From Catalinimonas alkaloidigena (GTDB lineage: Bacteria; Bacteroidota; Bacteroidia; Cytophagales; Flexibacteraceae), in contig NZ_FNFO01000002.1 of NCBI RefSeq assembly GCF_900100765.1, positions 62,001-126,000 of the forward strand: a stretch of DNA of 64,000 bases. The letters are read 5' to 3'. A program made the translations under genes and the position numbers. Below, piece by piece: positions 1-64,000 of the stretch (its first letter is position 1; every line of letters begins with the position of its first letter). The notes under the pieces are model-generated. The model was not told the DNA's origin. It was given only the letters and a program-made list of their open reading frames with translations, and did no database searches.

Positions 1-606
1 CGTGCTCTTTGGCAGCGTGCTGTGGAACAAGGTGTCACGGTGTTGCACGGGTGCGACGTCAGATCCTGGGAAGAGGCCAACGCGCAGGTGACCGTGACCG
101 CCGCGCTGACCGGCCACCCGGAGCCGGTAAAGTTTTCGGCGGCGCAACTGGCCTTCTGTACCAATGCCTTCACCCCAGCCCTGTTGCCGGAGCTCTCCTT
201 GCGGCCGGGACGAGGCCAGGTTCTGGTGACGGAACCGCTCGGGACGCTGCCGTTCAAGGGCGTTTTCCATTTCGACAAAGGGTATTACTACTTCCGCAAC
301 TTCGAAGGGCGGGTGCTGTTCGGGGGTGGGCGTAATCTCGACTTCGCAGGCGAAGAAACCACCGCGTTTGAAATCAACGAGCGCATCTACGAAGACCTGC
401 TTCACAAGCTGCGGACGGTGATTCTGCCCGGCCACCCGGTGAAGATTGCCCAACGATGGGCAGGCATTATGGCTTTTGGCGAAGACAAGCGGCCCATTGT
501 CCGGCGGTTAGGGACTCGTACTGTGGCGGGAGTACGCCTGGGCGGCATGGGTGTAGCCATCGGCAGCCTGATTGGCGACGAACTGGCCGATCTGTTGCTG
601 GCTTAA
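1..606 (+). CDS. FAD-dependent amino-acid/amine oxidoreductase (DAO family), 3' part
   Basis: The gene is already open at base 1 in frame 1, so only about the last 201 residues are present and the N-terminal dinucleotide-binding motif lies outside the window. What is visible fits the C-terminal half of DAO-fold flavoenzymes such as glycine oxidase or DadA: the segment RPGRGQVLVTEPL, a YYYFRNFEGRVLFGGGRN block, WAGIMAFGEDKRPIV, and the FAD-contacting tail GGMGVAIGSLIGDELA just before the stop. Such enzymes oxidise an amine or amino acid using FAD. The substrate cannot be told from this part. The stop codon shares the four bases TTAA with the stop of the convergent csaA-like gene. The DAO-family call is firm; the exact enzyme is not. 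Confidence 0.8.
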   Translation, partial: RALWQRAVEQGVTVLHGCDVRSWEEANAQVTVTAALTGHPEPVKFSAAQLAFCTNAFTPALLPELSLRPGRGQVLVTEPLGTLPFKGVFHFDKGYYYFRNFEGRVLFGGGRNLDFAGEETTAFEINERIYEDLLHKLRTVILPGHPVKIAQRWAGIMAFGEDKRPIVRRLGTRTVAGVRLGGMGVAIGSLIGDELADLLLA

Positions 607-935
607 AAAAGACGCGCCCCATTTGGAACCGACTGGTCAGGCCCGATCAGGACCACAGCACCCTGCTCATCAGGAAAGCCGGTAATCAGGATTTCCGACA
701 GAAACTTACCGATCTGCTTGGGTGGGAAGTTGGTGACACATACGACCTGCCGACCGATCAGGGTCTCGGCGGTGTAGTGCGCGGTAATTTGAGCGCTGGT
801 TTTTTTGACGCCCAGCGGCTCGCCAAAATCTACCCAGACTTTCCAGGCGGGTTTTCGTGCCTCGGGAAAAGGTTCAACGCGTACGACAGTGCCGACGCGG
901 AGCTCGACCTTTTCAAAATCTTCCCAACTAATCAT
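603..935 (-). CDS. csaA: tRNA-binding domain protein, CsaA-like
   Basis: This 110-residue protein consists of a single EMAP-II/CsaA-type tRNA-binding OB fold. Diagnostic pieces are the N-terminal FEKVELRVGTVVRVEPFPEARKP, written here as FEKVELRVGTVV then EPFPEARKP, the central DFGEPLGVKKTSAQI, and NFPPKQIGKFLSEIL, followed by a C-terminal ending in PNGARLF. Family members (B. subtilis CsaA, E. coli YgjH) are cytosolic homodimers of about 110 residues that bind tRNA; CsaA was first described as a secretion-related chaperone. Length and motif order match the family end to end. Its first 8 bases overlap the end of the upstream DUF6438 gene, so the two are probably cotranscribed. The biological role of this family is poorly defined. 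Confidence 0.88.
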   Translation of the reverse strand: MISWEDFEKVELRVGTVVRVEPFPEARKPAWKVWVDFGEPLGVKKTSAQITAHYTAETLIGRQVVCVTNFPPKQIGKFLSEILITGFPDEQGAVVLIGPDQSVPNGARLF

Positions 936-1404
936 GCCTTTCGGTAGCGGGTTTTCCTTCCTGTTCTTCGATGAGTTGCATCATCGATTCGTGTAGCTTC
1001 GTTTGAAACGCCCGTAGCGCGGGAGGGACATTCTCCACGGCGGTGATCTGTTTCGTTTTTCCGTCGAGGCGCACGGACGTAATCGTAGACGGCAGGTCAG
1101 TCGCTTTTGTAGGATACTCGTCTTCTAGTTGAAAATAACCCAATTGCTTCGCTTCCTGCAGCCATTGTTTTACCTGCTCGGCCGGGGCCTGAAACTCATA
1201 CGTGCCTTCTTTGGCCACGAACTGCCTGCCTTCGTAGAACACGGTGCCGTCTTCGTAAACACTGGCTTTGTACGTGGGGCAGCGCCCGAAACAGGGCGTT
1301 TTTTCGATGGTGAGTACCGGAAGCCGAGCTTCGGTGTCTTTCTGGGAACGGCAGGCACCAGCGGCAAACACCAGCGCCAGCATCAACATGTATATTCTGG
1401 ACAT
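928..1404 (-). CDS. DUF6438-type lipoprotein
   Basis: A 158-residue predicted lipoprotein. The N-terminus is a short hydrophobic signal ending in a lipobox-like AAGAC, so Cys18 would be lipidated and the mature protein membrane anchored in the envelope. The mature part begins with LTIEKTPCFGRCPTYKASVYEDG, recognised in pieces as TPCFGRCPTY followed by the strand pattern Y-x-DG-x-V-x-YEG. This CxxxC plus beta-strand start is typical of the DUF6438 domain, found widely in Bacteroidota and of unknown function. The C-terminal 30 residues are charged and helical. It overlaps csaA by 8 bases. I recognise the domain but know no biochemical activity. Confidence 0.75.
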   Translation of the reverse strand: MSRIYMLMLALVFAAGACRSQKDTEARLPVLTIEKTPCFGRCPTYKASVYEDGTVFYEGRQFVAKEGTYEFQAPAEQVKQWLQEAKQLGYFQLEDEYPTKATDLPSTITSVRLDGKTKQITAVENVPPALRAFQTKLHESMMQLIEEQEGKPATERHD

Positions 1405-1531
1405 AGGATCAATAACGAGGTTGGAGCGTCAGCGCAAATATCGCTCCGCACTTCCGAAATGCAACCCGATGAAAAAACTTGCCTCTACAACGTCGTGGAA
1501 GCCAACAGTGGTATGGAGAACCGACGGAAAA

Positions 1532-2485
1532 TTAGTGCGGTGAAGGTGTAAAATCGGAAGCATGCAGCGTGGCGTTCGGCGAAGTGGGCAACGCGGCTTC
1601 TGCAAAACGTGCCAGGAGTTCAGCCGCAGAAGTCGGCAGCGGGACGCTGTAACCGAGCGATTTAGCGATGACTTGGTAGAATGATGCAGCCGACGGCCGG
1701 GCCTCGCGTACCGATTGCGCCCCCGCCGATTTGGAAAGCTTTTCACCAGAAGCGAGTTGCACCAGCGGATGATGATAGAACAGCACGTCTCCGAAGGCGG
1801 CGTAAGTGGGCGTGACCTGCGCTAGTTGCTGTGCCAGGTAAACTTGCGCTGCGGTCGAAGGCAACAAATCCAGCCCTCTGACAATCAGGGTGGTGCCGTA
1901 ATGAAGATCATCCACGACGGACGAAAGCTGATAGGCGGGACTGCCATCTTTCTTACGAACGACAAAATCGCCCATTGCCTGACTGAGATCAACCGTGGAG
2001 CTGTCCCCGCCCCATGCCTGAAACGTAACCTGGAGACCCTCGGGAACGCGCAATCGCCAGGCGCAGCCGGGTGTGTCCAAGGCCCGATGGCGTGCGCGGC
2101 ACGTACCGGGATACAGGCCATCCACCGACTGACGGCGCAATTGCGCGCGTGTACAGGTGCACGCAAAAACCGCCTCCGGGACGGCACTGAGCTGTTGCAG
2201 AGCACTCTGGTACAGTGCCTCGCGCAGTTGCTGAGAGTAGTGACGGTAGAAGTCGGCGGGCCCCTCGGGGCCGGTGTCCCAGTCCAGCCCCAGCCAGGCG
2301 AGCGTATGAAAAATGTCGTCGACGTATTCGGGGCGGACGCGGGCCGCGTCGGCATCGTCGATGCGGAGGTGCAACGTCCCGCCATGATGCCGCACCAGAA
2401 GCCACGTCAGAACAAACGAAAACGCATTGCCCAGATGCAAATAGCCACTGGGCGTAGGTGCCAGCCTCGACGCAACTTTACTCAC
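1532..2485 (-). CDS. gluQ: Glutamyl-Q tRNA(Asp) synthetase
   Basis: A 317-residue truncated glutamyl-tRNA synthetase paralogue. It has the class I signature RLAPTPSGYLHLGNAF (HIGH motif, residues 7-22), the RIDDADAARVRPEY block that replaces the GluRS RIEDTD block, a zinc-type CTCTRAQL...YPGTCR segment near residues 128-150, a GLDLLPSTAAQ motif, and the KLSKS motif near residue 254. It lacks the anticodon-binding C-terminal domain of GluRS. GluQ-RS glutamylates the queuosine at the wobble position of tRNA(Asp). Translation must start at GTG 2485, because the HIGH motif follows almost at once and no ATG is available. The start overlaps the end of the DUF3857 gene by 8 bases (GTGAGTAA), suggesting coupling. 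A queuosine-precursor transporter lies 6 kb away. Confidence 0.9.
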   Translation of the reverse strand: MSKVASRLAPTPSGYLHLGNAFSFVLTWLLVRHHGGTLHLRIDDADAARVRPEYVDDIFHTLAWLGLDWDTGPEGPADFYRHYSQQLREALYQSALQQLSAVPEAVFACTCTRAQLRRQSVDGLYPGTCRARHRALDTPGCAWRLRVPEGLQVTFQAWGGDSSTVDLSQAMGDFVVRKKDGSPAYQLSSVVDDLHYGTTLIVRGLDLLPSTAAQVYLAQQLAQVTPTYAAFGDVLFYHHPLVQLASGEKLSKSAGAQSVREARPSAASFYQVIAKSLGYSVPLPTSAAELLARFAEAALPTSPNATLHASDFTPSPH

Positions 2486-4409
2486 CTTGGCCCTCTGGGG
2501 TGGTGAGGCGTTTCAACACGAGTGGTTCCTTGAGTTTGTTGGTCGTCATGTCATAAAACGCCCGCAGTGCATGATATTGATCGGCCCCGATCAGATGCTG
2601 GTGGAGGGTTGATCGCCCCTGTATCTGAATTTGTGTTTCAATTTGTTGCGACTGGTACTGGATGCTGGCAGACCGGTCGGGTGTAACTGCTTTCAGCGAC
2701 TTCGGCAACTCTTCGACTTGCAGGCCAGGCGGCAGGACGACTGACATCGTAAAAATCTCTGTAAACGGATAGTCGAACTCAATGGGGTAGTACCGCTTGG
2801 CCTCAGAGAAGGGATTTTCGTCGAACTGCGACTGAAAATCGGGCTGAAAATACATCCGGTTGCCTGCGGCCTGACTCGGCTGGATGAGCTGGCAACGAAT
2901 GGTCAGGGGTTTGTCCAAGGCTGCCAAATTTTCGATTTCCAGGCGCTCCAAAGTGCCTTTGGTATTCCATTGTTTCCGCAGCCATTCTTCGCCGCCTTTG
3001 GCCAGTTGCTGGCGCATCCGTACTGCCTCGTAGCCGGTGTAATTGATTTCGTACTCCGAAACCGTCTGTGACGGGTCTTGCAGGTTTACCTGAATCGACG
3101 TGGCGACGTTTGTCGCCGGCTGAGTAGGTTCAAGCCAACGCCCCTTGCTGGCATGCAGCAGATACAAACCCTCGTTCAAATCCTGATACGGCAGGCAACC
3201 GTACGGGTGATGGCCCAGGATGGCGTCCAGGGGCTGGTCTTTACCGTCGATGTGTACATTGGCAATCAGGTGGTTGAATTGGGATAGCATAGGTGCTCCC
3301 CGAAAAACCCGGCCGTGGCTTCGGGTGCTTACCAGGACGGGATCGGCTTCCAGGTCGGCGGCACGCAGCAACAGGCAGAGCAGCAGGTTGATTTCGTCGC
3401 TAGCCCCTTCCTGGGCTTCCCACAACTGATCGGGCGTTTTGTCGGCAAAATACCCATACTCACCATTCCACCGGAAATGGTCGCGCACAAAAGCATAAAT
3501 GGCACGGGCCCGGTCGGTCGGGTCGACGGGCAGTGTCATGTTTTCCTCCAGCCGTTTGCGCGCCCACCCTTTCTTCTCCAGGTACAACCGAAACGCATCG
3601 GCTTCCAGTACATCGGCCGAAAATTTCTCCCAGGTTTTCATCAGAGTGGTGTATTCCATACCGCTGCTCGGCATACTCCCGCGTTTGTAATACCCTGCCA
3701 GCTGAAAGCGGATTTTCTCGACGTAGTCCAGCAGATGCGGAGCATGAACCTCTTTACGAATGGCCGGCAGGTCTTCTAATTCCCACTTGCTGGTGGGAGT
3801 CTCGGAATAATTTTTTAGAAGGCGCGTGCCCTGATACAGCACGCGGTAATCGAGGCCCGAAGGAATTTCGGCTTCGAACGCCGAATGAAGCGTTGGAATG
3901 TCGTTCTGAAAGACCCAACCCTCCAGAAAAACTACGCTCTCCGAATACGTGCGGTACGAATACTCAATGATCGAACCTTTGCGAACGTTCGGAAATGTAA
4001 AGCGTTTCTCACTCCAGCGGTCGTCGAGGCGCACTTCGAAAATCTCTTTGTTCGAAACTTCGTGCTTGGTAATCGACCCGTCAGGTTCTACATTGATGGT
4101 CTGCGCACGGATGCCGTTAATGCTTTCCAGGTTATCTTTTACGTAAAACGGTAACCGGACGTCGGCGTAATCCAACCCTTTGTCGTCCAGAATCTTGATT
4201 CGGAAATGTTTGTAGATGATCGGGTCGCTGCCGTAAGCAAACGTGACTTTGCCCGCTTCGTCGAGCATCACGGCCACGGCCGAAGAGTCGTAGTCGCATA
4301 CGGTCAGGGCTAACTCTTCTTTACTGACTTTGCCCCATTTCAGGGAGCCCACGGCCCCGGCGGGCAGGCTCAATGCGAGAAACAACGGGAGCAGAAGCAG
4401 ATTTTTCAT
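2478..4409 (-). CDS. DUF3857 / transglutaminase-like secreted protein, degenerate active site
   Basis: A 643-residue protein with an N-terminal signal peptide (about residues 1-19, ending SLPAGAVG). It then has a DUF3857 beta domain (YKHFRIKILDDKGLDYADVRLPF, seen as YKHFRIKILDDKG) and a transglutaminase-like core around residues 300-400. In that core the catalytic cysteine of the GxCxD pattern is replaced: the site reads EGASDEINLLL, with Ser337 at the expected position. The other two triad members are still present as His380 (FNHLIANVH) and Asp395 (PLDAIL). It is therefore probably a non-catalytic binding protein of the periplasm or cell surface. Such Cys-less DUF3857 proteins are common in Bacteroidota. 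It is the upstream partner of gluQ. Function unknown. Confidence 0.85.
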   Translation of the reverse strand: MKNLLLLPLFLALSLPAGAVGSLKWGKVSKEELALTVCDYDSSAVAVMLDEAGKVTFAYGSDPIIYKHFRIKILDDKGLDYADVRLPFYVKDNLESINGIRAQTINVEPDGSITKHEVSNKEIFEVRLDDRWSEKRFTFPNVRKGSIIEYSYRTYSESVVFLEGWVFQNDIPTLHSAFEAEIPSGLDYRVLYQGTRLLKNYSETPTSKWELEDLPAIRKEVHAPHLLDYVEKIRFQLAGYYKRGSMPSSGMEYTTLMKTWEKFSADVLEADAFRLYLEKKGWARKRLEENMTLPVDPTDRARAIYAFVRDHFRWNGEYGYFADKTPDQLWEAQEGASDEINLLLCLLLRAADLEADPVLVSTRSHGRVFRGAPMLSQFNHLIANVHIDGKDQPLDAILGHHPYGCLPYQDLNEGLYLLHASKGRWLEPTQPATNVATSIQVNLQDPSQTVSEYEINYTGYEAVRMRQQLAKGGEEWLRKQWNTKGTLERLEIENLAALDKPLTIRCQLIQPSQAAGNRMYFQPDFQSQFDENPFSEAKRYYPIEFDYPFTEIFTMSVVLPPGLQVEELPKSLKAVTPDRSASIQYQSQQIETQIQIQGRSTLHQHLIGADQYHALRAFYDMTTNKLKEPLVLKRLTTPEGQGE

Positions 4410-4592
4410 GATGAAGTGCGCTGGTCGAAAAAGTAACAGATAAATCAGGCTAAGATTAATACCAAATCAACAGAAAAAAAAGATATAAGCCGCGGAGTGT
4501 GTAACGTTAGCAAAGAATACGCAAGAAAAAAGGAGTACTTTTTGGATAACCTTGGCAAGCCCAAAACAGAACGCCCGGCCGTAACGAGAATC

Positions 4593-4964
4593 ATGCTGCC
4601 ACGCGACGTAGAAAATTTTCTGAGCAACAAACCACCCGTCGCGGTGGAACTGTTCCGCCTGTTTACCAAGGAAATGCAGGCGCTGGGACCGGTGCACCTG
4701 CGTCCCACCAAAACCACGGTGGCTTTTGAGGCGACTCGGCACATGGCGTACCTCTATGCCTTCGGAAAAACGTTTGTGAGTGGAGTGTTCCGCTTCCCGC
4801 AGTCGTACGAAGGCCATCTCTGCTTTTTCAAGGTCGGGAAGGTAGCCCCCCAGTCCCGGGTGTACGCACACCATTTCCGCCTCTACGAGCCGTCCGACCT
4901 GGACGAAGAACTGCAGGTTTTTATGAAAATGGCGTATGCCAACGCCACGTCGCCCGATGCTTAA
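4593..4964 (+). CDS. DUF5655-like small protein
   Basis: A 123-residue cytosolic protein if translation begins at ATG 4593. The frame is open back to a GTG at 4497, which would add 32 lysine-rich residues with no recognisable motif, so I prefer the ATG. The body, LGPVHLRPTKTTVAFEATR followed by a beta-rich middle and a C-terminal EPSDLDEELQVFMKMAYA helix, resembles the DUF5655 domain; members are small, uncharacterised, and related to proteins implicated in DNA-end or nucleic-acid handling only by fold guesses. It overlaps the start of pbpC by 8 bases (ATGCTTAA), so the two are probably translationally coupled. The family assignment is from memory of the motif and moderately sure. Confidence 0.6.
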   Translation: MLPRDVENFLSNKPPVAVELFRLFTKEMQALGPVHLRPTKTTVAFEATRHMAYLYAFGKTFVSGVFRFPQSYEGHLCFFKVGKVAPQSRVYAHHFRLYEPSDLDEELQVFMKMAYANATSPDA

Positions 4965-7296
4965 GTTCACTTACTTCAGACGAATGCGTAAGCAGCACTG
5001 GGTCCTGTTTGCTGGAAGTATGGTGGCACTGTGGGGGCTTTTTCTTCTGCTGGACGCCTGTTTTCCCTTTCGACCGCAGGTAGCGTATGCGCCGCTGGTG
5101 CTGGACCGCGACGGAACTGTGCTGCATGCCCGTTTGAGTGCCGATGACAAATGGCGGATGTATACCGAACTGTCCGAAATTACGCCTACGTTGCGGCAGG
5201 CCTTGTTGTTTAAAGAAGATCGCTTCTTTTACTACCATATGGGCGTCAATCCGCTGGCGATGGTGCGCGCATTGGCAAGCAACTGGCGTAGCGGGCGGCG
5301 TACTTCCGGCGCTTCTACGATCACCATGCAAGTCGCCCGGCTGCTTGACCCACAACCTCGTACCTACGGAAACAAACTGCGGGAAATGTTCCGGGCCCTG
5401 CAACTGGAGTGGCACTATTCCAAAGACGAGATCCTGCAACTCTACCTCAATCTGGTCCCCTACGGGAGTAACCTGGAAGGGGTGAAATCGGCAGCGCTGT
5501 TGTATTTCGGGCGATCCCCCAACCACCTGAGTCTTGCGCAGATTGCTACCCTGACCGTAGTGCCCAACCGACCCTCTTCGCTGCGTCTGGACCAACCGAA
5601 CGATGAACTGCTGGCGGTGCGAAACCAATGGCTGCGGGCATTCCGCGAGGCGAATGTGTTTCCTGTGCAGGCCGTTGCCGACGCCTTAGCCGAGCCACTC
5701 AACCTGCGGCGTCGCCCTACGCCCCGCGGCGTTCCGCACTTGGCCCGCCGCCTGACCCAGACCCACAAACGCGTGCCGGTGGTGCGCACAACAATCGACC
5801 GCCGGGTGCAGGCGCAGGTGGAAACGTTGACCGAGACGCACATACGACATTGGAAACAGCGCAATGTGCACAACGCCGCCGTGATGGTGGTAGACAATCG
5901 TACGCGTGAGGTAGTGGCGTACCTCGGGTCGCCTGATTTCGAGGACGGTACCCATGCCGGGCAAGTCGACGGCGTGAGGGCGGTCCGGTCGCCGGGTAGT
6001 ACGCTGAAGCCGCTGGTGTATGCCCTGGCGTTCGACGAAGGAAAAGTGACGCCTAAACGGATGTTGCCCGATGTCCCGACGGATTACGACGGTTATGCCC
6101 CCGAAAATTTTGATCGGCAATTTCACGGCCAAGTGACAGCCGAACTGGCGCTGTCGCATTCGCTGAATCTGCCTGCGGTGCAATTATTACAGGAGGTAAG
6201 CGTGCCGTTGTTGGTACAACGCCTCAAACAGGCCGGGTTCGCCACCATTGCGCGTCAGCAGCACTACCTGGGGCTCTCAACCGTGTTGGGCGGTTGCGGC
6301 ACCACGTTAGAGGAATTGACGGCGCTGTACGCCGCCCTGGCCGACCAGGGACGCTACCGACCGCTGCGGACTCTGGCCACAGCCGGAGACGACACGACCA
6401 CAGCCGCGGTAGTGAGTCCGGCAGCCTCGTTCGTGGTAACCGAAATTCTGACCCAACTGGAGCGCCCCGACCTTCCTCAGCGCGAGCACCATGCCCTACG
6501 CGTCCCCCGCATTGCCTGGAAAACGGGGACGTCTTACGGCCGCCGCGACGCCTGGAGCATCGGCTACAACGAGCGCTACACGGTTGGGGTATGGGTCGGA
6601 AATTTCTCGGGTGAAGGCGTGCGCGAACTCACCGGCGCCGACGCCGCCACGCCGCTGTTGTTCAAGCTCTTCAACATGCTGGAGCCCAACGGAACGGAGC
6701 GCTGGTTTCGGGCGCCTGCCGCGCTGGGTTTCCGGCTGGTCTGTGCAGAGACCGGCTTGGTGCCTGGTCCAGCGTGCGAGCATCAGGTGGTCGATTACTT
6801 CTTGCCGCTGGTGTCCGAAGCGCGGGTATGTGACCACTGGCAGGAAGTCCGCGTCTCGCCCGACGAAACGCTGTCGTACTGTCCGGTCTGTTCACCGCCG
6901 GCGGGCTACAAGCGCAAACGTTACCGTCGTCTGCCCGCTCCGGTGCTGGCTTTTCAGCGGGCGCAGGGCACAGCACCGGAAGTCGTGCCGCCACACAACC
7001 CAGCCTGCACGCGGGTCTGGCAGGCGGATGCGCCCCAGATTGTTTCGCCGGTAGACGGCAAAGAATACGTGGTGGAGCGCACAGAACCGGCCGAGCTTAT
7101 GCTGCAGTGCCAGGCCGAAGGCGATGTGAAGGAAGTATACTGGTACGTCAACGATCAGTTTTTCAAAGCCGCGTCCCCGACCGAGCCGGTGTTCTGGCAA
7201 CCGGACGCGGGCGCTACGGACGGGCGGCTGAAGGTGTCGTGCAGCGACGACCGCGGCCGGAATACCGACGTCTGGGTGCGCCTTTCTTCGTGGTAA
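4957..7296 (+). CDS. pbpC: Penicillin-binding protein 1C
   Basis: A bifunctional peptidoglycan synthase of 779 residues from ATG 4957; an earlier ATG at 4936 would add seven residues. A single N-terminal membrane anchor (about residues 13-33) precedes a glycosyltransferase-51 domain with the catalytic Glu87 in FKEDRFFYYHMG and the TITMQVARL motif. The transpeptidase domain has SxxK at Ser348 (SPGSTLKPL), SxN as SHSLN, and KTGT at Lys522. The last 90 residues form the PBP1C-specific C-terminal domain (APQIVSPVDGKEY). The protein acts at the outer face of the inner membrane, polymerising and cross-linking glycan strands. Compared with E. coli PbpC the length and domain order are normal. In many genomes pbpC sits with an alpha-2-macroglobulin gene; none is next to it here. 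Confidence 0.92.
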   Translation: MLKFTYFRRMRKQHWVLFAGSMVALWGLFLLLDACFPFRPQVAYAPLVLDRDGTVLHARLSADDKWRMYTELSEITPTLRQALLFKEDRFFYYHMGVNPLAMVRALASNWRSGRRTSGASTITMQVARLLDPQPRTYGNKLREMFRALQLEWHYSKDEILQLYLNLVPYGSNLEGVKSAALLYFGRSPNHLSLAQIATLTVVPNRPSSLRLDQPNDELLAVRNQWLRAFREANVFPVQAVADALAEPLNLRRRPTPRGVPHLARRLTQTHKRVPVVRTTIDRRVQAQVETLTETHIRHWKQRNVHNAAVMVVDNRTREVVAYLGSPDFEDGTHAGQVDGVRAVRSPGSTLKPLVYALAFDEGKVTPKRMLPDVPTDYDGYAPENFDRQFHGQVTAELALSHSLNLPAVQLLQEVSVPLLVQRLKQAGFATIARQQHYLGLSTVLGGCGTTLEELTALYAALADQGRYRPLRTLATAGDDTTTAAVVSPAASFVVTEILTQLERPDLPQREHHALRVPRIAWKTGTSYGRRDAWSIGYNERYTVGVWVGNFSGEGVRELTGADAATPLLFKLFNMLEPNGTERWFRAPAALGFRLVCAETGLVPGPACEHQVVDYFLPLVSEARVCDHWQEVRVSPDETLSYCPVCSPPAGYKRKRYRRLPAPVLAFQRAQGTAPEVVPPHNPACTRVWQADAPQIVSPVDGKEYVVERTEPAELMLQCQAEGDVKEVYWYVNDQFFKAASPTEPVFWQPDAGATDGRLKVSCSDDRGRNTDVWVRLSSW

Positions 7297-7372
7297 CCGT
7301 TTAATTATCACCTACTTTTAGGGGCTGTAAGGTCTTCGCCGCATTCCGAACAGTGCGGCCGAAACGAAGGGT

Positions 7373-7380
7373 TACATTTG
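7373..7380 (+). promoter_or_regulatory. Possible -7 promoter element (TAnnTTTG)
   Basis: TACATTTG matches the Bacteroidota -7 consensus TAnnTTTG exactly and lies about 53 bases before the GTG start of the next gene. I do not see a good TTG/TTTG -33 element 19-21 bases upstream, so the call is tentative. Confidence 0.35.
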
Positions 7381-7432
7381 TTAACAACGGGGATACACCT
7401 CCCTGAATGTTGACACAACAGACCTTACTATC

Positions 7433-8482
7433 GTGAAGCTTCGATTTTCTCTGGCGGTAATGGCATGGATGGTAGCCGGTTTTGCGCTGGCACAGTCCTC
7501 TTCCAATAAAGTGGTGAACTACGAAACCATTGCCGACGAACCCTACGAAATCAATAACCTCTGGCTGCACATCCAGCCCTTAACGGCGGATATGTTTCAG
7601 ACCAACATGGCGATCTGTTATGGCGTCCAGGCAGATTACCTGATGAAAGATAAATACCATTTTGAAGCAAAACTTCGGGGACCGTACGCAAAACAGGTCG
7701 ATTTCGCGCGTCAGCTCGGCGAAAGCAACGGCGCTGTGATGATCGGTGACCAACGCTACGAACTTGCCACCAAACTGGACCGCTTTCTGCGGATTCAGGC
7801 GGGCATGACCTACCACGTAATCGACCGGGAGAAAAAGGGCGTGGCCCGGCTGGTGATGGCGTACAAAAAACAGGAACGTTACCGTTACGAAAATTACGAC
7901 CGCATTACGGTCAATGCCCAGGTTCGCAACTTCGTGGGCGTGCGCGGGGGCTTCGAACATTATGAAACGGCAACGGCCCTGTCGCCCGTGTTGAGAAAAC
8001 AGGGGGCCGTGCTGACAGGCGACGACGGCAGTACGCTGGCCTACTCGCCCGAGAATGGCGGTACGCTGTTCACCAACGTAACCGCCCCCGGAATGTACCT
8101 GGGCGGTTCGTACGGCATCATCCGGAACATTTCGGTGAAAGCCGACAAGGTCGGAACGATTGGCGACGACCGTTTCATCACCTTCTATGGCGATCTGCTA
8201 CTTTCACCGTGGGTGAAGCTTGACGATATTATCGCGCACCTGGACGACACCGAGAAGCAGGTTACCTTCAGCACCGCTGCCGTGAAAACCCGTAAAATCG
8301 GTTTTCGTACCGGCTTTGACATCATGTTCAACCAGCGCTCCTATTTTTCCTTCGGTGGGGAAGTGGGATTCCGGCCGGGCATCGCCGGGCGCGGGTTGTA
8401 TGCGGAGGCCCGCGTCGGACTGCCCGTTTTTGGTTTCAAAATGAACGGCATGCGGACCGCCAACAACACCGGCGGATTTTAA
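7433..8482 (+). CDS. Hypothetical exported, probable outer-membrane beta-barrel protein
   Basis: A 349-residue protein starting at GTG 7433, the only start that includes the whole signal peptide (residues 1-21, cut after GFALAQ). I do not recognise a family. The mature protein is rich in alternating hydrophobic/aromatic strands, especially toward the end (RTGFDIMFNQRSYFSFGGEV, then GLYAEARVGLPVFGF). This suggests a small outer-membrane barrel. There are no cysteines clustered for metal or lipid attachment. It is followed by a clear rho-independent terminator at 8516 and preceded by a possible promoter, so it looks monocistronic. It is neither part of the pbpC unit nor of the convergent queuosine transporter. 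Confidence 0.65.
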   Translation: MKLRFSLAVMAWMVAGFALAQSSSNKVVNYETIADEPYEINNLWLHIQPLTADMFQTNMAICYGVQADYLMKDKYHFEAKLRGPYAKQVDFARQLGESNGAVMIGDQRYELATKLDRFLRIQAGMTYHVIDREKKGVARLVMAYKKQERYRYENYDRITVNAQVRNFVGVRGGFEHYETATALSPVLRKQGAVLTGDDGSTLAYSPENGGTLFTNVTAPGMYLGGSYGIIRNISVKADKVGTIGDDRFITFYGDLLLSPWVKLDDIIAHLDDTEKQVTFSTAAVKTRKIGFRTGFDIMFNQRSYFSFGGEVGFRPGIAGRGLYAEARVGLPVFGFKMNGMRTANNTGGF

Positions 8483-8515
8483 AAGCAACAGTAAGTACAG
8501 TGAAATAGCGAAGAG

Positions 8516-8541
8516 AAGGCATCCTGTGGGGTGCCTTTTTT
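8516..8541 (+). terminator. Rho-independent terminator
   Basis: The arms AAGGCATCC (8516-8524) and GGGTGCCTT (8529-8537) form a nine-pair stem with one G-U pair and a TGTG loop, followed by a T run to 8541. It ends the upstream exported-protein gene. The T run overlaps the stop codon of the convergent yhhQ gene. Confidence 0.8.
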
Positions 8542-9304
8542 ATTGTCGGGCCGCTTCAGTCTCTAGCTTCTCGGCCGTTTGTTCGCCCAGGTACCGGTCA
8601 ATGAAATAATGTGCTACGTACAACAGCGGGGTCAGGACCACGGCGACAATAAACTTGTAGATGTAGTTGTTCCAGGCCACGTCGAGCACCTGCGCCCACG
8701 ACCAGTTGCCAAACACAAAAAAGGCGACCCACAGCACGACGAAACTATCCACCAATTGCGAAACCAGCGTAGAGCCTGTTGCCCGCAGCCAGATTTTTCG
8801 GGTACCCGTCAGGTGACGGAGGTAATGAAAAACGTAAGCGTCGAGCAACTGGCCCAGCAGAAAGGCCGTGAGCGATCCGATGATAATGCCCAGTCCCTGC
8901 CGAAAAATGGTTTTGAAGGCGTAATCGATGTCGAACGGCTGTCCGGCTGCGTCAGTGCCGTTCACTTCCAGCCAGAAAGAAGCCGGGGGCAACAGCGTCA
9001 CCACCCAAATCGCCAGAAACGCATACCCGATAAATCCAGCCGTCAGGTAACTGATGCGCTTCACGCCCTTCGGACCAAAGTACTCGTTGATGACATCGGT
9101 CGTGATGAACACCAGCGGCCAGATGACCGCCCCGGCCGTGAGGTTGTAGTTGCCCAGTGCTTCCGGCGACAGGCCCAACGTACCTTCTACCGAAAAGATT
9201 TTGACCCCGATGATTTCGGCGACCAGTGCGTTGGTCAGAAAAATGCCACTCAGCAGAATGAAAAGCCGGGTGCGTTTGTCAGTCGGATTCGTTTGTGAGT
9301 TCAC
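8540..9304 (-). CDS. yhhQ: Queuosine precursor transporter (VUT family)
   Basis: A 254-residue integral membrane protein with about six transmembrane segments and the YhhQ/VUT family signatures: AEIIGVKIF near the start, the VFITTDVINEYFGPKGVK motif, and LVSQLVDSFVVLWVAF in the second half. E. coli YhhQ imports 7-cyano-7-deazaguanine and 7-aminomethyl-7-deazaguanine for queuosine synthesis or salvage. The first 26 bases lie inside the end of the rnz gene on the same strand, so the gene is probably translated from an rnz-yhhQ message. A tRNA-processing nuclease next to a tRNA-modification transporter, with gluQ nearby, fits a tRNA maturation theme. Confidence 0.9.
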   Translation of the reverse strand: MNSQTNPTDKRTRLFILLSGIFLTNALVAEIIGVKIFSVEGTLGLSPEALGNYNLTAGAVIWPLVFITTDVINEYFGPKGVKRISYLTAGFIGYAFLAIWVVTLLPPASFWLEVNGTDAAGQPFDIDYAFKTIFRQGLGIIIGSLTAFLLGQLLDAYVFHYLRHLTGTRKIWLRATGSTLVSQLVDSFVVLWVAFFVFGNWSWAQVLDVAWNNYIYKFIVAVVLTPLLYVAHYFIDRYLGEQTAEKLETEAARQ

Positions 9305-10214
9305 CTATGGGAATGGTAGCGCCTTCGGAAGAGAGAAAGCTGTTGGCGAAGACTTCGCGGGCTTCCTGCTCAAAGGTAGTAAGGTCTCGGTAACGGGACG
9401 AGTAATGGCCTAAAATCAACCGACCGACTTCGGCCCTCTGGGCAATTTCGGCCGCCTGCTGGGCGGTACTGTGGTACGTAACGGCGGCGCGCTCGGCGTA
9501 CTCGTTCGTAAAAGTCGATTCGTGGTAAAGCAGGTCGACGTTCCGGATCAGCGGAATCAGCCGCTCGTTATAGCGCGTGTCGGAGCAGTAGGCATAGCCA
9601 CGGCTGGGGCGGGGGGGGAGCGTTACCTCCTCGCTACGCACCACCACGTTGCCGGCTTCGTCTTTCACGTCTTCGCCCCGCTTCAGTGCGTTCAGGTGGA
9701 CGGGAGGCAAGCCGTGCGGCAACTTATCCCGCAACAGGCGGCGTTTTTTCGGTTTTTCCTTAAACAGAAAGCCGCAGCAAGCAATGCGGTGGTCGAGCGG
9801 CAGCGTTTGGACCGTCAGCGTATCGGTTTCCAGAATCTGGTACGAGCGCTCGGTTTCCAGTTCTTTAAAGTCGATGTGGTAATTCAGGCGGGTGTCCGAA
9901 ATCTGAAACTGGAGCGTGATGATCTCGGCCAGGCCGGGCGGGCCGTATAAAAAAAGCGGGTTGCGCCGACCTTGCAGGTGCATGGTCGAAAGCAACCCCA
10001 ATAAGCCCAGGTAATGGTCACCGTGCAGGTGACTGATAAAAATATGATTGATCCGGTTCAGACGAATCCGGTACCGGAGCATCTGGATCTGCGTGCCTTC
10101 GCCGCAGTCGATCAGAAAAAGATGGTGGTTATGATTTACAATTTGTGCGGTCTGATGCCGGCCAAACGCGAACGACGCGGAATTCGAGCCCAGAATCGTA
10201 ATGTCAAATACCAC
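9279..10214 (-). CDS. rnz: Ribonuclease Z
   Basis: A 311-residue metallo-beta-lactamase-fold endonuclease that cuts the 3' trailer from precursor tRNAs. The zinc motif is HLHGDH with His62, His64, Asp66 and His67. Later ligands are in CSDTRY (Asp) and in ILGHYSSRY (His). The N-terminal LGSNSASFAFGRHQTAQ is the usual start of bacterial tRNase Z, with the LGT(S)-type loop. Length is normal for the short form (RNase Z-S). The stop of the STAS gene upstream is directly followed by this start with no spacer, and the 3' end overlaps yhhQ by 26 bases, so STAS-rnz-yhhQ looks like one operon. The window's tRNA-Ser gene has no encoded CCA, so tRNase Z processing is needed. Confidence 0.93.
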   Translation of the reverse strand: MVFDITILGSNSASFAFGRHQTAQIVNHNHHLFLIDCGEGTQIQMLRYRIRLNRINHIFISHLHGDHYLGLLGLLSTMHLQGRRNPLFLYGPPGLAEIITLQFQISDTRLNYHIDFKELETERSYQILETDTLTVQTLPLDHRIACCGFLFKEKPKKRRLLRDKLPHGLPPVHLNALKRGEDVKDEAGNVVVRSEEVTLPPRPSRGYAYCSDTRYNERLIPLIRNVDLLYHESTFTNEYAERAAVTYHSTAQQAAEIAQRAEVGRLILGHYSSRYRDLTTFEQEAREVFANSFLSSEGATIPIGELTNESD

Positions 10215-10589
10215 TTACTCTTCGTTACGGAGTTCGTTTTCAATCTCGTACATGAACACGGCATCGACGGCTTCTTCGGTCGTGGGAATCAGGTTCAACA
10301 CGGTGTCCAGTTGAGAGATGCGGATCAGCTTCAGCACGTGATCGTTCAGCGACGACAGGATGAATACCCCGCCCGCGTCTTTGCACAGACGATCGCCCGT
10401 CAGGATCGAGCTCAGGCCGGAAGAGTCGGCGTAACGCACGCGCGACAGATCCAGGATGATGTTTTTGTACCCACTGGTGTGAAGCGTCACAAATTCGGCT
10501 TTCAGCTGCGGAGAAATAGTGGCGTCCAGTTTGTCTTCTTCAAGGCGGAGTATGCAGTACTTCTCCTCTTTGTCGGTAGTAAATTTCAT
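10215..10589 (-). CDS. STAS-domain protein (anti-sigma factor antagonist type)
   Basis: A 124-residue single STAS domain. The phosphorylation-loop motif is intact: DLSRVRYADSSGLSSIL, with the Ser of DSSG as the expected phospho-acceptor, as in SpoIIAA/RsbV. Such proteins usually bind an anti-sigma or switch kinase in its partner-switch cycle, but no HATPase kinase or PP2C phosphatase gene lies nearby. It abuts rnz directly. In Cytophagales, lone STAS genes next to rnz are something I recall seeing, but I cannot confirm it here. The acidic tail (ENELRNEE) is not part of the domain. Role in the cell unknown. Confidence 0.85.
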   Translation of the reverse strand: MKFTTDKEEKYCILRLEEDKLDATISPQLKAEFVTLHTSGYKNIILDLSRVRYADSSGLSSILTGDRLCKDAGGVFILSSLNDHVLKLIRISQLDTVLNLIPTTEEAVDAVFMYEIENELRNEE

Positions 10590-10634
10590 AAATCAAAAAA
10601 GATTGAGCGGCTCTGAATCGACTCGCCTCTCAGC

Positions 10635-11567
10635 TCAGATGTACGCGGCGACGTTCTTCTCAATGCGAGACAGCGGGTCTTCGTCATTTGTACGGTGAAA
10701 CGGTTCGCCGGTTACCTTTTCGTAAAGTTCTATATATCTTTCCGTAATACGGCTGACCACCTCGTCGGTCATCTCCGGAATCTGCTGCCCGGCTTTGCCC
10801 TGAAAACCGCCGTCGATGAGCCACTGGCGCACAAATTCCTTGGAAAGCTGCTTCTGCGGTTCGCCTGCCTGCTGGCGTGTTTCGTAGCCCTCCGCGTAAA
10901 AATAGCGCGACGAATCGGGGGTGTGTACCTCGTCGATCAGGTACAGGTTTCCGTCGTAGCGTCCGAACTCGTATTTGGTGTCGACCAGGATCAGACCGCG
11001 CTTCCGGGCGATCTCGGTGCCGCGCTGAAAAAGCGCCAGCGCGTATTTTTCCAGCTGAACGTAGTCGGCTTCCGGCGCAAGGCCGCGTTGCAGAATTTCC
11101 TCCCGCGAAATGTCTTCGTCGTGGCCTTCGTGCGCTTTGGTCGACGGCGTGATGATCGGCTCCGGCAGGCGGTCGTTTTCGCGCAGGCCTTCCGGCAACG
11201 CCACGCCGCACAGCGTGCGCTTACCGCTGCGGTACTCGCGCCAGGCGTGTCCGGCGAGGTACCCGCGCACCACCATCTCGATCGGAATGGGTTCGCAGGC
11301 CAGCCCCACGGTCGCATTCGGGTCGGGCACGTGCATCACCCAATTGGGCACAATGTCTTCCGTTGCGTGCAGGAAACGGGCGGCAATCTGATTCAGGACC
11401 TGGCCTTTGTAAGGAATGGCCCGCGGCAGTACCACGTCGAACGCCGAGATCCGGTCGGTGGCGATCAGCGCAAGTTTGGAACCGAAATAGTAGACATCCC
11501 GGACTTTTCCCCGGTAAAAACCGGTCTGTCCAGGAAATTGGAAATGGGTTTCTTTGATGGCCTGCAT
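10635..11567 (-). CDS. purC: Phosphoribosylaminoimidazole-succinocarboxamide synthase (SAICAR synthase)
   Basis: A cytosolic enzyme of about 310 residues that joins CAIR and aspartate with ATP in step 8 of purine synthesis. Family signatures are [10 protein letters not shown] near the N-terminus, [22 protein letters not shown] (seen as DRISAFDV and PYKGQVLN), [26 protein letters not shown], and [13 protein letters not shown]. This is the long form common in Bacteroidota and plants. An ATG at 11579 would add MLPI. I prefer ATG 11567 because the product then begins [14 protein letters not shown], the usual start in relatives. No other purine gene is adjacent. Confidence 0.95.
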
Positions 11568-11705
11568 AATGGGAAGCATGAGCCAACAAAGCTAGGGGAT
11601 GGCGGGAGTTAGCGCAAGACGGATGAGGAGAACAGACCGTGGTTTGCTGCGGAGCGGTGGAATTGATTAGGCTCTGGCTCTGGCTGACAGCCCTTCGCCT
11701 ACAGG

Positions 11706-13022
11706 CTACTTGGCTTTGGTTTCGATGATTTCGCCATTGCGGTAGATTTCGGTGCGAAGCGGCTTGCCTTTTTCGTTGAAGACTTCCCAGGGGCCGGAAC
11801 GCTTCCCACCTCGGAAACCGCCTTTTTCGGCAATCTGCCCGTTTTCGTGGTAGCGCGTCAGCGTATCGATGGGGCTGTTGGCCTTCCAGATCCCTTCGCT
11901 CTCCAGTTGGCCCGACGGATAATACGTTTTGGCAGGCCCGGAGCGAAGGTCGTTCTGCATCGACCGTTCTTCCTTCCGGGTGCCGTCTTCGTAAAACTCC
12001 TTCACCACCCCCGTGACGCGCCCGTTGGCATAAGGCTCCTGGCGCTGCGGCTTTCCGTTAGGGTAATAGTAGATCCAGGTTTCGGCGGGCTGGTCTTCCA
12101 CGTAGGTCTTCTCGCTCAGCAAAACGCCTTGCGCATCCCAGGTTTTAACGGCGCGGTCCTTCTCGTCGTTCGCATACCGGATCTGTTCGCGCACTTTGCC
12201 GTTCGGGTGGTAGTACAGGGCCGTACCCACCTTTTTGCCTGCATCGTAGCGGATTTCATGGCGCGGGGTACCGTCTTCGTAAAAAGCGCGGTTGATTCCC
12301 TCGAGCTCACCCTTGGTATAGTGCCCTTCAAGCAGCAGTTGCCCGCTTTTGCTGAAGTGACGAAACACGCCGTTGCGGGTGCCGTCGACCATCATCGACT
12401 CTTTTTCTAGGGCGCCGTTGGGGTAATACACCTTGTAGAAGCCATTGACGCGCCCGTCCTTGTAATGCGCCTCGGTTTCCAGTCCTCCTTCCGGATAATA
12501 CGTTTTGGTGATGCCGTTCTGCTTGTTGCCGACGTACATGATCTCCTTCTGCACCTTGCCGTTCGGATAATATTCACGGAGCAGACCCTCGGGCCAACCG
12601 TTTTCGAACCGCCCGATGCGCCGGGGATTGCCGTCGTCGTAGTAAGTGTAAACCGTGTCCTTAAGCTGGTTGTCTTCGTACTGCGCTTTCTGGATGATGC
12701 GCCCCTCGCGGTTGTAAGCGACCATGGGCCCTTCTCGCTCACCAGCCTCGAAACGGACTTCCATTTTGGGCTGCCCGTCTTCGTAATATTCCGTGAAGAT
12801 GCTGTCGCGCTTGCCGTTGTGAAAGGCCCCCGTAATGGCGACCTGCCCGTTGGGGTAATAGCGCCGGAACGAGCCTTCCAAAACCGTATCGCCCGGTGCC
12901 TGAACGAAATATTCTTCTTTCAACGCTCCAGATCCTTCGTACCGGGTCTGCACTTTGTATTGCGCCGACAGGGGAGAAATCAGGCCACCGAGGGCCACCA
13001 GAAAGAAAAGACGGTTACGCAT
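11706..13022 (-). CDS. Exported MORN-variant (MORN_2) repeat protein
   Basis: A 438-residue protein with a signal peptide (residues 1-20, ending SPLSAQ) followed by about 16-17 tandem repeats of roughly 22-24 residues. Each repeat has the core YYPNGK/YYEDGQ followed by a beta-hairpin (for example YYPNGKVQKEI, FYEDGTPRHEI, YYPSGQLESEG). These are MORN_2 repeats. Databases often label such proteins 'YwqK family antitoxin', a name based on one Bacillus gene and not meaningful here. The protein is probably exported to the periplasm or surface, where the repeats make an elongated beta-solenoid-like scaffold. There is no T9SS sorting tail. Flanking genes (purC, thiolase) give no functional clue. 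Confidence 0.85.
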   Translation of the reverse strand: MRNRLFFLVALGGLISPLSAQYKVQTRYEGSGALKEEYFVQAPGDTVLEGSFRRYYPNGQVAITGAFHNGKRDSIFTEYYEDGQPKMEVRFEAGEREGPMVAYNREGRIIQKAQYEDNQLKDTVYTYYDDGNPRRIGRFENGWPEGLLREYYPNGKVQKEIMYVGNKQNGITKTYYPEGGLETEAHYKDGRVNGFYKVYYPNGALEKESMMVDGTRNGVFRHFSKSGQLLLEGHYTKGELEGINRAFYEDGTPRHEIRYDAGKKVGTALYYHPNGKVREQIRYANDEKDRAVKTWDAQGVLLSEKTYVEDQPAETWIYYYPNGKPQRQEPYANGRVTGVVKEFYEDGTRKEERSMQNDLRSGPAKTYYPSGQLESEGIWKANSPIDTLTRYHENGQIAEKGGFRGGKRSGPWEVFNEKGKPLRTEIYRNGEIIETKAK

Positions 13023-13138
13023 ACGCCAGTTAATACCTGTGTTTCAGCAGTAAAGTAACGCACGAACCAGATAGTTCCGTATGCTCCTGACCGGGTACGT
13101 GATGTGAAGCGGAAATGTGCAGGCATTTCAGGGATAGG

Positions 13139-13180
13139 TGCGGGGACGCAGGTTGCACGTCCGGACCTGTGACCCCGCAC
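13139..13180 (-). other. Long stem-loop just 3' of the thiolase gene
   Basis: GTGCGGGG (13139-13146) pairs perfectly with CCCCGCAC (13173-13180), and inside it GCAGGT (13148-13153) pairs with ACCTGT (13165-13170) with one wobble. It starts 7 bases beyond the thiolase stop codon. There is no T run, so it may be an RNA-stabilising 3' hairpin or a factor-dependent terminator. Confidence 0.5.
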
Positions 13181-13187
13181 GTTGGCG

Positions 13188-14366
13188 CTACAGCCGTTCG
13201 ATGACCATCGCCGAGGCACCGCCGCCGCCGTTGCAGATGCCGACCGCGCCCAAGCGGCCGTTGCGCTGTTGCAGTACGTTGGTCAGGGTCGTGACGATGC
13301 GCGCGCCCGAGCAGCCCAGCGGATGTCCTAGGGCTACCGCGCCGCCGAACACGTTGACCTTCTCGGCCGGAATTTCCAGCATTTGGTTAAAGGCCAGAGG
13401 CACTACGGCAAATGCTTCGTTTACCTCGAAAAAGTCGATGTCGTCTTTCGTGAGGCCCGCCCGCTCCAGGGCCTTCGGCACGGCTTTGGTCGGTGCGGTG
13501 GTGAACCATTCCGGTTCGTGGGCGGCATCGGCAAACGAAACGATCCGGGCAAGGGGCTTCAGACCCAGGGCATCGGCCTTTGCTTTGCTCATCAGTACCA
13601 GCGCCGCCGCACCGTCGTTGATGGTAGAGGCGTTGGCCGCCGTCACGGTACCGTCTTTCGTAAAGGCCGGGCGCAGGCCGGGAATCTTCTCGAATTTTAC
13701 GTTGAGGTATTCTTCGTCTTCGGCAATTTCGATCGGATCGCCTTTGCGCTGCGGCACTTCCACGGGCACAATTTCGTGACGCATCTGGCCCGACTGGGTC
13801 GCTTCGGCCACGCGTTTGTACGAAGCGATGGCAAAGTCATCCTGCTGTTCCCGCGAGATGCCGTATTTCTGGGCCGTGGCGTCGGCAAAAACGCCCATTG
13901 CTTTTTGCTGGTATACGTCTTCCAGTCCATCGCGCACCAAGCCGTCGAGCAGTTCGCCGTGCCCGTAGCGATAGCCGTAGCGCGCTTTGGGGACGTAATA
14001 CGGAATGTTCGACATGCTTTCCATCCCTCCGGCGACCAGCACATCGGCCAGGCCTAACTGAATGGCTTGTGCCGCAAACATGATGGCTTTTGTGCCCGAA
14101 GCGCACACTTTGTTGACGGTTGTGCAGGGGACGGTGTTGGGAATGCCGGCGTAGATCGCGGCCTGACGGGCGGGGGCTTGTCCCAGGTTGGCCGATACGA
14201 CGTTGCCCATAAACACTTCCTGCACCTGTTCGGGCTGGACCTGGGCCCGGGCGAGCGCGCCGCGGATGGCCGCCGCCCCGAGTTGCGTGGCCGAGAGCGC
14301 GCTCAGCACGCCGCCGAAACTGCCGATCGGCGTGCGTACCGCCGACATGATATAGACTTCTTGCAT
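13188..14366 (-). CDS. Acetyl-CoA C-acetyltransferase (thiolase II)
   Basis: A 392-residue biosynthetic-type thiolase that condenses two acetyl-CoA to acetoacetyl-CoA or runs the reverse reaction. The acyl-accepting cysteine is Cys88 in NKVCASGTKAI, the catalytic His is in GHPLGCSGARI near residue 347, and the proton-donating Cys is in GICNGGGGASAMVIERL, seen as ICNGGGGASA, near the C-terminus. The N-terminus (SAVRTPIGSFGG) and total length match AtoB/PhaA. The protein is a cytosolic tetramer in the family. It stands alone between the MORN-repeat gene and the Bat-like operon, so its metabolic role (fatty acid breakdown, ketone bodies, mevalonate) is not set by context. Confidence 0.93.
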   Translation of the reverse strand: MQEVYIMSAVRTPIGSFGGVLSALSATQLGAAAIRGALARAQVQPEQVQEVFMGNVVSANLGQAPARQAAIYAGIPNTVPCTTVNKVCASGTKAIMFAAQAIQLGLADVLVAGGMESMSNIPYYVPKARYGYRYGHGELLDGLVRDGLEDVYQQKAMGVFADATAQKYGISREQQDDFAIASYKRVAEATQSGQMRHEIVPVEVPQRKGDPIEIAEDEEYLNVKFEKIPGLRPAFTKDGTVTAANASTINDGAAALVLMSKAKADALGLKPLARIVSFADAAHEPEWFTTAPTKAVPKALERAGLTKDDIDFFEVNEAFAVVPLAFNQMLEIPAEKVNVFGGAVALGHPLGCSGARIVTTLTNVLQQRNGRLGAVGICNGGGGASAMVIERL

Positions 14367-14481
14367 GAGATAAACGAGGTGTTTGGTTACGGCAAGTTAC
14401 CCGAAATCGGGGAAAGCCCCTCGCAGGCCGGTGCCGGGGAAAAGTGGCGTGGAGCGGCTGAGATGCGCGCCGACCGACGGC

Positions 14482-15069
14482 TTACCAGTCAGGCTTGTTG
14501 GGGTCGATGCCCTTGCTGTTGCGGTGTTTCTTTTGTTGCAGGTACTGAATCTCGCTGTCGCGCATGGCGTCCAGAATCATCCGGGCCTTTTCTTCGCTGA
14601 TGTTGAGCTTGTCGAGTTGCTCCTGGTTGATGGGAGCCGCCTGCGAGGCCTCTTTTTCGTCGTCGCCTTCCTCACCTTCCTGCGGCTGTTCTTCCTGCTG
14701 TTGCGGGTCTTTTCCGGACTGCTCTTCCGACGGTTTTTCCTGTTGTTCGCCTTCCTGTTGCTCCTGCTGCTGGCCTTGCTGCTGCTGTTGCGGTTGGTTC
14801 TGCTGGTTTTCCTGATCCTCCTGTTTCTGATCGCCCTGTTGCTGTTGCTGCTGTTGGTCCTGCTGGTTCTCGTCCTGCAGTTTGTTGTACAGCGCGTTCA
14901 GCTTGGCATCGTCCGGATAGCGGCGCAGGGCGGTTTCGACCGTCGCCAGGGCTTCCTGTTTGTTGCCGTTGATGTACTGGTTGGCCGCCGCGTGAAACGA
15001 AGCGTCTACGTTCTGCGCCCAAGCCGACAGGCTGGCGAAAAAGGCAACGGCGAAGAGAAAAAATTTCAT
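14482..15069 (-). CDS. Gln/Glu-rich Bat-operon protein with signal peptide
   Basis: A 195-residue exported protein: signal peptide (residues 1-18, ending LSAWAQ), a short TPR-like helical pair (YINGNKQEALATVETALRRYP, seen as NGNKQEALATVETAL), then about 75 residues of nearly uninterrupted Gln/Glu/Lys low-complexity sequence. The conserved-looking C-terminal helix ISEEKARMILDAMRDSE ends in NPKPDW-like NKPDW. The LDAMRDSE...DW tail resembles the end of BatC/BatE-type TPR proteins in Bacteroidota Bat (aerotolerance) operons. It starts 2 bases after the preceding TPR gene. Glutamines are encoded almost entirely by CAG/CAA runs, so length variation between strains is likely. Confidence 0.7.
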   Translation of the reverse strand: MKFFLFAVAFFASLSAWAQNVDASFHAAANQYINGNKQEALATVETALRRYPDDAKLNALYNKLQDENQQDQQQQQQQGDQKQEDQENQQNQPQQQQQGQQQEQQEGEQQEKPSEEQSGKDPQQQEEQPQEGEEGDDEKEASQAAPINQEQLDKLNISEEKARMILDAMRDSEIQYLQQKKHRNSKGIDPNKPDW

Positions 15070-15071
15070 GG

Positions 15072-15752
15072 TCAGTTCAGGTTGTTGATATCCGCCACCT
15101 CGCCCAGTCGTTTGATGAAATCGTTAAAGGCCTCGGTGGTTTTGTCTTTGCGCAGGGCTTCCTGCATCAGCTGATACGCAGCCTGATAACGATGCTGCGC
15201 GGCCAGTTGTTCCGCCTGGGCCTTCATGGCTTTCGCATAATCGCTGGGCTCTTGCTGTTTCTGCTCGTCCTGCTGTTTCTGCTCCTCCTGCTTGTTCTTC
15301 TCTTCTTCCTGTTGTTGTGCCTGGAGGCGTTTCAGCAGTTCGTAATTGTAGCGGGCCGCTTCGTTGGTCGGGTCGGCTTTGAGGGACTCTTTCAGGTGGC
15401 CGAGCGCCAGCTCAACATTGTCTTGCTCGTGGGCCAGCACCCCTAGCTGCTGCCGGGCGACAGACCGGACTTTGGCGTCGTCGGTGCTGGTCAGGCGCAG
15501 GTAATAGCGCTGGGCGTCTTCCTTCTGATCGGCCTGAAAGTAAGCGTTTGCCAGGTTCAGCGTGGCGGCGGGCGTTTCGTCGCGCAGCGAGTCGACCAGG
15601 TACGTGTATTTCTGAATGGCCTGTTCCCATTGGTGGGCCTGATACGCTTCGGCGGCTTCCTCGCGGGCACGGTTCAGCTTCGCGATGCGGCTCAGCCCGC
15701 CGTCGCCCAGCCAGAGTGTTACCAGTAACAAACCCCATCCGAAAATCCGCAT
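15072..15752 (-). CDS. TPR protein, BatC-like
   Basis: A 226-residue TPR protein. A hydrophobic N-terminus (about residues 1-17) may act as a signal or anchor. Three or four TPR helices follow (AYQAHQWEQAIQKYTYLVD, TLNLANAYFQADQKEDAQRYY, seen as LANAYFQADQKEDA, and LGHLKESLKADPTNEAARYNYE, seen as LKESLKADPTNEAA). A Gln/Glu/Lys-rich charged helix (about residues 147-175) and a last TPR-like pair close the protein. This is the layout of BatC-type proteins that sit beside VWA proteins in Bacteroidota. It lies 4 bases after the VWA gene and 2 bases before the Gln-rich gene. It probably scaffolds the VWA protein in the periplasm. Exact function of Bat proteins remains unsettled. Confidence 0.75.
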   Translation of the reverse strand: MRIFGWGLLLVTLWLGDGGLSRIAKLNRAREEAAEAYQAHQWEQAIQKYTYLVDSLRDETPAATLNLANAYFQADQKEDAQRYYLRLTSTDDAKVRSVARQQLGVLAHEQDNVELALGHLKESLKADPTNEAARYNYELLKRLQAQQQEEEKNKQEEQKQQDEQKQQEPSDYAKAMKAQAEQLAAQHRYQAAYQLMQEALRKDKTTEAFNDFIKRLGEVADINNLN

Positions 15753-15756
15753 GCCG

Positions 15757-16722
15757 TCAGAGTTGAATGATTTTTACGGTAAACAGGCCGTCCAGCACCA
15801 TCAGCACCAGCGCGGCCAGCAAAAAATAAAAGTACTTGTTGGCCTGCACATCCACAAAGCGTGTGTCGCGCACCTGCCCTTCAATCTCTTGAATGGCGCC
15901 GATCAGTTGCTTGGTTTCGTTCACCCGGTCCGTAATTTCAAAATATTCGCCGTCGGTCTGGTCCGCCAGGTCGCGCAGCGAGCGGTCGTCGAGCCGCGTA
16001 ATGACCTGCGCGCCGTCCGGCCCCACTTTGTAGCCACGCCGCGTCGGGATCGGGCTGCCCTGGGGCGTGCCGACGCCCAGCGTAAACAGTTTGATGTCCG
16101 CCTTTTCTACATCGTTGGCGATGGTCCGGGTGTTTTCTCCGAAATCTTCCCCGTCGCTGATCAACAGAATAATTTTCGATTGGTTGGGCGCGGCCCCTTC
16201 TTCGTCTTCCAGCTTCTCCATGGCGATTTCCAGCGGCGCGCCGAAGTTGGTGCCGGTGTTGGGCACGAGCGACGTGTTCAGCGTTTCGATGAAGATGGAA
16301 AGGGCGTTGTGGTCGAAGGTGAGAGGGCACTGGATAAACGCCTCCGACGAGAAAATGATCAGGCCGATCCGGTCCGAAGCAAAGGCGTCGACCAGGTTCC
16401 GCAATTCGAATTTCACTTTGGCCAGACGCGAAGGCTGAATGTCGATGGCGTCCATCGACTGGGAAAGGTCCACCGCCACGTAAATGTCCTTGCCCACCGC
16501 CTCGACCTCGCGTTGCGCTGCACCGAACGAAGGGCCCAGCAGCGCGATGATCATCAGCGCAAAGTAGAGCGAGCGGACAAAAAACTTCACCCACACCGAC
16601 CGGCTCTTGGAGCGCAACCGCCGCGACATCACAAAATTGCGGCGCAAAAACGCGACGTAAAGCAGCAGAAAAACCGCCAGCATCAAAAGTTCCGTCAAGC
16701 CAAACGCGTGGTACCAGGTCAT
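15757..16722 (-). CDS. VWA-domain membrane protein, BatA/BatB-like
   Basis: A 321-residue inner-membrane protein. Two N-terminal membrane segments (about residues 8-26 and 47-64) precede a von Willebrand A domain with an intact MIDAS: DLSQSMD (Asp85, Ser87, Ser89), the Thr of GTNFGAPLEIA, and Asp in SDGEDF. A final membrane helix lies near residues 295-315. This is the architecture of BatA/BatB, which coordinate a metal ion and bind partner proteins at the periplasmic face. It is the first gene of a three-gene unit with two TPR/Gln-rich genes. The usual companions MoxR and DUF58 are absent, because a tRNA gene on the other strand lies directly upstream. I cannot separate BatA from BatB by eye. 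Confidence 0.85.
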   Translation of the reverse strand: MTWYHAFGLTELLMLAVFLLLYVAFLRRNFVMSRRLRSKSRSVWVKFFVRSLYFALMIIALLGPSFGAAQREVEAVGKDIYVAVDLSQSMDAIDIQPSRLAKVKFELRNLVDAFASDRIGLIIFSSEAFIQCPLTFDHNALSIFIETLNTSLVPNTGTNFGAPLEIAMEKLEDEEGAAPNQSKIILLISDGEDFGENTRTIANDVEKADIKLFTLGVGTPQGSPIPTRRGYKVGPDGAQVITRLDDRSLRDLADQTDGEYFEITDRVNETKQLIGAIQEIEGQVRDTRFVDVQANKYFYFLLAALVLMVLDGLFTVKIIQL

Positions 16723-16828
16723 GCGTACAAGTCAGGTGAAGCCGGCCCGGTGTGCGACCAGCGGCACAAAGATAGAAAGTGCCTCCGGCGATACAACGAA
16801 AAATAAAGGATCGGATTGCTTCGGCGGG

Positions 16829-16860
16829 TTGTGAGGATGCCGCGGATTCGTTTATATTTG
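16829..16860 (+). promoter_or_regulatory. Promoter of tRNA-Ser (TTG - 21 bp - TATATTTG)
   Basis: TATATTTG at 16853-16860 is a perfect match to the Bacteroidota -7 box TAnnTTTG, with a TTG -33 element at 16829-16831. The mature tRNA begins 24 bases after the -7 box, a sensible distance for a short 5' leader. Confidence 0.65.
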
Positions 16861-16884
16861 CAACCGCTAAGCTAAGCGCCATCC

Positions 16885-16972
16885 GGAGGGATGGGTGAGT
16901 GGCTGAAACCAGTAGTTTGCTAAACTGCCGTACCTCTAAAGGGTACCGCGGGTTCGAATCCCGCTCCCTCCG
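16885..16972 (+). tRNA. tRNA-Ser (anticodon GCU)
   Basis: The acceptor stem GGAGGGA (16885-16891) pairs with TCCCTCC (16965-16971), followed by discriminator G. The anticodon stem GTAGT/ACTGC encloses loop TTGCTAA, giving anticodon GCU, which reads AGC/AGU serine codons. A long class II variable arm (GTACC...GGTAC) and the T-loop GGTTCGAATCC confirm tRNA-Ser. The 88-nucleotide gene does not encode the 3' CCA. A promoter lies upstream and a terminator downstream. Confidence 0.96.
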
Positions 16973-16991
16973 CACTCCATGTCAACACACG

Positions 16992-17018
16992 AGCCCGTTC
17001 GAAAGAGCGGGCTTTTTT
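16992..17018 (+). terminator. Rho-independent terminator of tRNA-Ser
   Basis: AGCCCG (16992-16997) and CGGGCT (17008-17013) form a stem around TTCGAAAGAG, followed by TTTTTT. It lies 20 bases after the mature tRNA end. Confidence 0.85.
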
Positions 17019-17238
17019 ATTTCCCTCACGTTTTTATCGCTTGATTTCGAAGCGCGCGCAAGGCCTCAAACGCCGCAGGGCTGCCCGTCCGAGCGCCCCG
17101 GCCGGAAGCGTCGTCTTTTTACAATCGCTCTGCCCGACGGCTCACGATCTTCGCCCCCAACGAGCACCCCTCGGCGGTAGCGTGCAGCGGCGATAAGCCC
17201 CCTGTTGCCGGCTGTGCGTAGGGGGTAAATCCAAGCAA

Positions 17239-20200
17239 ATGCGCAAATCCGTACTCCTTTTGTGGGCGCTCTTGTGGTGCGTAGTCACCCGGGCCCAGAC
17301 TTTCGATTGGGTGCAGCAGGTGGACAACCCTGGCCGCATTACCCCCGGCGCGCTGGTGAGCGACGCGGCCGGAAACAGCTTTGCCTCCGGCTACTTCTAC
17401 GACGAAGTGACCATCGGGGGCGTTACCTATGGGCGCAACTCGGACCAGAGTTTGTTTGTCGCCAAGTTCACCACCACCGGCACGGTGAGTTGGGTCAGCC
17501 ATTTTAGCCTTTCGAACTACGGGCAGATCGAGCACCTCGACTACGATGCCGCCGGCAACGTGTACCTCGTCGGTACCTACCGCGGTTCGCTGACGATGGG
17601 CACAGTAACCCTCACTACCCCCGACGACCGTGAGGCGTTGTTCATCGCGAAGCTCGATGCTACCGGCAAGGGCCTCTGGGTGAAACAGGCGCCTCTGGCC
17701 GAAGACGCCTCGCTGGAGTTGCAGGCGTTCGGCGTCGATGGGGCTGGCAATGCCGTGGTGTCGGGGAGTTTTTACGGAGAAGTGACCTTCGAAAGCACCC
17801 GCCTACAGGCCGAAGGCACCACGAAAAAGCCGTTTCTGGCGCGGTATGCCACCAGTGGCACCCTGCACTGGGCGCGGCTGATCGAGGCGGATGGCGTCCT
17901 AAGCGAACAGGTGGAACTGGGCGTCGACCGGGCGTCGGGCCATATCGTGCTGGCGGGCCTCAAAAACTATGACTATTTTGTCCGGCGGGTGGACGGTACC
18001 GGCGCTACGGTGTGGGAAAAAAGCGGTACCGCCTACAGCCTGACAACGCCCCTGGCCGTGAAGATCGACGGCGCAGGGAATGCCCTCATCGTTGGGAATT
18101 TTTACCAGACGGCCACCTTCGGGTCGATTACCCTGACCGGTGCGGTGGACTACAACAACGTATTCCTGGTGCGGTTCGGTGTCGATGGGCAGGTGGCCTG
18201 GGCCAAAAGCCTGCTTTCGGAAAGTAGTGCCTACTTCTACGATTTCTTTCTGGCCGTCGACGGACAGGGTCGCCCGACGATCGGTGGCGATTTCATCCAG
18301 AGTTTCGGCCTGGTCGATGGCCCCACGCTGACCAGCCGGGGGCGGGGCGATGTGTTCCTGGCCAAGTACGACGCCAACGGCGTTTTTTTGTGGGCCAACA
18401 GCGGCGGCGGGGCTGACGAAGAGAAAATGGTTGGACTGGGAAGCGACGGCGAGGGCCATGTCTTTATGGCTGGCTCGTTCTCGGGAACCACGCAATGGGG
18501 GGCACTGCCGCTGGTAGCGACGGGCGGAGGCACACACATGTACCTCAACAAATTGAAGCACGGGGCCGTCAGCACGCAGCCCGACCTGGCAGTGCAGCAG
18601 ATCTATACGGTGCAGGCCCTGCCACTGAGCCACGGCACGCCCCATACGGTGCAGGCGCTGATCAAGAACCTGTCGCCGGTGGCCGCTCCGGCGTTTAACG
18701 TGCAACTGAACGTCAGTGGCGCGAATACTTTTCAGGATGTGCAGGCCGTGCCGGGGCTGGCCTCGGGCGCTTCGACGGTGATCAATTTTGCCGTCTTTAC
18801 TCCCACGCAAAAGGGCGAACAAACCTTGGAGGTGGAGGTAACGCTGCCCGAAGACCTGGATGCTACCAACAACCAACGTTCGGTAGCACAGACCGTCACG
18901 GCACAGGTCTTTGCCTATGTAAAGGCCGATTCGCTCGACAACGCCAGTAGCCTAGGGGTTGCGGAAGGTGAGCAGGTGGTCGCCCGCTTCCGGCCTACCC
19001 GCTCCGGCAAAATCAATCAGGTGAACCTGGAGACGTATTACGGAGACGGCGTGTATCGCGTGGTGATGTACGAGGCATCGGCAGGAAGTGCCACGCCGGG
19101 AGCGCTCCTCTACCGATCCGATACGCTGGTTGCCCGGCGCGGCGTCCGGCGCATTCCGGTGATTCCGTCGGTGGCCTTCAGTGGCGACTTTTTTATCGGA
19201 ATCGAGGTGGAAGGCGAGGGGAATTACCTGAGCCTGCGGGCGGACGAGGAAGAACCCCTCCGGCCCAACATCTTCTTCCTCAAGGATACGTACGACAACG
19301 CCTGGAAAAGCTTCGAAGACGCATTCCGCAACGACATTTTTGCGCTGGAAGTAGAAACCGAACAGGCGGTTCAGGCACCACCCAACTGCGTAGCGTCGCC
19401 GGAACCTGCCACCCAGGCGGTCAACATTCCCATTGAGGGCACGACTCTACGCTGGACCACGGGTGGGGGCAACCCTGCCGGATACCGGGTGTTTTTCGGT
19501 ACCGACTCGCTGAACCTACCTCGCGTGGCCAATCAGACCACAACCAGCTATGCGCTTGGCAAGCTGGCCTACAGTACCAGGTACTTCTGGCGGGTGGTGG
19601 CCTATAATGAAAAGGGCGATGCGATTGCCTGCGCGGTGTGGTCGTTCACGACGTGTGCGCCACCGCCCGCCCCTGTCAGTGGCCTGGAGCCTGCCGATGG
19701 CGCTTCCGTAGCCGGACTGCCGCTAACGTTACGCTGGCAACCCGCCGAAGGGGCAATGTTCTACGAACTGTACCTCTGGAAAACGAACGAAGCAAAACCG
19801 GAGTTGCCTTACCTGTCGCACCTCACAGCGCCGGAAGCCACCCTTTGGAGTTTGGCGTCCGGCGAACAATACAGTTGGCAGGTTGTGCCCCGCACGGCGT
19901 GTTACGGCGCTCCGGGACCGGTGCACACGTTCCTGCTGCAAAGCTGTCCGGTACCGGTGATCACGGCCTCTGGCCCCACGTCGGTCTGTTTCGGGCAGTC
20001 GGTCACGCTCACGTCTAGCCTTACCGAAAACATCCGGTGGTCGAACGGGGCGACCACTCCCAGCATTACTTTGACTACCGCCGAACAGTCGGGTGTGTAC
20101 TACGTGACCTATCAGGGCGAGGGATGCTACACCGATTCAGACACGATCCGCGTCAAAATCGAGGCACCGCAAATTGCGCTGGTAGGCCTGGCGCATCTGG

Positions 20201-23200
20201 AAAACGGCGAGGCGACCATCTGTTTGGGTAGCTCCCTGGGGCTGACGGTGACTGACGCTGCCACGGCGCAGTGGTCGACCGGCGCCACCGCCGATACGCT
20301 TATGGTGAGCCCTACCGTCACCACGACGTATCGCGTCACCGGAAAGAGCGTGCTGGGGTGTAGCTACGACCTGTCGGTGAAAATTCTGGTCATTCTCGCC
20401 GAAGCCCCCGCCGAGGTAACGCGGCCGCAACCCGCCAACGGGGCTCTGAATGCCGACCTGCCCGTTCAGCTTTCCTGGACACCGGCGGCACGTGCCACGC
20501 TCTACGACGTGTACGTATGGCGCGCGAACGAATCGCGCCCGGCCCATCCGGAATTTCATAATACGGCCGACATCAACCTACAGGTGAGCGGTCTGAACTA
20601 CGGTCAACTGTACAACTGGCAGGTAGTCGCTAAAAACAGCTGTGGTGAGACGCCCGGACCGATCTGGAGTTTCCAGGCGCGCACGCTGCCCGACCTGGTG
20701 GTGGTGGATATGCAGGCTCCGCAGGAAATCTTTGCCGGACAGGAGCTGGCCTTGAGCTGGGAGGTGAAAAACGAGGGCTCTGGAGGTACGGGATCGCAGT
20801 CCTGGCAGGATGCGGTTTACCTCTCGGCCGATTCCATCTGGAATACGCAGAGTGCCGTGCTGTTGGGTGCAGTCGACAACGCTAGTTTTCTGAATGCCGG
20901 CCAGCGTTACCGAAAAACCGCTTCGTTCCCGGTCCCCACTAACCTCGGTGGCGGCTATTACCTGTTCGTTTTTACCGATTACAAAAACAAGCTGATCGAG
21001 CGGTACGATACGAACAACCTCCGGTCATACACGCGCACGGCCATTACCGTGACGCCGGCCCCGCGCCCCGATCTGGTGGTAACGTCGTTGGGAGCCCCGA
21101 CCACCGCGTTTTCCGGGCGGGAAGTCACGTTGACTTACACCGTGAAAAACGAAGGCTTCATCGAGGCGCAGGGCTTCGACTATCGGCCCAAGGCGCACCA
21201 AGTCACCGCGAACGACAACTGCATTCCGCTGACCGAGCATTTCTGGTACGACTACATCTACCTGTCGTCCGACTCTACGTTCGACGTTAACAAAGTACGC
21301 ACCATCGGGTACGTGGAGGTCGCTTTCCGGGCGGCGAAGTTCGGGTACCTCTGGTGTGGGACGCCGAGTTCGGCAGAGGCGTGGTTCGCCACCCCCGACT
21401 ACCTGCCGCGCGACAGCAGCTACACGCGCACCGTCACGGTGCAGTTGCCGCACGACCTCAGCGGCAAGCAGTACCTCTTCGTGGTGGCGGCGTTCAAAGA
21501 CCAGATGGTCGAGTTGAGCAAGACTAACAACTTCAGCGCGCGCCCGTTGCAGATCACGCTGTCGCCCCCGGCCGATCTGGTGGTCGATTCGGTCGGACTC
21601 CCCGCCACCGCGGCTTCCGGGCAGGAGGTCCGCGTGGGATGGAAGGTCCTCAACCAGGGCGCTAACGCGCCGGTCGAAAAGTACTGGACCGACAAACTGT
21701 ACCTCAGTCCGACCCCCTCGTTCGACTCGGCCACGGCGGTGTTGATGCATCAGGCCAGCATCGGGATCGAGGCGCTGGAGCCGGAAACCACCTACAGCCG
21801 GACAGTCAGCGCCAAAGTGCCGGACGGCCTGTCGGGCGACTATTACCTGATTGTGCACACCGACGCCGACCAGCGGGTGTTCGAATACACCTTCGACGAC
21901 AACAACTTCGGACACGCACCGCAGGCGATACACATCACGCTGTCGCCTTACCCGGACCTGGCGATCCGCACCATTCAGGTGCCGCTGACGGTCTATGCCG
22001 ACGAGAAATTCTTGCTGGACTACACCGTCGATAACCGCGGGGAAGCCGCTGCCGCCGGTACGTGGGAAGACCAGTGGTTTCTGATGCCCGCGCCGACCTG
22101 GGACCCGTCGAAAGCCCTGTTGATAGGCAAGAAAACAATGGCTGCCCCACTGGCCGCCGGGAGTGCGTATGCCGTCCGCGATTCGGTGACGGTACCACGC
22201 GACCTGCAAGGCGAGTACTACGTGTTCGTCCATGCTAATGCTAACGCCAAAGCAACGGTATTCGAACTCGATAAAGCGAACAACCGTGCCAGCCATCAGC
22301 AGTTTGCGGCGGGGCAGGCCGCCTTGCAAGTGCAACCCGTACGACACTTTGCTGACCTGGTGGTCACTTCGATCGAGATGCCTGCCACGGTCACCTCGGG
22401 CGCGACCATTCCGGTTACCTGGACCGTACGAAACGAAGGAAGTCAAGCTACCGATTTCGACCAGTGGACCGATTGGGTCGTGATTTCCCAGGACGATTCT
22501 TTAGACTGGCAGGACGCCCAGCGGGGAGAAGTAAAACACGTGGGAACGTTGCAGCCGGGCGCTTCATACAGTGCTACGCTACAGGTGGACGTGCCGGACG
22601 GCTACGAAGGAACCTATTACCTGCTGGTATCGGCCGATTTTGGCGAGCGGGTAAAAAACGAAACCATGCGGACGAATAACCGGAAGGCCCAGGCGTTTCC
22701 CGTTACCCTGACGCCTGCCGCCGACCTGGTAGTGACCAGCTACACACTGCCCGCCACGCTCTACGCCGGACAAACCGTAACGGTGCCTTTCACGGTGAAA
22801 AACCAGGGGCAGGGACCCACCACCAAACCGTGGCACGACCTGTTTTTCCTGAATGCCTCGCCGGATGTAAATGGCCTGGTGTACAAGCTCGCGACCCGAC
22901 CGGGACCGTTCCCACTGGCCGACGGCGCGACTTACAGCGGCGAAGTGCAAGTCACCATTCCGGAGGCGCTTTCCGGGAACTACTACTTCATCGCCCAGGC
23001 GGATTACAAAGATGCGGTGTACGAAGGCGCGGGCGAAGACAACAACTTGCGGGCGCAGGTACTGGAAATCAAAGTGGCCGAGCCTTCCGATCTGGTGGTC
23101 AGTGCGGTCACCGTCCCCAACAACGTGACGCTGGGAGCCGATGTAACGGTGGAATATACCGTCAAAAATACCGGGAGCAACGCGGCGGCGGGGAATCTGC

Positions 23201-26200
23201 GCGATGCGGTGCATTTCTCGACCGACACGCAGCTTGATCCGCTGACCGATGCCCTGTTCGGCCGCTCCGCCGAATTTGTGGAGCTGGCCCCCGGACAGAC
23301 GCTCCAACGAACCCTCACTGACAAAATGCCGGGTGTCCTCGCCGGCGACTACTACGGCGTGGCCCAAACCAACGTAGCGGCCACGGTCCCCGAACTCGAT
23401 CTGGAAAACAACACTTTGGTCTCGACCGGGCGCGTCAACGTGAAAATCGATCCGCTTCCGTTGCACCTGACGCAACACCGGGCGCTCAACTTCGGCGACC
23501 GGATTTACTACCGCATCGATGCGCCGGCGGGTTCCGATCTGCTCGTGACCCTCACCAGCAACCGCGCTTACGGGCGCAACGAAGCTTACGTGGCTTACAA
23601 CCGCGTGCCCTCGCCGCAGGACCACGACTATAAATTCGATACGCCCAGCAGTCCTGATCAGCAGGTATTGGTGCCCACGACGCAGGAGGGCACCTATTAC
23701 CTGATGGTACTTACGCCTTATCAATATCCTGAAGGGCAGCAGGTGGCTATTCTGGCCGAGGCGATTCCGTTCTCGATTCTGGGCATCGCGCCGGACACCG
23801 TGGGGCAGGGCGTCGTGACGACGCAGATGCGCGGTGCCGGTTTCACACCGGAAAGTCAGTTTGCCCTCGTGAGTCGGCAGACGGGGCGACCGGTCAGTCA
23901 GGCCACGTTGCGAGATTTTAAGCATAGCATGCAGACTAGCATTCGCTGGGACCTGACGCGGGTGCCAACCGGTACGTACGACGTGCGCGTGACGCATCCG
24001 GATGGCCGGGTGTTTGTGTTGCCTCAGGGCCTGGTGGTAGAACCCGCCCGTCCGTTCGAAGTAGATTACAATTATTTCGCGCCCGCCCTGATTCGGGTGG
24101 GAACCCAGGCCCCCTACACCTTCTACTTCCAGAACCGGGGCAACGTCGATATTCCGATTATTCAGGGAGACATCACCATGCTGGCGGCGTCCAAACTGCT
24201 CAGTCTGGAAGTGACGGGCAATGCCCGCACGCGGAGCCAGATGATTGCCGATGCCCGGTTTGGTGTGGAGGATGCGATGGAGTACGACATCTTTCGGATC
24301 ATCCCCTTTGTGGGGTACGACCTGGCTCCCGGGCAACTGATCACCGTCAGTACGGTCTTCAGCAACTTCACGGCAGCAACGTTCCCATTGCGGGTCCGGG
24401 CGGTGGGATTCGACCGGGCGCACTACATCAAGTACCAGCTGAGCGTGGCCGAAAACCTGCGCCGTACGGTTCTGGCTAACCCCGGTTTGTATGGCGTGGC
24501 GGCGCAGCCGGAAGTGCTGGCGTTCTACGCGAACCGTACCGCCTATCGCGACTCACTGGTGCAGGGGCTGATCGCCGCCCGGCTGATTCGGGCCGAAGAT
24601 ACAATAGGTGTAGAACTGAACTGTGAGCCCTGTCTGGCGGGAGCCGATACGTCGGCGGCCAACGGTTCGACGTCAGGCAGCAATTTCTCGCTGAGTCCGG
24701 GAGCCAGTCCGGGTCTGGGCCTATATCCTAATCTGGTGCTGGGACCCAACCAAGATTACCTCTGGGAAATCAACAAGTACGGCGGTACGGCAGGGGGCAA
24801 CCCCGGCTGGGATCTGCTGAAAATCTCGGGGGAGCTCAACATCACTGCGACGAAGGAAAACCCGTTTGTGATTCGCGTAGCTTCCCTCGACTACAACAAC
24901 TACCCGTCGTACCTGGCAGGGTGGTATCCGGGGGGGGATCAGTGCTGGCCCATCGCCATCGCCGAGGGCGGGATCAAACACTTCCAGGCTAACAAATTTG
25001 CCCTGGACCTGTCGCGGTTTACGGCCTACAACTACCTCTACGGCGGCACCTTCTCGGTCGCCTTGAGCGGTACGGACACACTGATGCTGTGCTTCAAGGC
25101 CTATCAGCCGCTTCCCGGCGAGGCGGGTGTTCCCGGTGCCCCGGGCGGGTGGGGTGAACCCGGTTCGCCCGGAGGACCGGGAGGCCCAAGTGCGCCGGGC
25201 ACGCCGGCCGGACCCGGTGGGCCGGGTGGACCCGGCGGTCCTGGGGGCGGCGGCGGACCGGGTGGACCCGGTGGACCGCAAGGACCGGGCGGTGGCCCCA
25301 TGGGACCGAATGGGCCGACCGGCCCGCAGGGTCCGCCGCCGAGTGGCCCACCCCAGACGCCGCCTCAAGTGCCGCCGGACACACCTCCGCCTTCGCCGCC
25401 GGATGCGCCTCCCGGACCGGGTCCCGATCCTGGCCCCGGCCCGCAGCCGCCGTCAGGTCCGCGTCCCCGGCCGGGCTACAATCCGAGTGGCCCGCGTCCT
25501 AGCTGGCCACCTCCGAACAACCCGACCCAGCCTCCGCCTTTGCCGCCACCGACCCCTTCGTGCAACCGGCAGGCCGGGCTCCAGTTCTGTAGCGACATCT
25601 TTACCCCGCTGGGGTGTGCGGATGCGATCTACGGCTGTGCGCCGACCATCTTCCTGTTGGCCGTGACGGGCACCATCGTAGGGCCGGGCGGAACGCTGGC
25701 CGGGGCACTGTGGGGCGTGTTTACCTGCGGAGCCAGTCTGGTTGCGTGCGGCAATGCCGTGGCCGGAAACGACCCGATCATCGACTTTGGGGGTGTCGAC
25801 CTGCTGGGCTGTATCGGAGGAACGTCGGCCGTGATCTGCGGCGGGCAGTTTATCTGCAACCAGGTGCTGGGCTCCTGCGATCCGAACGACATCATCGGGC
25901 CGGTAGGCTACGATTCCAGCCACTTTGTCTCGGTACATGAAACGCTGCCGTACATGATCCGCTTCGAGAACGACTCGGCGCTGGCCACCACGGCGGCCCA
26001 ACGGGTCGAAATCCGCCATCAGCTCGACGCTACGTTGAATCCGTTGTCGTTCCGCGTGGGCAACTTCGGGTTCGGGAATTACAACTTCCAGGTAGAGCAA
26101 AACACGGCGGCGTATGCCGAAACGGTCGATCTGCCCGATTCGCTGGGCTACGATCTGGAGGTAACGGCCGGCGTGGACATCACCACCGGCGAAGCGTTCT

Positions 26201-27537
26201 GGATTCTGCAGACCATCGATCCGGCCACGGGACTGGCTCCGACCGATCCGTTGAAAGGGTTCCTGGCCATCAACGATTCACTCGGCAGCGGGCAGGGTTA
26301 CGTGAGCTATACCGTAAAGGCACAGCGCACTGCCCAGACCGGCGATACGATTTATGCCGAAGCCAGCATTGTGTTCGACGTGAACGAGGCCATTCTGACG
26401 CCTACCATTTTCAACGTGGTGGATGCCGGCGCTCCGACCAGCACCATGACGGCCCTCAGCCGCTACACGACCAGCGATACCCTCCAGCTGGAATGGTCGG
26501 CCAGGGACGAACCGAACGGCTCGGGAGTTGCGTCGTACGACGTGTACGTGTCGCGCGACAAAGGTCCGTTTGCGCGGGCATACGAGGGACTGACCACGAC
26601 TTCGGTTCGCTATTTGGGTGAGGAAGCCAGTGAGTACGAGTTCTTTACCGTTGCGGTAGATCACGTCGGGAACCGCGAGGCGCTGAAAGACAAGGCCGAT
26701 GTCGAAACCATCGTGGCCGATTCGACGAAACCGTACGCACCGGTGTTCCGCCTGCAAGGCCAACGGATCGACCGGATGGTGCTCACGGCTTGCACCGACG
26801 GCGCGACCGAGGCGTGTGTAGACGTGACCGACCTGAACGGCGATGCCCTGACGTACCAAGTGCTGCAGGAACCGCAACGCGGCGCGGCCCACGTGCAACC
26901 GGGCGAGCGGGGCGCCTGCCTGACGTACCAGCCGGACGAAGCGGTAGCGAGCACCGACTCGCTGCGCCTGACGGTATGCGATCCCGGAGGTTTGTGCGAT
27001 ACACTGCACGTGCAGTTCCGGCTGGTCATGCCGACGGTCGTCACGTTCGACTCGCTCGCGCCGCTGTGCAATCCGGATACCAGCATCGTGCTCAGTGGTG
27101 CGCTGCCCGCCGGGGGCATTTATTCCGGTATCGGGGTGAGTAACGGGCGCTTCAACGCCAGCGTGGCCGGCGTGGGGAAACATGAAATTACCTACACGTA
27201 CTACGACACCACGGGGTGTGTACGCACGCTGACGCGTCTGCTGCAAGTCGGTACCTGCGATACGACCGGTCATGTGCCCCCGGGCGCTGCCGACCAACTG
27301 CGGCTGTACCCCAACCCGAACCGGGGCGCTTTCTACGCACACGTCGATTCGCTGGCCGGAACGTGGGTGCAACTGGAACTGGTCAATTTGCAGGGGCAGG
27401 TGATGTTCCACCGGGAATACGAGCACAATGGTGGCACGTTCCATCAACTGGTACAGCCTTCGCTGCGCCCGTCGCTTTACTTCCTCCGGCTGACGACCGA
27501 CCGCCGCCGCTACACCCAACGCCTCGTCATTCAGTAA
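17239..27537 (+). CDS. Giant T9SS-secreted modular surface protein
   Basis: A 3,432-residue exported protein. In order: signal peptide (1-20); SBBP-type beta-propeller repeats (about 25-440, with recurring DAAGN/GxG motifs); one CARDB domain (448-550); a beta-sandwich region (560-700); fibronectin-III/PKD-like modules (710-1150); seven consecutive CARDB repeats starting near 1150, 1277, 1445, 1573, 1705, 1828 and 1951 (each opens like PDLVVTS..P..). Next come a PPC-like domain (about 2080-2170), an IPT-like region, a Gly/Pro collagen-like stretch (2623-2774), a hydrophobic Cys-rich segment with ten cysteines (2775-2880), a DPNDxxGP-type beta domain (2880-3060), Fn3- and cadherin-like modules, and a type A T9SS sorting domain ([10 protein letters not shown] onward). 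It is probably a surface adhesin or matrix protein; the ligand is unknown. It is monocistronic with its own terminator. Confidence 0.88.
25108..25560 (+). repeat. Collagen-like Gly/Pro-coding low-complexity tract inside the giant gene
   Basis: About 150 codons encode [10 protein letters not shown]- and PPxPP-type repeats. The first half is glycine-led (GxP/GGP triplets, as in bacterial collagen-like proteins), while the second half shifts to proline-led [11 protein letters not shown] sequence. It separates the IPT-like part from the Cys-rich segment and probably forms a rigid stalk or hinge. Such tracts expand and contract by slippage. Confidence 0.8.
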
Positions 27538-27553
27538 GCAAGAAATCAGGCAC

Positions 27554-27584
27554 GTTTCCCCGGCCGCTAACCGGTCGGGGAAAC
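27554..27584 (+). terminator. Terminator hairpin after the giant gene
   Basis: GTTTCCCCGGCCG (27554-27566) pairs with CGGTCGGGGAAAC (27572-27584) with one wobble and a five-base loop. The following CCCTTTCTCTC is only moderately T-rich. Confidence 0.65.
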
Positions 27585-27651
27585 CCTTTCTCTCGTTCAA
27601 CCGCTTGCGTGATGCAGCCTGTCACTTGCGTAAGCCTTTCTAAACCAACCC

Positions 27652-28083
27652 ATGAAAACGTACCCTTTTCGCCCCAAAGCCCTGCTGCTGGTGGGCCTTC
27701 TTTTCTTCTTTTTCGGATGCGAATCCCCGTGCACCCAGCGGAGCGACACCTACTACACCACGGTGGTGGTGCTGGATTATACCACCCTGGAGGCCGTCGG
27801 CGATTTTGCCTTTACCCAGGTGATTCACCACTATTCGGGGGAGGATTGCCCGCCGATGAACGGCGAAGTCAGTCTGGTCGTCACCAACCCCAACAGCCGG
27901 CCGGTTTCCTATGCCTACGCCGGCACCTATACGCTCGACGACATGACGTGGGAGTTTCAGGGATCGGTCTTTAGCCTCCAGCCCGGTGCCTCGACCGTGG
28001 CCAAGGCCATCCGCAAAACCACCGCTAAAATCGATGCGGGCAAAATCGACATCACGATTCCTACCGTCATCAAGTACGAGTAA
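27652..28083 (+). CDS. Small lipoprotein of unknown function
   Basis: A 143-residue predicted lipoprotein. The signal LLLVGLLFFFFGC ends with a lipobox whose Cys23 would be acylated. The mature domain has two or three further cysteines (ESPCTQ, EDCPP) and an Ig-like pattern of beta strands (EVSLVVTNPNSRPVSYAYAG, seen as SLVVTNPNSRPV, and SLQPGASTVAKAIRK). This reads like an extracellular beta-sandwich related to the CARDB/FxLYD type domains. I do not recognise the family. It follows the giant surface protein after a terminator, so it is probably separately transcribed. It ends 24 bases before the convergent AraC gene. Confidence 0.7.
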   Translation: MKTYPFRPKALLLVGLLFFFFGCESPCTQRSDTYYTTVVVLDYTTLEAVGDFAFTQVIHHYSGEDCPPMNGEVSLVVTNPNSRPVSYAYAGTYTLDDMTWEFQGSVFSLQPGASTVAKAIRKTTAKIDAGKIDITIPTVIKYE

Positions 28084-28107
28084 GGCTTCAGCGCGGAAGC
28101 GGGACAA

Positions 28108-28920
28108 TCAGCGGTCGTGCTGCACTTTCCGCACGTATTTGTGCAGGTGACTGGCGTCGGCAAACCCCCAGGCTTCGGCCACGGCTTCCAGCGTATCGCC
28201 CCGGTCTTTGAGTTGCGCCAGCGCGCCCCGCAGGCGGTACTGCAGCGCGAAGTCGGAAAACGACGTCCCCATCAGGTCCTGAAACCGCGTGCGAAACCCC
28301 GACTGCGACAGATGACAGCAGCGCGCCGCTTCGGCGGTGGTGATCAGGCGGCGTTCCTCAAAAACCAGCCGCAGGGCGGGTTGGATACTTTCTTCTAACG
28401 CGAAGTTGCGGACGTGTTGCGCCGGAGGCTGCCAGTGTTCGAGCAGAAGCAGCATGAGCTGAAAAAACAGGAGCTTGGCCCAGTCGGCATCGACCTGGCG
28501 TTCGAAAAGCGCCTTCGCGTGTTGGGCCAGCGCCACCACTTCGGGGCGTCGCTCGGGCGGAATTTGCGGACGTGCGGCGGCTTCCAGCTGAAAGGGCGTC
28601 AGCACATCCCGGTTCAACAACTGACTACCGGCCACGTAGCGCGGGTCGATCACAAACACGACCAGTTCGCAGGGCAGCTCCAGCAACTCAAAGCCGTGAG
28701 GTTCCCACATCCCACACAACCAGACCTCGCCGGGCTGCAAGAGCCGCTCGTGCGCGAGGTACTGGCGTTTCATCCGGCCGCTGATCAATACCCCCACCTC
28801 GAACTCGTAGTGCATGTCGAACCACCGGTCCTGTAAATCCTGATGGCGATTGACCAGAACGTGGATCGGTTTTGCCTCGCTCAGGTCGAAATAGAACCGG
28901 CTGACTTCCTGCTGCCTCAT
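28108..28920 (-). CDS. AraC-family transcriptional regulator
   Basis: A 270-residue regulator with an N-terminal cupin-like effector domain (FDMHYEFEVGVLISGRMKRQ region, with LLQPGEVWLCGMWEPHGFE seen as QPGEVWLCGMWEPHG). The C-terminal AraC/XylS double helix-turn-helix spans about residues 165-265 (RLITTAEAARCCHLSQSGFRTRF core, and FSDFALQYRLRGALAQL, EAVAEAWGFADASHLHKYVRK). AraC proteins of this type usually sense a sugar or derivative and activate an adjacent operon. The gene is divergent from the kinase-GMC-Gfo/Idh-AgaI operon, with a 141-base shared regulatory region (28921-29061), so that operon is the likely target. No autoregulatory box could be assigned by eye. Confidence 0.9.
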   Translation of the reverse strand: MRQQEVSRFYFDLSEAKPIHVLVNRHQDLQDRWFDMHYEFEVGVLISGRMKRQYLAHERLLQPGEVWLCGMWEPHGFELLELPCELVVFVIDPRYVAGSQLLNRDVLTPFQLEAAARPQIPPERRPEVVALAQHAKALFERQVDADWAKLLFFQLMLLLLEHWQPPAQHVRNFALEESIQPALRLVFEERRLITTAEAARCCHLSQSGFRTRFQDLMGTSFSDFALQYRLRGALAQLKDRGDTLEAVAEAWGFADASHLHKYVRKVQHDR

Positions 28921-29061
28921 ACGATTTTACCAAACTTGTGAAGGATTGTACAGGGTCTTCTGTCCCTGGAAACGAGATATTTGGGTTAAAAGTAACAAAA
29001 AGCGGAGGCACCCGGGGGCATAGCGTGTACGCACGAAACGAGCGGCCCGGCACACGACACG
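28921..29061. promoter_or_regulatory. Divergent control region between AraC regulator and sugar operon
   Basis: This 141-base spacer must hold the promoters for both directions. Its middle (about 28930-29010) is AT-richer than the flanks and contains GATATTTGG on the plus strand, a poor TAnnTTTG match. I could not identify a convincing AraC half-site pair, so only the position is supported. Confidence 0.45.
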
Positions 29062-30009
29062 ATGGAACAGCAAACGTACGACGTAGCGGTGGTCGCGGAC
29101 CTGTGTCTCGACCTGTTGATGACGGGCAACGTAGCGCCGATTTACGGACAGGTAGAACAGTTTGTTGACGACTACGCCGTAGAACTCGGCGGCTCGGCGG
29201 CCATTTTTGCGTCGCAGTTCGCCAAACTGGGCGGCACGGTCGGGCTGCTGGCGGCCGTCGGACGCGATCCGTTCGGCGACTGGCTGCACCACCGACTGGA
29301 AGCGCTGTCGCTCTCGACCGAGTACGTGTTTCGGACGAAGTTGAAAACTTCCGTGGGGCTGGGGCTGGCGAACGGAAACGACCGGGCCATGCTGACCTAC
29401 GCGGGAAGCATGCAGGCCCTGACGCCGGCGGTGGTGACCGGATCGGCGCTGTTGTCGCACACCCGGCACGTACACATCGCCAGCTATTTTCTGCTGACCG
29501 CGCTGCAACCCTACTGGCACGAGGTGCTGCCGACCCTACGGCCGCAGGGCATCTCTGTCTCGCTGGATACCAACTGGGCCCCGGACGAGGACTGGTCGTC
29601 GGTGGTGCCGCTGTTGCCGTACGTAGACCTGTTTATGCCCAACGAGGCGGAAGCACTGTGCATTTCGGGACAGGCAAACGTAGAGGACGCCGCCCGGTGG
29701 CTGGCGCAGTTCGGAGGGCTGGTGGTGATAAAACGCGGGGCCGATGGGGCCTTGATCTGCCAGCACGATGCGCTGAGGCACTTCGCCGTTCCCCGCGACT
29801 TACGCGAGGCGATGCGTCTGGTCGATACCACCGGCGCTGGCGATAACTTCGATGCCGGGATGCTGTTCGGCTGGCTGCGAAGCGAACCGCTCGACGCCTG
29901 CGTGGCGCTGGCGATGCGGTGCGGCACCACGAGCCTCTCGGCCCTCGGCGGAATTGCCGGGCAGGTCAACTTACGGGAAAAGCGCCTCCGCGAAGCACGC
30001 ATGAAGTAA
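29062..30009 (+). CDS. PfkB-family carbohydrate kinase
   Basis: A 315-residue ribokinase/PfkB-fold sugar kinase. It has the N-terminal glycine pair in ELGGSAAIFASQFAKLGG and AAVGRDPFGDW. The C-terminal signature 2 is DTTGAGDNFDAGMLFGW, with Asp261 as the catalytic base in the GAGD anion hole. A lid strand and the PNEAEALCISG motif are present. It phosphorylates the hydroxymethyl of a sugar or sugar derivative with ATP; the exact substrate cannot be read from sequence. It is the first gene of a plus-strand operon, 8 bases before the GMC oxidoreductase, and is divergent from an AraC regulator. Its grouping with an AgaI-like enzyme suggests a keto- or amino-hexose substrate. Confidence 0.9.
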   Translation: MEQQTYDVAVVADLCLDLLMTGNVAPIYGQVEQFVDDYAVELGGSAAIFASQFAKLGGTVGLLAAVGRDPFGDWLHHRLEALSLSTEYVFRTKLKTSVGLGLANGNDRAMLTYAGSMQALTPAVVTGSALLSHTRHVHIASYFLLTALQPYWHEVLPTLRPQGISVSLDTNWAPDEDWSSVVPLLPYVDLFMPNEAEALCISGQANVEDAARWLAQFGGLVVIKRGADGALICQHDALRHFAVPRDLREAMRLVDTTGAGDNFDAGMLFGWLRSEPLDACVALAMRCGTTSLSALGGIAGQVNLREKRLREARMK

Positions 30010-30017
30010 AACAACCT

Positions 30018-31706
30018 ATGGAAACGGAATTTGATGCCATCGTCATCGGGTCGGGCATCTCGGGTGGATGGGCGGCCAAAGAATTGTGTGAACAGGGCCT
30101 GAAAACGCTGCTCCTGGAGCGGGGCCGTAACGTCGAGCACCTGAAAGATTACCCCACGGCCAACTGGGCCCCCTGGCAGATGCCCCACCGCGGGCGGATG
30201 ACGCGCGCCTTTCTGGACGAAAATCCGCTGATTTCCAAAGCGGCCGGATTCGGGGAAGATACGGCGCACTTTTTCGTTCGCGATGCCGATCATCCCTACG
30301 TCCAGCAACGGCCGTTCGACTGGATTCGCGGCTATCAGGTCGGGGGCAAGTCTCTGACCTGGGGGCGGGCCTGCCAGCGGTGGAGCGACTACGAATTCAA
30401 AGCGCCTGCGCGCGACCAGTACGGCATTGCGTGGCCCATCGGTTACGACGACGTGGCCCCCTGGTACACGCACGTCGAAAAATTTATCGGGGTGTGTGGC
30501 AACCACGACGGTCTCGACGCCATGCCCGACGGCGACTTTCTGCCGCCCTTCGACCTCAACTGTGTGGAACAACACATGCAGGCATCGCTCCGTGCGCAGT
30601 ATCCCGATCGGCACCTTGTGCAGGGACGGTGGGCCCACCTGAGCGAACCGAAAGACATTCACCTGCAACAGGGACGCGGGCAGTGCCAGTGCCGGAACCT
30701 CTGCATGCGAGGCTGTCCCTACGGAGGCTATTTCAGTTCGGTCTCTTCTACGATTCCCTGGGCCGCCAACACCGGCAACCTGACCCTCCGGCCGTTTTCT
30801 GTGGTGCACTCCATCGTGTACGACGAAGCGACCGGCAAGGCCGCGGGCGTGAAGGTGATCGACGCCCAGACGAAAGAAGAACTGATGTTTCGGGCGCGTG
30901 TGATTTTTGTCAACGCCTCGGCGCTGAACACCAACCTCATTCTGCTCAACTCCCGGTCGGCGCGCTTTCCCCACGGGCTGGGCAACGACCACGATCTGCT
31001 GGGGCGTTACGTCGGGTTTCACCTGTACCGGGGCTACGCGCAAGGGCGCATCGAAGGCTTCGAAGACAAATACGTTTACGGGCGGAACCCCACCGAGTGC
31101 ATCATCGCCAACTACCGGAATCTGTACCGGAACGACCAGGCTTTCAAGGGCGGCTACACCACCTTCACCGGGGCCTATCGCGTGCGGAAAGACCACGCGC
31201 CGGGCGAAGTGCAACTTGGCGGGGAGTACAAAGACCGGCTCAGCGAGGCGGGCGACTGGTACGTCTACATGTACATGCAGGGGGAAACCATGCCCAAAGC
31301 CTCGAACCGTGTGTACCTGAGCGAAGACGAAACCGACCCGTGGGGTATTCCGAAGCTGGTGACCGACGTAGGATACGACGAAAACGACGAGAAGATGATC
31401 GCCGACTTTTTGCAGGAGAGCCGCCAGATGCTGACGGCCATGGGGTGTCAGGACATCTCTACGCACGACAACCACCAGGCCCCCGGCCTCGACATCCACG
31501 AAATGGGCGGGGCGCGGATGGGCCACGATCCCAAAACCTCGCTGCTGAATGCACACAACCAACTGCACGCCTGCCCGAACGTTTTCGTGACGGATGGGGC
31601 CTGCATGACCAGCACGGGCAACCAGAGTCCGTCGATTCTGTACATGGCGCTGACCGCGCGGGCGGCTACCTACGCGGCGGCGCAGGTCAAACAAGGAACT
31701 TTATAA
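30018..31706 (+). CDS. GMC-family FAD-dependent sugar oxidoreductase with Cys cluster
   Basis: A 562-residue flavoprotein starting at ATG 30018; the frame is open further upstream into pfkB but METEFDAIVIGSGISGG is the natural N-terminus. It has the dinucleotide motif GSGISGG (11-17), LLLERG at the end of beta-2, and the GMC active-site region HEMGGARMG with its His and the downstream Asn in STGNQSPSILYMAL. A Cys cluster CxCxxxCxxxC (Cys223, 225, 229, 233) is like that in Bacteroidota GMC enzymes of the sugar 3-dehydrogenase type, and recalls the iron-sulfur site of FAD glucose dehydrogenase alpha subunits. There is no Tat or Sec signal, so it appears cytosolic. It likely oxidises a ring hydroxyl of a sugar or glycoside. 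Confidence 0.9.
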   Translation: METEFDAIVIGSGISGGWAAKELCEQGLKTLLLERGRNVEHLKDYPTANWAPWQMPHRGRMTRAFLDENPLISKAAGFGEDTAHFFVRDADHPYVQQRPFDWIRGYQVGGKSLTWGRACQRWSDYEFKAPARDQYGIAWPIGYDDVAPWYTHVEKFIGVCGNHDGLDAMPDGDFLPPFDLNCVEQHMQASLRAQYPDRHLVQGRWAHLSEPKDIHLQQGRGQCQCRNLCMRGCPYGGYFSSVSSTIPWAANTGNLTLRPFSVVHSIVYDEATGKAAGVKVIDAQTKEELMFRARVIFVNASALNTNLILLNSRSARFPHGLGNDHDLLGRYVGFHLYRGYAQGRIEGFEDKYVYGRNPTECIIANYRNLYRNDQAFKGGYTTFTGAYRVRKDHAPGEVQLGGEYKDRLSEAGDWYVYMYMQGETMPKASNRVYLSEDETDPWGIPKLVTDVGYDENDEKMIADFLQESRQMLTAMGCQDISTHDNHQAPGLDIHEMGGARMGHDPKTSLLNAHNQLHACPNVFVTDGACMTSTGNQSPSILYMALTARAATYAAAQVKQGTL

Positions 31707-31727
31707 CCCACTTACCACCACACCCTT

Positions 31728-32813
31728 ATGGATAAAAAAGTAGGAGTAGGCCTGATCGGCTCCCAGTTCATCACCACCATCCATGCCGAAGCGCTGAAGT
31801 CTGTCGCCGATGCCGAAGTCCGGGCCGTGATGTCGCCCACCGCCGGCCACGCGCAGGCGTTTGCTGAGAAGTTCGGCATTCCGCGGCACTTCACCGACCT
31901 GGACCAGATGCTGGCGCAGGACGACATCGACATGGTGGTAATCGGCGCTCCCAACTACCTGCACTGCGACATCACCCTGAAGGCCGCCGCAGCCGGAAAA
32001 CACATCGTGGTCGAGAAGCCGTTCTGCATGAACCTGGCCGAAGCCGACCGGATGATTGCCGCCTGTCGTGACGCGAAGGTGAAGCTGATGTACGCCGAAG
32101 AGCTTTGTTTCACCCCGAAGTACGTACGCCTCAAAGCGCTGTTGGACGAAGGCGCTCTGGGCAGACCGGTGTTTTTCAAGCAGTCGGAGAAACACGACGG
32201 ACCGCACGCCGACCACTTCTGGGATGTGGAGCGGTCGGGCGGGGGCGTCACGATGGACATGGGCTGCCACGCCATTCAGTTCTTCCGGTGGCTGAACGGG
32301 GACCATGCCATTACGTCGGTCTACGCGCAGATGAACACCAGCGTCCACGCGGACAAAACCGAGGGCGACGACAACGCCCTCCTGATCCTGGAATTTGAAA
32401 ACGGCGTTGTGGCCCTGGCCGAAGAGAGCTGGACCAAACTGGGCGGCATGGACGACCGGGCCGAAATTCACGGGTCGGAAGGGGTGGCGTACGCCGATGT
32501 GTTGCAAGGCAACTCCATCCAGACCTACAGCACCAAAGGCGTGGGGTACGCGGTGGAAAAAGCCGGCAATACGGTCGGCTGGAGTTTCACGATGTACGAG
32601 GAGATCTGGAACTACGGCTTTCCGCAGGAATTCGCCCATTTTGTCGATTGTGTGAAACACGACAAGCAACCCCTGGTGACCGGAGAAGACGGCCGGGCGG
32701 TGCTCGAAGTAATTTTTGCGGCCTACGCCTCGGCCGGTACGGGCCAGAAAGTGGCGCTGCCGTTCCGGACCGATGCCGACAAACCCTACAAACTCTGGAA
32801 AAAAAGAGAATGA
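31728..32813 (+). CDS. Gfo/Idh/MocA-family NAD(P)-dependent oxidoreductase
   Basis: A 361-residue dehydrogenase. The N-terminal Rossmann domain opens with VGVGLIGSQFITTIHAEAL (GLIGxxF form of the nucleotide loop) and carries PNYLHCDITLKAAAAGKHIVVEKPF, with the diagnostic EKP lysine. The C-terminal alpha/beta domain has the catalytic-site pattern GGGVTMDMGCHAIQFFRW (Asp and His). Family members oxidise or reduce hydroxyls of inositols, glucose, amino sugars or 3-keto-sugars. The location 21 bases after a GMC oxidoreductase suggests that the two act in sequence on one sugar. No signal peptide, so it is cytosolic. Confidence 0.92.
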   Translation: MDKKVGVGLIGSQFITTIHAEALKSVADAEVRAVMSPTAGHAQAFAEKFGIPRHFTDLDQMLAQDDIDMVVIGAPNYLHCDITLKAAAAGKHIVVEKPFCMNLAEADRMIAACRDAKVKLMYAEELCFTPKYVRLKALLDEGALGRPVFFKQSEKHDGPHADHFWDVERSGGGVTMDMGCHAIQFFRWLNGDHAITSVYAQMNTSVHADKTEGDDNALLILEFENGVVALAEESWTKLGGMDDRAEIHGSEGVAYADVLQGNSIQTYSTKGVGYAVEKAGNTVGWSFTMYEEIWNYGFPQEFAHFVDCVKHDKQPLVTGEDGRAVLEVIFAAYASAGTGQKVALPFRTDADKPYKLWKKRE

Positions 32814-32848
32814 AGCGTACGAACGCTTCCTGATAGACCCGTCATACC

Positions 32849-33550
32849 ATGAACATCACGTACTGGGAGGATTACGCTCAGATGAGCGTACGCGCTGCGG
32901 CTCTGGTGCTCGCAGAGATTACTCAAAAGCCTAACCTGCTGCTGTGCGCGGCTACGGGCCACTCGCCGGCGGGCCTCTACGAGGAGCTGGTCGAACACGC
33001 CGCCTCGAACCCCGCGCTGTTTGGGCAACTGCGGGTCGTGAAACTCGACGAGTGGGGTGGAGTGTCGCCTCAGTCGCCCATCTCGTGCGAGCACTACCTG
33101 CAAACCCGGTTGGTGCAGCCGCTGCGCATTGCGCCCGAGCGCTACCTGTCGTTCCGGTCCGAGGCGGCCGACCCTGCCGAAGAGTGTCAGCGCGTTCAGG
33201 AGGCGCTCGATCAGGTCGGCCCGCTCGACGTCTGCATTCTGGGCATCGGCCAGAACGGACACCTCGCGTTGAACGAACCGCATCCCACCCTGGAGCCGCT
33301 GTGTCACGTCGCGCAGCTGTCGGACACTACCTTGCATCACCCCATGTTTCAGGGCGAAGCGGCTCCGTCGTTCGGGCTTACGCTGGGCATGCAGGCGTTG
33401 TTGCAGGCCAGGAAAGTCATTTTGCTGGTGGCGGGCGCACACAAAGAACAGGCGCGGGAAGCACTCCTGTCGGGGAAAATTACCACGGCATTACCCGCCT
33501 CGTTCCTGTGGCTGCACCGCGATGTGGAATGCCTCGTGGTGAAAGCGTAA
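32849..33550 (+). CDS. AgaI-like sugar-phosphate isomerase/deaminase (NagB fold)
   Basis: A 233-residue NagB/RpiA-fold enzyme. It is closest to E. coli AgaI in what I can recall: KLDEWGG (Asp67), ISCEHYLQTRLVQPL, SFRSEA, LDVCILGIGQNGHLALNEP, TTLHHPMF, and TALPASFLWLHRDVECL. The loop Asn136-Gly-His138 with Glu143 differs from NagB, where the first residue is Asp; this Asn is also the AgaI state. AgaI-type enzymes are proposed to convert galactosamine-6-phosphate to tagatose-6-phosphate plus ammonia. Here the gene is last in an operon with a PfkB kinase and two dehydrogenases, which is not the canonical aga arrangement. A 6-phosphogluconolactonase activity is less likely given these motifs. Confidence 0.85.
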   Translation: MNITYWEDYAQMSVRAAALVLAEITQKPNLLLCAATGHSPAGLYEELVEHAASNPALFGQLRVVKLDEWGGVSPQSPISCEHYLQTRLVQPLRIAPERYLSFRSEAADPAEECQRVQEALDQVGPLDVCILGIGQNGHLALNEPHPTLEPLCHVAQLSDTTLHHPMFQGEAAPSFGLTLGMQALLQARKVILLVAGAHKEQAREALLSGKITTALPASFLWLHRDVECLVVKA

Positions 33551-33559
33551 CGTGTTGGG

Positions 33560-34735
33560 TTAGTTAGCTGCCGTTACGGTAAAGGGCACGGTAAACTGGG
33601 CGCGGTCCCATTGGAGGTGCAACGCACCGCCGTCGGGCGTTTCCTGCACCTGAATGGTGAACAGTTCGACCGGAGCGGCCAGCTTCCCGATGCGCATGGG
33701 CACCCGTCCCAGGTCGTGTGTCGGGTCGTAGGCATTGCCGTTCTGCCCCGTTTGTCGGCTGATGATCAGCGTGCCGCCGCTGGGGGCGGGGATTGTAAAG
33801 AGGGTGTACTCGCCGGGTGGCACATCCAGGTCGCCGAAGCGCAGCGTGCGGTCGGTTGCCAAGTGCGTGGCGCGGTTGGCACCGGTCCGCCACACTTCGT
33901 TCCAGGGCACCAGCGTCCCGAAAATCTCGCGCCCCCGCTTGGCCGGTTGTCCGTAATCGAGTTTCAGGTGAGCGCCCTGTACCGTGGCTTCGGCCGTACC
34001 CCGACCCGAAAGCGGCCCAAACGGATGTCCGGCGTTTTCCTGCGCGGCGAAGTGTTGCGCAAACCGATCTACATCCACGTTGTAAAGACGCTTGACGGTA
34101 AGCTTGCGGGTGGTTGCCCCCGCATCCAGTTGAATCAATTGTCCATCGTCGTCCACCTTCACTTCCATCGTGCCCCGATAGGGATGCGTCACGGTCATTT
34201 CGCCGGAACCGGTCTTGCGCACCACGAACGATAAAAGTCCGCGCTCGGTAAAAAGCGTCTGGACGAGGCTGTCTTGTCGCGTAGCGTCGGCGCGCCGGAG
34301 CATCAGTTCAAAAGGCCAGTGGACCATTTCTACAAACGGCAGCATGGGCTCCTGCCGCGCGATGCGTCGCTGTTCGGTCCGGCCGCCTTCGGTAAGGGTG
34401 ACCTGCACGCTGTCGCCGGTAGGGGTGGGTTCGTATACTTCCCGCCGGAGGGTTTCACCGGCCGGCGTTTCGGTCGTGGCTTCGTAGCGGTAAAGCCCGC
34501 CGGTCTGGTTGAATTGCAGAAAATAATGGCTGAGCTGGGTTTGGGGGGAGCGGATCACGGCATCGGCCCGGAGCGCCGCCGGGGTGTATTCGAACTGCTC
34601 CAGCGCGAGCGTATCGGTGCCGAGCAGGGTAATCATGGCACCGCGTTCCACTTTGGCTATGTTGGTCGGTTGGGTAGCGCAGGCGGCGAGCACAAACAGC
34701 AGCAAGGCTAAAAAAACGGGGGTACGAGATTGCAT
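33560..34735 (-). CDS. DUF2911 lipoprotein
   Basis: A 391-residue predicted lipoprotein (signal LLLFVLAAC, lipid on Cys19). The N-terminal half is a beta-rich domain I do not recognise (about residues 30-215). The C-terminal half is DUF2911, with its hallmark LDYGQPAKRGREIFGTLVPWNEVWRTGANRAT (seen as KRGREIFGTLVPWNEVWRTG), then DVPPGEYTLFTIP and GTLIISRQTGQNG. DUF2911 is very common in Bacteroidota envelope proteins and has no known activity. It converges on the sugar operon with only 9 bases between stops and shares no regulation with it that I can see. Confidence 0.88.
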   Translation of the reverse strand: MQSRTPVFLALLLFVLAACATQPTNIAKVERGAMITLLGTDTLALEQFEYTPAALRADAVIRSPQTQLSHYFLQFNQTGGLYRYEATTETPAGETLRREVYEPTPTGDSVQVTLTEGGRTEQRRIARQEPMLPFVEMVHWPFELMLRRADATRQDSLVQTLFTERGLLSFVVRKTGSGEMTVTHPYRGTMEVKVDDDGQLIQLDAGATTRKLTVKRLYNVDVDRFAQHFAAQENAGHPFGPLSGRGTAEATVQGAHLKLDYGQPAKRGREIFGTLVPWNEVWRTGANRATHLATDRTLRFGDLDVPPGEYTLFTIPAPSGGTLIISRQTGQNGNAYDPTHDLGRVPMRIGKLAAPVELFTIQVQETPDGGALHLQWDRAQFTVPFTVTAAN

Positions 34736-34822
34736 AGGAGGTCAGCGTGGGTGGCGGTCAAATTAAAAATTTGTGTCCACTTCTGCATGCCCTTCTGCAA
34801 AATCGCCGCACAGGTCCTTTTC

Positions 34823-35770
34823 TCAGGGCGAGAGCAGCGTCTGCACGACCTCGGTGGGGAAGGGCGCCAGGTTCAAGTGCGGTTGCAACCACAGATGGCG
34901 GTCGCGGCGGGCCGCTTCCAGGTCCATGTCGTGCGGGGCGTTGTACCACAGCTGGGTTTTGGGCTGGCTGGCGATTTCGTAGAACGCATTGGCGACGTCG
35001 TGGGAAATGTAAATGTCGTGCTGTGCGAACTGGAACAGAAGCGCGGCCGGCGCGGCCTGGGCGACAAACTGCTCGGGATCGACGGACGCGAGCGCCTGCC
35101 GGTAGTGGGCCTCGCCCGCCGTGGCGGTATGGGGCCAGTATTTTAACGACCAGTCGCTGAACGTCCCCATGCCGGTAATCAGCACGTAGGCGCGGATGCG
35201 CTCTTCCAGGCCGGAAAGAATGGCGCCGTACATAGCCCCGTAATCGTGCCCTACATACGCCACCCGCTGCGGGTCTACTTCAGGTTGGGCCAGCAGCAGG
35301 TCGAGCGAACGCCGCGCATCGATGGTCTGGTCAACCACGTGCTGGCGGTCGGTGGGGCCGTCGGTGGGTTGTTCGCGCCACGGGAAATACCCTTGGAGCA
35401 GCAGGGACGTAACGCCCTGTTGGGCCAGTGCTGTCGCCTCGTCCAGAAATTGCGTGCGGTCGCCGTGCGGCTCGCCCAGCCAGTGAAAAAACAGAACGCC
35501 GGCCGTGGGGGCCGTGGTGTGTAGGGGTTGAATCAGATACGCCTTCAACAGACCGTGGTCCGGCTGATACGACGGGTAGCTGATGTCCTGAATCAGAATG
35601 CCGGCCTGTTGCCAGGAAGAATCGACCGTAAAGTTCACGTCCGTTTGTTCGTAAGCGAAGGCCTCGGCCAGCGGGGGCGGCGTGTGTGCCTCCTGAGACG
35701 CAGGAACGCAGGCCGTATCGAGCAGAAGCAACAAAAAAAGTAGGGTAGAAAGCGTAGAAGCGTAAGCCAT
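34823..35770 (-). CDS. Alpha/beta hydrolase with Asp nucleophile (dienelactone-hydrolase-like fold)
   Basis: A 315-residue exported alpha/beta hydrolase from ATG 35770; an ATG at 35836 falls inside the upstream terminator, so it is rejected. An N-terminal hydrophobic segment (1-18) ends in DTAC, a weak lipobox. The nucleophile elbow reads GHDYGAMYG, putting Asp176 where Ser is usual. The likely acid is Asp252 (FAQHD) and the base His280 (NAPHDMD). Aspartate nucleophiles occur in haloalkane and fluoroacetate dehalogenases and epoxide hydrolases of this fold, so the reaction may go through an ester intermediate on Asp rather than a simple serine esterase route. Substrate unknown. It stands alone between two unrelated genes. 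Confidence 0.78.
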   Translation of the reverse strand: MAYASTLSTLLFLLLLLDTACVPASQEAHTPPPLAEAFAYEQTDVNFTVDSSWQQAGILIQDISYPSYQPDHGLLKAYLIQPLHTTAPTAGVLFFHWLGEPHGDRTQFLDEATALAQQGVTSLLLQGYFPWREQPTDGPTDRQHVVDQTIDARRSLDLLLAQPEVDPQRVAYVGHDYGAMYGAILSGLEERIRAYVLITGMGTFSDWSLKYWPHTATAGEAHYRQALASVDPEQFVAQAAPAALLFQFAQHDIYISHDVANAFYEIASQPKTQLWYNAPHDMDLEAARRDRHLWLQPHLNLAPFPTEVVQTLLSP

Positions 35771-35836
35771 AATGAACAAGATACGCAACGCTCCTCCGGC
35801 GCTCTTGTAGAAACCCGACAAGTGTTCGCCGCCCAT

Positions 35837-35873
35837 AAAAAAATCCCTTCCCCGTCGGCGGACGGAGAAGGGA
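35837..35873 (-). terminator. Rho-independent terminator of the SDR gene
   Basis: TCCCTTCCCCGTC (35844-35856) and GACGGAGAAGGGA (35861-35873) form a 13-base stem with one mismatch and a GGCG loop; on the minus strand it is followed by seven or eight T. It sits 24 bases after the stop of the SDR/NmrA gene. Confidence 0.85.
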
Positions 35874-35896
35874 AGGAAAGAAGTGGCCCGCAGGCT

Positions 35897-36769
35897 TTAC
35901 GCGTGCTGGTAAACCGTCTTCAGAAAGTCGCGCGCCGAGGTTGGGGCATGGCCCAACAGGGTTTCCAGATCGGACGTGGGTAGGTCGAATTCGCCCTGTT
36001 GGATGGCCTGACAAAAGCCCACCGTAAAGCCGATCGCTTGCTCGGGTACGCCTGCCTCGCTGAGCGTCTTCTGAAACACTTCGACCGACGGGGCGTGGTA
36101 CGCGATGGGCTGGCCGGTCAGGTCACTCAGGAGAGTCGCGATGTCCTGAAACGAATACGAGGTGACGTTGGCGATTTCGTACGACCGATTGGTGTGCCCC
36201 TCGGAGGTGAGCACGCGGGCGGCGGCTTCGGCCATGTCGCGACGCGAAGCATAGGCGGCTTTCCCTTCGCCGGCCGGTAGGTAGATCGTGCCGGTTTCCA
36301 GGACGTTGTCGCCAATGAACATCGGCAACACGTCCATGTACAGACTGTTGCGAAGGAAGGTATAGGTCATGCCCGAGGCCTTCAGGTGCTCTTCCGTAGC
36401 CAAGTGCTGCTGCGCGACCGAACCGAGAGGCGAATTGGGGTCGTCGCTTTTGCGCTGGAAGCTCGTGTAAATCACGTGTTTCACGCCCGCTGCCTGCGCT
36501 GCTTTCACCACGTTCGCATGCTGCGCATCGCGGTTGACCAGATCGCTGCTGGAAACAAACAACAGTTTCTCAACGCCCTGGAAAGCCCGCACGAGCGAGT
36601 CGTAGTCGTTGTAGTCGCCCTGCCGTACGTCGATGCCTTTGGCGCGTAGCGGCGCGGCTTTCTCCGGATGGCGGGCCAGCGCGGCCAGCTGAGCAGCGTC
36701 GGTGGTTTGCAGAAGAAAATCGATGGCGTCCGTGCCGAAATGGCCGGTAGCTCCTGTGATCAGTATCAT
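35897..36769 (-). CDS. NmrA-like SDR, NAD(P)H:quinone oxidoreductase QorB-like
   Basis: A 290-residue atypical short-chain dehydrogenase. The N-terminal MILITGATGHFGTDAIDFLL carries the GxxGxxG NAD(P)H loop, and DVRQGDYNDYDSL and LLFVSSSDLVNRDAQHANVV are typical of the QorB/NmrA subgroup (E. coli YtfG/QorB, about 286 residues). QorB reduces quinones with NADPH. The gene is divergent from an HxlR-type regulator of the YodB/QorR group across a 173-base spacer with a GTTAC-N5-GTAAC inverted repeat. That pairing is the known arrangement for quinone- or aldehyde-stress modules, so the enzyme probably detoxifies electrophilic quinones in the cytosol. It ends in its own terminator. Confidence 0.85.
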   Translation of the reverse strand: MILITGATGHFGTDAIDFLLQTTDAAQLAALARHPEKAAPLRAKGIDVRQGDYNDYDSLVRAFQGVEKLLFVSSSDLVNRDAQHANVVKAAQAAGVKHVIYTSFQRKSDDPNSPLGSVAQQHLATEEHLKASGMTYTFLRNSLYMDVLPMFIGDNVLETGTIYLPAGEGKAAYASRRDMAEAAARVLTSEGHTNRSYEIANVTSYSFQDIATLLSDLTGQPIAYHAPSVEVFQKTLSEAGVPEQAIGFTVGFCQAIQQGEFDLPTSDLETLLGHAPTSARDFLKTVYQHA

Positions 36770-36832
36770 AATAAAATGCGATTTGTTGTGAAAAGGGCTC
36801 GCACAACCAGGTTGCGAACCTAAGGGTACTTG

Positions 36833-36847
36833 GTTACTTTTGGTAAC
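36833..36847. promoter_or_regulatory. Candidate HxlR operator (GTTAC-N5-GTAAC)
   Basis: A perfect inverted repeat GTTAC (36833-36837) TTTTG GTAAC (36843-36847) lies in the spacer between the SDR and the HxlR gene, 64 bases from the SDR start and 96 from the regulator start. A related half, GTACTT, occurs just upstream at 36827. HxlR proteins bind short dyads of this size. Confidence 0.5.
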
Positions 36848-36942
36848 TCAAAGGTAGACGCGAAAAAAGGGCCTCGCAAGAAGGCACCTGCCGGTAAGCC
36901 GGTTACGTCCAGGAAACAAATGCTGATAATCAGGAGCTTAGC

Positions 36943-37311
36943 ATGGAAGCAAAAGTAGAAAAATACCAGAACAACGGTAATTGCCCAGTGCGGCAGGTGT
37001 TGGATCGGCTCGGTGACAAGTGGTCGATGCTCGTGTTGCTGATTCTGAGCGAACAGGGCACGCTGCGCTTCAAAGCCATTCAGCGGTCCATCGGCGACAT
37101 CTCACAGAAAATGCTGACCGTGACGCTACGCACGCTGGAAGCCGATGGGCTGGTGTCGCGCCGGCAATACGCCGAAATTCCGCCCCGGGTCGAGTACGAA
37201 CTCACGGACCTGGGGCAGAGCCTGTTGCCGCACATCAACCGCCTGGCAGCGTGGGCCGTGCAGCACATGGAAGAAATTACACAACACCGGGCGGCGTACC
37301 CGGGCAGATAG
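36943..37311 (+). CDS. HxlR-family transcriptional regulator (redox-sensing Cys)
   Basis: A 122-residue winged-helix regulator with the HxlR hallmarks NCPVRQVLDRLGDKWSMLVL, seen as NCPVRQVLDRLGDKW, then LRFKAIQRSIGDISQKMLT and YAEIPPRVEYELTDLG. Cys14 matches the single conserved cysteine by which B. subtilis YodB/CatR/HypR and corynebacterial QorR sense quinones, diamide or aldehydes. It is the only cysteine in the protein. The neighbour across the divergent spacer is a QorB-like reductase, so repression of that gene, relieved by Cys14 oxidation or alkylation, is the likely circuit. Its 3' end overlaps the convergent molybdenum-carrier-like gene by 35 bases. Confidence 0.9.
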   Translation: MEAKVEKYQNNGNCPVRQVLDRLGDKWSMLVLLILSEQGTLRFKAIQRSIGDISQKMLTVTLRTLEADGLVSRRQYAEIPPRVEYELTDLGQSLLPHINRLAAWAVQHMEEITQHRAAYPGR

Positions 37312-37789
37312 CGGGGTGCGCGGTGGGTTGATGCTGCAAAAACGCGGAAATTACCTCGTAGGCGTACGGATAGGCGCGGGCGTCGGTGCTGGCGCGCGGT
37401 CCGGCGACGTTGAACGTCTGCACCGCGTGTTCCCGGCAAAATTCTGCCAACAGCACGGCTGCCCGTTCCGGCGGAATTTCTTTTCCGTCGATCAGTTTGT
37501 AGGGCTTCCGCTCCTGAATGCAGAAGAAAACGGTGAGTTGTGTGCCGCCGCTCAGTTCGCCAAAGTACAAGATGGCGGTGGCGTCGCTGGTGCGGACGTT
37601 CTTTTTGGTGCGCGAGGCGTAGCCGCCGTCGGCCATTTCCTGCAACGGATACCGCTCCGGAATGGGGCCGTCTTCGGCGGCGCGGCCGCTGGGGCACCAT
37701 CCCCCGCAGGGTACGCCCCCGGCCAGGGCGGCATCTAACGCGGCCCGGTCTACGCCGGTCTGTCCGCCTGAAACGATACGCATGATCAT
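37277..37789 (-). CDS. Putative molybdenum-carrier / SLOG-fold protein
   Basis: A 170-residue protein starting at ATG 37789 (ATG 37783 is an alternative). It starts with MRIVSGGQTGVDRAALDAA, the glycine-rich nucleotide-binding opening of the putative molybdenum carrier family (MoCo carrier, related to SLOG/LOG folds), followed by WCPSGRAAEDGPIPERYPLQE, seen as GWCPSGRAAEDG, and RTKKNVRTSDATAIL. Length is normal for the family. The real biochemical role is uncertain; plant and algal relatives bind molybdenum cofactor, while SLOG proteins bind nucleotides. The start overlaps the stop of endonuclease IV as TGATG, so it is translationally coupled to that DNA-repair gene. Its 3' end overlaps HxlR. 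Confidence 0.82.
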   Translation of the reverse strand: MIMRIVSGGQTGVDRAALDAALAGGVPCGGWCPSGRAAEDGPIPERYPLQEMADGGYASRTKKNVRTSDATAILYFGELSGGTQLTVFFCIQERKPYKLIDGKEIPPERAAVLLAEFCREHAVQTFNVAGPRASTDARAYPYAYEVISAFLQHQPTAHPAICPGTPPGVV

Positions 37790-38658
37790 CAGGATTGTTC
37801 GACCATTTCGCCCGCCCACACCCGTAACTGACGAACTTCTTCGTCCCAGTGCTCCTGGTTCGGGGTTTCCAGAATGCACACCACGTCCGCAAAGCGCTCG
37901 TCTTCCATCAGCAGACGAAAGGCCTCTGGCCCCAGCTCGCCTTGTCCCAGCTTTTCGTGGCGGTCCACACGGCTGTTCAGGGCCTTTTTCGAATCGTTGA
38001 CGTGGAGTCCTTTCACGTACGGCATCCCCACAATCGTTTCCAATTGCCGCATCGTGTCGGCGTAGGTCTCCGGCGTGCGCAGGTCGTAGCCGCCCGCAAA
38101 GGCGTGGCAGGTGTCGATGCAAACGCCCACACGGCTTTTGTCTTCTACCTGGTCGATAATTTCGGCGAGGTGCTCGAAGCAGTAGCCCACGTTGCTGCCC
38201 TGCCCGGCGGTGTTCTCGATCACGGCCGTGACGCCCTCGGTCTGGTCCAGGGTCCGGTTGATCGATTCGGCAATCACCGACAGGCACTGCGCCTCGGAAA
38301 TCTGTTTAAGGTGGCAACCCGGATGGAAGTTCAGCATTTTCAGCCCCAACTGTTCGCACCGCTGCATTTCGTCCAGAAACGCGGCCCGCGATTTTTCCAG
38401 GCCGTCGCGCGTGGGGTGCCCCAGGTTGATCAGATAGCTGTCGTGTGGCAGGATGGACGCGAGGTCAAAACCGTATTCGGCACAGGCCGCCTGAAAGCGG
38501 TCGATCTGGTCGGGTGTCAGCGGCTTTCCCTGCCACTGGCGTTGGTTTTTGGTAAACAGGGCGAAGGCCGTAGCGCCGATCTGGTGCGCATTCAGCGGGG
38601 CATTCTCGATGCCGCCGACGGTGCTGACATGGGCGCCGATGAGTCGTGAAGAAGACAA
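37789..38658 (-). CDS. nfo: Deoxyribonuclease IV (AP endonuclease)
   Basis: A 289-residue TIM-barrel AP endonuclease that nicks DNA 5' to abasic sites. Family motifs are [22 protein letters not shown] (seen as [17 protein letters not shown]), [56 protein letters not shown] (seen as [17 protein letters not shown]), and ILETPNQE; these hold the tri-zinc ligands. The upstream frame has no sensible ATG: in-frame ATG starts lie only at the far 5' end and would add a non-homologous 57-residue leader. TTG 38658 gives [12 protein letters not shown], the right length for the family. The next gene starts within the stop codon (TGATG). Confidence 0.92.
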
Positions 38659-38809
38659 CGGATGCAGGAGGTTACGTGAACAAACCCCAAAGATACGCAG
38701 GAGTTGGTAAGCTGCATACCGAACTTCGACCAAAGGAAGTCCTTCCCGAAGCAGTTGCACAATCCATCCGATGTGCAGACCTTGCCCCGCGCCAAGCTGC
38801 CCGTTTGTT

Positions 38810-39865
38810 ATGACCGACGACACGACCATTTACCAGGAAAAATCCGTGCGCATCACGGTGAATCGACAAGCCTCTGCGGCGTGGACGCACCTGGTCGAGC
38901 AGATCGTGTACGGCACGTCCGGCCCGCGCTACCAGCACCTGAACAACCAGTCGAAGCTCGACAAACTTGCCGGATCGTACTTCTTTACGCTCTATTATCG
39001 GGACGAAGCGGTGGGGACCTACTGCGTGGCGCCGCAGCGGACGGGCACGCCCGTGGGCGAGGTGCAAAGCTTTTATGGACGACTGCTGTCCATCCGGCCG
39101 CCGTACGGTGACCGGGGCTGGGGAGGGCTGATGAAGCAGGAAGCCGTACGGTTCCTGACCGCACAAACGGCCGAGTCGCACCTGTTCTACTCGCACGTGG
39201 AGTACGCCAACCGCCGGTCCGTGCGCCTTTCCCGAAAACTGCATTTCCAGAGCCTGGCTCTGCTGGAGGCCCTGTTGTTCAGCCGCGTATCGCCCCGCAA
39301 AAACCGTCGCTTCGGGCGGCTGACCGATGCCGAGCGGCCCACGATGTTCGCGCGGTTACAGGAACAGTATCGACCCTACACGCTGGTACACCTGGACCAC
39401 TTCTACGACGAACAGAATTACTTCGTGTTGCGGGAACACGGACAGGTGGTGGCCGGATTGCAGGTGTTTCCCGTGGCGTGGCACATCGCCGAACTGCCCG
39501 GCATGGGCGGGGCCGTCCTGAAGCACATCCTCCCGCGCCTGCCGGTGGTGCACCGGCTGTTTGATCCGCGGCAACACCAGTTTGTGGTGGTCGAGGCGGC
39601 CTACGTACAACCCGGCCGGGAACCGGAACTGCTCACACTTCTGGAGAGCATCCTGGCGCAATTCGAGGTGACCAGCGCCCTGTGGGTACTGGATCTGGAC
39701 GATCCGCTGCACCGGGCTCTGCACCGCAAAGGCAATTGGGGGCCGATGCGGGCGCTGACCGACCGTATTTTCTCGTACGTGATGTTCGAAGGGCACGGCG
39801 TCGGGGTGCAGGACATCAAACCGGGTCACGTTCCGGTCTACGTTTCGGCGTTCGATTTCAGTTGA
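38810..39865 (+). CDS. GNAT-like acyltransferase (large, two-domain)
   Basis: A 351-residue protein from ATG 38810 (an ATG at 38771 would add a proline/cysteine-rich 13-residue leader). The N-terminal part looks like a degenerate GNAT fold: [19 protein letters not shown], seen as [13 protein letters not shown], then [23 protein letters not shown], where RGWGGLM stands in for the acetyl-CoA loop QxxGxG/A, and [22 protein letters not shown] as the later helix. A second beta-rich half (about 200-350) may be another GNAT unit. Substrate unknown. The gene is divergent from nfo and is followed by a second, unrelated GNAT gene on the same strand. Confidence 0.65.
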
Positions 39866-39891
39866 AAATCAGCCACGGCGCGGTAGCTTTG
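39862..39891 (+). promoter_or_regulatory. Promoter with TTG - 19 bp - TAGCTTTG, near-leaderless
   Basis: TTG at 39862-39864 and TAGCTTTG at 39884-39891 match the Bacteroidota -33/-7 pair with a 19-base spacer. The -7 box ends only 6 bases before the ATG at 39898, so transcription should start at or next to the start codon, giving a leaderless message. Confidence 0.6.
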
Positions 39892-39897
39892 TCGCCT

Positions 39898-40350
39898 ATG
39901 TACCGACTCGAACGTACCCCCGCCGACCATCCGACGGCCGTCTCCCTGATCGGGGCGCTGGACCGGGAACTCTGGCAACGCTATCCCGAAGACCAGGCTG
40001 CCTACGAAGTCTTCAATAAGTTGGATCATGCCACGCGCCTCGTGGTGGCGTATTATGACGACCAGCCGGTCGGGTGCGGCGCTTTTCGTCCGCTAGCCGA
40101 GGCTGGTATGGTAGAATTGAAGCGAATGTTTGTACACGCCGAAAGCCGGGGCCGGGGCGTCGGTCGGGCCATTGTGCAGGCCCTGGAACAGTGGGCCGCG
40201 GAGGAAGGGTATCGGACGATGCGCCTGGAGACCGGACCGCGCCAGCCCGAAGCCATTGCGCTCTACGAAAAGCTAGGGTACCGACGCATCCCCAACTATG
40301 GACCTTACGCCCACCTGGACATGAGCCTCTGCATGGAAAAGGCGTTGTGA
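39898..40350 (+). CDS. GNAT family N-acetyltransferase
   Basis: A 150-residue single-domain GNAT enzyme. The acetyl-CoA loop is MFVHAESRGRGVGRAIVQALEQWA, seen as RGRGVGRAIV, with the usual upstream beta strand VGCGAFRPL and the downstream ETGPRQPEAIALYEKLGYRRI (helix and LYEKLGY motif). It transfers an acetyl group to an amine; the closest well-known relatives are small-molecule and peptide acetyltransferases, but the acceptor is unknown. The start at ATG 39898 directly follows a -7 promoter box, so the message is probably leaderless. The stop codon lies inside a hairpin shared with the convergent arsC gene. Confidence 0.9.
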   Translation: MYRLERTPADHPTAVSLIGALDRELWQRYPEDQAAYEVFNKLDHATRLVVAYYDDQPVGCGAFRPLAEAGMVELKRMFVHAESRGRGVGRAIVQALEQWAAEEGYRTMRLETGPRQPEAIALYEKLGYRRIPNYGPYAHLDMSLCMEKAL

Positions 40351-40362
40351 TGGTCTCACAAC
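40344..40362. other. Hairpin covering both stop codons of a convergent pair
   Basis: GTTGTGA (40344-40350) and TCACAAC (40356-40362) form a perfect seven-pair stem around TGGTC. The stop codons of the GNAT gene (plus) and arsC (minus) lie in the two arms. No T run, so it is at best a weak bidirectional attenuator. Confidence 0.4.
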
Positions 40363-40769
40363 CGCTCTTCTGCAAACGTTTTTGCGTAAGTGCGGATCTG
40401 GTTGCGCACGTCTACGAACACCGCGTGGACCTCTTCTTCGGAGCCTTGTGCCTTGGCCGGATCAGGAAAATTGTGGTGGAACTGCCGGGCACGTGTAGGA
40501 AAAACGGGACAGCGTTCTTTCGCATGGTCGCAGACCGTAATCACAACATCAAAAGCTACGTCGGCGTACTCATCCACGTGGTTGGAGGTGTGTCCGGAAA
40601 TATCGATGCCGTCTTCGGCCATCACCTGGATTGCCTTGGGGTTCACGCCGTGCGTCTCGACGCCCGCACTGTACACGGCCGCCCGGTCGCCCGCAAAGTG
40701 GCGCAGGTAGCCTTCCATCAACTGACTGCGGCAGGAATTGCCGGTGCAGAGCACTAAGATTTTTTTCAT
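40356..40769 (-). CDS. arsC: Arsenate reductase, thioredoxin-linked LMW-PTPase type
   Basis: A 137-residue cytosolic enzyme reducing As(V) to As(III). The P-loop CTGNSCRS gives the nucleophile Cys8, with Cys13; the relay cysteines are Cys80 and Cys87 (VCDHAKERCPVF). The spacing 8-80-87 is the same as 10-82-89 of S. aureus pI258 ArsC, indicating thioredoxin-coupled recycling. The DPAKAQGSEEE segment and length are normal. It is the last gene of the minus-strand arsR-arsM-arsC unit, 51 bases after arsM. No arsenite pump (ArsB/Acr3) is present in the window, so arsenite may instead be methylated by ArsM. Confidence 0.95.
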   Translation of the reverse strand: MKKILVLCTGNSCRSQLMEGYLRHFAGDRAAVYSAGVETHGVNPKAIQVMAEDGIDISGHTSNHVDEYADVAFDVVITVCDHAKERCPVFPTRARQFHHNFPDPAKAQGSEEEVHAVFVDVRNQIRTYAKTFAEERL

Positions 40770-40820
40770 AACGTCAGGGAAGGCCTCCGACCCTTGGACC
40801 GGCCGGAGGTAAAGTCGAGG

Positions 40821-41669
40821 TTAGTTGCAACAATCGGGACCACAGCAGCTTTTCGCTTCGGCGGGGCGCTCGGCGTAGACCGTCACGCTGTAGATGCCGA
40901 GGTCGGACTGGCGGTAGTGGGCCAGTTCTTCGTCGGAAAGGTAATTTTTTAACAGTTCGTCGGGCAGAACAATCTCCCGGTCTTTCTGGACCTGAATGTT
41001 CGTGAATCCTACTTTTTCGATCAGGCCCAGGTACGCGTCTTTGTCGATGGCTCCCGTAACGCACCCCGCATACAGTTCGGCTTCGCGTTGCAGCCCGTCG
41101 GGCAGATCGCCTTTCAGTACTACGTCTGAGATGCTGAAGTGACCTCCTGGTTTCAGGATGCGGAACGTTTCGGCGAAGGCCTTCTCCTTGTCGGGCACCA
41201 GGTTCATCACGCAGTTACTCACCACCACGTCGGCCGTCTGGTCGGGGAGGGGCATCGCTTCGATTTCGCCCAGCACAAATTCCACGTTCGTGAAGCCGAG
41301 TTTCGCGGCGTTGGCCTGCGCCTTGGCAATCATGGGTTCGGTCATGTCGAGGCCGATCACCCGTCCGGTTTCGCCCACTACCGAGCGGGCAATGAAGCAG
41401 TCGTTTCCGGCCCCGGAACCGAGGTCGACCACCGTCTGGCCGGGCTGGAGCTTGGCGTATTCGGTAGGCAGGCCGCAGCCGAGTTTCAGGTCGGCGTCGG
41501 GGTTGTAGCCCGCCAATTGCGTGTAATCTTCCGCGAAAACGGTGTAATCGGACGGGGCCTCTTCCGGACCACACCCGCAGGCGGGGCCACAGCAACGGTC
41601 AGTGGTTTGTTCCGCGATTTTTCCGTACTTCTCGCGGACGAGTTGGCGCAGGGCTTCTTGATTTTCCAT
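40821..41669 (-). CDS. arsM: Arsenite methyltransferase
   Basis: A 282-residue SAM-dependent methyltransferase. The SAM loop is VVDLGSGAGNDCFIA, and the three arsenite-binding cysteines are Cys65 (KLGCGLP), Cys153 (SNCVMNLVPD) and Cys203 (YAGCVTGAID); the last two are 50 apart, as in algal ArsM. Extra thiols occur at both ends: RCCGPACGCG (residues 25-34) and a C-terminal SCCGPDCCN. The product converts As(III) to methylated, partly volatile species. A ten-base palindrome 19-28 bases before its start repeats the arsR operator, so arsM seems to have its own ArsR-controlled promoter inside the unit. Confidence 0.95.
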   Translation of the reverse strand: MENQEALRQLVREKYGKIAEQTTDRCCGPACGCGPEEAPSDYTVFAEDYTQLAGYNPDADLKLGCGLPTEYAKLQPGQTVVDLGSGAGNDCFIARSVVGETGRVIGLDMTEPMIAKAQANAAKLGFTNVEFVLGEIEAMPLPDQTADVVVSNCVMNLVPDKEKAFAETFRILKPGGHFSISDVVLKGDLPDGLQREAELYAGCVTGAIDKDAYLGLIEKVGFTNIQVQKDREIVLPDELLKNYLSDEELAHYRQSDLGIYSVTVYAERPAEAKSCCGPDCCN

Positions 41670-41687
41670 GATATTGATCGTTAAAAT

Positions 41688-41697
41688 GTAATATTAC
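41688..41697 (-). promoter_or_regulatory. ArsR operator upstream of arsM
   Basis: GTAATATTAC is a perfect palindrome 19-28 bases before the arsM start. The minus-strand context ATCGTAATATT is identical to that in front of arsR, which marks it as a second binding site of the same repressor. Confidence 0.65.
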
Positions 41698-41775
41698 GAT
41701 GTACTGGGCTGTAAGTTTGGGCGGTGACGATTTGTGCGGGCTAATCAGCGTGAGGGTATCCGATCCGGTTTTCCG

Positions 41776-42102
41776 TTAGCAACACGTGGTGGTGGCGAAC
41801 GAGCCGAAAAGCTGGTTGAGCATGGCCTGGGCGGCGGACCAGTTTTCTTCGTGAATGCAGTAGCAGATTTTGGGGCCTTCCACTTCGCCTTTGATCAAGC
41901 CGATGCGCTTGAGTTCCTTCAGGTGCTGCGAAATGGTGGACTGCGACAGGGGCAACACGTCGACCAGATCGCCGCAGATGCAGGTCTTCTGGCGGATCAG
42001 TTCCTGCAAGATGGCCACCCGGGCCGGATGGGCCAGGGCCTTGGCGTATTCCGCAATCTGGTTCTGCTGTGCGTTAAAGACTTCCGATTTCGTAATGCCC
42101 AT
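41776..42102 (-). CDS. arsR: ArsR-family arsenic-responsive repressor
   Basis: A 108-residue winged-helix repressor (ALAHPARVAILQELI, then LSQSTISQHLKELKRIGLIKG as the recognition helix, seen as SQSTISQHLKELKRIG). The metal site differs from E. coli ELCVCDL: here it is KTCICGDLV with Cys41 and Cys43. Further cysteine pairs are Cys80/Cys82 (ICYC) and a terminal Cys107/Cys108. This resembles ArsR subclasses that bind As(III) through alternative cysteines. It starts the minus-strand ars unit; an 18-base dyad sits 11-28 bases before its start, so the gene is autoregulated. Confidence 0.93.
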   Translation of the reverse strand: MGITKSEVFNAQQNQIAEYAKALAHPARVAILQELIRQKTCICGDLVDVLPLSQSTISQHLKELKRIGLIKGEVEGPKICYCIHEENWSAAQAMLNQLFGSFATTTCC

Positions 42103-42112
42103 GATCTTAAAT

Positions 42113-42130
42113 GTAATAATACAATATTAC
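42113..42130 (-). promoter_or_regulatory. ArsR operator upstream of arsR
   Basis: GTAATA (42113-42118) and TATTAC (42125-42130) form a perfect inverted repeat with a six-base centre. Its outer flank, read on the minus strand as ATCGTAATATT, matches the arsM operator. It overlaps the expected promoter of arsR. Confidence 0.65.
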
Positions 42131-42213
42131 GATAAATAGGCGCTGAGTCAAGCGATCGACGATATTTTTATCAAAAGCTTCGTTAACCCCCTTTTCCATA
42201 AGCCAGTACACTC

Positions 42214-42248
42214 TGAAGTGTGAAGTGTGAAGTGTGAAGTGTGAAGTG
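42214..42248. repeat. Tandem heptamer TGAAGTG x5
   Basis: Five exact, uninterrupted copies of TGAAGTG lie about 110 bases upstream of the arsR start. Seven-base units outside genes are prone to slipped-strand change in copy number. Confidence 0.9.
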
Positions 42249-42300
42249 GTGCGGTGACCGCCTGAAACATCCGACCTTTAACCTCAAGTACACCTTACAT

Positions 42301-42356
42301 CACCACATCACCACATCACCACATCACCACATCACCACATCACCACATCACCACAC
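42301..42356. repeat. Tandem octamer CACCACAT x6 plus one variant copy
   Basis: Six exact copies of CACCACAT (42301-42348) are followed by CACCACAC. The array ends 5 bases before the stop codon of the ZIP transporter gene on the minus strand, so it is transcribed as its 3' untranslated region. Confidence 0.9.
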
Positions 42357-42360
42357 GCAC

Positions 42361-43179
42361 TCACCCCAGCGCCACATCGAGCATCATCATCACCGCAAAG
42401 CCCAGCATGGCCCCGATTGTTGCGATGTCGGTGTTTTCGTCCGACTGCGACTCCGGAATCAGCTCTTCTACCACCACAAAAATCATGGCCCCGGCGGCAA
42501 ACGACAGGGCGTAGGGCAGGAGTGGTTTGATGGCGATGACGGCCCAGGCCCCCAGCACCCCGGCGATGGGCTCCACGAAGCCCGACAGTTGCCCGTACCA
42601 GAAACTTTTGAACCGCGAAAAGCCCTCGCGCCGCAGCGGCACGGCCACCGACACGCCTTCCGGGAAGTTTTGCAGCCCGATGCCCAGTGCCAGGGCAACG
42701 GCCGCCCCCAGTGTGCTGCCGCCCACGTCGCCGTCGGCCAGTGCGCCGAACGCCACGCCCACCGCCATGCCTTCCGGAATGTTGTGGAGCGTAATGGCCA
42801 TGACCAGCAAAATGCTCCGGTGCCAGCTGGTATGAATGCCCTCCGCTTTTTCGGGAGGGAGGTTCAGGTGGAGGTGCGGGATGATCTTGTCGATGCCGAA
42901 CAGAAACGCGCCTCCCGCCAGGAAACCGACCGTAGCCGGGACCCAGGGCGTGCCGCCGGCCTGTTCGGTCATTTCGATGGCTGGTGCCAGCAGCGACCAG
43001 AACGAGGCGGCGATCATCACCCCCGCCGCAAAGCCCAGCATGGAGTCGAGCACCTTGCGGTTGATGGTTTTGAAAAAGAACACAAAGGCGGCCCCGAGCG
43101 CGGTGACGCCCCAGGTGAACAACGTCGCCAGCAGCGCCTGAACCACCGGGCTGAGCGCAATAAACCAGTCTGGAATCAT
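42361..43179 (-). CDS. ZIP-family divalent metal transporter
   Basis: A 272-residue membrane protein from ATG 43179 with about eight transmembrane segments. Helices IV and V carry the family metal site: ITLHNIPEGMAVGVAFG and IGLQNFPEGVSVAVPL (HNxPEG and QNxPEG). A His-rich loop PHLHLNLPPEKAEG lies between helices III and IV. This is the GufA/ZupT subgroup, importing zinc, iron or other divalent ions. The second motif has Gln in place of His/Glu, as in many GufA-like members. An in-frame extension upstream of ATG 43179 lacks any membrane-protein features and is not used. Downstream lies an octamer repeat. Confidence 0.92.
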   Translation of the reverse strand: MIPDWFIALSPVVQALLATLFTWGVTALGAAFVFFFKTINRKVLDSMLGFAAGVMIAASFWSLLAPAIEMTEQAGGTPWVPATVGFLAGGAFLFGIDKIIPHLHLNLPPEKAEGIHTSWHRSILLVMAITLHNIPEGMAVGVAFGALADGDVGGSTLGAAVALALGIGLQNFPEGVSVAVPLRREGFSRFKSFWYGQLSGFVEPIAGVLGAWAVIAIKPLLPYALSFAAGAMIFVVVEELIPESQSDENTDIATIGAMLGFAVMMMLDVALG

Positions 43180-43503
43180 GCAGTACGTTCGGAAGAGGGT
43201 AAAGGAAAAAAGGTTTCGGGTCGGTACCCCGTACCGCAAGGCAGGCGGGGAGTGCCCGACGGGGAATTTATGGATAGCAAAGCAAACAATTTCTGGACTA
43301 AAATATTGATTATGATGAATAAAATTATCTTTATTGTATTTCTGTGTTGTGCCAAAGTTTGTTTTCAACACGGACAAACGACTCAATAACGATTTCGTCC
43401 CCAAGGGGTTCGGAATCATCCAACAAAAGCCTTGATTTCGCTGTCTTTCAACCGTAAACAGCCGGGCTTCTTTCATAGCCTGATCCTCTTATTCCCATCC
43501 TGT
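43180..43503. other. Divergent spacer, low GC in the middle
   Basis: This 324-base gap between the ZIP gene and the TPR sensor must hold both promoters. Bases 43280-43380 are strongly AT-rich compared with the surroundings. I saw no clean TAnnTTTG/TTG pair. A 25-codon open frame is listed separately. Confidence 0.5.
43312..43389 (+). CDS. Possible small hydrophobic peptide (25 residues)
   Basis: ATG 43312 (or 43315) opens a frame encoding MMNKIIFIVFLCCAKVCFQ plus six polar residues, ending at TAA 43387-43389. Charged start, hydrophobic core and three cysteines look like a signal peptide or tiny membrane peptide. Against it: the region is AT-rich, where such runs arise by chance, and there is no support beyond the frame itself. 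Confidence 0.15.
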   Translation: MMNKIIFIVFLCCAKVCFQHGQTTQ

Positions 43504-44862
43504 ATGCGCCTTTTTGCCAGCCCCCTGCACTACCGTTGGATCGGCACGTCGCTCCTGCTGTGGCTTTTGGGGCAAACGGTGTGTGCGCAAATGGCCCTGT
43601 CGCGGCAGGACAGTTTCCAGGTCGCTCAGTCCGAAGCGCAGGCGGCCCGGTACCGCGGCCTCGGCGATTTTCGGGAAGCTTCTCACCACTTTAACGACAT
43701 CGCGATGATCTACTGGAAGCACAGCCAGTACCAGCGCGCCATCGACTATTACCTGCAATCGCTGTCGCTCAATGCCCAACTCAACAACGAAAACGGCATG
43801 GCGATGATCAACAGCAACCTGGGCATGTTGTATGCCGACGTGCAGCAATACGAAAAAGCAGAGGAGCACTTTAAGCGTACGCTGGAAGCACGTAAAGCGG
43901 CGGGCGAACGCATCGGGCAGATTTCGGCGCTCTACAACCTGGGCGTGGTGCTGAACCGGCTGGCGCGCTACGACGAGGCCATCGCACGGCTGGAAGAAGC
44001 ACTGACGCTCGCCAAGGAATTGAGCAGCCCCGAAGAGATCCGCAGTTGTTACGGCATGCTGGCCGAAACGTATTCGAATGCGGGCAATGCCGAAAAGTCG
44101 CTCCAGTATTTTAACCTCTACCGCAGTTTCCACGAGTTGGTGCAGCGCGACAAAGAAGAAGAGCAACAGCGCGAAGTGGAAGCCGCCAAGCTGCGCGCCG
44201 CACTGGCCGAAAAAGAAGAGCAGCTCAAAAAGTTTCAGTTGCAGCAAACCGAAGAAGCCCTGGCCACCACCGGCGCGGCCCTGCTGGAGACCGACTCGGT
44301 CAACCTGGATCTGCTGAAGGGCCTGAAGGGGCGCGAACTGGAGATTGCTTACCTGGAAAAAGCGCAGAAAATCAACAACCTGGAGCGGGCAATGGCCTCG
44401 CAGGAGCTGATGCTGCTGAGCACCCAACTGAAACAGGACCGGATGCTGTTGTGGGGCGTGGCGATTCTGGCACTGGTGGTGCTGGTCTACTCGTTTTTTC
44501 TGTTCCGGGCCCACCGGCGCGTAACGGCTCAGAACAAACTGTTGCAGGCACAGCAAGCGGAAATCGAGGCGCAAGCCCGGCGCATTCGGGAAATCAACGA
44601 GGGGCTGGAGATCAAGGTTCAGGAACGGACCGCCGAACTGGAGCGCCGCAACGAACAGCTCTCGGAGCATCTTTACCTCAATTCACATAAACTACGTGCG
44701 CCGCTGGCCCGCATGCTGGGGCTGGTGCAACTGTTGCAGGCCACCGCCCTGAACAAGGAAGAACAGCGGCAGGTAGTAAAAAGCATTGGTTTTACGGCCC
44801 GCGAGCTGGATTCGGTCACGCACGAGATCAATACCAATCTGGCCAATAACTTCTCTTCATGA
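43504..44862 (+). CDS. TPR sensor with histidine-kinase dimerisation domain but no ATPase domain
   Basis: A 452-residue protein from ATG 43504. Signal peptide (to about residue 28, ending TVCAQ), then periplasmic TPRs (about 40-235; for example SNLGMLYADVQQYEKAEEHF, AEEHF, and YNLGVVLNRLARYDEAIARL), a coiled coil (about 240-310), one transmembrane helix (314-333), a cytosolic coiled coil, and a HisKA-like DHp segment LNSHKLRAPLARMLGLVQLL with candidate phospho-accepting His395. Only 57 residues follow, ending ELDSVTHEINTNL; there are no N, G1 or G2 boxes of a HATPase_c domain. A frameshift is unlikely, since the stop is joined (ATGA) to the next start. Phosphate would have to come from another kinase. 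Confidence 0.85.
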   Translation: MRLFASPLHYRWIGTSLLLWLLGQTVCAQMALSRQDSFQVAQSEAQAARYRGLGDFREASHHFNDIAMIYWKHSQYQRAIDYYLQSLSLNAQLNNENGMAMINSNLGMLYADVQQYEKAEEHFKRTLEARKAAGERIGQISALYNLGVVLNRLARYDEAIARLEEALTLAKELSSPEEIRSCYGMLAETYSNAGNAEKSLQYFNLYRSFHELVQRDKEEEQQREVEAAKLRAALAEKEEQLKKFQLQQTEEALATTGAALLETDSVNLDLLKGLKGRELEIAYLEKAQKINNLERAMASQELMLLSTQLKQDRMLLWGVAILALVVLVYSFFLFRAHRRVTAQNKLLQAQQAEIEAQARRIREINEGLEIKVQERTAELERRNEQLSEHLYLNSHKLRAPLARMLGLVQLLQATALNKEEQRQVVKSIGFTARELDSVTHEINTNLANNFSS

Positions 44863-46604
44863 CACCACGCTACTGCTGTCCCGCCTTTTCTTCCGCAACG
44901 TCTTTCCTGCACTACGCCGGCTTCTTGTGGAGCGGATTTTTGCTGTGCACTCTGGGGTGGGCGCAAACGCCCGCCGCGCCTACGGCCCGCACCTACGTCG
45001 ATAGCGCCGGGCGCTATTTTCAGCAGGCGGCCTTGCCAGTGTACCTGTTTGTGGCCGCCACCCCGGACGGCCGTAACGCCACACCTCTGGCACAGAACAA
45101 CGGCGGTGTCGAGCCGATGTACCTGGACGGGCACGGCAAACACCTGATTCGGCACCACGACGCCGACCATCAGGAATACGTCGCCTTCGAAATTTATGCC
45201 GACGGCTACGCCCCTCAGACCAACGCTTCTTTTTCGGGCGCGCCCACGCACCGCTCGGGGCAGAGGGTTTACTACGGCCCCGGGCTTTCGATAGCGCTGG
45301 CTACGACCGACGAAATGTCGGGGGTGCAGGCCACCTATTTCTCGATGGACGGTAAGGGGTACCAGCCGTACCAAACGGCCTTGGCAACGTTTGCGGAGGG
45401 AGCGCATGCGTACACCTATTACGCTACCGATCGCGTAGGAAATCAGGAAGCCCCACACACCGCGAATTTTACCGTTGATCTGTCTGCGCCCCGTACGTTC
45501 CACAACATCACCGGCTTTTCGGCGGATAGCATAATCTCGTCGGCTTCGAAGATTTACCTCACCAGCGAAGACAACCTGGCGGGCATCGCTGCCACCTACT
45601 ACCGGCTCGACAGCCTGCCCTGGAAGCGCTACGACGGACAGGGCGTGCCGTTCACTTTTCTGGAAGATGGCCCGCACCGCCTGACCTACTATTCGGAAGA
45701 TCAGGTCGCTAATCGGGAAACTGTGAAGTCGGTTTCGTTTTACTATGACAAGACCGCACCCATCATCGCCTCCGACGTGCTGGGCGACCGCTTTGTCGCC
45801 AACGGGCAGGTCTATTTTTCCGGGCGTACGAAACTGAAACTGACTGCCGTAGACAACAAGTCAGGCATTAAGGAAGTGAAGTATTCGATCGACAACGCCC
45901 CGTTCACCGACTATGAGGAGCCGTTTTACCTGCCCAACCGGCCCGGCCTGCACGAGATCCGATTTTATGCGCTCGACAACGCCCAGAACGAAGGCGGCAG
46001 TGGCCGGCGCGACGACCCCTACGCCCGCTTTAAGCTGAACGTCAGCCGCGTGTACGTGGACCTGACCGGGCCCAAGCTCACCCATCAGTTTCGTGGAAAA
46101 TCGATCAGCATCGGAAAAACAACCTTCATCGGGCCGACGACCGACGTGGTGCTGACCGCTTCGGACGACGAGTCGGGGCTGCAATACATCGCCTATGCGC
46201 AGGACCAGCAGCCCGGCGAAACGCGGTACGAGCAACCGTTCCAGGTCACGCAGCACGGGCCGCACCAACTGGCGCTGTTCGGCTACGACAACGTCAACAA
46301 CCGCAACCGAAGCGAACTCGACTTCACAGTCGATGCCCATGCGCCGGAAATCTCCGTGAGCTACAGCATTGGGGCCGTGGCCGAGAACCAGTATCCCGCA
46401 CTGGTGTCGGTTTTTCTGGCCGCGACCGATCAGGATACGGGCATCGACAAAGTCTTCTACCGACTCAACGGTGGCAGCGAAAGAACGTACGCAGGGCCGC
46501 TCAGCGGCTTCAAACCCGGCCAGACCTACACGCTCACCATCCGGGCTGTCGACCGGGTCGGAAACGAGGCCACGAAAGAAGTCAGCTTCGCGACGGCGGA
46601 GTGA
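44859..46604 (+). CDS. Secreted Ig-like (OmpL47-type) repeat protein
   Basis: A 581-residue exported protein; signal peptide to about residue 36 (LCTLGWAQ). The rest is a string of about five Ig-like modules of the OmpL47/Big-type pattern: each has L-x-A-x-D-x-x-SG-(I/V)-x-x-x-x-Y/F-x-(I/M)-D and ends in YYATDRVGNQE, YYSEDQVANRE, FYALDNAQNEGG, FGYDNVNNRN or RAVDRVGNEA. Such modules occur in surface-anchored binding proteins. There is no T9SS sorting tail or lipobox. It overlaps the TPR half-kinase by ATGA, so the two are made together. The plausible job is an extracellular ligand-binding partner for that sensor. Its stop abuts the stop of the convergent efflux gene (TGA-TCA). Confidence 0.82.
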   Translation: MTPRYCCPAFSSATSFLHYAGFLWSGFLLCTLGWAQTPAAPTARTYVDSAGRYFQQAALPVYLFVAATPDGRNATPLAQNNGGVEPMYLDGHGKHLIRHHDADHQEYVAFEIYADGYAPQTNASFSGAPTHRSGQRVYYGPGLSIALATTDEMSGVQATYFSMDGKGYQPYQTALATFAEGAHAYTYYATDRVGNQEAPHTANFTVDLSAPRTFHNITGFSADSIISSASKIYLTSEDNLAGIAATYYRLDSLPWKRYDGQGVPFTFLEDGPHRLTYYSEDQVANRETVKSVSFYYDKTAPIIASDVLGDRFVANGQVYFSGRTKLKLTAVDNKSGIKEVKYSIDNAPFTDYEEPFYLPNRPGLHEIRFYALDNAQNEGGSGRRDDPYARFKLNVSRVYVDLTGPKLTHQFRGKSISIGKTTFIGPTTDVVLTASDDESGLQYIAYAQDQQPGETRYEQPFQVTQHGPHQLALFGYDNVNNRNRSELDFTVDAHAPEISVSYSIGAVAENQYPALVSVFLAATDQDTGIDKVFYRLNGGSERTYAGPLSGFKPGQTYTLTIRAVDRVGNEATKEVSFATAE

Positions 46605-48200
46605 TCAGTGTGCGTTCATCGCCTCGCGCGAAACGGCCCCTTTGGGTTTGTCCTGCCGCAGAATGAGGACGAACGGCACGCAGACCACGAAGAAAATCCC
46701 GATGCCCAGAAACACGTCCATGTACGACAGCAACGCGGCCTGCCGGGTGATGGAAAGGTCCATCAGCTTCTGCGCCTGTTGCAGGGCCTGATCGGCCGTA
46801 AATCCCTGCGTCCGGAAATTTTGCGCCATCATTTGCAGGCGTTGCGTCACCTCCCAGTCGTACGGCGAAAGTTTGGGCAGCAGGTCGACCCGGTGCTGTT
46901 GGTTCTGGTGGTTGATGTACGTGCTGATCAGTGCCACGCCGAACGAACCGCCGAGCTGCCGCATCATCCCCGTGAACGCCGCGCCCTGCCCGATCTCCTT
47001 ACCGTGCAGCGTAGACAGCGACAGGGTCGAGGTCGGCACGAACAAGAAGCCCAGCCCGAACCCGCGTACCATCAGGGGCCAGAACAGGTCGTCGCTCGAC
47101 GTGGAGGGCATGATCAACTGATACGCCCACAGGCTGTAGAGGAAGAAGATGGAAAAGCCCAGCGCAATCAGGTACTTCTGCGACACGCCGCGTTGGATGA
47201 TCTGGCCGACCACCGGCATCATAAAGCCCGTCGCCAACGAACTCGGAATGAGTAACATGCCCGATTGCAGGGCGGTCCAACCCAGCGAACTCTGCGTGAA
47301 AATCGGGATGACGAACGTGGAGCCGAACAGTCCGAAGCCCAGCACGAACGAGAGCACCGAGCCAATGGCCAGGTTGCGGTTTTTCAGTACCCGCAGTTCC
47401 ACCACCGGATTGGGCGTGACCAGCTCGCGCCAGACGAAACAGTAAATGCCCAGGAACGCCAGCACGGCGAACAGAATGATAAGACCACTGTCAAACCAGT
47501 CTTCTTCTTGCCCGCGCTCCAGAATGAACTGCAACGACCCGACGGCCACGATCAGGAAGAAAATGCCCAGCCAGTCGACTTCCGAGGCTTTGCGCTTGCC
47601 GCCGTAGTGCGGACTGCGGATGTAGGTCAGCGTGAGCAGCGTTGCGATGATGCCCACCGGTACGTTCACGTAGAAGATGTAGGGCCAGGCGTAGTGGTCG
47701 ATCAGGTAGCCGCCCAGCGGCGGACCGAGTGTCGGGCCGACGATCACGCCCAGCCCGTAGATGGCCTGCGCCATGCCCCGTTTTTCGGGCGGATAGGCTT
47801 CCGTGATGATCGTCTGCGAGGTGACCAGCAGTGCACCGCCACCCAGACCCTGAATGAACCGGAACGCGACCAGTTCCCAGATGTTGGTGGCGTTGCCGCA
47901 CAGGAACGACGCCACCGTAAACAGCACAATGGAGGCGGCGAAGTAGTACCGCCGGCCGAACTGCTGCGACAGCCAGCTCGTGAGCGGCACGATGATGACG
48001 TTCGCAATGGCGTAGGCCGTGATGACCCAGTTCACATCGGTCAGCGTGGCGCCCAGGTTGCCGCGCATGTCGGTCAGGGCCACGTTGACGATGGTCGTAT
48101 CGATGATCTCCAACAGCGCACAGGTAATGGCGGTGATCGTGACGATCACCCGCCGGAACCCGTACTCCACCGTGGAGGGGGGCGAAAGGGTAGCTTGCAT
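46605..48200 (-). CDS. DHA2-family MFS drug exporter (EmrB-like)
   Basis: A 531-residue, 14-helix major facilitator of the DrugH+ antiporter-2 family. Motifs seen: LLEIIDTTIVNVALTDM (motif D1 of helix 1), WVITAYAIANVIIVPL, FRFIQGLGGGALL (motif B), and GPTLGPPLGGYLI (motif C). It is the inner-membrane pump of a tripartite system: HlyD adaptor and TolC channel genes lie directly upstream on the same strand. The substrates are probably hydrophobic drugs or toxic metabolites, as for EmrB; the natural compound cannot be predicted. Confidence 0.93.
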   Translation of the reverse strand: MQATLSPPSTVEYGFRRVIVTITAITCALLEIIDTTIVNVALTDMRGNLGATLTDVNWVITAYAIANVIIVPLTSWLSQQFGRRYYFAASIVLFTVASFLCGNATNIWELVAFRFIQGLGGGALLVTSQTIITEAYPPEKRGMAQAIYGLGVIVGPTLGPPLGGYLIDHYAWPYIFYVNVPVGIIATLLTLTYIRSPHYGGKRKASEVDWLGIFFLIVAVGSLQFILERGQEEDWFDSGLIILFAVLAFLGIYCFVWRELVTPNPVVELRVLKNRNLAIGSVLSFVLGFGLFGSTFVIPIFTQSSLGWTALQSGMLLIPSSLATGFMMPVVGQIIQRGVSQKYLIALGFSIFFLYSLWAYQLIMPSTSSDDLFWPLMVRGFGLGFLFVPTSTLSLSTLHGKEIGQGAAFTGMMRQLGGSFGVALISTYINHQNQQHRVDLLPKLSPYDWEVTQRLQMMAQNFRTQGFTADQALQQAQKLMDLSITRQAALLSYMDVFLGIGIFFVVCVPFVLILRQDKPKGAVSREAMNAH

Positions 48201-48291
48201 GGTATCGCATTACCATGTACAGATCGACCCACGTGCTGACAGGCAGCGCTAGGGCACGCTGTACATGGTTGTTTTAAATCTGCAATGGAGG

Positions 48292-49422
48292 TTAGTTCAG
48301 GTGTACGTCCGCTTCCACGTTCATGCCCGCACGAAGCAGCTGCATCTTCTCGGTGGTATCGGTCAGGACGATTTTGACCGGCACCCGCTGCACGATCTTC
48401 ACGAAGTTGCCGGTCGCGTTGTCGGGCGGCAGCAGGGAAAACTTCGCGCCCGTCGCGGGCGAGAACGACTCCACTTTGCCGTGAAACTCCTCGCCGGGGA
48501 AGGCATCCACTTCGATGCTTACTTCCTGTCCGGGCCGCACGTTTTCCAGTTGCGTCTCTTTGAAATTGGCGACGACCCATTTTTCATTGTCGGCCACCAG
48601 CGCGAAGGCCGTTTGCCCGGCCTGCATCAGTTGACCTACCTGTACGTTGCGCCGCGATACCGTGCCATCTTCCGGAGCGGTAATCCAGCAGTAGCTGTGT
48701 TGCAGCTTGGCCAGGTCCAGTTCGGCTTTCCGCTGCTCCACGACCGACTGCGCGACCGAAATGCGCCGTTCGGCGGCGGTTACCTCAGTGCCGGCGGCGA
48801 CAGTCTGGCTTTTGGTCGCATTGTACTGCTGCTCCAGCCGTTCCAGGTTTTTGGCGGCGGCTTGTTGCGTGGCCTGAATTTGTTCGAACTCCCGTTGGGT
48901 GACCGAGTGGTCTTTGATCAGGTTCTGGTACCGTTGCAGGTCCTGCGTGGCGCGGTTGTAATCGACGCGGGCGGCCGCCAGGGCGGCATCGGCGGCGGCG
49001 ACGTTGGCGCGCACGGTTTGCAGGTTGGCGGTCGCCGAAGGCACGCCCGACTGGCTCACGTCGAGGCTGGCCAGCGCATTGTCGTACGCCGCCTGTGCGT
49101 TCATCACACGAATCGAGGTTTCACGGTCGTCGAGCACCACCAGCGTATCGCCTTTGTGGACGTACTGGTTATCGTCCACGCGTAGCTCTTTTACGTAGCC
49201 CGACGTGCGGGCAATGACCGGACTGATGTTGGCTTCGATCTGCGCATCGTCGGTCGTTTCGTGGTGCAGGCCGTGCACATAACGGTAAATACCGAATACG
49301 GCGCCCAGCGCCACCAGGACGCCCAGGATGATGCCGAAATACGGTTTCTTTTTGCGCCCTTTCTCCTCAGTAGCCGGGGCGGTTTTGTTGGCAGTTGTGT
49401 TGGATTGAACGGTCGTTTCCAT
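48292..49422 (-). CDS. HlyD/EmrA-family membrane fusion protein
   Basis: A 376-residue periplasmic adaptor. A cytosolic N-terminus and one membrane helix (about residues 30-48, IILGVLVALGAVFGIYRYV) lead to the biotinyl-lipoyl half motif SPVIARTSGYVKELRVDDN, seen as GYVKELRVDDNQYVHKGD. A long alpha-hairpin coiled coil (about 100-210), the second lipoyl half WITAPEDGTVSRRNVQVGQLM (seen as APEDGTVSRRNVQVGQ), and a beta-barrel domain (NFKETQLENVRPGQEVSIEVD, seen as ENVRPGQEVSIEVD) follow. It bridges the EmrB-type pump and the TolC-type channel. It begins 23 bases after the TolC gene. Confidence 0.93.
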   Translation of the reverse strand: METTVQSNTTANKTAPATEEKGRKKKPYFGIILGVLVALGAVFGIYRYVHGLHHETTDDAQIEANISPVIARTSGYVKELRVDDNQYVHKGDTLVVLDDRETSIRVMNAQAAYDNALASLDVSQSGVPSATANLQTVRANVAAADAALAAARVDYNRATQDLQRYQNLIKDHSVTQREFEQIQATQQAAAKNLERLEQQYNATKSQTVAAGTEVTAAERRISVAQSVVEQRKAELDLAKLQHSYCWITAPEDGTVSRRNVQVGQLMQAGQTAFALVADNEKWVVANFKETQLENVRPGQEVSIEVDAFPGEEFHGKVESFSPATGAKFSLLPPDNATGNFVKIVQRVPVKIVLTDTTEKMQLLRAGMNVEADVHLN

Positions 49423-49445
49423 TCGAGTCTCTAGTTCAAAAAGGG

Positions 49446-50807
49446 TTAGTAGTTCAGATTGCCGCTGGCTTTTTGCAGCGTATAGTAGGCCACAGCCGCC
49501 TCGGCGCGGGCACTGGCCAGGTTAATTTGCGTTTGCAGGAGGGTGACGTCGGCTTCGAGCAGATCGGTCAGCAGCACCAGACTGTTGTCGTACTTGTTTT
49601 TGGTGATGCGGTAGTTTTCCTGTGCCTGCGTAATGGCCTTCTGGCTGATGCGAATCTTTTCCAGACTCTGCTGGTAGTCGAGGAAAGCCTGGTTGATTTC
49701 GGATTTGACCTGATCAGAAAGGGCTTCGTAGGCCCACCGGGCTTCGGCTTGTTGGGCCTGCGCTTCCTGAATTTTGTGCCGCGAAAACAACGCCCCGCTC
49801 AGACTATAGTTCAATCCGACGCCCACGTTCACCACGTTGGTGAGGGCGATCAGATTCGGAATGTCGGCGTTGACGTACGCGCCGGTCAGGGCCAGCGACG
49901 GATAGCGGTCGCCTTTGGCAGCCCGCACGCCATACGCGCCCGACTGCGTGCGCATCTCGGCGGCTTTCAGGTCGTCGCGCTGCGATAGGCCATTGGCAAA
50001 CAGGCCGTCGAGCGTGACGCTTTCCTGGGGGAAAAACAGGGCTGTTGTATCAAGCGCCAGGGGCTGCGTTTCCGGCAGTCCCAGCAGCAGATTCAGGTTG
50101 TAGTTGGCTACCTTCAGGTTGTTGTCCACGCCCGACAGCGTCAATTGCACCTGGGCTTCCTGCAATTCGGCACGCAGCAGATCGTTGCGGGCGATGACGC
50201 CATTCGCCTCCAGCCCGGTAAAGTCAACCACCCGTTGGTGCGCCTGTTCCAGGTTGTTCTGCACCAGCGTGCGCGTCTGTTGCAGCGTATAATATTGGTA
50301 GAGCGCCTGCAGCACCTGCAGGCTCACCTCGTCGCGCGTGGCCGATGCCTGAAAGGCCGCCGCTTTTTCCAGAAACTCGGTCGAGGTAATGGCATTGCGG
50401 ATTTTGCCGCCGGTAAACAGGGGCTGTGAAGCCTGCACCTGTGCGAGCATCAGGCTGTGTACGTTGCTGAAACTCAGCCCCGCCAGCGGCGAACTCCCGC
50501 CTTCCTGTCCGGCTGGAGGGGCCGTTTTCAGGGAGACATGCGGTTGCGTCAGGTACAGGTACGTGCCGCTCAGCCCTACGTCCGGCAGCGCTTTTTCGCG
50601 CGCCTGTTCGGTTCGCGCCTTGGCGGCTTCGGCCCGGCTTTCGGCCATTTTTAGCGTTTTGCTGTGGGCCAGGCCCAACTGCACGGCACGTTCGGGCGTA
50701 AGCGGCCCCTGCCAGGAAAGCGTATCCAACGGCTGTGCTCCCACCAGGAAGACAGGCAGCATCAGCATCCCGGCCAGCGAGATGCGGAATCGGTTCAGAA
50801 GAAACAT
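49446..50807 (-). CDS. TolC-family outer-membrane efflux protein
   Basis: A 453-residue outer-membrane channel. Signal peptide to about residue 25 (ending FLVGAQ). Two OEP repeats follow, each with long helices and short beta strands (LTPERAVQLGLAHSKTLKMAE at the start of the first, FANGLSQRDDLKAAEMRTQSG in the second, seen as GLSQRDDLKAAE). The DSLVLLTDLLEADVTLLQTQI region closes the second hairpin. The trimer forms the outer-membrane tunnel of the efflux pump encoded downstream. It begins 4 bases after the tetR gene. Confidence 0.93.
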   Translation of the reverse strand: MFLLNRFRISLAGMLMLPVFLVGAQPLDTLSWQGPLTPERAVQLGLAHSKTLKMAESRAEAAKARTEQAREKALPDVGLSGTYLYLTQPHVSLKTAPPAGQEGGSSPLAGLSFSNVHSLMLAQVQASQPLFTGGKIRNAITSTEFLEKAAAFQASATRDEVSLQVLQALYQYYTLQQTRTLVQNNLEQAHQRVVDFTGLEANGVIARNDLLRAELQEAQVQLTLSGVDNNLKVANYNLNLLLGLPETQPLALDTTALFFPQESVTLDGLFANGLSQRDDLKAAEMRTQSGAYGVRAAKGDRYPSLALTGAYVNADIPNLIALTNVVNVGVGLNYSLSGALFSRHKIQEAQAQQAEARWAYEALSDQVKSEINQAFLDYQQSLEKIRISQKAITQAQENYRITKNKYDNSLVLLTDLLEADVTLLQTQINLASARAEAAVAYYTLQKASGNLNY

Positions 50808-50811
50808 GGAA

Positions 50812-51417
50812 TTAGAGTAGATACTTTCGTAATACGTTCTGTAAATGTTGAATCAGGCGCTGTTTGAGCATGGCTTCTTCGTCAGCAATCAACGTGTTGG
50901 TCAAGTGACCCATAAAGTTTTCGTTCGACGCCTGATTAATGGTCCCGTACAGCGTGCAGAGCGTCAGCTCCACATCCACCGGCCGGAAATGCCCCTGGTC
51001 AATGCCCTGCCGGATCATGCCCCGCAGCGTTTCCACGTTGCGAAACAGCACGTCCGAAATGCTGCTGTGCAGGGCCGAGCGCTGGCTCATGGACAACTCG
51101 CGGTACATCATGTGGTGGAAGCCCCGGTTGCTGAAGACCTTCTCCACGTAGAACTCCACCACGCGGTCCATCTTTTCGATCGGCGTCAGCCGCTCGTCCT
51201 GCTGGATGTCGTGCAGCCGGAGGCGCGTGTATTCCGCGCGCTGCTGAATCAGCTCTTCGAGCAACTTCTCTTTCGACCCGAAGTAATAATTGATCATGGC
51301 CAGGTTGACCCCGGCTTTTTCGGCGAGCTCTCGTACGGTGGTGGCTTCAAAGCCTTTGTGGCGGAAAAGTTCTTCGGCAGCCACGAGAATGAGCTCCCGC
51401 TTTGTGGTTTCGCTCAT
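50812..51417 (-). CDS. TetR/AcrR-family repressor of the efflux operon
   Basis: A 201-residue regulator with a TetR DNA-binding domain at residues 1-60 ([28 protein letters not shown] region, with core [19 protein letters not shown]) and a divergent C-terminal ligand domain (TetR_C of the AcrR/CmeR type). It is the first gene of the minus-strand unit tetR-tolC-hlyD-emrB. A near-perfect 31-base palindrome 24-54 bases before its start is the probable operator, so the whole pump would be autoregulated and induced by a bound substrate. Confidence 0.92.
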
Positions 51418-51440
51418 ACAAGTGTGGGTGGGACTACAAG

Positions 51441-51471
51441 ATTAAACGTCTGTTTTAAACAAGCGTTTAAT
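51441..51471 (-). promoter_or_regulatory. TetR operator palindrome
   Basis: ATTAAACG (51441-51448) and CGTTTAAT (51464-51471) are perfect inverted arms, and the centre TGTTT-T-AAACA (51451-51461) is also a dyad. Only the two bases between arm and centre differ on each side. It lies 24 bases before the tetR start. Confidence 0.75.
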
Positions 51472-51645
51472 TTCCAGATTAAAATTCGATTAAGAAAAAA
51501 ACAGGCATCTCGCTGGCCCCCTCTTTTCGCAGAAACCAGGCGGTAGAAAGGACTAAGTAGCTGAAAGCGAAAGGCTTCTTAGCGACGAAGCCACAACGCA
51601 TCTAACATCTGTACGTACAGCAAAATAGTTATTTCACTTTTTAAC

Positions 51646-52506
51646 ATGTACGCTATGAATCGCGCAACCACTTTTCAAACGGACTTTTCTTTTCCCGACG
51701 GCCTGACCATTCGCCGGCTGGGTTTTGGGGCCATGCGCCTCACCGGCAAGGGCATCTGGGGCGAGCCTCGCGACCGGGAGCAATGCAAACGCGTTCTACA
51801 GATGGCCCTTGACTTAGGGGTCAACTTTATCGATACGGCCGACTCGTACGGACCGAACGTCAGCGAAGAAATCATTGCGGAAACGCTGCACCCTTACCCG
51901 GACGGGCTGGTAATCGCTACCAAGGGCGGTCTGGAGCGGGGCGGCCCCGACCAGTGGAGCCCCAACGGCAAACCTGAACATTTGCGCAAAGCGCTGGAAG
52001 GCAGTCTGAAACGTCTCCGCGTTGAACGCATCGACCTGTACCAATTCCATATGCCCGACCCCAACGTGCCTTACGAAGACTCGATCGGGACGCTGGTCGA
52101 TTTGCAGAAGGAAGGAAAAATTCGCCACCTCGGCGTGAGCAACGTGTCGGTGGCGCAACTGAAACAGGCACGGGAACTGACCACCATCGTCACGGTCCAG
52201 AACCGCTACAACCTGGCCGACCGCTCGTCGGAAGCGGTGATGGAGTATTGTACAAAAGAAGGCATCGGATTCATTCCGTGGTACCCACTCAATACAGGAA
52301 AGCTGACGGAAGATGATCAACTGAGCCAGATTGCGCAGAAGCACAACGCGGAGCCGAGTCAAATCGCGCTGGCGTGGCTGCTGCACCGCTCGCCGATCAT
52401 GCTGCCGATTCCGGGCACGTCGAGCGAAGAGCACCTCCACGAGAACATGAAAGCCACTGACATTGAGCTGTCGGACGAGGAAATGAAGGAACTGGAACGG
52501 CTCTAG
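51646..52506 (+). CDS. Aldo/keto reductase
   Basis: A 286-residue NADPH-dependent (beta/alpha)8 reductase. The catalytic tetrad is Asp63 and Tyr68 (FIDTADSYG), Lys93 (VIATKGG) and His135 (YQFHMPD). The cofactor-binding end PIPGTSSEEHLHEN is typical. The subgroup resembles YdbC/YhdN-type oxidoreductases acting on small aldehydes. An alternative ATG is at 51655. It is divergent from the tetR efflux operon across 228 bases that include the TetR palindrome, so co-regulation is possible but the operator is nearer to tetR. It ends in a strong bidirectional terminator. Confidence 0.92.
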   Translation: MYAMNRATTFQTDFSFPDGLTIRRLGFGAMRLTGKGIWGEPRDREQCKRVLQMALDLGVNFIDTADSYGPNVSEEIIAETLHPYPDGLVIATKGGLERGGPDQWSPNGKPEHLRKALEGSLKRLRVERIDLYQFHMPDPNVPYEDSIGTLVDLQKEGKIRHLGVSNVSVAQLKQARELTTIVTVQNRYNLADRSSEAVMEYCTKEGIGFIPWYPLNTGKLTEDDQLSQIAQKHNAEPSQIALAWLLHRSPIMLPIPGTSSEEHLHENMKATDIELSDEEMKELERL

Positions 52507-52524
52507 CCGATCAGGTTGTTGAAT

Positions 52525-52563
52525 AAAAAAGGCTGCTTCGCGCATTGGCGGAGCAGCCTTTTT
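52525..52563. terminator. Bidirectional rho-independent terminator
   Basis: AAGGCTGCT (52529-52537) and AGCAGCCTT (52552-52560) form a perfect nine-pair stem. A T run follows on the plus strand and an A run precedes it (T run on the minus strand), so it serves both the aldo/keto reductase and the convergent VKOR-like gene. Confidence 0.9.
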
Positions 52564-52574
52564 CTGTTAACCAC

Positions 52575-53063
52575 TCATTTGTTTTGTAGTCTTTCTCTCA
52601 GTTCTGCGAGGGCGAGGGGCGTCATCACGAAGTTGAGGGCGGCGCCGGTCAGGCAATAAAGGCAGGCTTTCTTCTGGACCGTGATCATATTTTTCAGATA
52701 CAGGGCTGCGCCCACGCTGTTGAGCATCACCGTGCCGGCTAAGGCCACGTCGCTCCACAGCGGACGGCCGTGGGCAGCGTCCCCCTTGTAGGCCGCCAGC
52801 AGCATGTTCAGGGCATACACCCCGGCACTGATCGGGCCGTCGGGCACGCCGAACTGATACGCCTCTTCCGAAGCGTTCACGGCGTTGGAATCAAAGAGTT
52901 TTCCGGGTAGATCGGGCAGGCGACGGATAACGCCCGTCTGGTAAAGCGAGATGAGGCTGAAGTCGACCAGGCCCACCGCCGCGAGCAGAATCAGCCGCCG
53001 CCGACGGGTCAGGCTGGGCGATTGTTTGTGGCGTAGGGTATGAATCAGGGCAGAGAGGTTCAT
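52575..53063 (-). CDS. VKOR-like membrane protein lacking the shuttle cysteines
   Basis: A 162-residue membrane protein from ATG 53063 (ATG 53096 would add 11 residues). It has about four hydrophobic helices in the pattern of bacterial vitamin K epoxide reductase homologues: SNAVNASEEAYQFGVPDG corresponds to the VKOR loop CxxxxSxYAxxFGIP, and the last helix begins with the quinone-proximal CLYC (Cys134, Cys137). The cysteine expected in the loop is replaced by asparagine, so no shuttle Cys pair remains. VKOR proteins re-oxidise Dsb-type thiol oxidases using quinone. This one may have another redox role. The match is by pattern only. Confidence 0.6.
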   Translation of the reverse strand: MNLSALIHTLRHKQSPSLTRRRRLILLAAVGLVDFSLISLYQTGVIRRLPDLPGKLFDSNAVNASEEAYQFGVPDGPISAGVYALNMLLAAYKGDAAHGRPLWSDVALAGTVMLNSVGAALYLKNMITVQKKACLYCLTGAALNFVMTPLALAELRERLQNK

Positions 53064-53116
53064 GGCAAGACGTTTTTCCAGAGTATACTCCACCACGACA
53101 AGGAAGTTGCAGCCGA

Positions 53117-53431
53117 TCAGCTTTCCAGGTCGATGTCGTCGTAATACTTCTGCAAGCGCCAGGTCAGCAGCAGAAAGCGGGCGGTCCCGAACGTAAACGC
53201 CAGCGCGCTGGTCCCGAACAAGACGTAGCCCACCCAGGTCAGGTCCTCCAGCTTATCCATTTGCAGAAACGCAATGCCCGCCAGCACCATGTACAGGCTG
53301 GTGCGCACGTAGGTAAGCAGTGTCCGTTCGTTGGCGAGTTTGGTGCGCTCCAGGGCTAGGTAGTCGCGCAGACTGATTTCTTCCTTGTGTTCGAAGTCGG
53401 GTACCAGCGAAGGGAGTTTGAGTTTAGGCAT
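53117..53431 (-). CDS. DUF202 membrane protein (YidH-like)
   Basis: A 104-residue inner-membrane protein. The cytosolic N-terminus carries the DUF202 motif LALERTKLANERTLLTYVRTSL, seen as LERTKLANERTLLTYVRTSL, followed by two or three transmembrane helices and a short acidic tail. YidH/DUF202 proteins are widespread with no settled function. It lies just upstream of the VKOR-like gene on the same strand (53 bases), so the two may be cotranscribed. Confidence 0.85.
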   Translation of the reverse strand: MPKLKLPSLVPDFEHKEEISLRDYLALERTKLANERTLLTYVRTSLYMVLAGIAFLQMDKLEDLTWVGYVLFGTSALAFTFGTARFLLLTWRLQKYYDDIDLES

Positions 53432-53507
53432 GGCGTAGCATAAAACAGAAACGCTGCCAGGTAGACATTACCCGGCAGCGTAAAGGTAAAAGCCTGAGGG
53501 CTAAGCT

Positions 53508-54500
53508 TTATTCAGCGACAGAAGCTTTCTTCAGGCGGCTCTGGTACAGCTTCCGGAATTTGGCCAGTTTCGGCGAAATCACCGCCGCGCAATAGCCCTG
53601 TCCCGGATTGTTACGGTAGTAGTTTTGGTGATACGCCTCCGCTGGATAAAAGACCTCGAATGGCTTCACATCCGTTACGATTTTCTCCTCCAGATTAGGT
53701 TGTATCTCCTCGATGATCTTAAGCGCTTCTGCCCGTTGCATGTCGTTGTGCGTCAGGATCGTACTGCGGTATTGCGTCCCGACGTCGGCACCCTGGCGGT
53801 TCAGTGTCGTCGGGTCGTGCGTGGTCAGGTGAATCCGTAGCAAGTCCGCATACGAAATTTTCTCGGGATCGAAGGTGATCTGCACCACCTCCGCATGGCC
53901 GGTCCGGCCACTGCACACTTCCTTATAGGTAGGGTTGGGCAATTGCCCGTCGCTGTAACCGGACACCACGCTGGTTACTCCCTCCAGGTCCTGGAAAATG
54001 GCCTCTGTGCACCAGAAACAGCCACCTCCGAAGGTTGCTTTCTCCAACGTTGTAGTAGCTTCCACCTTTTGCAGCGCTACGGCATTCATGCAATAACGCA
54101 GGCCGCTTGGGGCCGGTCCGTCCGGAAAAACGTGTCCCAGGTGCGCACCACACGTGTTGCAAACCGTCTCCACCCGCTTCATGCCGTAAGCATTGTCGAT
54201 GTGGTAAGCAATGGCATTTTCCTTCGCGGGTTGCGTAAACGACGGCCATCCCGTTCCGGACTCGAACTTCTCGTCCGAGTCGAACAACAGCGTATCGCAG
54301 CAGACACAAGCGTATTGACCGGGCTCGAACCGGCTGCACATTTCACTGGAAAAGGCCCGCTCGGTGCCCTTCTGGCGCGTGACGTAAAATTGTTCCGGCG
54401 TGAGTTGTGCTTTCCACTCAGCCTCTGATTTCTCGACTACTTTATCGGGTTTGGGGTTGCCCTGGTTGGCAAACCGGATGACATCAATCCAACGTAGCAT
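53508..54500 (-). CDS. msrBA: Bifunctional methionine sulfoxide reductase (MsrB-MsrA fusion)
   Basis: A 330-residue fusion. The N-terminal MsrB domain (about 20-145) has zinc Cys pairs CVCC and CNTC, the motif SGTGWPSFTQP, and catalytic Cys137 in LRYCMNAV, reducing R-sulfoxides. The C-terminal MsrA domain (about 152-320) has GGCFWC with catalytic Cys161, then GYSDGQLPNPTYKEVCSG (seen as NPTYKEVCSG) and HAEVVQITFDP, reducing S-sulfoxides. The order B-A is the reverse of the neisserial PilB order (A-B) but common in Bacteroidota. There is no signal peptide, so it repairs cytosolic methionines, fed by thioredoxin. It starts 120 bases of AT-richer spacer downstream of the unknown secreted protein. 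Confidence 0.95.
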   Translation of the reverse strand: MLRWIDVIRFANQGNPKPDKVVEKSEAEWKAQLTPEQFYVTRQKGTERAFSSEMCSRFEPGQYACVCCDTLLFDSDEKFESGTGWPSFTQPAKENAIAYHIDNAYGMKRVETVCNTCGAHLGHVFPDGPAPSGLRYCMNAVALQKVEATTTLEKATFGGGCFWCTEAIFQDLEGVTSVVSGYSDGQLPNPTYKEVCSGRTGHAEVVQITFDPEKISYADLLRIHLTTHDPTTLNRQGADVGTQYRSTILTHNDMQRAEALKIIEEIQPNLEEKIVTDVKPFEVFYPAEAYHQNYYRNNPGQGYCAAVISPKLAKFRKLYQSRLKKASVAE

Positions 54501-54620
54501 ATGTAAAAATTTAAAAATTCGTAAAAGTGAGAAGGGGCGTGCCCTCAGAGATATAAGCTAATTCTCTTCCTTCGGAATGAGTTGCTACCGCCATAACACC
54601 ATTCGGCAAAGAAATGATTC

Positions 54621-56306
54621 CTACTCTTCCACGCGTCTTTTTACGCCCTTGCTCGATCTGGAAACTGTTCTGTAGATGTTCTTGATTTTTTCGTTTGCCG
54701 GTCCGGTAAACCAGGCATTAAAGGTCAGAATATCTCCATTATCGACCGCATTGACCAATGCCGCTCTCTTTGACTCAAGTTCTTTATTTGTACTGGAAAG
54801 ATTGACGGTGAACGCTTGTGGATAAATTCTGCGAACGTTCATCGGCGTAGACGTTTGACCGGCGTGTTGCAGGGAAATCAGAGGGGCGGTATACGCGTAA
54901 TAAAGAAGGGTTTCGTGTTCGGGTATGACCAGGACGTCCGGATGCGCTTCCAATACCCGGCGAAAGATTTCGACGTCATAAGGGTTGTTGGGATCGCCGT
55001 TCGAGTCCACATAAAATAGGGTACAGCCCCAGCGATCTTTGGCATAACTTATTTTATCAATGAGCAAATCGGCCACCGCCTTTGTGTCGATGAGTTGATC
55101 GGTCGTTTTAAGTTCTCTTTGTGCAGGCTTGCCTTTCCGGAAAGCGTTCAGGTCTAGGCGCTGCGGACGCAGGCAGACACCTACTTTAAAACCAGCATCC
55201 GTAAACTTTTTGAAGTAGGCATCGGCTACCTCTTCCATCTCTGGAGCGAGTTCTTTTACCAGACGCGGATCGCCTACATACGTATTAGGATGCCATGACT
55301 CTTCTCCTTCGATATCCCAGGTAATCATACCTTGGGCGTTCATGTCTTTCAGAATTTTAATGCTTTGATCGGCATACGCCAAAACACGCTTTTGGAACTC
55401 CGCTCTCCCTTCAGGAGTCGTGACGTTGATCTTTTTGTCATTCCACCATCCTCGTGGATTGGTGGGATACTTCTGGTTGGCGGTTGCTAAAAATAAAGTG
55501 CCAATAGGACGACGGTCCTCCCAGTTGAGTTGCATGGGATACGTCTTGGAGAAGGTTTCGTACACATCACTGGCCAATTGGTCAGGATCGTCTTTTTCGC
55601 CTCCGAAACGTAAGGAGAGGTGATACGTATCCGTTTTGCCCGGAGCAATGGGACGATCAATGTAAGGCAAACTGGTCGGGAGCCAGGGGTGTTTTCCCGT
55701 CAGAATCCATAGTGGAAACACCGTGTTCTTGGCGCGGTTGTTGGCCCAGGGAAACCCGATCAATAAGTCTTCTTTTACATCATTGTTTGTGAGCACAATT
55801 TTACCCCCTTGAAAGGTCAGAGGCTTAATGGACAACCCCCCTTTGTTAGAAGCCAGCATTACATTATTGCCCTTGTATTCTTCCGGTGGCGTGGGAAGCC
55901 GCAGGGCCATGATGTTTAATGTATGTGACTGCAACGTCAGGTTGGAGGTATTCTTAACAGAAACCTCAAGTGCTAACTCATTGCCTTTGGGCGTATACGT
56001 ACAGGTGTAGGTTGCCCAGGGATAGACATAGCTCACTTGATTCTTGGCGACGTCGATCTTCTTTTCAAACGATTTTACTTCAGGTGAATCGGTTTTCCCT
56101 GTTGCAGCATCGAATAAACTGGCACCAAGTACTTTGAACTGGCCATTGTTCAAAAATTCCGTATCGCCATATTCAATGGACCTTATTCCTCGTTGTGGAT
56201 CGATATTGATTTTTACCTCATCTTTTGGCGGATCAGCGTAGCCTAGCTGGCTCATGGTGAACAAGGTCAGAAAAAAAGCAAGTGTGCGTAGTCGGAGCGT
56301 ATTCAT
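54621..56306 (-). CDS. Unknown exported protein, possible TIM-barrel glycosidase-like
   Basis: A 561-residue exported protein from ATG 56306 with a signal peptide (to about residue 25, ending LGYADP). I do not recognise a family for certain. Residues about 30-260 are beta-rich (NISxxxxN, TFQGGKIVLTNND), like the N-terminal beta-sandwich of many carbohydrate-active enzymes. Residues about 280-520 alternate helices and strands with acidic strand ends: MITWDIEGEE, GVCLRPQRLDL, CTLFYVDSNGDPNNP, VLVIPEHETLL. That is the layout of a (beta/alpha)8 hydrolase with Asp/Glu pairs. The gene is visibly lower in G+C (about 45% in a sampled line) than all flanking genes, suggesting acquisition from another lineage. 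Enzyme activity is inference. Confidence 0.6.
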   Translation of the reverse strand: MNTLRLRTLAFFLTLFTMSQLGYADPPKDEVKINIDPQRGIRSIEYGDTEFLNNGQFKVLGASLFDAATGKTDSPEVKSFEKKIDVAKNQVSYVYPWATYTCTYTPKGNELALEVSVKNTSNLTLQSHTLNIMALRLPTPPEEYKGNNVMLASNKGGLSIKPLTFQGGKIVLTNNDVKEDLLIGFPWANNRAKNTVFPLWILTGKHPWLPTSLPYIDRPIAPGKTDTYHLSLRFGGEKDDPDQLASDVYETFSKTYPMQLNWEDRRPIGTLFLATANQKYPTNPRGWWNDKKINVTTPEGRAEFQKRVLAYADQSIKILKDMNAQGMITWDIEGEESWHPNTYVGDPRLVKELAPEMEEVADAYFKKFTDAGFKVGVCLRPQRLDLNAFRKGKPAQRELKTTDQLIDTKAVADLLIDKISYAKDRWGCTLFYVDSNGDPNNPYDVEIFRRVLEAHPDVLVIPEHETLLYYAYTAPLISLQHAGQTSTPMNVRRIYPQAFTVNLSSTNKELESKRAALVNAVDNGDILTFNAWFTGPANEKIKNIYRTVSRSSKGVKRRVEE

Positions 56307-56460
56307 AGCGATGTAATAATAAGTCAGCATACAACTGGCAAGCAGCGTGCCAGCTTGGTGCGTAATCCTTTTAAACTGTTTTACGTTTAGGGTGGGTAAC
56401 GTGCAGGCTGTGGGTTGAACAGCGCAGTACAGGACTTTGCTTCTCTTACCTCTTTACGCA

Positions 56461-57096
56461 ATGCGCACTATTCTGTTTAGTCTCTTGGTGGGTCTGTCGG
56501 TTGCATGTGCCTCCCGGGAAGCTTCCGACGAAGGAACAGACACCACACGGCAAGCGGCTACGGTCGCCCGTGAACCCCGCCCCGAGAGGCTGGTGGATTC
56601 CCTGCAGATCGAAGGGATGATGGAGCCCGTCCGCCTGCACCTGTACACCGCTCCGGAAGACTTTCCGCTGGGCTTTAGCACCTACCTACCAGAGGACATG
56701 TCGGCTGAGCCGGTAAGTTCGGACGAAGGCGATGCCCTCCGGCTGACGAGCAATCCGTCGGGTGAAGCCGACGGCCCCCAGGCGGGATTGACCTTCTTCG
56801 TGTTTCCGGAACGGACTTCTGAAGCCGAGGCAACCCAGAGGGCGCAAGAGGTCGCCACCGGGGGTGGGGAGACCTCGCCCGATACCTTGCCTACAGACCT
56901 GCCCTGGATGCGGGCCTTTTACCTTCACACTGCGCCGGGAGGAGCACACACCCGGAGCGTGCGCCTGGGAACCTACCAAGGTCGTTACTTTTATTTTATG
57001 GAGGAGTATCCGTCCGAAATGAGCGAGGGTTTTGGACCGCGTGTCCGCTTGGTGCTGCGCGAGTGGCGCTGGCAGGACACCGGCAATAGCCTTTAA
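56461..57096 (+). CDS. Lipoprotein of unknown function
   Basis: A 211-residue predicted lipoprotein from ATG 56461 (signal LLVGLSVAC, lipid on Cys16). A low-complexity acidic linker (about 17-50) is followed by a compact alpha/beta domain: RLHLYTAPEDFPLGFSTYLPEDM, seen as APEDFPLGFSTYLPEDM, FFVFPERTSEAEATQRAQEVA, seen as FVFPERTSEAEATQ, and a terminal strand pair GTYQGRYFYFMEEYP. I do not recognise the family. The stop overlaps the GSCFA gene stop by TTAA. Confidence 0.65.
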   Translation: MRTILFSLLVGLSVACASREASDEGTDTTRQAATVAREPRPERLVDSLQIEGMMEPVRLHLYTAPEDFPLGFSTYLPEDMSAEPVSSDEGDALRLTSNPSGEADGPQAGLTFFVFPERTSEAEATQRAQEVATGGGETSPDTLPTDLPWMRAFYLHTAPGGAHTRSVRLGTYQGRYFYFMEEYPSEMSEGFGPRVRLVLREWRWQDTGNSL

Positions 57097-58067
57097 TGCA
57101 GTTGCTGGCCAATGTGGTGCAGTTCTGTACTGACGTCCACCGCGTGCGCCAGGCTTTGCAGTTTTGTATGCAATGAACGCAGAAATTGCTGATGCGCCGG
57201 CGAATCGGGCTGGAAGGGACGATGCGCCAGCGCTCGCCGGATGCCTTCCCACTCTTTTACAAAAGCCAGGGCCGATTCGCTCAAAAATGTCTGATCGAAT
57301 TTTTCCCACACGTAAGCTTCTGCCATTTCGGTAGGATGAAGCAGGTCCGAACCGTAAAAGCGGTAGTCGCGCAAATCATCGATCAGGAGCTCATAGCTGG
57401 GAAAGTACGTGACGTAAGGGTGGCGTTCCTGCAACTGATGGGCGGCCAGCCGCAGCGTGGCTTTGCTCACGCTGTTCAGCGGAAGGGTGTCTTTCACGTG
57501 TCGAACCGGGCTGACTGTCAGAATCACCTCTAGGTCGGGCGCAAGTCGGCGTGCTGCTTGCAGGGTTGCAGTGGCGTCGTCCACAATCCGGTCTACCGAC
57601 AGGAGCTCTTTCCGGAACTGCCGGGCCGGAAGTTTGTGACAATTGGCTACGATGGCTGGCGTATCCACACGTTGGTAGACAAACGCCGTCCCCCAGGTCA
57701 GCAGCAGGACGCGGGTCTGCCGCAGCCAATGGTGCATCTGCGCCACCGTTTCCGTTAACCGCTGGGCCAGTGCCTCGCGGCTCCCGGCCGTCACTTCCGA
57801 ATGTGCATCGTAATGAAACCATTGTCCTTCGCGCTCCAGATACCCTGCCTCTGCAAAAGGCTGACGGTGCGCAGCGAGCTGCAACAGCCGGTGAAGCGAC
57901 AGGGGATTGTAGACGATCCCGAAGGGGTTGTGCAGTACTTGAAATTTGTAGTCGTGTAGCCGCTGACCGAGGCGATCGGCAAAACACGACCCCAGCGACA
58001 GCAGAGGGTCGGCCAGCTGGATGCGGAAGGAGGCCGGTGACACCGGCAGTTCGGTGCGAAAATGCAT
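57093..58067 (-). CDS. GSCFA-domain protein (SGNH-hydrolase-like)
   Basis: A 324-residue protein from ATG 58067; the frame is open upstream but MHFRTELPVSP is the usual start of this family. It has the namesake GSCFADRLGQRL near residue 40, LTWGTAFVYQ, LTVSPVRHVKD, and the C-terminal block YFPSYELLIDDLRDYRFYGSDLLHPT, seen as SYELLIDDLRDYRFYG and SDLLHPT. GSCFA proteins are predicted relatives of SGNH esterases; their substrate is unknown, although some are linked to polysaccharide acetylation. There is no signal peptide. It is probably separately transcribed from the upstream gene (136 bases apart). Confidence 0.9.
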   Translation of the reverse strand: MHFRTELPVSPASFRIQLADPLLSLGSCFADRLGQRLHDYKFQVLHNPFGIVYNPLSLHRLLQLAAHRQPFAEAGYLEREGQWFHYDAHSEVTAGSREALAQRLTETVAQMHHWLRQTRVLLLTWGTAFVYQRVDTPAIVANCHKLPARQFRKELLSVDRIVDDATATLQAARRLAPDLEVILTVSPVRHVKDTLPLNSVSKATLRLAAHQLQERHPYVTYFPSYELLIDDLRDYRFYGSDLLHPTEMAEAYVWEKFDQTFLSESALAFVKEWEGIRRALAHRPFQPDSPAHQQFLRSLHTKLQSLAHAVDVSTELHHIGQQLH

Positions 58068-58203
58068 CGGGAAAGATACAGTACCCAGCACGACTCTCGC
58101 AACCTGTCCGGCAGCTTCTGGCCGAGCCGCTATACAAGCAAGAAACGGACGAGCCGATCTGACGTCGGACCTGTCCGTTTTCTCAACGTATTCAGGACTA
58201 CGC

Positions 58204-58902
58204 TTAGCGCTGTGGGTTTCGCTTACTTTCTGCGATAAGCGTATCGGGGAGGGAGGGCGTGTGGATCTGAACAAACCGTTGAGAGAGGTGCCGGAGGTCA
58301 ATCGCTCGTTCGACGACGTGGGTGCCGACACGTAGCTTTAGCGTGTAAATGCCGGCTCGCATGCCTTCCATGTTGAACGTACGTATGTACTTGGGTGTCT
58401 TGACAAGGTCCAGCTGCATCACCCGGCCCTGCGCATCTTTTAGTTTGATGTAGACCCACTTCTTAGTTGGGTTTTCCAGCGCAATTTTGAACTTACAGGT
58501 ACCGGGAATGGCGAAAATATTACTCTGCAATTGCTTAACCGAAGGGTCGAGCGGGGTTTCTGCGGGAGGTAACGCAAGCGCCCGTACGTGCTCGGAAACC
58601 AGTCGCCCTGCCACGTACCATGCGTGCAGGTCGTTCAGTGACCGCAGGGTGCGGGGCGTTAGCTTCAGGTAGCGTTCGTGCAGCGCCTCTTCATACATCA
58701 GGATGTCGTCCTTGTCAAAAAACTTAACGACCGTCCGGCGCTTGACAGGGTCGGTAAAGAGGCTCCAGTAGCCGCGGCCTGCGTCGGGATACACCCGGTG
58801 AACCTCTTTCTCTTGTGCCATCAGACTACTGGTGGTCTGGGCAAAAAGGGCGATACAAACCAGGAATTGTTTGCATGAGGGGGGAAGGGCGAGTGGGTAC
58901 AT
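58204..58902 (-). CDS. Hypothetical exported protein
   Basis: A 232-residue protein from ATG 58902 with an N-terminal signal (residues 1-29, ending SSLMAQ). I do not recognise it. The second half reads as a beta-sandwich: CKFKIALENPTKKWVYIKLKDAQG, seen as FKIALENPTKKWVYIKLKD, then MRAGIYTLKLRVGTHVVER, reminiscent of the Fn3-like or T9SS-sorting-like folds (a G-x-Y-x-L-K-L strand), but there is no run to a proper sorting tail because 45 more residues follow. The middle (FDKDDILMYEEALHERYLKL, seen as DKDDILMYEEALHE) is helical. Neighbours are also poorly conserved. Confidence 0.55.
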   Translation of the reverse strand: MYPLALPPSCKQFLVCIALFAQTTSSLMAQEKEVHRVYPDAGRGYWSLFTDPVKRRTVVKFFDKDDILMYEEALHERYLKLTPRTLRSLNDLHAWYVAGRLVSEHVRALALPPAETPLDPSVKQLQSNIFAIPGTCKFKIALENPTKKWVYIKLKDAQGRVMQLDLVKTPKYIRTFNMEGMRAGIYTLKLRVGTHVVERAIDLRHLSQRFVQIHTPSLPDTLIAESKRNPQR

Positions 58903-59001
58903 AGGAGTGAGGGAGTTGAGTGGGAATCTTGTGCTTTTGTAAAGAATCACGGCAACTCACCCCGAATTGGCTCAGCACTCCTGTAGTATTTTTTAAGAGA
59001 C

Positions 59002-59036
59002 AAAAAAACAGGCCGGGAGTAAATCCTGGCCTGTTT
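59002..59036 (-). terminator. Rho-independent terminator
   Basis: AAACAGGCC (59006-59014) pairs with GGCCTGTTT (59028-59036), extended inward by GGA/TCC. On the minus strand the stem is followed by a T run (59002-59008). It ends the sigma-kinase-exported-protein unit. Confidence 0.85.
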
Positions 59037-59067
59037 CAGATGGTCCATCCTTATAAACGTCTCTCTT

Positions 59068-59634
59068 TTATTTTGACGTTGTAGCCGCCGTCGGCTTCAG
59101 GTAATGCGCTTTTAGTTTGACTCTTCGGGCACGTGTCGTGTACATCGTCATCCTAAAGTGCCTGATATCTCCCTTTTGGTTCTCTACCGTCATGGTGTTG
59201 CTGAGGGCCGTGCCCCGTTGAGGAATGTCCATGTAAAGGATTACGCTGTCGGACGGAGTACCCTGGCACGCGATCGTTAAAGGAGATTCGCTCTTGTGCA
59301 TGCCTTGCAATTGCAGTTGTTTCAGGCCATACGTATCGCTAACACGCAGCTTTACCTGCATGGGCTCATCGAGTTGAACAGAATCTTTTTTGAACTTTAT
59401 ACTGCCCTTCTTTTTCATATGGTGGTATTGGAAATTGATTCCCCCGATCAGAATGGCCTGGGGGCTACACCTTTTCAGGCAACTGTCGTCAGGACACAGG
59501 CATGGGGATAGCTCAAATTCGACGGTATCCGGGGCGTCAAAGGTCGCATCCTGACCTAAAAGCATAAAAAAGTTTGCGAAGTACAGGGCACAAAGCAGCC
59601 CCCAGCGACAAAAGAAGGCAGGAAGATCGTCCAT
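59068..59634 (-). CDS. Hypothetical exported protein following the kinase gene
   Basis: A 188-residue protein with an N-terminal hydrophobic signal (about residues 10-27). The mature start carries a tight Cys cluster, PCLCPDDSCLKRCSP (four Cys in 15 residues), then two beta-rich halves with MQVKLRVSDTYGLKQLQLQG and HFRMTMYTTRARRVKLKAHY, seen as VKLRVSDTYGLKQLQ and FRMTMYTTRARR. No family recognised. It lies 11 bases after the Ser/Thr kinase gene on the same strand and before a strong terminator, so it is the third gene of the sigma factor-kinase operon and a possible regulated or sensed partner. Confidence 0.6.
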   Translation of the reverse strand: MDDLPAFFCRWGLLCALYFANFFMLLGQDATFDAPDTVEFELSPCLCPDDSCLKRCSPQAILIGGINFQYHHMKKKGSIKFKKDSVQLDEPMQVKLRVSDTYGLKQLQLQGMHKSESPLTIACQGTPSDSVILYMDIPQRGTALSNTMTVENQKGDIRHFRMTMYTTRARRVKLKAHYLKPTAATTSK

Positions 59635-59645
59635 GTGTATGAGGT

Positions 59646-62291
59646 TTAGAGGGAAGGAATTTGTTGACGGCAGAAATCAGCCGGGGCGAGCTGACCGGTT
59701 AACTTGTACACTTGAATTGCATCGTGTAAGGCGAGTCGGTAACGGTTGTGTTTTTCGCCGAAAACCTCTTTGATGATCGGGAGGTGGCTTTGCACCAGTG
59801 TATCGGCGGGGAGGGAATCGCCCAGCCCGGCCAGTGCTTTGGCCAGGCGCAGGTTGCATATGCTCTGCAAAACGGGCATTTCTGGGCGGTACAGGCGGTA
59901 CAAGCAGATGCTTTCGTTGGCAGCAATTTGTGCCTCTGCGTACCGTGCCATGCGTACGTAAAGGTCCGTCAGGGTAGCATAAGAGGTTCCCTGAATGTAA
60001 TGACCCTCCGGAAAAAGCTTTGTGAATTGTGCAGAGGCACGATTCAACACGCGTTCGGCTTCGAGCGGATCGGAGGCCGGATCGTTGGTGAGAGAAACCC
60101 CCAGATTTTGCAGGGCTTTGGCGAGGGGGAGGCTCGGATCTCCGAACTTCGCCTCGTTGGAACGCACCAGACTTCGCAACAGTGGGATCGATTCATAGTA
60201 ACGGCCTTCGTATTGCAGCATCAGCGCGTAGTTCTGTAAGTTGAGTTCGGTTTCCTGATGGTCGGCGCCTAGCGTACGGGTTAGCAACCGATCTGCCCGC
60301 TTGAAATGCGGCTCGGCTTCTTTGTCACTCACCAAACTCAGCAGATACGCCAGCATACCTAGTTGCACGGCGTAGTGCGGGGAATTTTCCCCGTACTGTG
60401 CTGCACTTCTGTCTACCAAAACTTTCTCTTGTGTAATGGCCTCTTGAATTTTTCCGGCTTCTGCAAGCAGGTGAATGCGCATCGTCATTACATCCAGGTA
60501 TTCGGGCAATTCGGGAGAGGAGCGTAGGGTCGATACCGCTTTTTCGATGACAGAATCGGCTGCTGCCGGGCGGTGCTGCATGGTAAATACTAAGGCGAGG
60601 TACGATTGCCCTACGGCCTGTTCTACCTCTTTTTCCGGCAGATAACGACGGTAAAGTTGCTCGCCCTGGCGGAGGTAGTGCTCGGCACTGTCCAGATTGC
60701 GGTCGCGAAACCCCATGCCACGGAGGGTCAGTACCTCTGCCATGTGTGTGCTGGTGGCACCATACAAACGGCCCACCAGCATTTCGCGCTCTTGGCCCAC
60801 CTGATCGGCTTCTTCAAACAACTCCAGGTTCAGATACGCTTTCTGGAGTAGGGCCAGAAGCGCCGCTTTGATTTCGGGTTGCCGGGCAAGTGTGTCCGAA
60901 ATGCGCGTGTACTGTGCGTCTAAAAATTGCCGTACGGTGAGTTGTCCCGGGTCTTCTACGTGTAAAGGACCGTAAGGATCGAGGCTGGTGAACATATCGC
61001 TCAAGACGCCCTGCATAACCTGTGCCCGGTTGCGCTCGGCAGTTACCTTTTCTGTATAGAACAAGCTGAACCCCAAGAGTAGCAGCAGGAGGGTACTGCC
61101 GGTGACTACGGCCGTCTGGTGGCGTCGGACAAATTTCTGGAGCTGATAGCCCCACGCATCGCCTCGCAGGGCAATGGGCAAGTGATGTTGGTAGCGATAG
61201 AGGTCGTCGGCAAGGTGAGCCACACTCTGATAGCGCCGATCCGGAGATTTGCGCAGGGCTTTCAGGGCAATCAGATCCAGGTCCGCTCGTAGGGTTCGGC
61301 GCAGTTTTGCGCCCGTCGTGCCCTGGGCGGCAGCGGCTTCGTCGGTCACCACGCGGCTGGGCGAGGGGAGGTCTTTTTCGAGGACCGCTTCTTCCAACTG
61401 ACGGAGCGATCCGCCTGCAACGGCCTGTGCCGCCTGACCCGTCAATAACTTGTACAAAATAAGCCCTAACTGATACACATCGGTCGTAATGGTCACGGGC
61501 TGGCCCAGTACTTGTTCTGGGGCGGCGTAGTCGGGGGTGAACAGCCGCAGGCCCGTGCGCGTGTGCAACGCATCGGCCCCTGTTTCTTCGCCCAGCACTT
61601 TGGCAATGCCGAAGTCGAGTAGCTTTACTTCGCCTTCCGGAGTGACCAGCAGGTTGGAGGGCTTTAGGTCACGATGCACTACCAGATGCTGATGCGCGTG
61701 TTGTACGGCTTGGCAGACGGTAGTAAAGAGGGCGAGGCGTTGGGACAGGGCAAGCTGGTGCTGATCACAGTACCGGTCGATGGGTGCTCCATCCACGTAT
61801 TCCATCACAAAATACGGCACGCCCTGCTCCGTAACGCCACCTCCGTAGAGCCGCGAAATGTTGGGGTGCTCCAGCCGGGCGAGGATTTGCCGTTCGTAAC
61901 GGAACCGCCGGACAACTTCTTCGGTGTCCACCCCCCGTTTGATGACTTTCAGTGCGACCTGTTGCTCAAACTCGCCATCGACGCGTTCGGCCAGGTACAC
62001 CACGGCCATGCCACCGCGACCCAACTCACGAACGATGCGGTAGGGACCTACCCGGTCGTGGGTTTGGAGGGGCGCAAACGGTTTTTCGTGCAGACTTCCG
62101 GCAACAGACTGGCGAAACCTTTGGAAGAAATGGGTAGCGGCATGTTCAGAATGCAGCAACCGCAGCAGTGCCGCGTAGACGTCGGGCGACTCTTCTTCCG
62201 TATGGCGGAGCAGGGTGTCGCGTTCAGGGCCTTCAAGCGTCAGAAGCTGTGTGTACAACGTCTCTAGTCGCTCCCACTCCTGTGCGTCCAT
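59646..62291 (-). CDS. Membrane Ser/Thr protein kinase with TPR C-terminus
   Basis: An 881-residue Hanks-type kinase. The kinase domain (about 84-370) is complete: glycine loop GRGGMAVVY (91-99), Lys115 in VALKVIKRG, HRDLKPSN with Asp208, and DFGIAK with Asp226. One transmembrane helix follows (about 395-415), then about ten TPR units to the end on the outer side. This cytosolic kinase plus periplasmic TPR layout is common in Planctomycetota, Acidobacteriota and some Bacteroidota. The ECF sigma gene lies 12 bases upstream and a small exported protein gene 11 bases downstream. The kinase probably senses proteins by its TPRs and phosphorylates the sigma factor or a linked regulator. Confidence 0.93.
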   Translation of the reverse strand: MDAQEWERLETLYTQLLTLEGPERDTLLRHTEEESPDVYAALLRLLHSEHAATHFFQRFRQSVAGSLHEKPFAPLQTHDRVGPYRIVRELGRGGMAVVYLAERVDGEFEQQVALKVIKRGVDTEEVVRRFRYERQILARLEHPNISRLYGGGVTEQGVPYFVMEYVDGAPIDRYCDQHQLALSQRLALFTTVCQAVQHAHQHLVVHRDLKPSNLLVTPEGEVKLLDFGIAKVLGEETGADALHTRTGLRLFTPDYAAPEQVLGQPVTITTDVYQLGLILYKLLTGQAAQAVAGGSLRQLEEAVLEKDLPSPSRVVTDEAAAAQGTTGAKLRRTLRADLDLIALKALRKSPDRRYQSVAHLADDLYRYQHHLPIALRGDAWGYQLQKFVRRHQTAVVTGSTLLLLLLGFSLFYTEKVTAERNRAQVMQGVLSDMFTSLDPYGPLHVEDPGQLTVRQFLDAQYTRISDTLARQPEIKAALLALLQKAYLNLELFEEADQVGQEREMLVGRLYGATSTHMAEVLTLRGMGFRDRNLDSAEHYLRQGEQLYRRYLPEKEVEQAVGQSYLALVFTMQHRPAAADSVIEKAVSTLRSSPELPEYLDVMTMRIHLLAEAGKIQEAITQEKVLVDRSAAQYGENSPHYAVQLGMLAYLLSLVSDKEAEPHFKRADRLLTRTLGADHQETELNLQNYALMLQYEGRYYESIPLLRSLVRSNEAKFGDPSLPLAKALQNLGVSLTNDPASDPLEAERVLNRASAQFTKLFPEGHYIQGTSYATLTDLYVRMARYAEAQIAANESICLYRLYRPEMPVLQSICNLRLAKALAGLGDSLPADTLVQSHLPIIKEVFGEKHNRYRLALHDAIQVYKLTGQLAPADFCRQQIPSL

Positions 62292-62303
62292 GGTTGTCGC
62301 TCG

Positions 62304-62885
62304 TTATAAACCTGCCCTCCGCATTTCTTCGTACAGCCAGATGCGGGTCACCGTCCATTTCCGTTTTACCGTAGCGGGCGACAGCCCTAGTACCCCCGCA
62401 GTCTCCTCGATGGTAAGGCCGATGTAAAAACGGCATTCCACCAGCTTGCCCCGTTGCGGATCGGCTTGTTCCAGCCGCCGTAGCACGTCCTCCAGGCAAA
62501 GAATATGTTCTGACGTTTCGTCCGAAATATCAATGTCAAAATCCTGCAGGGAGAATTTGCGCACGTGGCCGCCCCGTTTGTTGCTCAGCTTCTGGCGGGC
62601 GTAGTCCACCAGAATGTGGCGCATCGCCTTGGCCGCTACGCCCATAAAATGCCTGTGACTCTGCCAGCCGGGCTGTTCTTGCTGAACCAGCTTCAGGTAA
62701 GCCTCGTGTACCAAGGCCGTGGTTTGTAGCGTCTCCGACCCGGTCACATGAAACCGGGCGTTGTGCGCTGCCTGCTTTAGTTGTTGGTAGACAACGGGGA
62801 AGAGTTGATCGTAAGCCACCCGGTCGCCTTCGTTCACCTGTCGTAATAGCTGAGTAACCAGCCCGGAAGCAACTACTTGTTCCAT
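62304..62885 (-). CDS. ECF-type RNA polymerase sigma factor, kinase-linked group
   Basis: A 193-residue sigma-70 family factor. Region 2 includes DRVAYDQLFPVVYQQLKQAA, seen as VAYDQLFPVVYQQLKQ, and HFMGVAAKAMRHILVDYAR; region 4 carries VECRFYIGLTIEETAGVLGLSPATVKRKW, seen as LTIEETAGVLGLSPATVKR. The LVHEAYLKLV and RHILVDYARQK segments are typical of the TIGR02999-type group often encoded beside Ser/Thr kinases rather than anti-sigma factors. There is no anti-sigma gene here. It is first in an operon with the kinase and a small exported protein. In the related ECF43 case of Vibrio, the partner kinase activates the sigma factor by phosphorylation. Confidence 0.92.
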   Translation of the reverse strand: MEQVVASGLVTQLLRQVNEGDRVAYDQLFPVVYQQLKQAAHNARFHVTGSETLQTTALVHEAYLKLVQQEQPGWQSHRHFMGVAAKAMRHILVDYARQKLSNKRGGHVRKFSLQDFDIDISDETSEHILCLEDVLRRLEQADPQRGKLVECRFYIGLTIEETAGVLGLSPATVKRKWTVTRIWLYEEMRRAGL

Positions 62886-63187
62886 ACCGCATCAAGAATT
62901 AAGTAGAGTTAAAGGGTGATCACTGTGTGTGATCGGCGGGGAGGAAAAATTGTAAAGTACCCGCTCTATGAGGCATCACGGAAACTTTCAACAGACTGGC
63001 TCATGAAGTGGTAAAATAAATATTATTTTAATGCATGTCAATCTATTTGGTTGGTTGTCAGGCAATTGTGTAAAATATAATTTGGTGCCAGGGGAGGAGA
63101 CGCGCACCGTTCTGGCTGAGCTGGTGCGGCACGGATAGCCGCGGAACCATCGCTGCCCTTGACCTGATCTTTGTACTTTGGCACTCT
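62886..63187. other. AT-rich divergent control region
   Basis: A 302-base gap between the sigma factor gene and the MscS-type channel gene. G+C drops clearly at 63000-63080. It contains the AT palindrome listed below. Close to the channel start, TACTTTG (63175-63181) is a one-base-short variant of TAnnTTTG, 7 bases before the ATG. Nothing else was found. Confidence 0.5.
63012..63030. promoter_or_regulatory. AT palindrome TAAAATAA-ATA-TTATTTTA
   Basis: Perfect eight-base inverted arms around ATA, in the control region upstream of the sigma factor-kinase operon. It could be an operator, but AT-rich palindromes also arise by chance. Confidence 0.35.
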
Positions 63188-64000
63188 ATGAATGAACCTA
63201 CTTCGTACAGCGACGATTTTATGCCGGACGACGAGCGCAAAACGACCGCTTCGCCGTCGCCCGCCGCCGCCTCCGCTGCGTCGCATACGGCCACCTGGCT
63301 GACCGTCCTGGGAGTCGGGGTGCTGGCCATCGCTTTCATCGTCATCGAAACCCGCCTGGTGTCTTTACCCGAAACGGCCGAAGGATTTGCCAAGAAAATT
63401 CTTCAGGGGGGCGCGTTGGCGCTGCTGTTTCTGGTGCTGCGTCGGCTCCTGAAGGGAGCGCTGTCGCGACAGGTCGTCGACGCGTCCGTACGGTTCAACC
63501 TGGAGCGGGTGCTGGACTTGACGCTGGGGCTGGTTCTGTTTTTTGTGCTGATGACGCTCCTGTTCTCCGACTGGTACACGGCGGCGGTGTCGCTTGGGTT
63601 GTTGTCGGTGATCCTCGGGTTCGCGCTGCAAACGCCCATCACGAGCTTTATCGGCTGGATCTACATTCTGGTGCGGAAGTCGTTTCGGGTGGGCGACCGC
63701 ATTCGGGTGGGCGACATCACGGGCGACGTTATTGACCTGAGCTACCTGGATACGACCATTCTGGAGGTGCGGGGCGATTACCTGACGGGCGACCACCCGA
63801 GCGGACGGATCATTAAATTTCCGAACCTGACGGTGTTGAGCGAAGCGGTTTATAACTACACCACCATTTCGTACCCGTTCATCTGGAACGAGATCAAGGT
63901 GCAACTGGCGTATCAGAGCGACCTGGAACTGGTGACGCGCCTCATGACCGAAGTGGTGGAGCGCGAACTGGGGCCCGCCCTGCAGGAACGCCTGACCGCC
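63188..64000 (+). CDS. MscS-family mechanosensitive channel, 5' part
   Basis: The frame opens at ATG 63188 and is still open at the window end after 271 codons. After a 35-residue acidic/alanine-rich cytosolic start come hydrophobic helices at about 37-53, 71-85 and 103-120. A pore helix with LGLLSVILGFALQTPITSF follows, then the MscS beta-domain signature FRVGDRIRVGDITGDV and a KFPNLTVLSEAVYNYT segment. This is the small-conductance channel family that opens under membrane tension and lets solutes out during osmotic downshock. The C-terminal vestibule continues beyond the window. Confidence 0.9.
   Translation, partial: MNEPTSYSDDFMPDDERKTTASPSPAAASAASHTATWLTVLGVGVLAIAFIVIETRLVSLPETAEGFAKKILQGGALALLFLVLRRLLKGALSRQVVDASVRFNLERVLDLTLGLVLFFVLMTLLFSDWYTAAVSLGLLSVILGFALQTPITSFIGWIYILVRKSFRVGDRIRVGDITGDVIDLSYLDTTILEVRGDYLTGDHPSGRIIKFPNLTVLSEAVYNYTTISYPFIWNEIKVQLAYQSDLELVTRLMTEVVERELGPALQERLTA

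Follow-up and report, generated by a model that had tools for sequence, protein, structure and literature searches.

The gene at positions 43504 to 44862 (plus strand) of the window, which is the whole 64,000-nucleotide stretch of Catalinimonas alkaloidigena DNA analyzed here, encodes a 452-amino-acid sensor that resembles a histidine kinase up to its phospho-acceptor domain and then stops. Is this protein a broken kinase, or a receptor in its own right that handles phosphate supplied by others? The first-pass annotation had described TPRs, one membrane helix, and a HisKA-like segment in this sensor, and all three were recovered. A signal peptide covers residues 1 to 29 (43504 to 43590), as judged from the sequence and from a modeled helix at residues 7 to 26, its end being placed by eye. 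It is followed by the TPR helices (residues 34 to 192) and a coiled-coil helix (residues 196 to 260), together at 43603 to 44283, which are probably periplasmic; the family scan found TPR_12 here at an E value of 5.7e-32, in three stretches. Besides the signal peptide, hydropathy revealed only one hydrophobic stretch, at residues about 314 to 334 (44443 to 44505), where the model likewise places the membrane helix; the cytoplasmic part then covers residues about 336 to 452. The DHp core runs from NSHKLR to EINTNL (residues 393 to 447; 44680 to 44844), as delimited by the family scan, the model, and a motif table. Its HisKA match (residues 394 to 442) is marginal by sequence, at 26.2 bits, just below the Pfam cut-off of 26.9.

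The presumed phospho-acceptor is His395 (codon at 44686 to 44688), as had been proposed, and the frame ends 57 residues past it. No HATPase family was matched in the sensor at an E value of ≤1, the HPt domain (PF01627) was absent from the 18 families found at that threshold, and neither the family scan nor the end of the frame revealed a remnant of an ATPase domain. A frameshift hiding such a domain was ruled out, because zero bases separate the sensor gene from the gene that follows: the ATG of the latter (44859) lies inside the stop of the former (TGA, 44860 to 44862), the two forming an ATGA overlap at 44859 to 44862. Continuation of the gene into an HATPase domain, which the first-pass annotation had named as grounds for refutation, was thus not borne out. 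In the AlphaFold model (mean pLDDT, 87.9; pTM, 0.53; 31 sequences), a single helix (residues 279 to 412) begins on the periplasmic side, crosses the membrane, and continues as the first DHp helix; after a turn, a second helix spans residues 418 to 451. As modeled, the DHp hairpin is whole, and the ATPase domain is the only missing part. Fold neighbors found for this model by VIA-align were TPR folds only, e.g., LGN at Z 23, and did not cover the DHp.

The overlapping gene (44859 to 46604, plus strand) encodes a 581-amino-acid secreted protein of OmpL47-type Ig-like repeats, as the first-pass annotation had recognized. It scored 257.8 bits against the NCBIfam repeat model NF047446 (cut-off, 40), which it has in common with Leptospira OmpL47, but only 153.2 bits against the Leptospira OmpL47 equivalog NF047441 (cut-off, 250), and Pfam identified bacterial Ig-like domains in it. 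Its model (pLDDT, 86.2) is a string of beta-sandwich domains rather than a barrel, so the "beta-barrel" in the title of the OmpL47 family is probably misleading for this protein. The first two matches in a Foldseek search with the model were parts of the Aureispira grappling-hook protein GhpA, followed by receptor and complement chains, cadherins, and the SiiE adhesin. The partner had been taken to be extracellular, and Leptospira OmpL47 is indeed described as surface exposed (PMC2698987). Since the family scans matched no T9SS sorting-domain family at an E value of ≤1, we lean instead to a periplasmic location, where the TPRs of the sensor should also lie.

Whether the two genes belong together was addressed with a contig scan in which 12 aligned OmpL47 homologues served as the query and the best 80 of 104 loci were kept. 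Although these loci were found by OmpL47 alone, 56 of the 80 had a TPR-family sensor no more than 250 bp from the OmpL47 gene, as did 54 of the 70 having at least 1.9 kb of upstream sequence. The sensor was upstream of OmpL47 in 48 linked loci and downstream in 8. Among the 48 upstream sensors, the median gap was 21 bp, 11 abutted or overlapped the partner gene, and 4 shared the 4-base overlap.

The genome of the window holds a TPR-to-membrane homologue as well as an OmpL47 gene and is thus a member of this paired receptor family. When it was searched together with 58 relatives, close matches to OmpL47 (E ≤ 2.8e-136) and to the TPR sensor (E ≤ 2.2e-73), at thresholds chosen after the gaps were visible, occurred in the same 12 of 59 genomes (Fisher test, 8.9e-13, assuming independent genomes). 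Weaker matches were seen to OmpL47 in two genomes (G054, 8e-101; G042, 3.9e-67) and to the sensor in one (G012, 4.5e-26); 12 genomes thus have both genes and 45 to 47 lack both, leaving no more than 3 mixed cases, all of them weak. In G030 and G045, which are among the 12, both genes are present but far apart, and of 12 further genomes without a sensor beside OmpL47, 11 encode one elsewhere at E ≤ 6.9e-58 and one has only a match at 5.2e-23. The two genes are co-inherited. This co-inheritance is stronger evidence for conservation of the pair than linkage, and both bear out the prediction, made in advance, that the pair would recur in other genomes; the two samples are not independent, as some of the 80 loci lie in genomes of the 59 (for example, L043 in G027 and L042 in G039).

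Five of the 12 genomes with both genes contain 2 to 3 sensors (E ≤ 2.2e-73) per single OmpL47 orthologue, which suggests that one OmpL47 protein is able to serve several receptors. A phylum-wide OmpL47 search gave matches, besides the own genome, in 5 of 395 genomes (best E, 4e-127 to 1e-119). These were set aside as paralogues, a matter of judgment, on account of their differing N termini and the lack of any sensor closer than 2.9e-16 in the same five genomes; the phylum-wide searches scored 3 and 6 candidates per genome, which makes absences there weak. By titles and the starts of abstracts, we found no literature describing the sensor/OmpL47 pair or a DHp-only class in Bacteroidota, within a search that left subscription papers mostly, and preprints wholly, outside.

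The outputs of the paired sensors were then classified with profiles built in this analysis. Among 81 rows (the 80 loci plus the window), 37 sensors carry a SpoIIE phosphatase, 17 a histidine kinase (counting L089, whose ATPase part lies beyond the contig end), and 3 a DHp only, while 24 rows had no output or an unclassed one, some being short of upstream sequence; L111 and L113, where a sensor fragment is present, were left unclassed. Pfam confirmed SpoIIE at L043, L064, and L273 and HATPase_c at L045 and L256. A sensor unlinked to OmpL47 (L255) ends in a nucleotidyl cyclase (Pfam, 7.5e-54). SpoIIE phosphatases act via a partner-switching route, which would be suited by the STAS gene and the RsbW-like ATPase gene that precede the OmpL47 gene at L105. 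The proposal of a two-part device joining a kinase-dead sensor to a binder thus held as far as the pairing is concerned, but the arrangement extends beyond kinase-dead sensors: most paired outputs are phosphatases or full kinases. The pair belongs to a wider receptor module with exchangeable outputs, of which the ATPase-less DHp is one.

Two Reichenbachiella genomes also encode a DHp-only sensor beside an OmpL47 partner (L103 and L121), and the own genome has further DHp-only proteins, namely L131 (with TPRs, 531 amino acids), L122 (291 amino acids), and a fourth, more distant one (L164). The arrangement in the window is therefore more than chance. Cultured carriers include Reichenbachiella and Marinoscillum. 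Parsimony gave 8 output changes on each of the TPR and OmpL47 trees, with well-supported branches forcing fewer. A first sensor tree, whose alignment included part of the cytoplasmic region, grouped the three DHp-only sensors (SH-aLRT, 82); this clade was dropped, since the TPR-only tree and the OmpL47 tree disagree with it. On the tree of the TPR region only, the three require 2 changes, and well-supported branches force 1. The OmpL47 tree forces 2 and rejects the window and the Reichenbachiella pairs as one clade at a p-AU of 0.00017, for a constrained group that was defined by output although the OmpL47 tree was already known; all of these are quick trees. Because of this rejection, the DHp-only output was probably joined to the receptor twice, provided that the partner tree stands for the receptor tree; the TPR tree by itself does not require such a history.

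Kinase-dead DHp endings had been called recurrent in Bacteroidota, and this could be sharpened. We searched 198 Bacteroidota genomes with a profile built from five DHp-only tails, of which the own genome supplied three. Among 29 loci from this search (L166 to L194), the best 13 were DHp only, their chains ending 2 to 27 residues past the match; an ATPase domain was present in other matches of the same genomes, e.g., L199 at 80.8 bits. Of 126 DHp matches, 13 were excluded from the motif table and the tree (12 below 35 bits and 1 of unclear class), including 10 ATPase-bearing rows, 5 of which are kinases of the OmpL47-paired family, and 2 DHp-only rows (L201:2388 and L205:2391). In the remaining 113 sequences (79 columns, quick tree), 33 of 34 DHp-only proteins fell on one branch apart from the 79 ATPase-bearing DHps (SH-aLRT, 96). 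The window DHp lies on this branch, away from the full kinases in the receptor family to which it belongs.

The motif table separates the two sets as well. His, Arg at +3, and Pro at +5 each occur in 34 of 34 DHp-only rows, which are related and were gathered by likeness to the five tails; the count for His is partly built in, because all five tails carry it. N or Q at −2 occurs in 25 of 34 DHp-only rows versus 0 of 79 ATPase-bearing ones, and an acid at +1 in 6 of 34 versus 63 of 79. The acid after the His serves autophosphorylation, that is, autokinase activity. At +4, every one of the 34 DHp-only rows has A, G, R, S, or K, and none has the T or N that usually goes with phosphatase activity. 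In one dropped row, the ATPase-less DHp-like L201:2388-3311, the acceptor position is not occupied by His. On these sequence grounds, the ATPase-less DHps form a distinct and apparently unnamed group.

The gene neighborhoods offer clues as to what such proteins do. Eight soluble members share a REC-PAS-DHp architecture (L221, L222, L223, L225, L227, L229, L235, and L239), which was assigned by Pfam for L225 and L227 and by profile for the rest. A stand-alone receiver gene adjoins all eight, with one on each side in five, and a kinase gene lies upstream in all six of these loci whose gene order was worked out. The order kinase, receiver, REC-PAS-DHp, receiver is as expected of a phosphotransferase relay. 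Beside DHp-only genes in general, same-strand stand-alone receivers were not enriched (10 of 40 versus 7 of 37 ATPase-bearing kinases), and a receiver on both sides was seen in 5 of 40 versus 0 of 37, in a comparison whose control flanks were 1.5 kb and test flanks longer, with neither set random. We thus rejected the idea that receivers are common neighbors of all DHp-only genes, since only the REC-PAS-DHp kind shows them. No stand-alone receiver adjoins the TPR-bearing members (the window pair, L103, L121, and L134), and any relay role of the window sensor is therefore carried over from the soluble members of the class. The own genome gave 111 receiver and 117 HATPase_c matches, none inside the window. 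The shortest HATPase_c frames measure 66, 134, 146, and 163 amino acids, and the orphan HATPase partner that had been envisaged cannot be named among the 117.

The window protein has the DHp with its His but not the ATPase (CA) domain on the same chain that a HisKA-type kinase has; a conserved His in a DHp hairpin, free of an autokinase domain, is what it shares with Spo0B, ChpT, and PhyT. PhyT (formerly PhyP) of Sphingomonas melonis is a membrane-bound protein with a putative periplasmic sensor, a kinase-like His domain, and no working ATPase, for which transfer of phosphate from SdrG to PhyR through the conserved His is reported as demonstrated (PMC5898713). It differs in retaining a degenerate ATPase domain and in its HRxxN DHp, whereas the window sensor has no ATPase domain at all, a TPR input, and a coupled secreted Ig-like partner. 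In Spo0B (PMC11210211) and ChpT (PMC3433190), a DHp-type hairpin is described as shuttling phosphate from receiver to receiver with no autokinase activity of its own, but both proteins are soluble and have no receptor part, and ChpT keeps an ATPase-like fold. By this analogy, PhyT is the nearest known design, and the window sensor would be a PhyT-like, ATPase-free version with an Ig-like partner. Bacteroidota TPR kinases and TPR-SpoIIE proteins, such as Porphyromonas FimS, have TPRs, a membrane helix, and a cytoplasmic output in common with it; the output of FimS is different, and the FimS model (NF053520) matched residues 65 to 348 at 51.5 bits, far under its cut-off of 600.

Taken together, these findings favor a genuine receptor module over a broken gene, and we consider it fairly probable that sensor and partner form a Spo0B/PhyT-like phosphotransfer receptor gated by the Ig-like protein. 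The OmpL47-type protein would be exported and engage the periplasmic TPR domain of the sensor. A conserved TPR helix (residues 181 to 195 of the sensor) and the most conserved OmpL47 repeat (residues 319 to 336) would be candidate contact sites. The TPR-membrane part drives the ATPase-less DHp in the window, and in relatives a SpoIIE phosphatase, a full kinase or, in the one unlinked case, a cyclase. The DHp would most likely act as a dimeric histidine phosphotransferase like Spo0B, ChpT, and above all PhyT, with His395 accepting its phosphate either from a receiver or in trans from a kinase. Depending on the TPR/OmpL47 state, it would then pass the phosphate on or drain it. Supply of phosphate in trans, as the first-pass annotation had proposed, is plausible because the His is kept, an ATPase domain is lacking, and soluble sister proteins sit beside receivers. 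That annotation was right in its observation and, in outline, in its reading.

An alternative that we consider unlikely is a pseudokinase subunit, which would form mixed dimers with a full kinase, either being phosphorylated on His395 in trans or setting the activity of that kinase through the TPR/OmpL47 input. DHp domains do dimerize, and the own genome has its 117 HATPase_c matches. Relatives such as G020, G030, G044, G045, and G047 have 2 to 3 TPR-family sensors each, and at L201 and L205 a DHp-only gene overlaps a second ATPase-less DHp-like gene, an arrangement suggestive of mixed pairs. The own genome, however, encodes a single TPR sensor of the family at E ≤ 1e-25, and thus lacks a sister kinase sharing this receptor part, and the window DHp sits on the DHp-only branch rather than among the kinase DHps.

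It is distinctly improbable that the sensor serves merely as a phosphate drain or a receiver-sequestering anchor, binding a regulator at the membrane and removing its phosphate or holding it without onward transfer. The autokinase-linked acid after the His is mostly lost, as this reading would have it, and PhyT is reported also to sequester its regulator at the membrane (PMC5898713), but the His itself is kept, and the residue at +4 is never of the phosphatase type. That the ATPase domain was simply deleted from a kinase now on its way out is highly improbable: full kinases whose linker and DHp are similar do occur in the same receptor family (L045 and L046), yet the overlap with the partner gene is clean, the TPRs, membrane helix, and DHp are intact, the Reichenbachiella sensors end likewise, and the DHp falls on the DHp-only branch, apart from kinases of the L045 type.

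A broader proposal, to which we give close to even but tentative credence, is that Bacteroidota possess an overlooked class of ATPase-less DHp relays, soluble ones between two receivers and others as outputs of membrane receptors, together with an OmpL47/TPR module that is passed on as one unit, has been combined with four outputs (phosphatase, kinase, cyclase, and relay), and has one exported Ig-like protein serving several receptors per cell. Through its conserved Ig-like partner, this TPR receptor family becomes approachable from its input side, and the naturally exchanged outputs supply ready chimeras for reading that input. Should DHp-only proteins prove to be relays, the wiring of phosphate flow in Bacteroidota would differ from what counts of kinases and regulators suggest. 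A census keyed to the ATPase domain, as in PMC6365647, skips ATPase-less DHp proteins. HisKA fell below the Pfam cut-off in the window protein and in all six other DHp-only proteins scanned (L103, L121, L131, L122, L225, and L227), and in the full kinase L045 as well.

A nucleotidyl cyclase is a fourth output of the TPR receptor family, besides SpoIIE phosphatase, histidine kinase and the DHp-only end (a phospho-acceptor domain without an ATPase domain on the same chain). At L255, one of the loci retrieved in our genome scans, a TPR sensor of this family (L255:1-2418, minus strand) has a class III nucleotidyl cyclase domain at its C-terminus (Guanylate_cyc, 7.5e-54), which is preceded by a weak GAF match. 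At another locus (L105:3265-5738), genes for a STAS protein and an RsbW-like ATPase stand directly before the OmpL47 gene, in the place of the TPR sensor. The TPR sensor adjoining OmpL47 at L113 (L113:8893-10833) lies in two frames of 287 and 356 aa, the second of which appeared SpoIIE-like by eye; either the gene is naturally split or its frame was broken by an error in sequencing.

Overlapping couples of ATPase-less DHp genes were found on the minus strand at L201 (1559-3311) and L205 (1562-3314), where a DHp-only gene with an NAH motif overlaps a second, DHp-like gene. In L201 the acceptor place of the second protein reads TNQQELIYP and holds no His, which makes this couple a possible His-bearing/His-less pair. 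Soluble DHp-only proteins with receiver and PAS domains adjoin one or two single-domain receivers in operons at L221, L222, L223, L225, L227, L229, L235 and L239, which are candidate complete phosphorelays.

Two stretches of minus-strand genes in the window were judged by eye. Window positions 40356-42102 hold what looks like an arsenic cluster, comprising a low-molecular-weight phosphatase/arsenate-reductase-like frame (137 aa), a methyltransferase (282 aa) and an ArsR-like regulator (108 aa). Adjoining the sensor/OmpL47 pair on the opposite strand is a drug-efflux-like set (46605-51417) of MFS transporter, HlyD-like and TolC-like frames with a TetR-like regulator.
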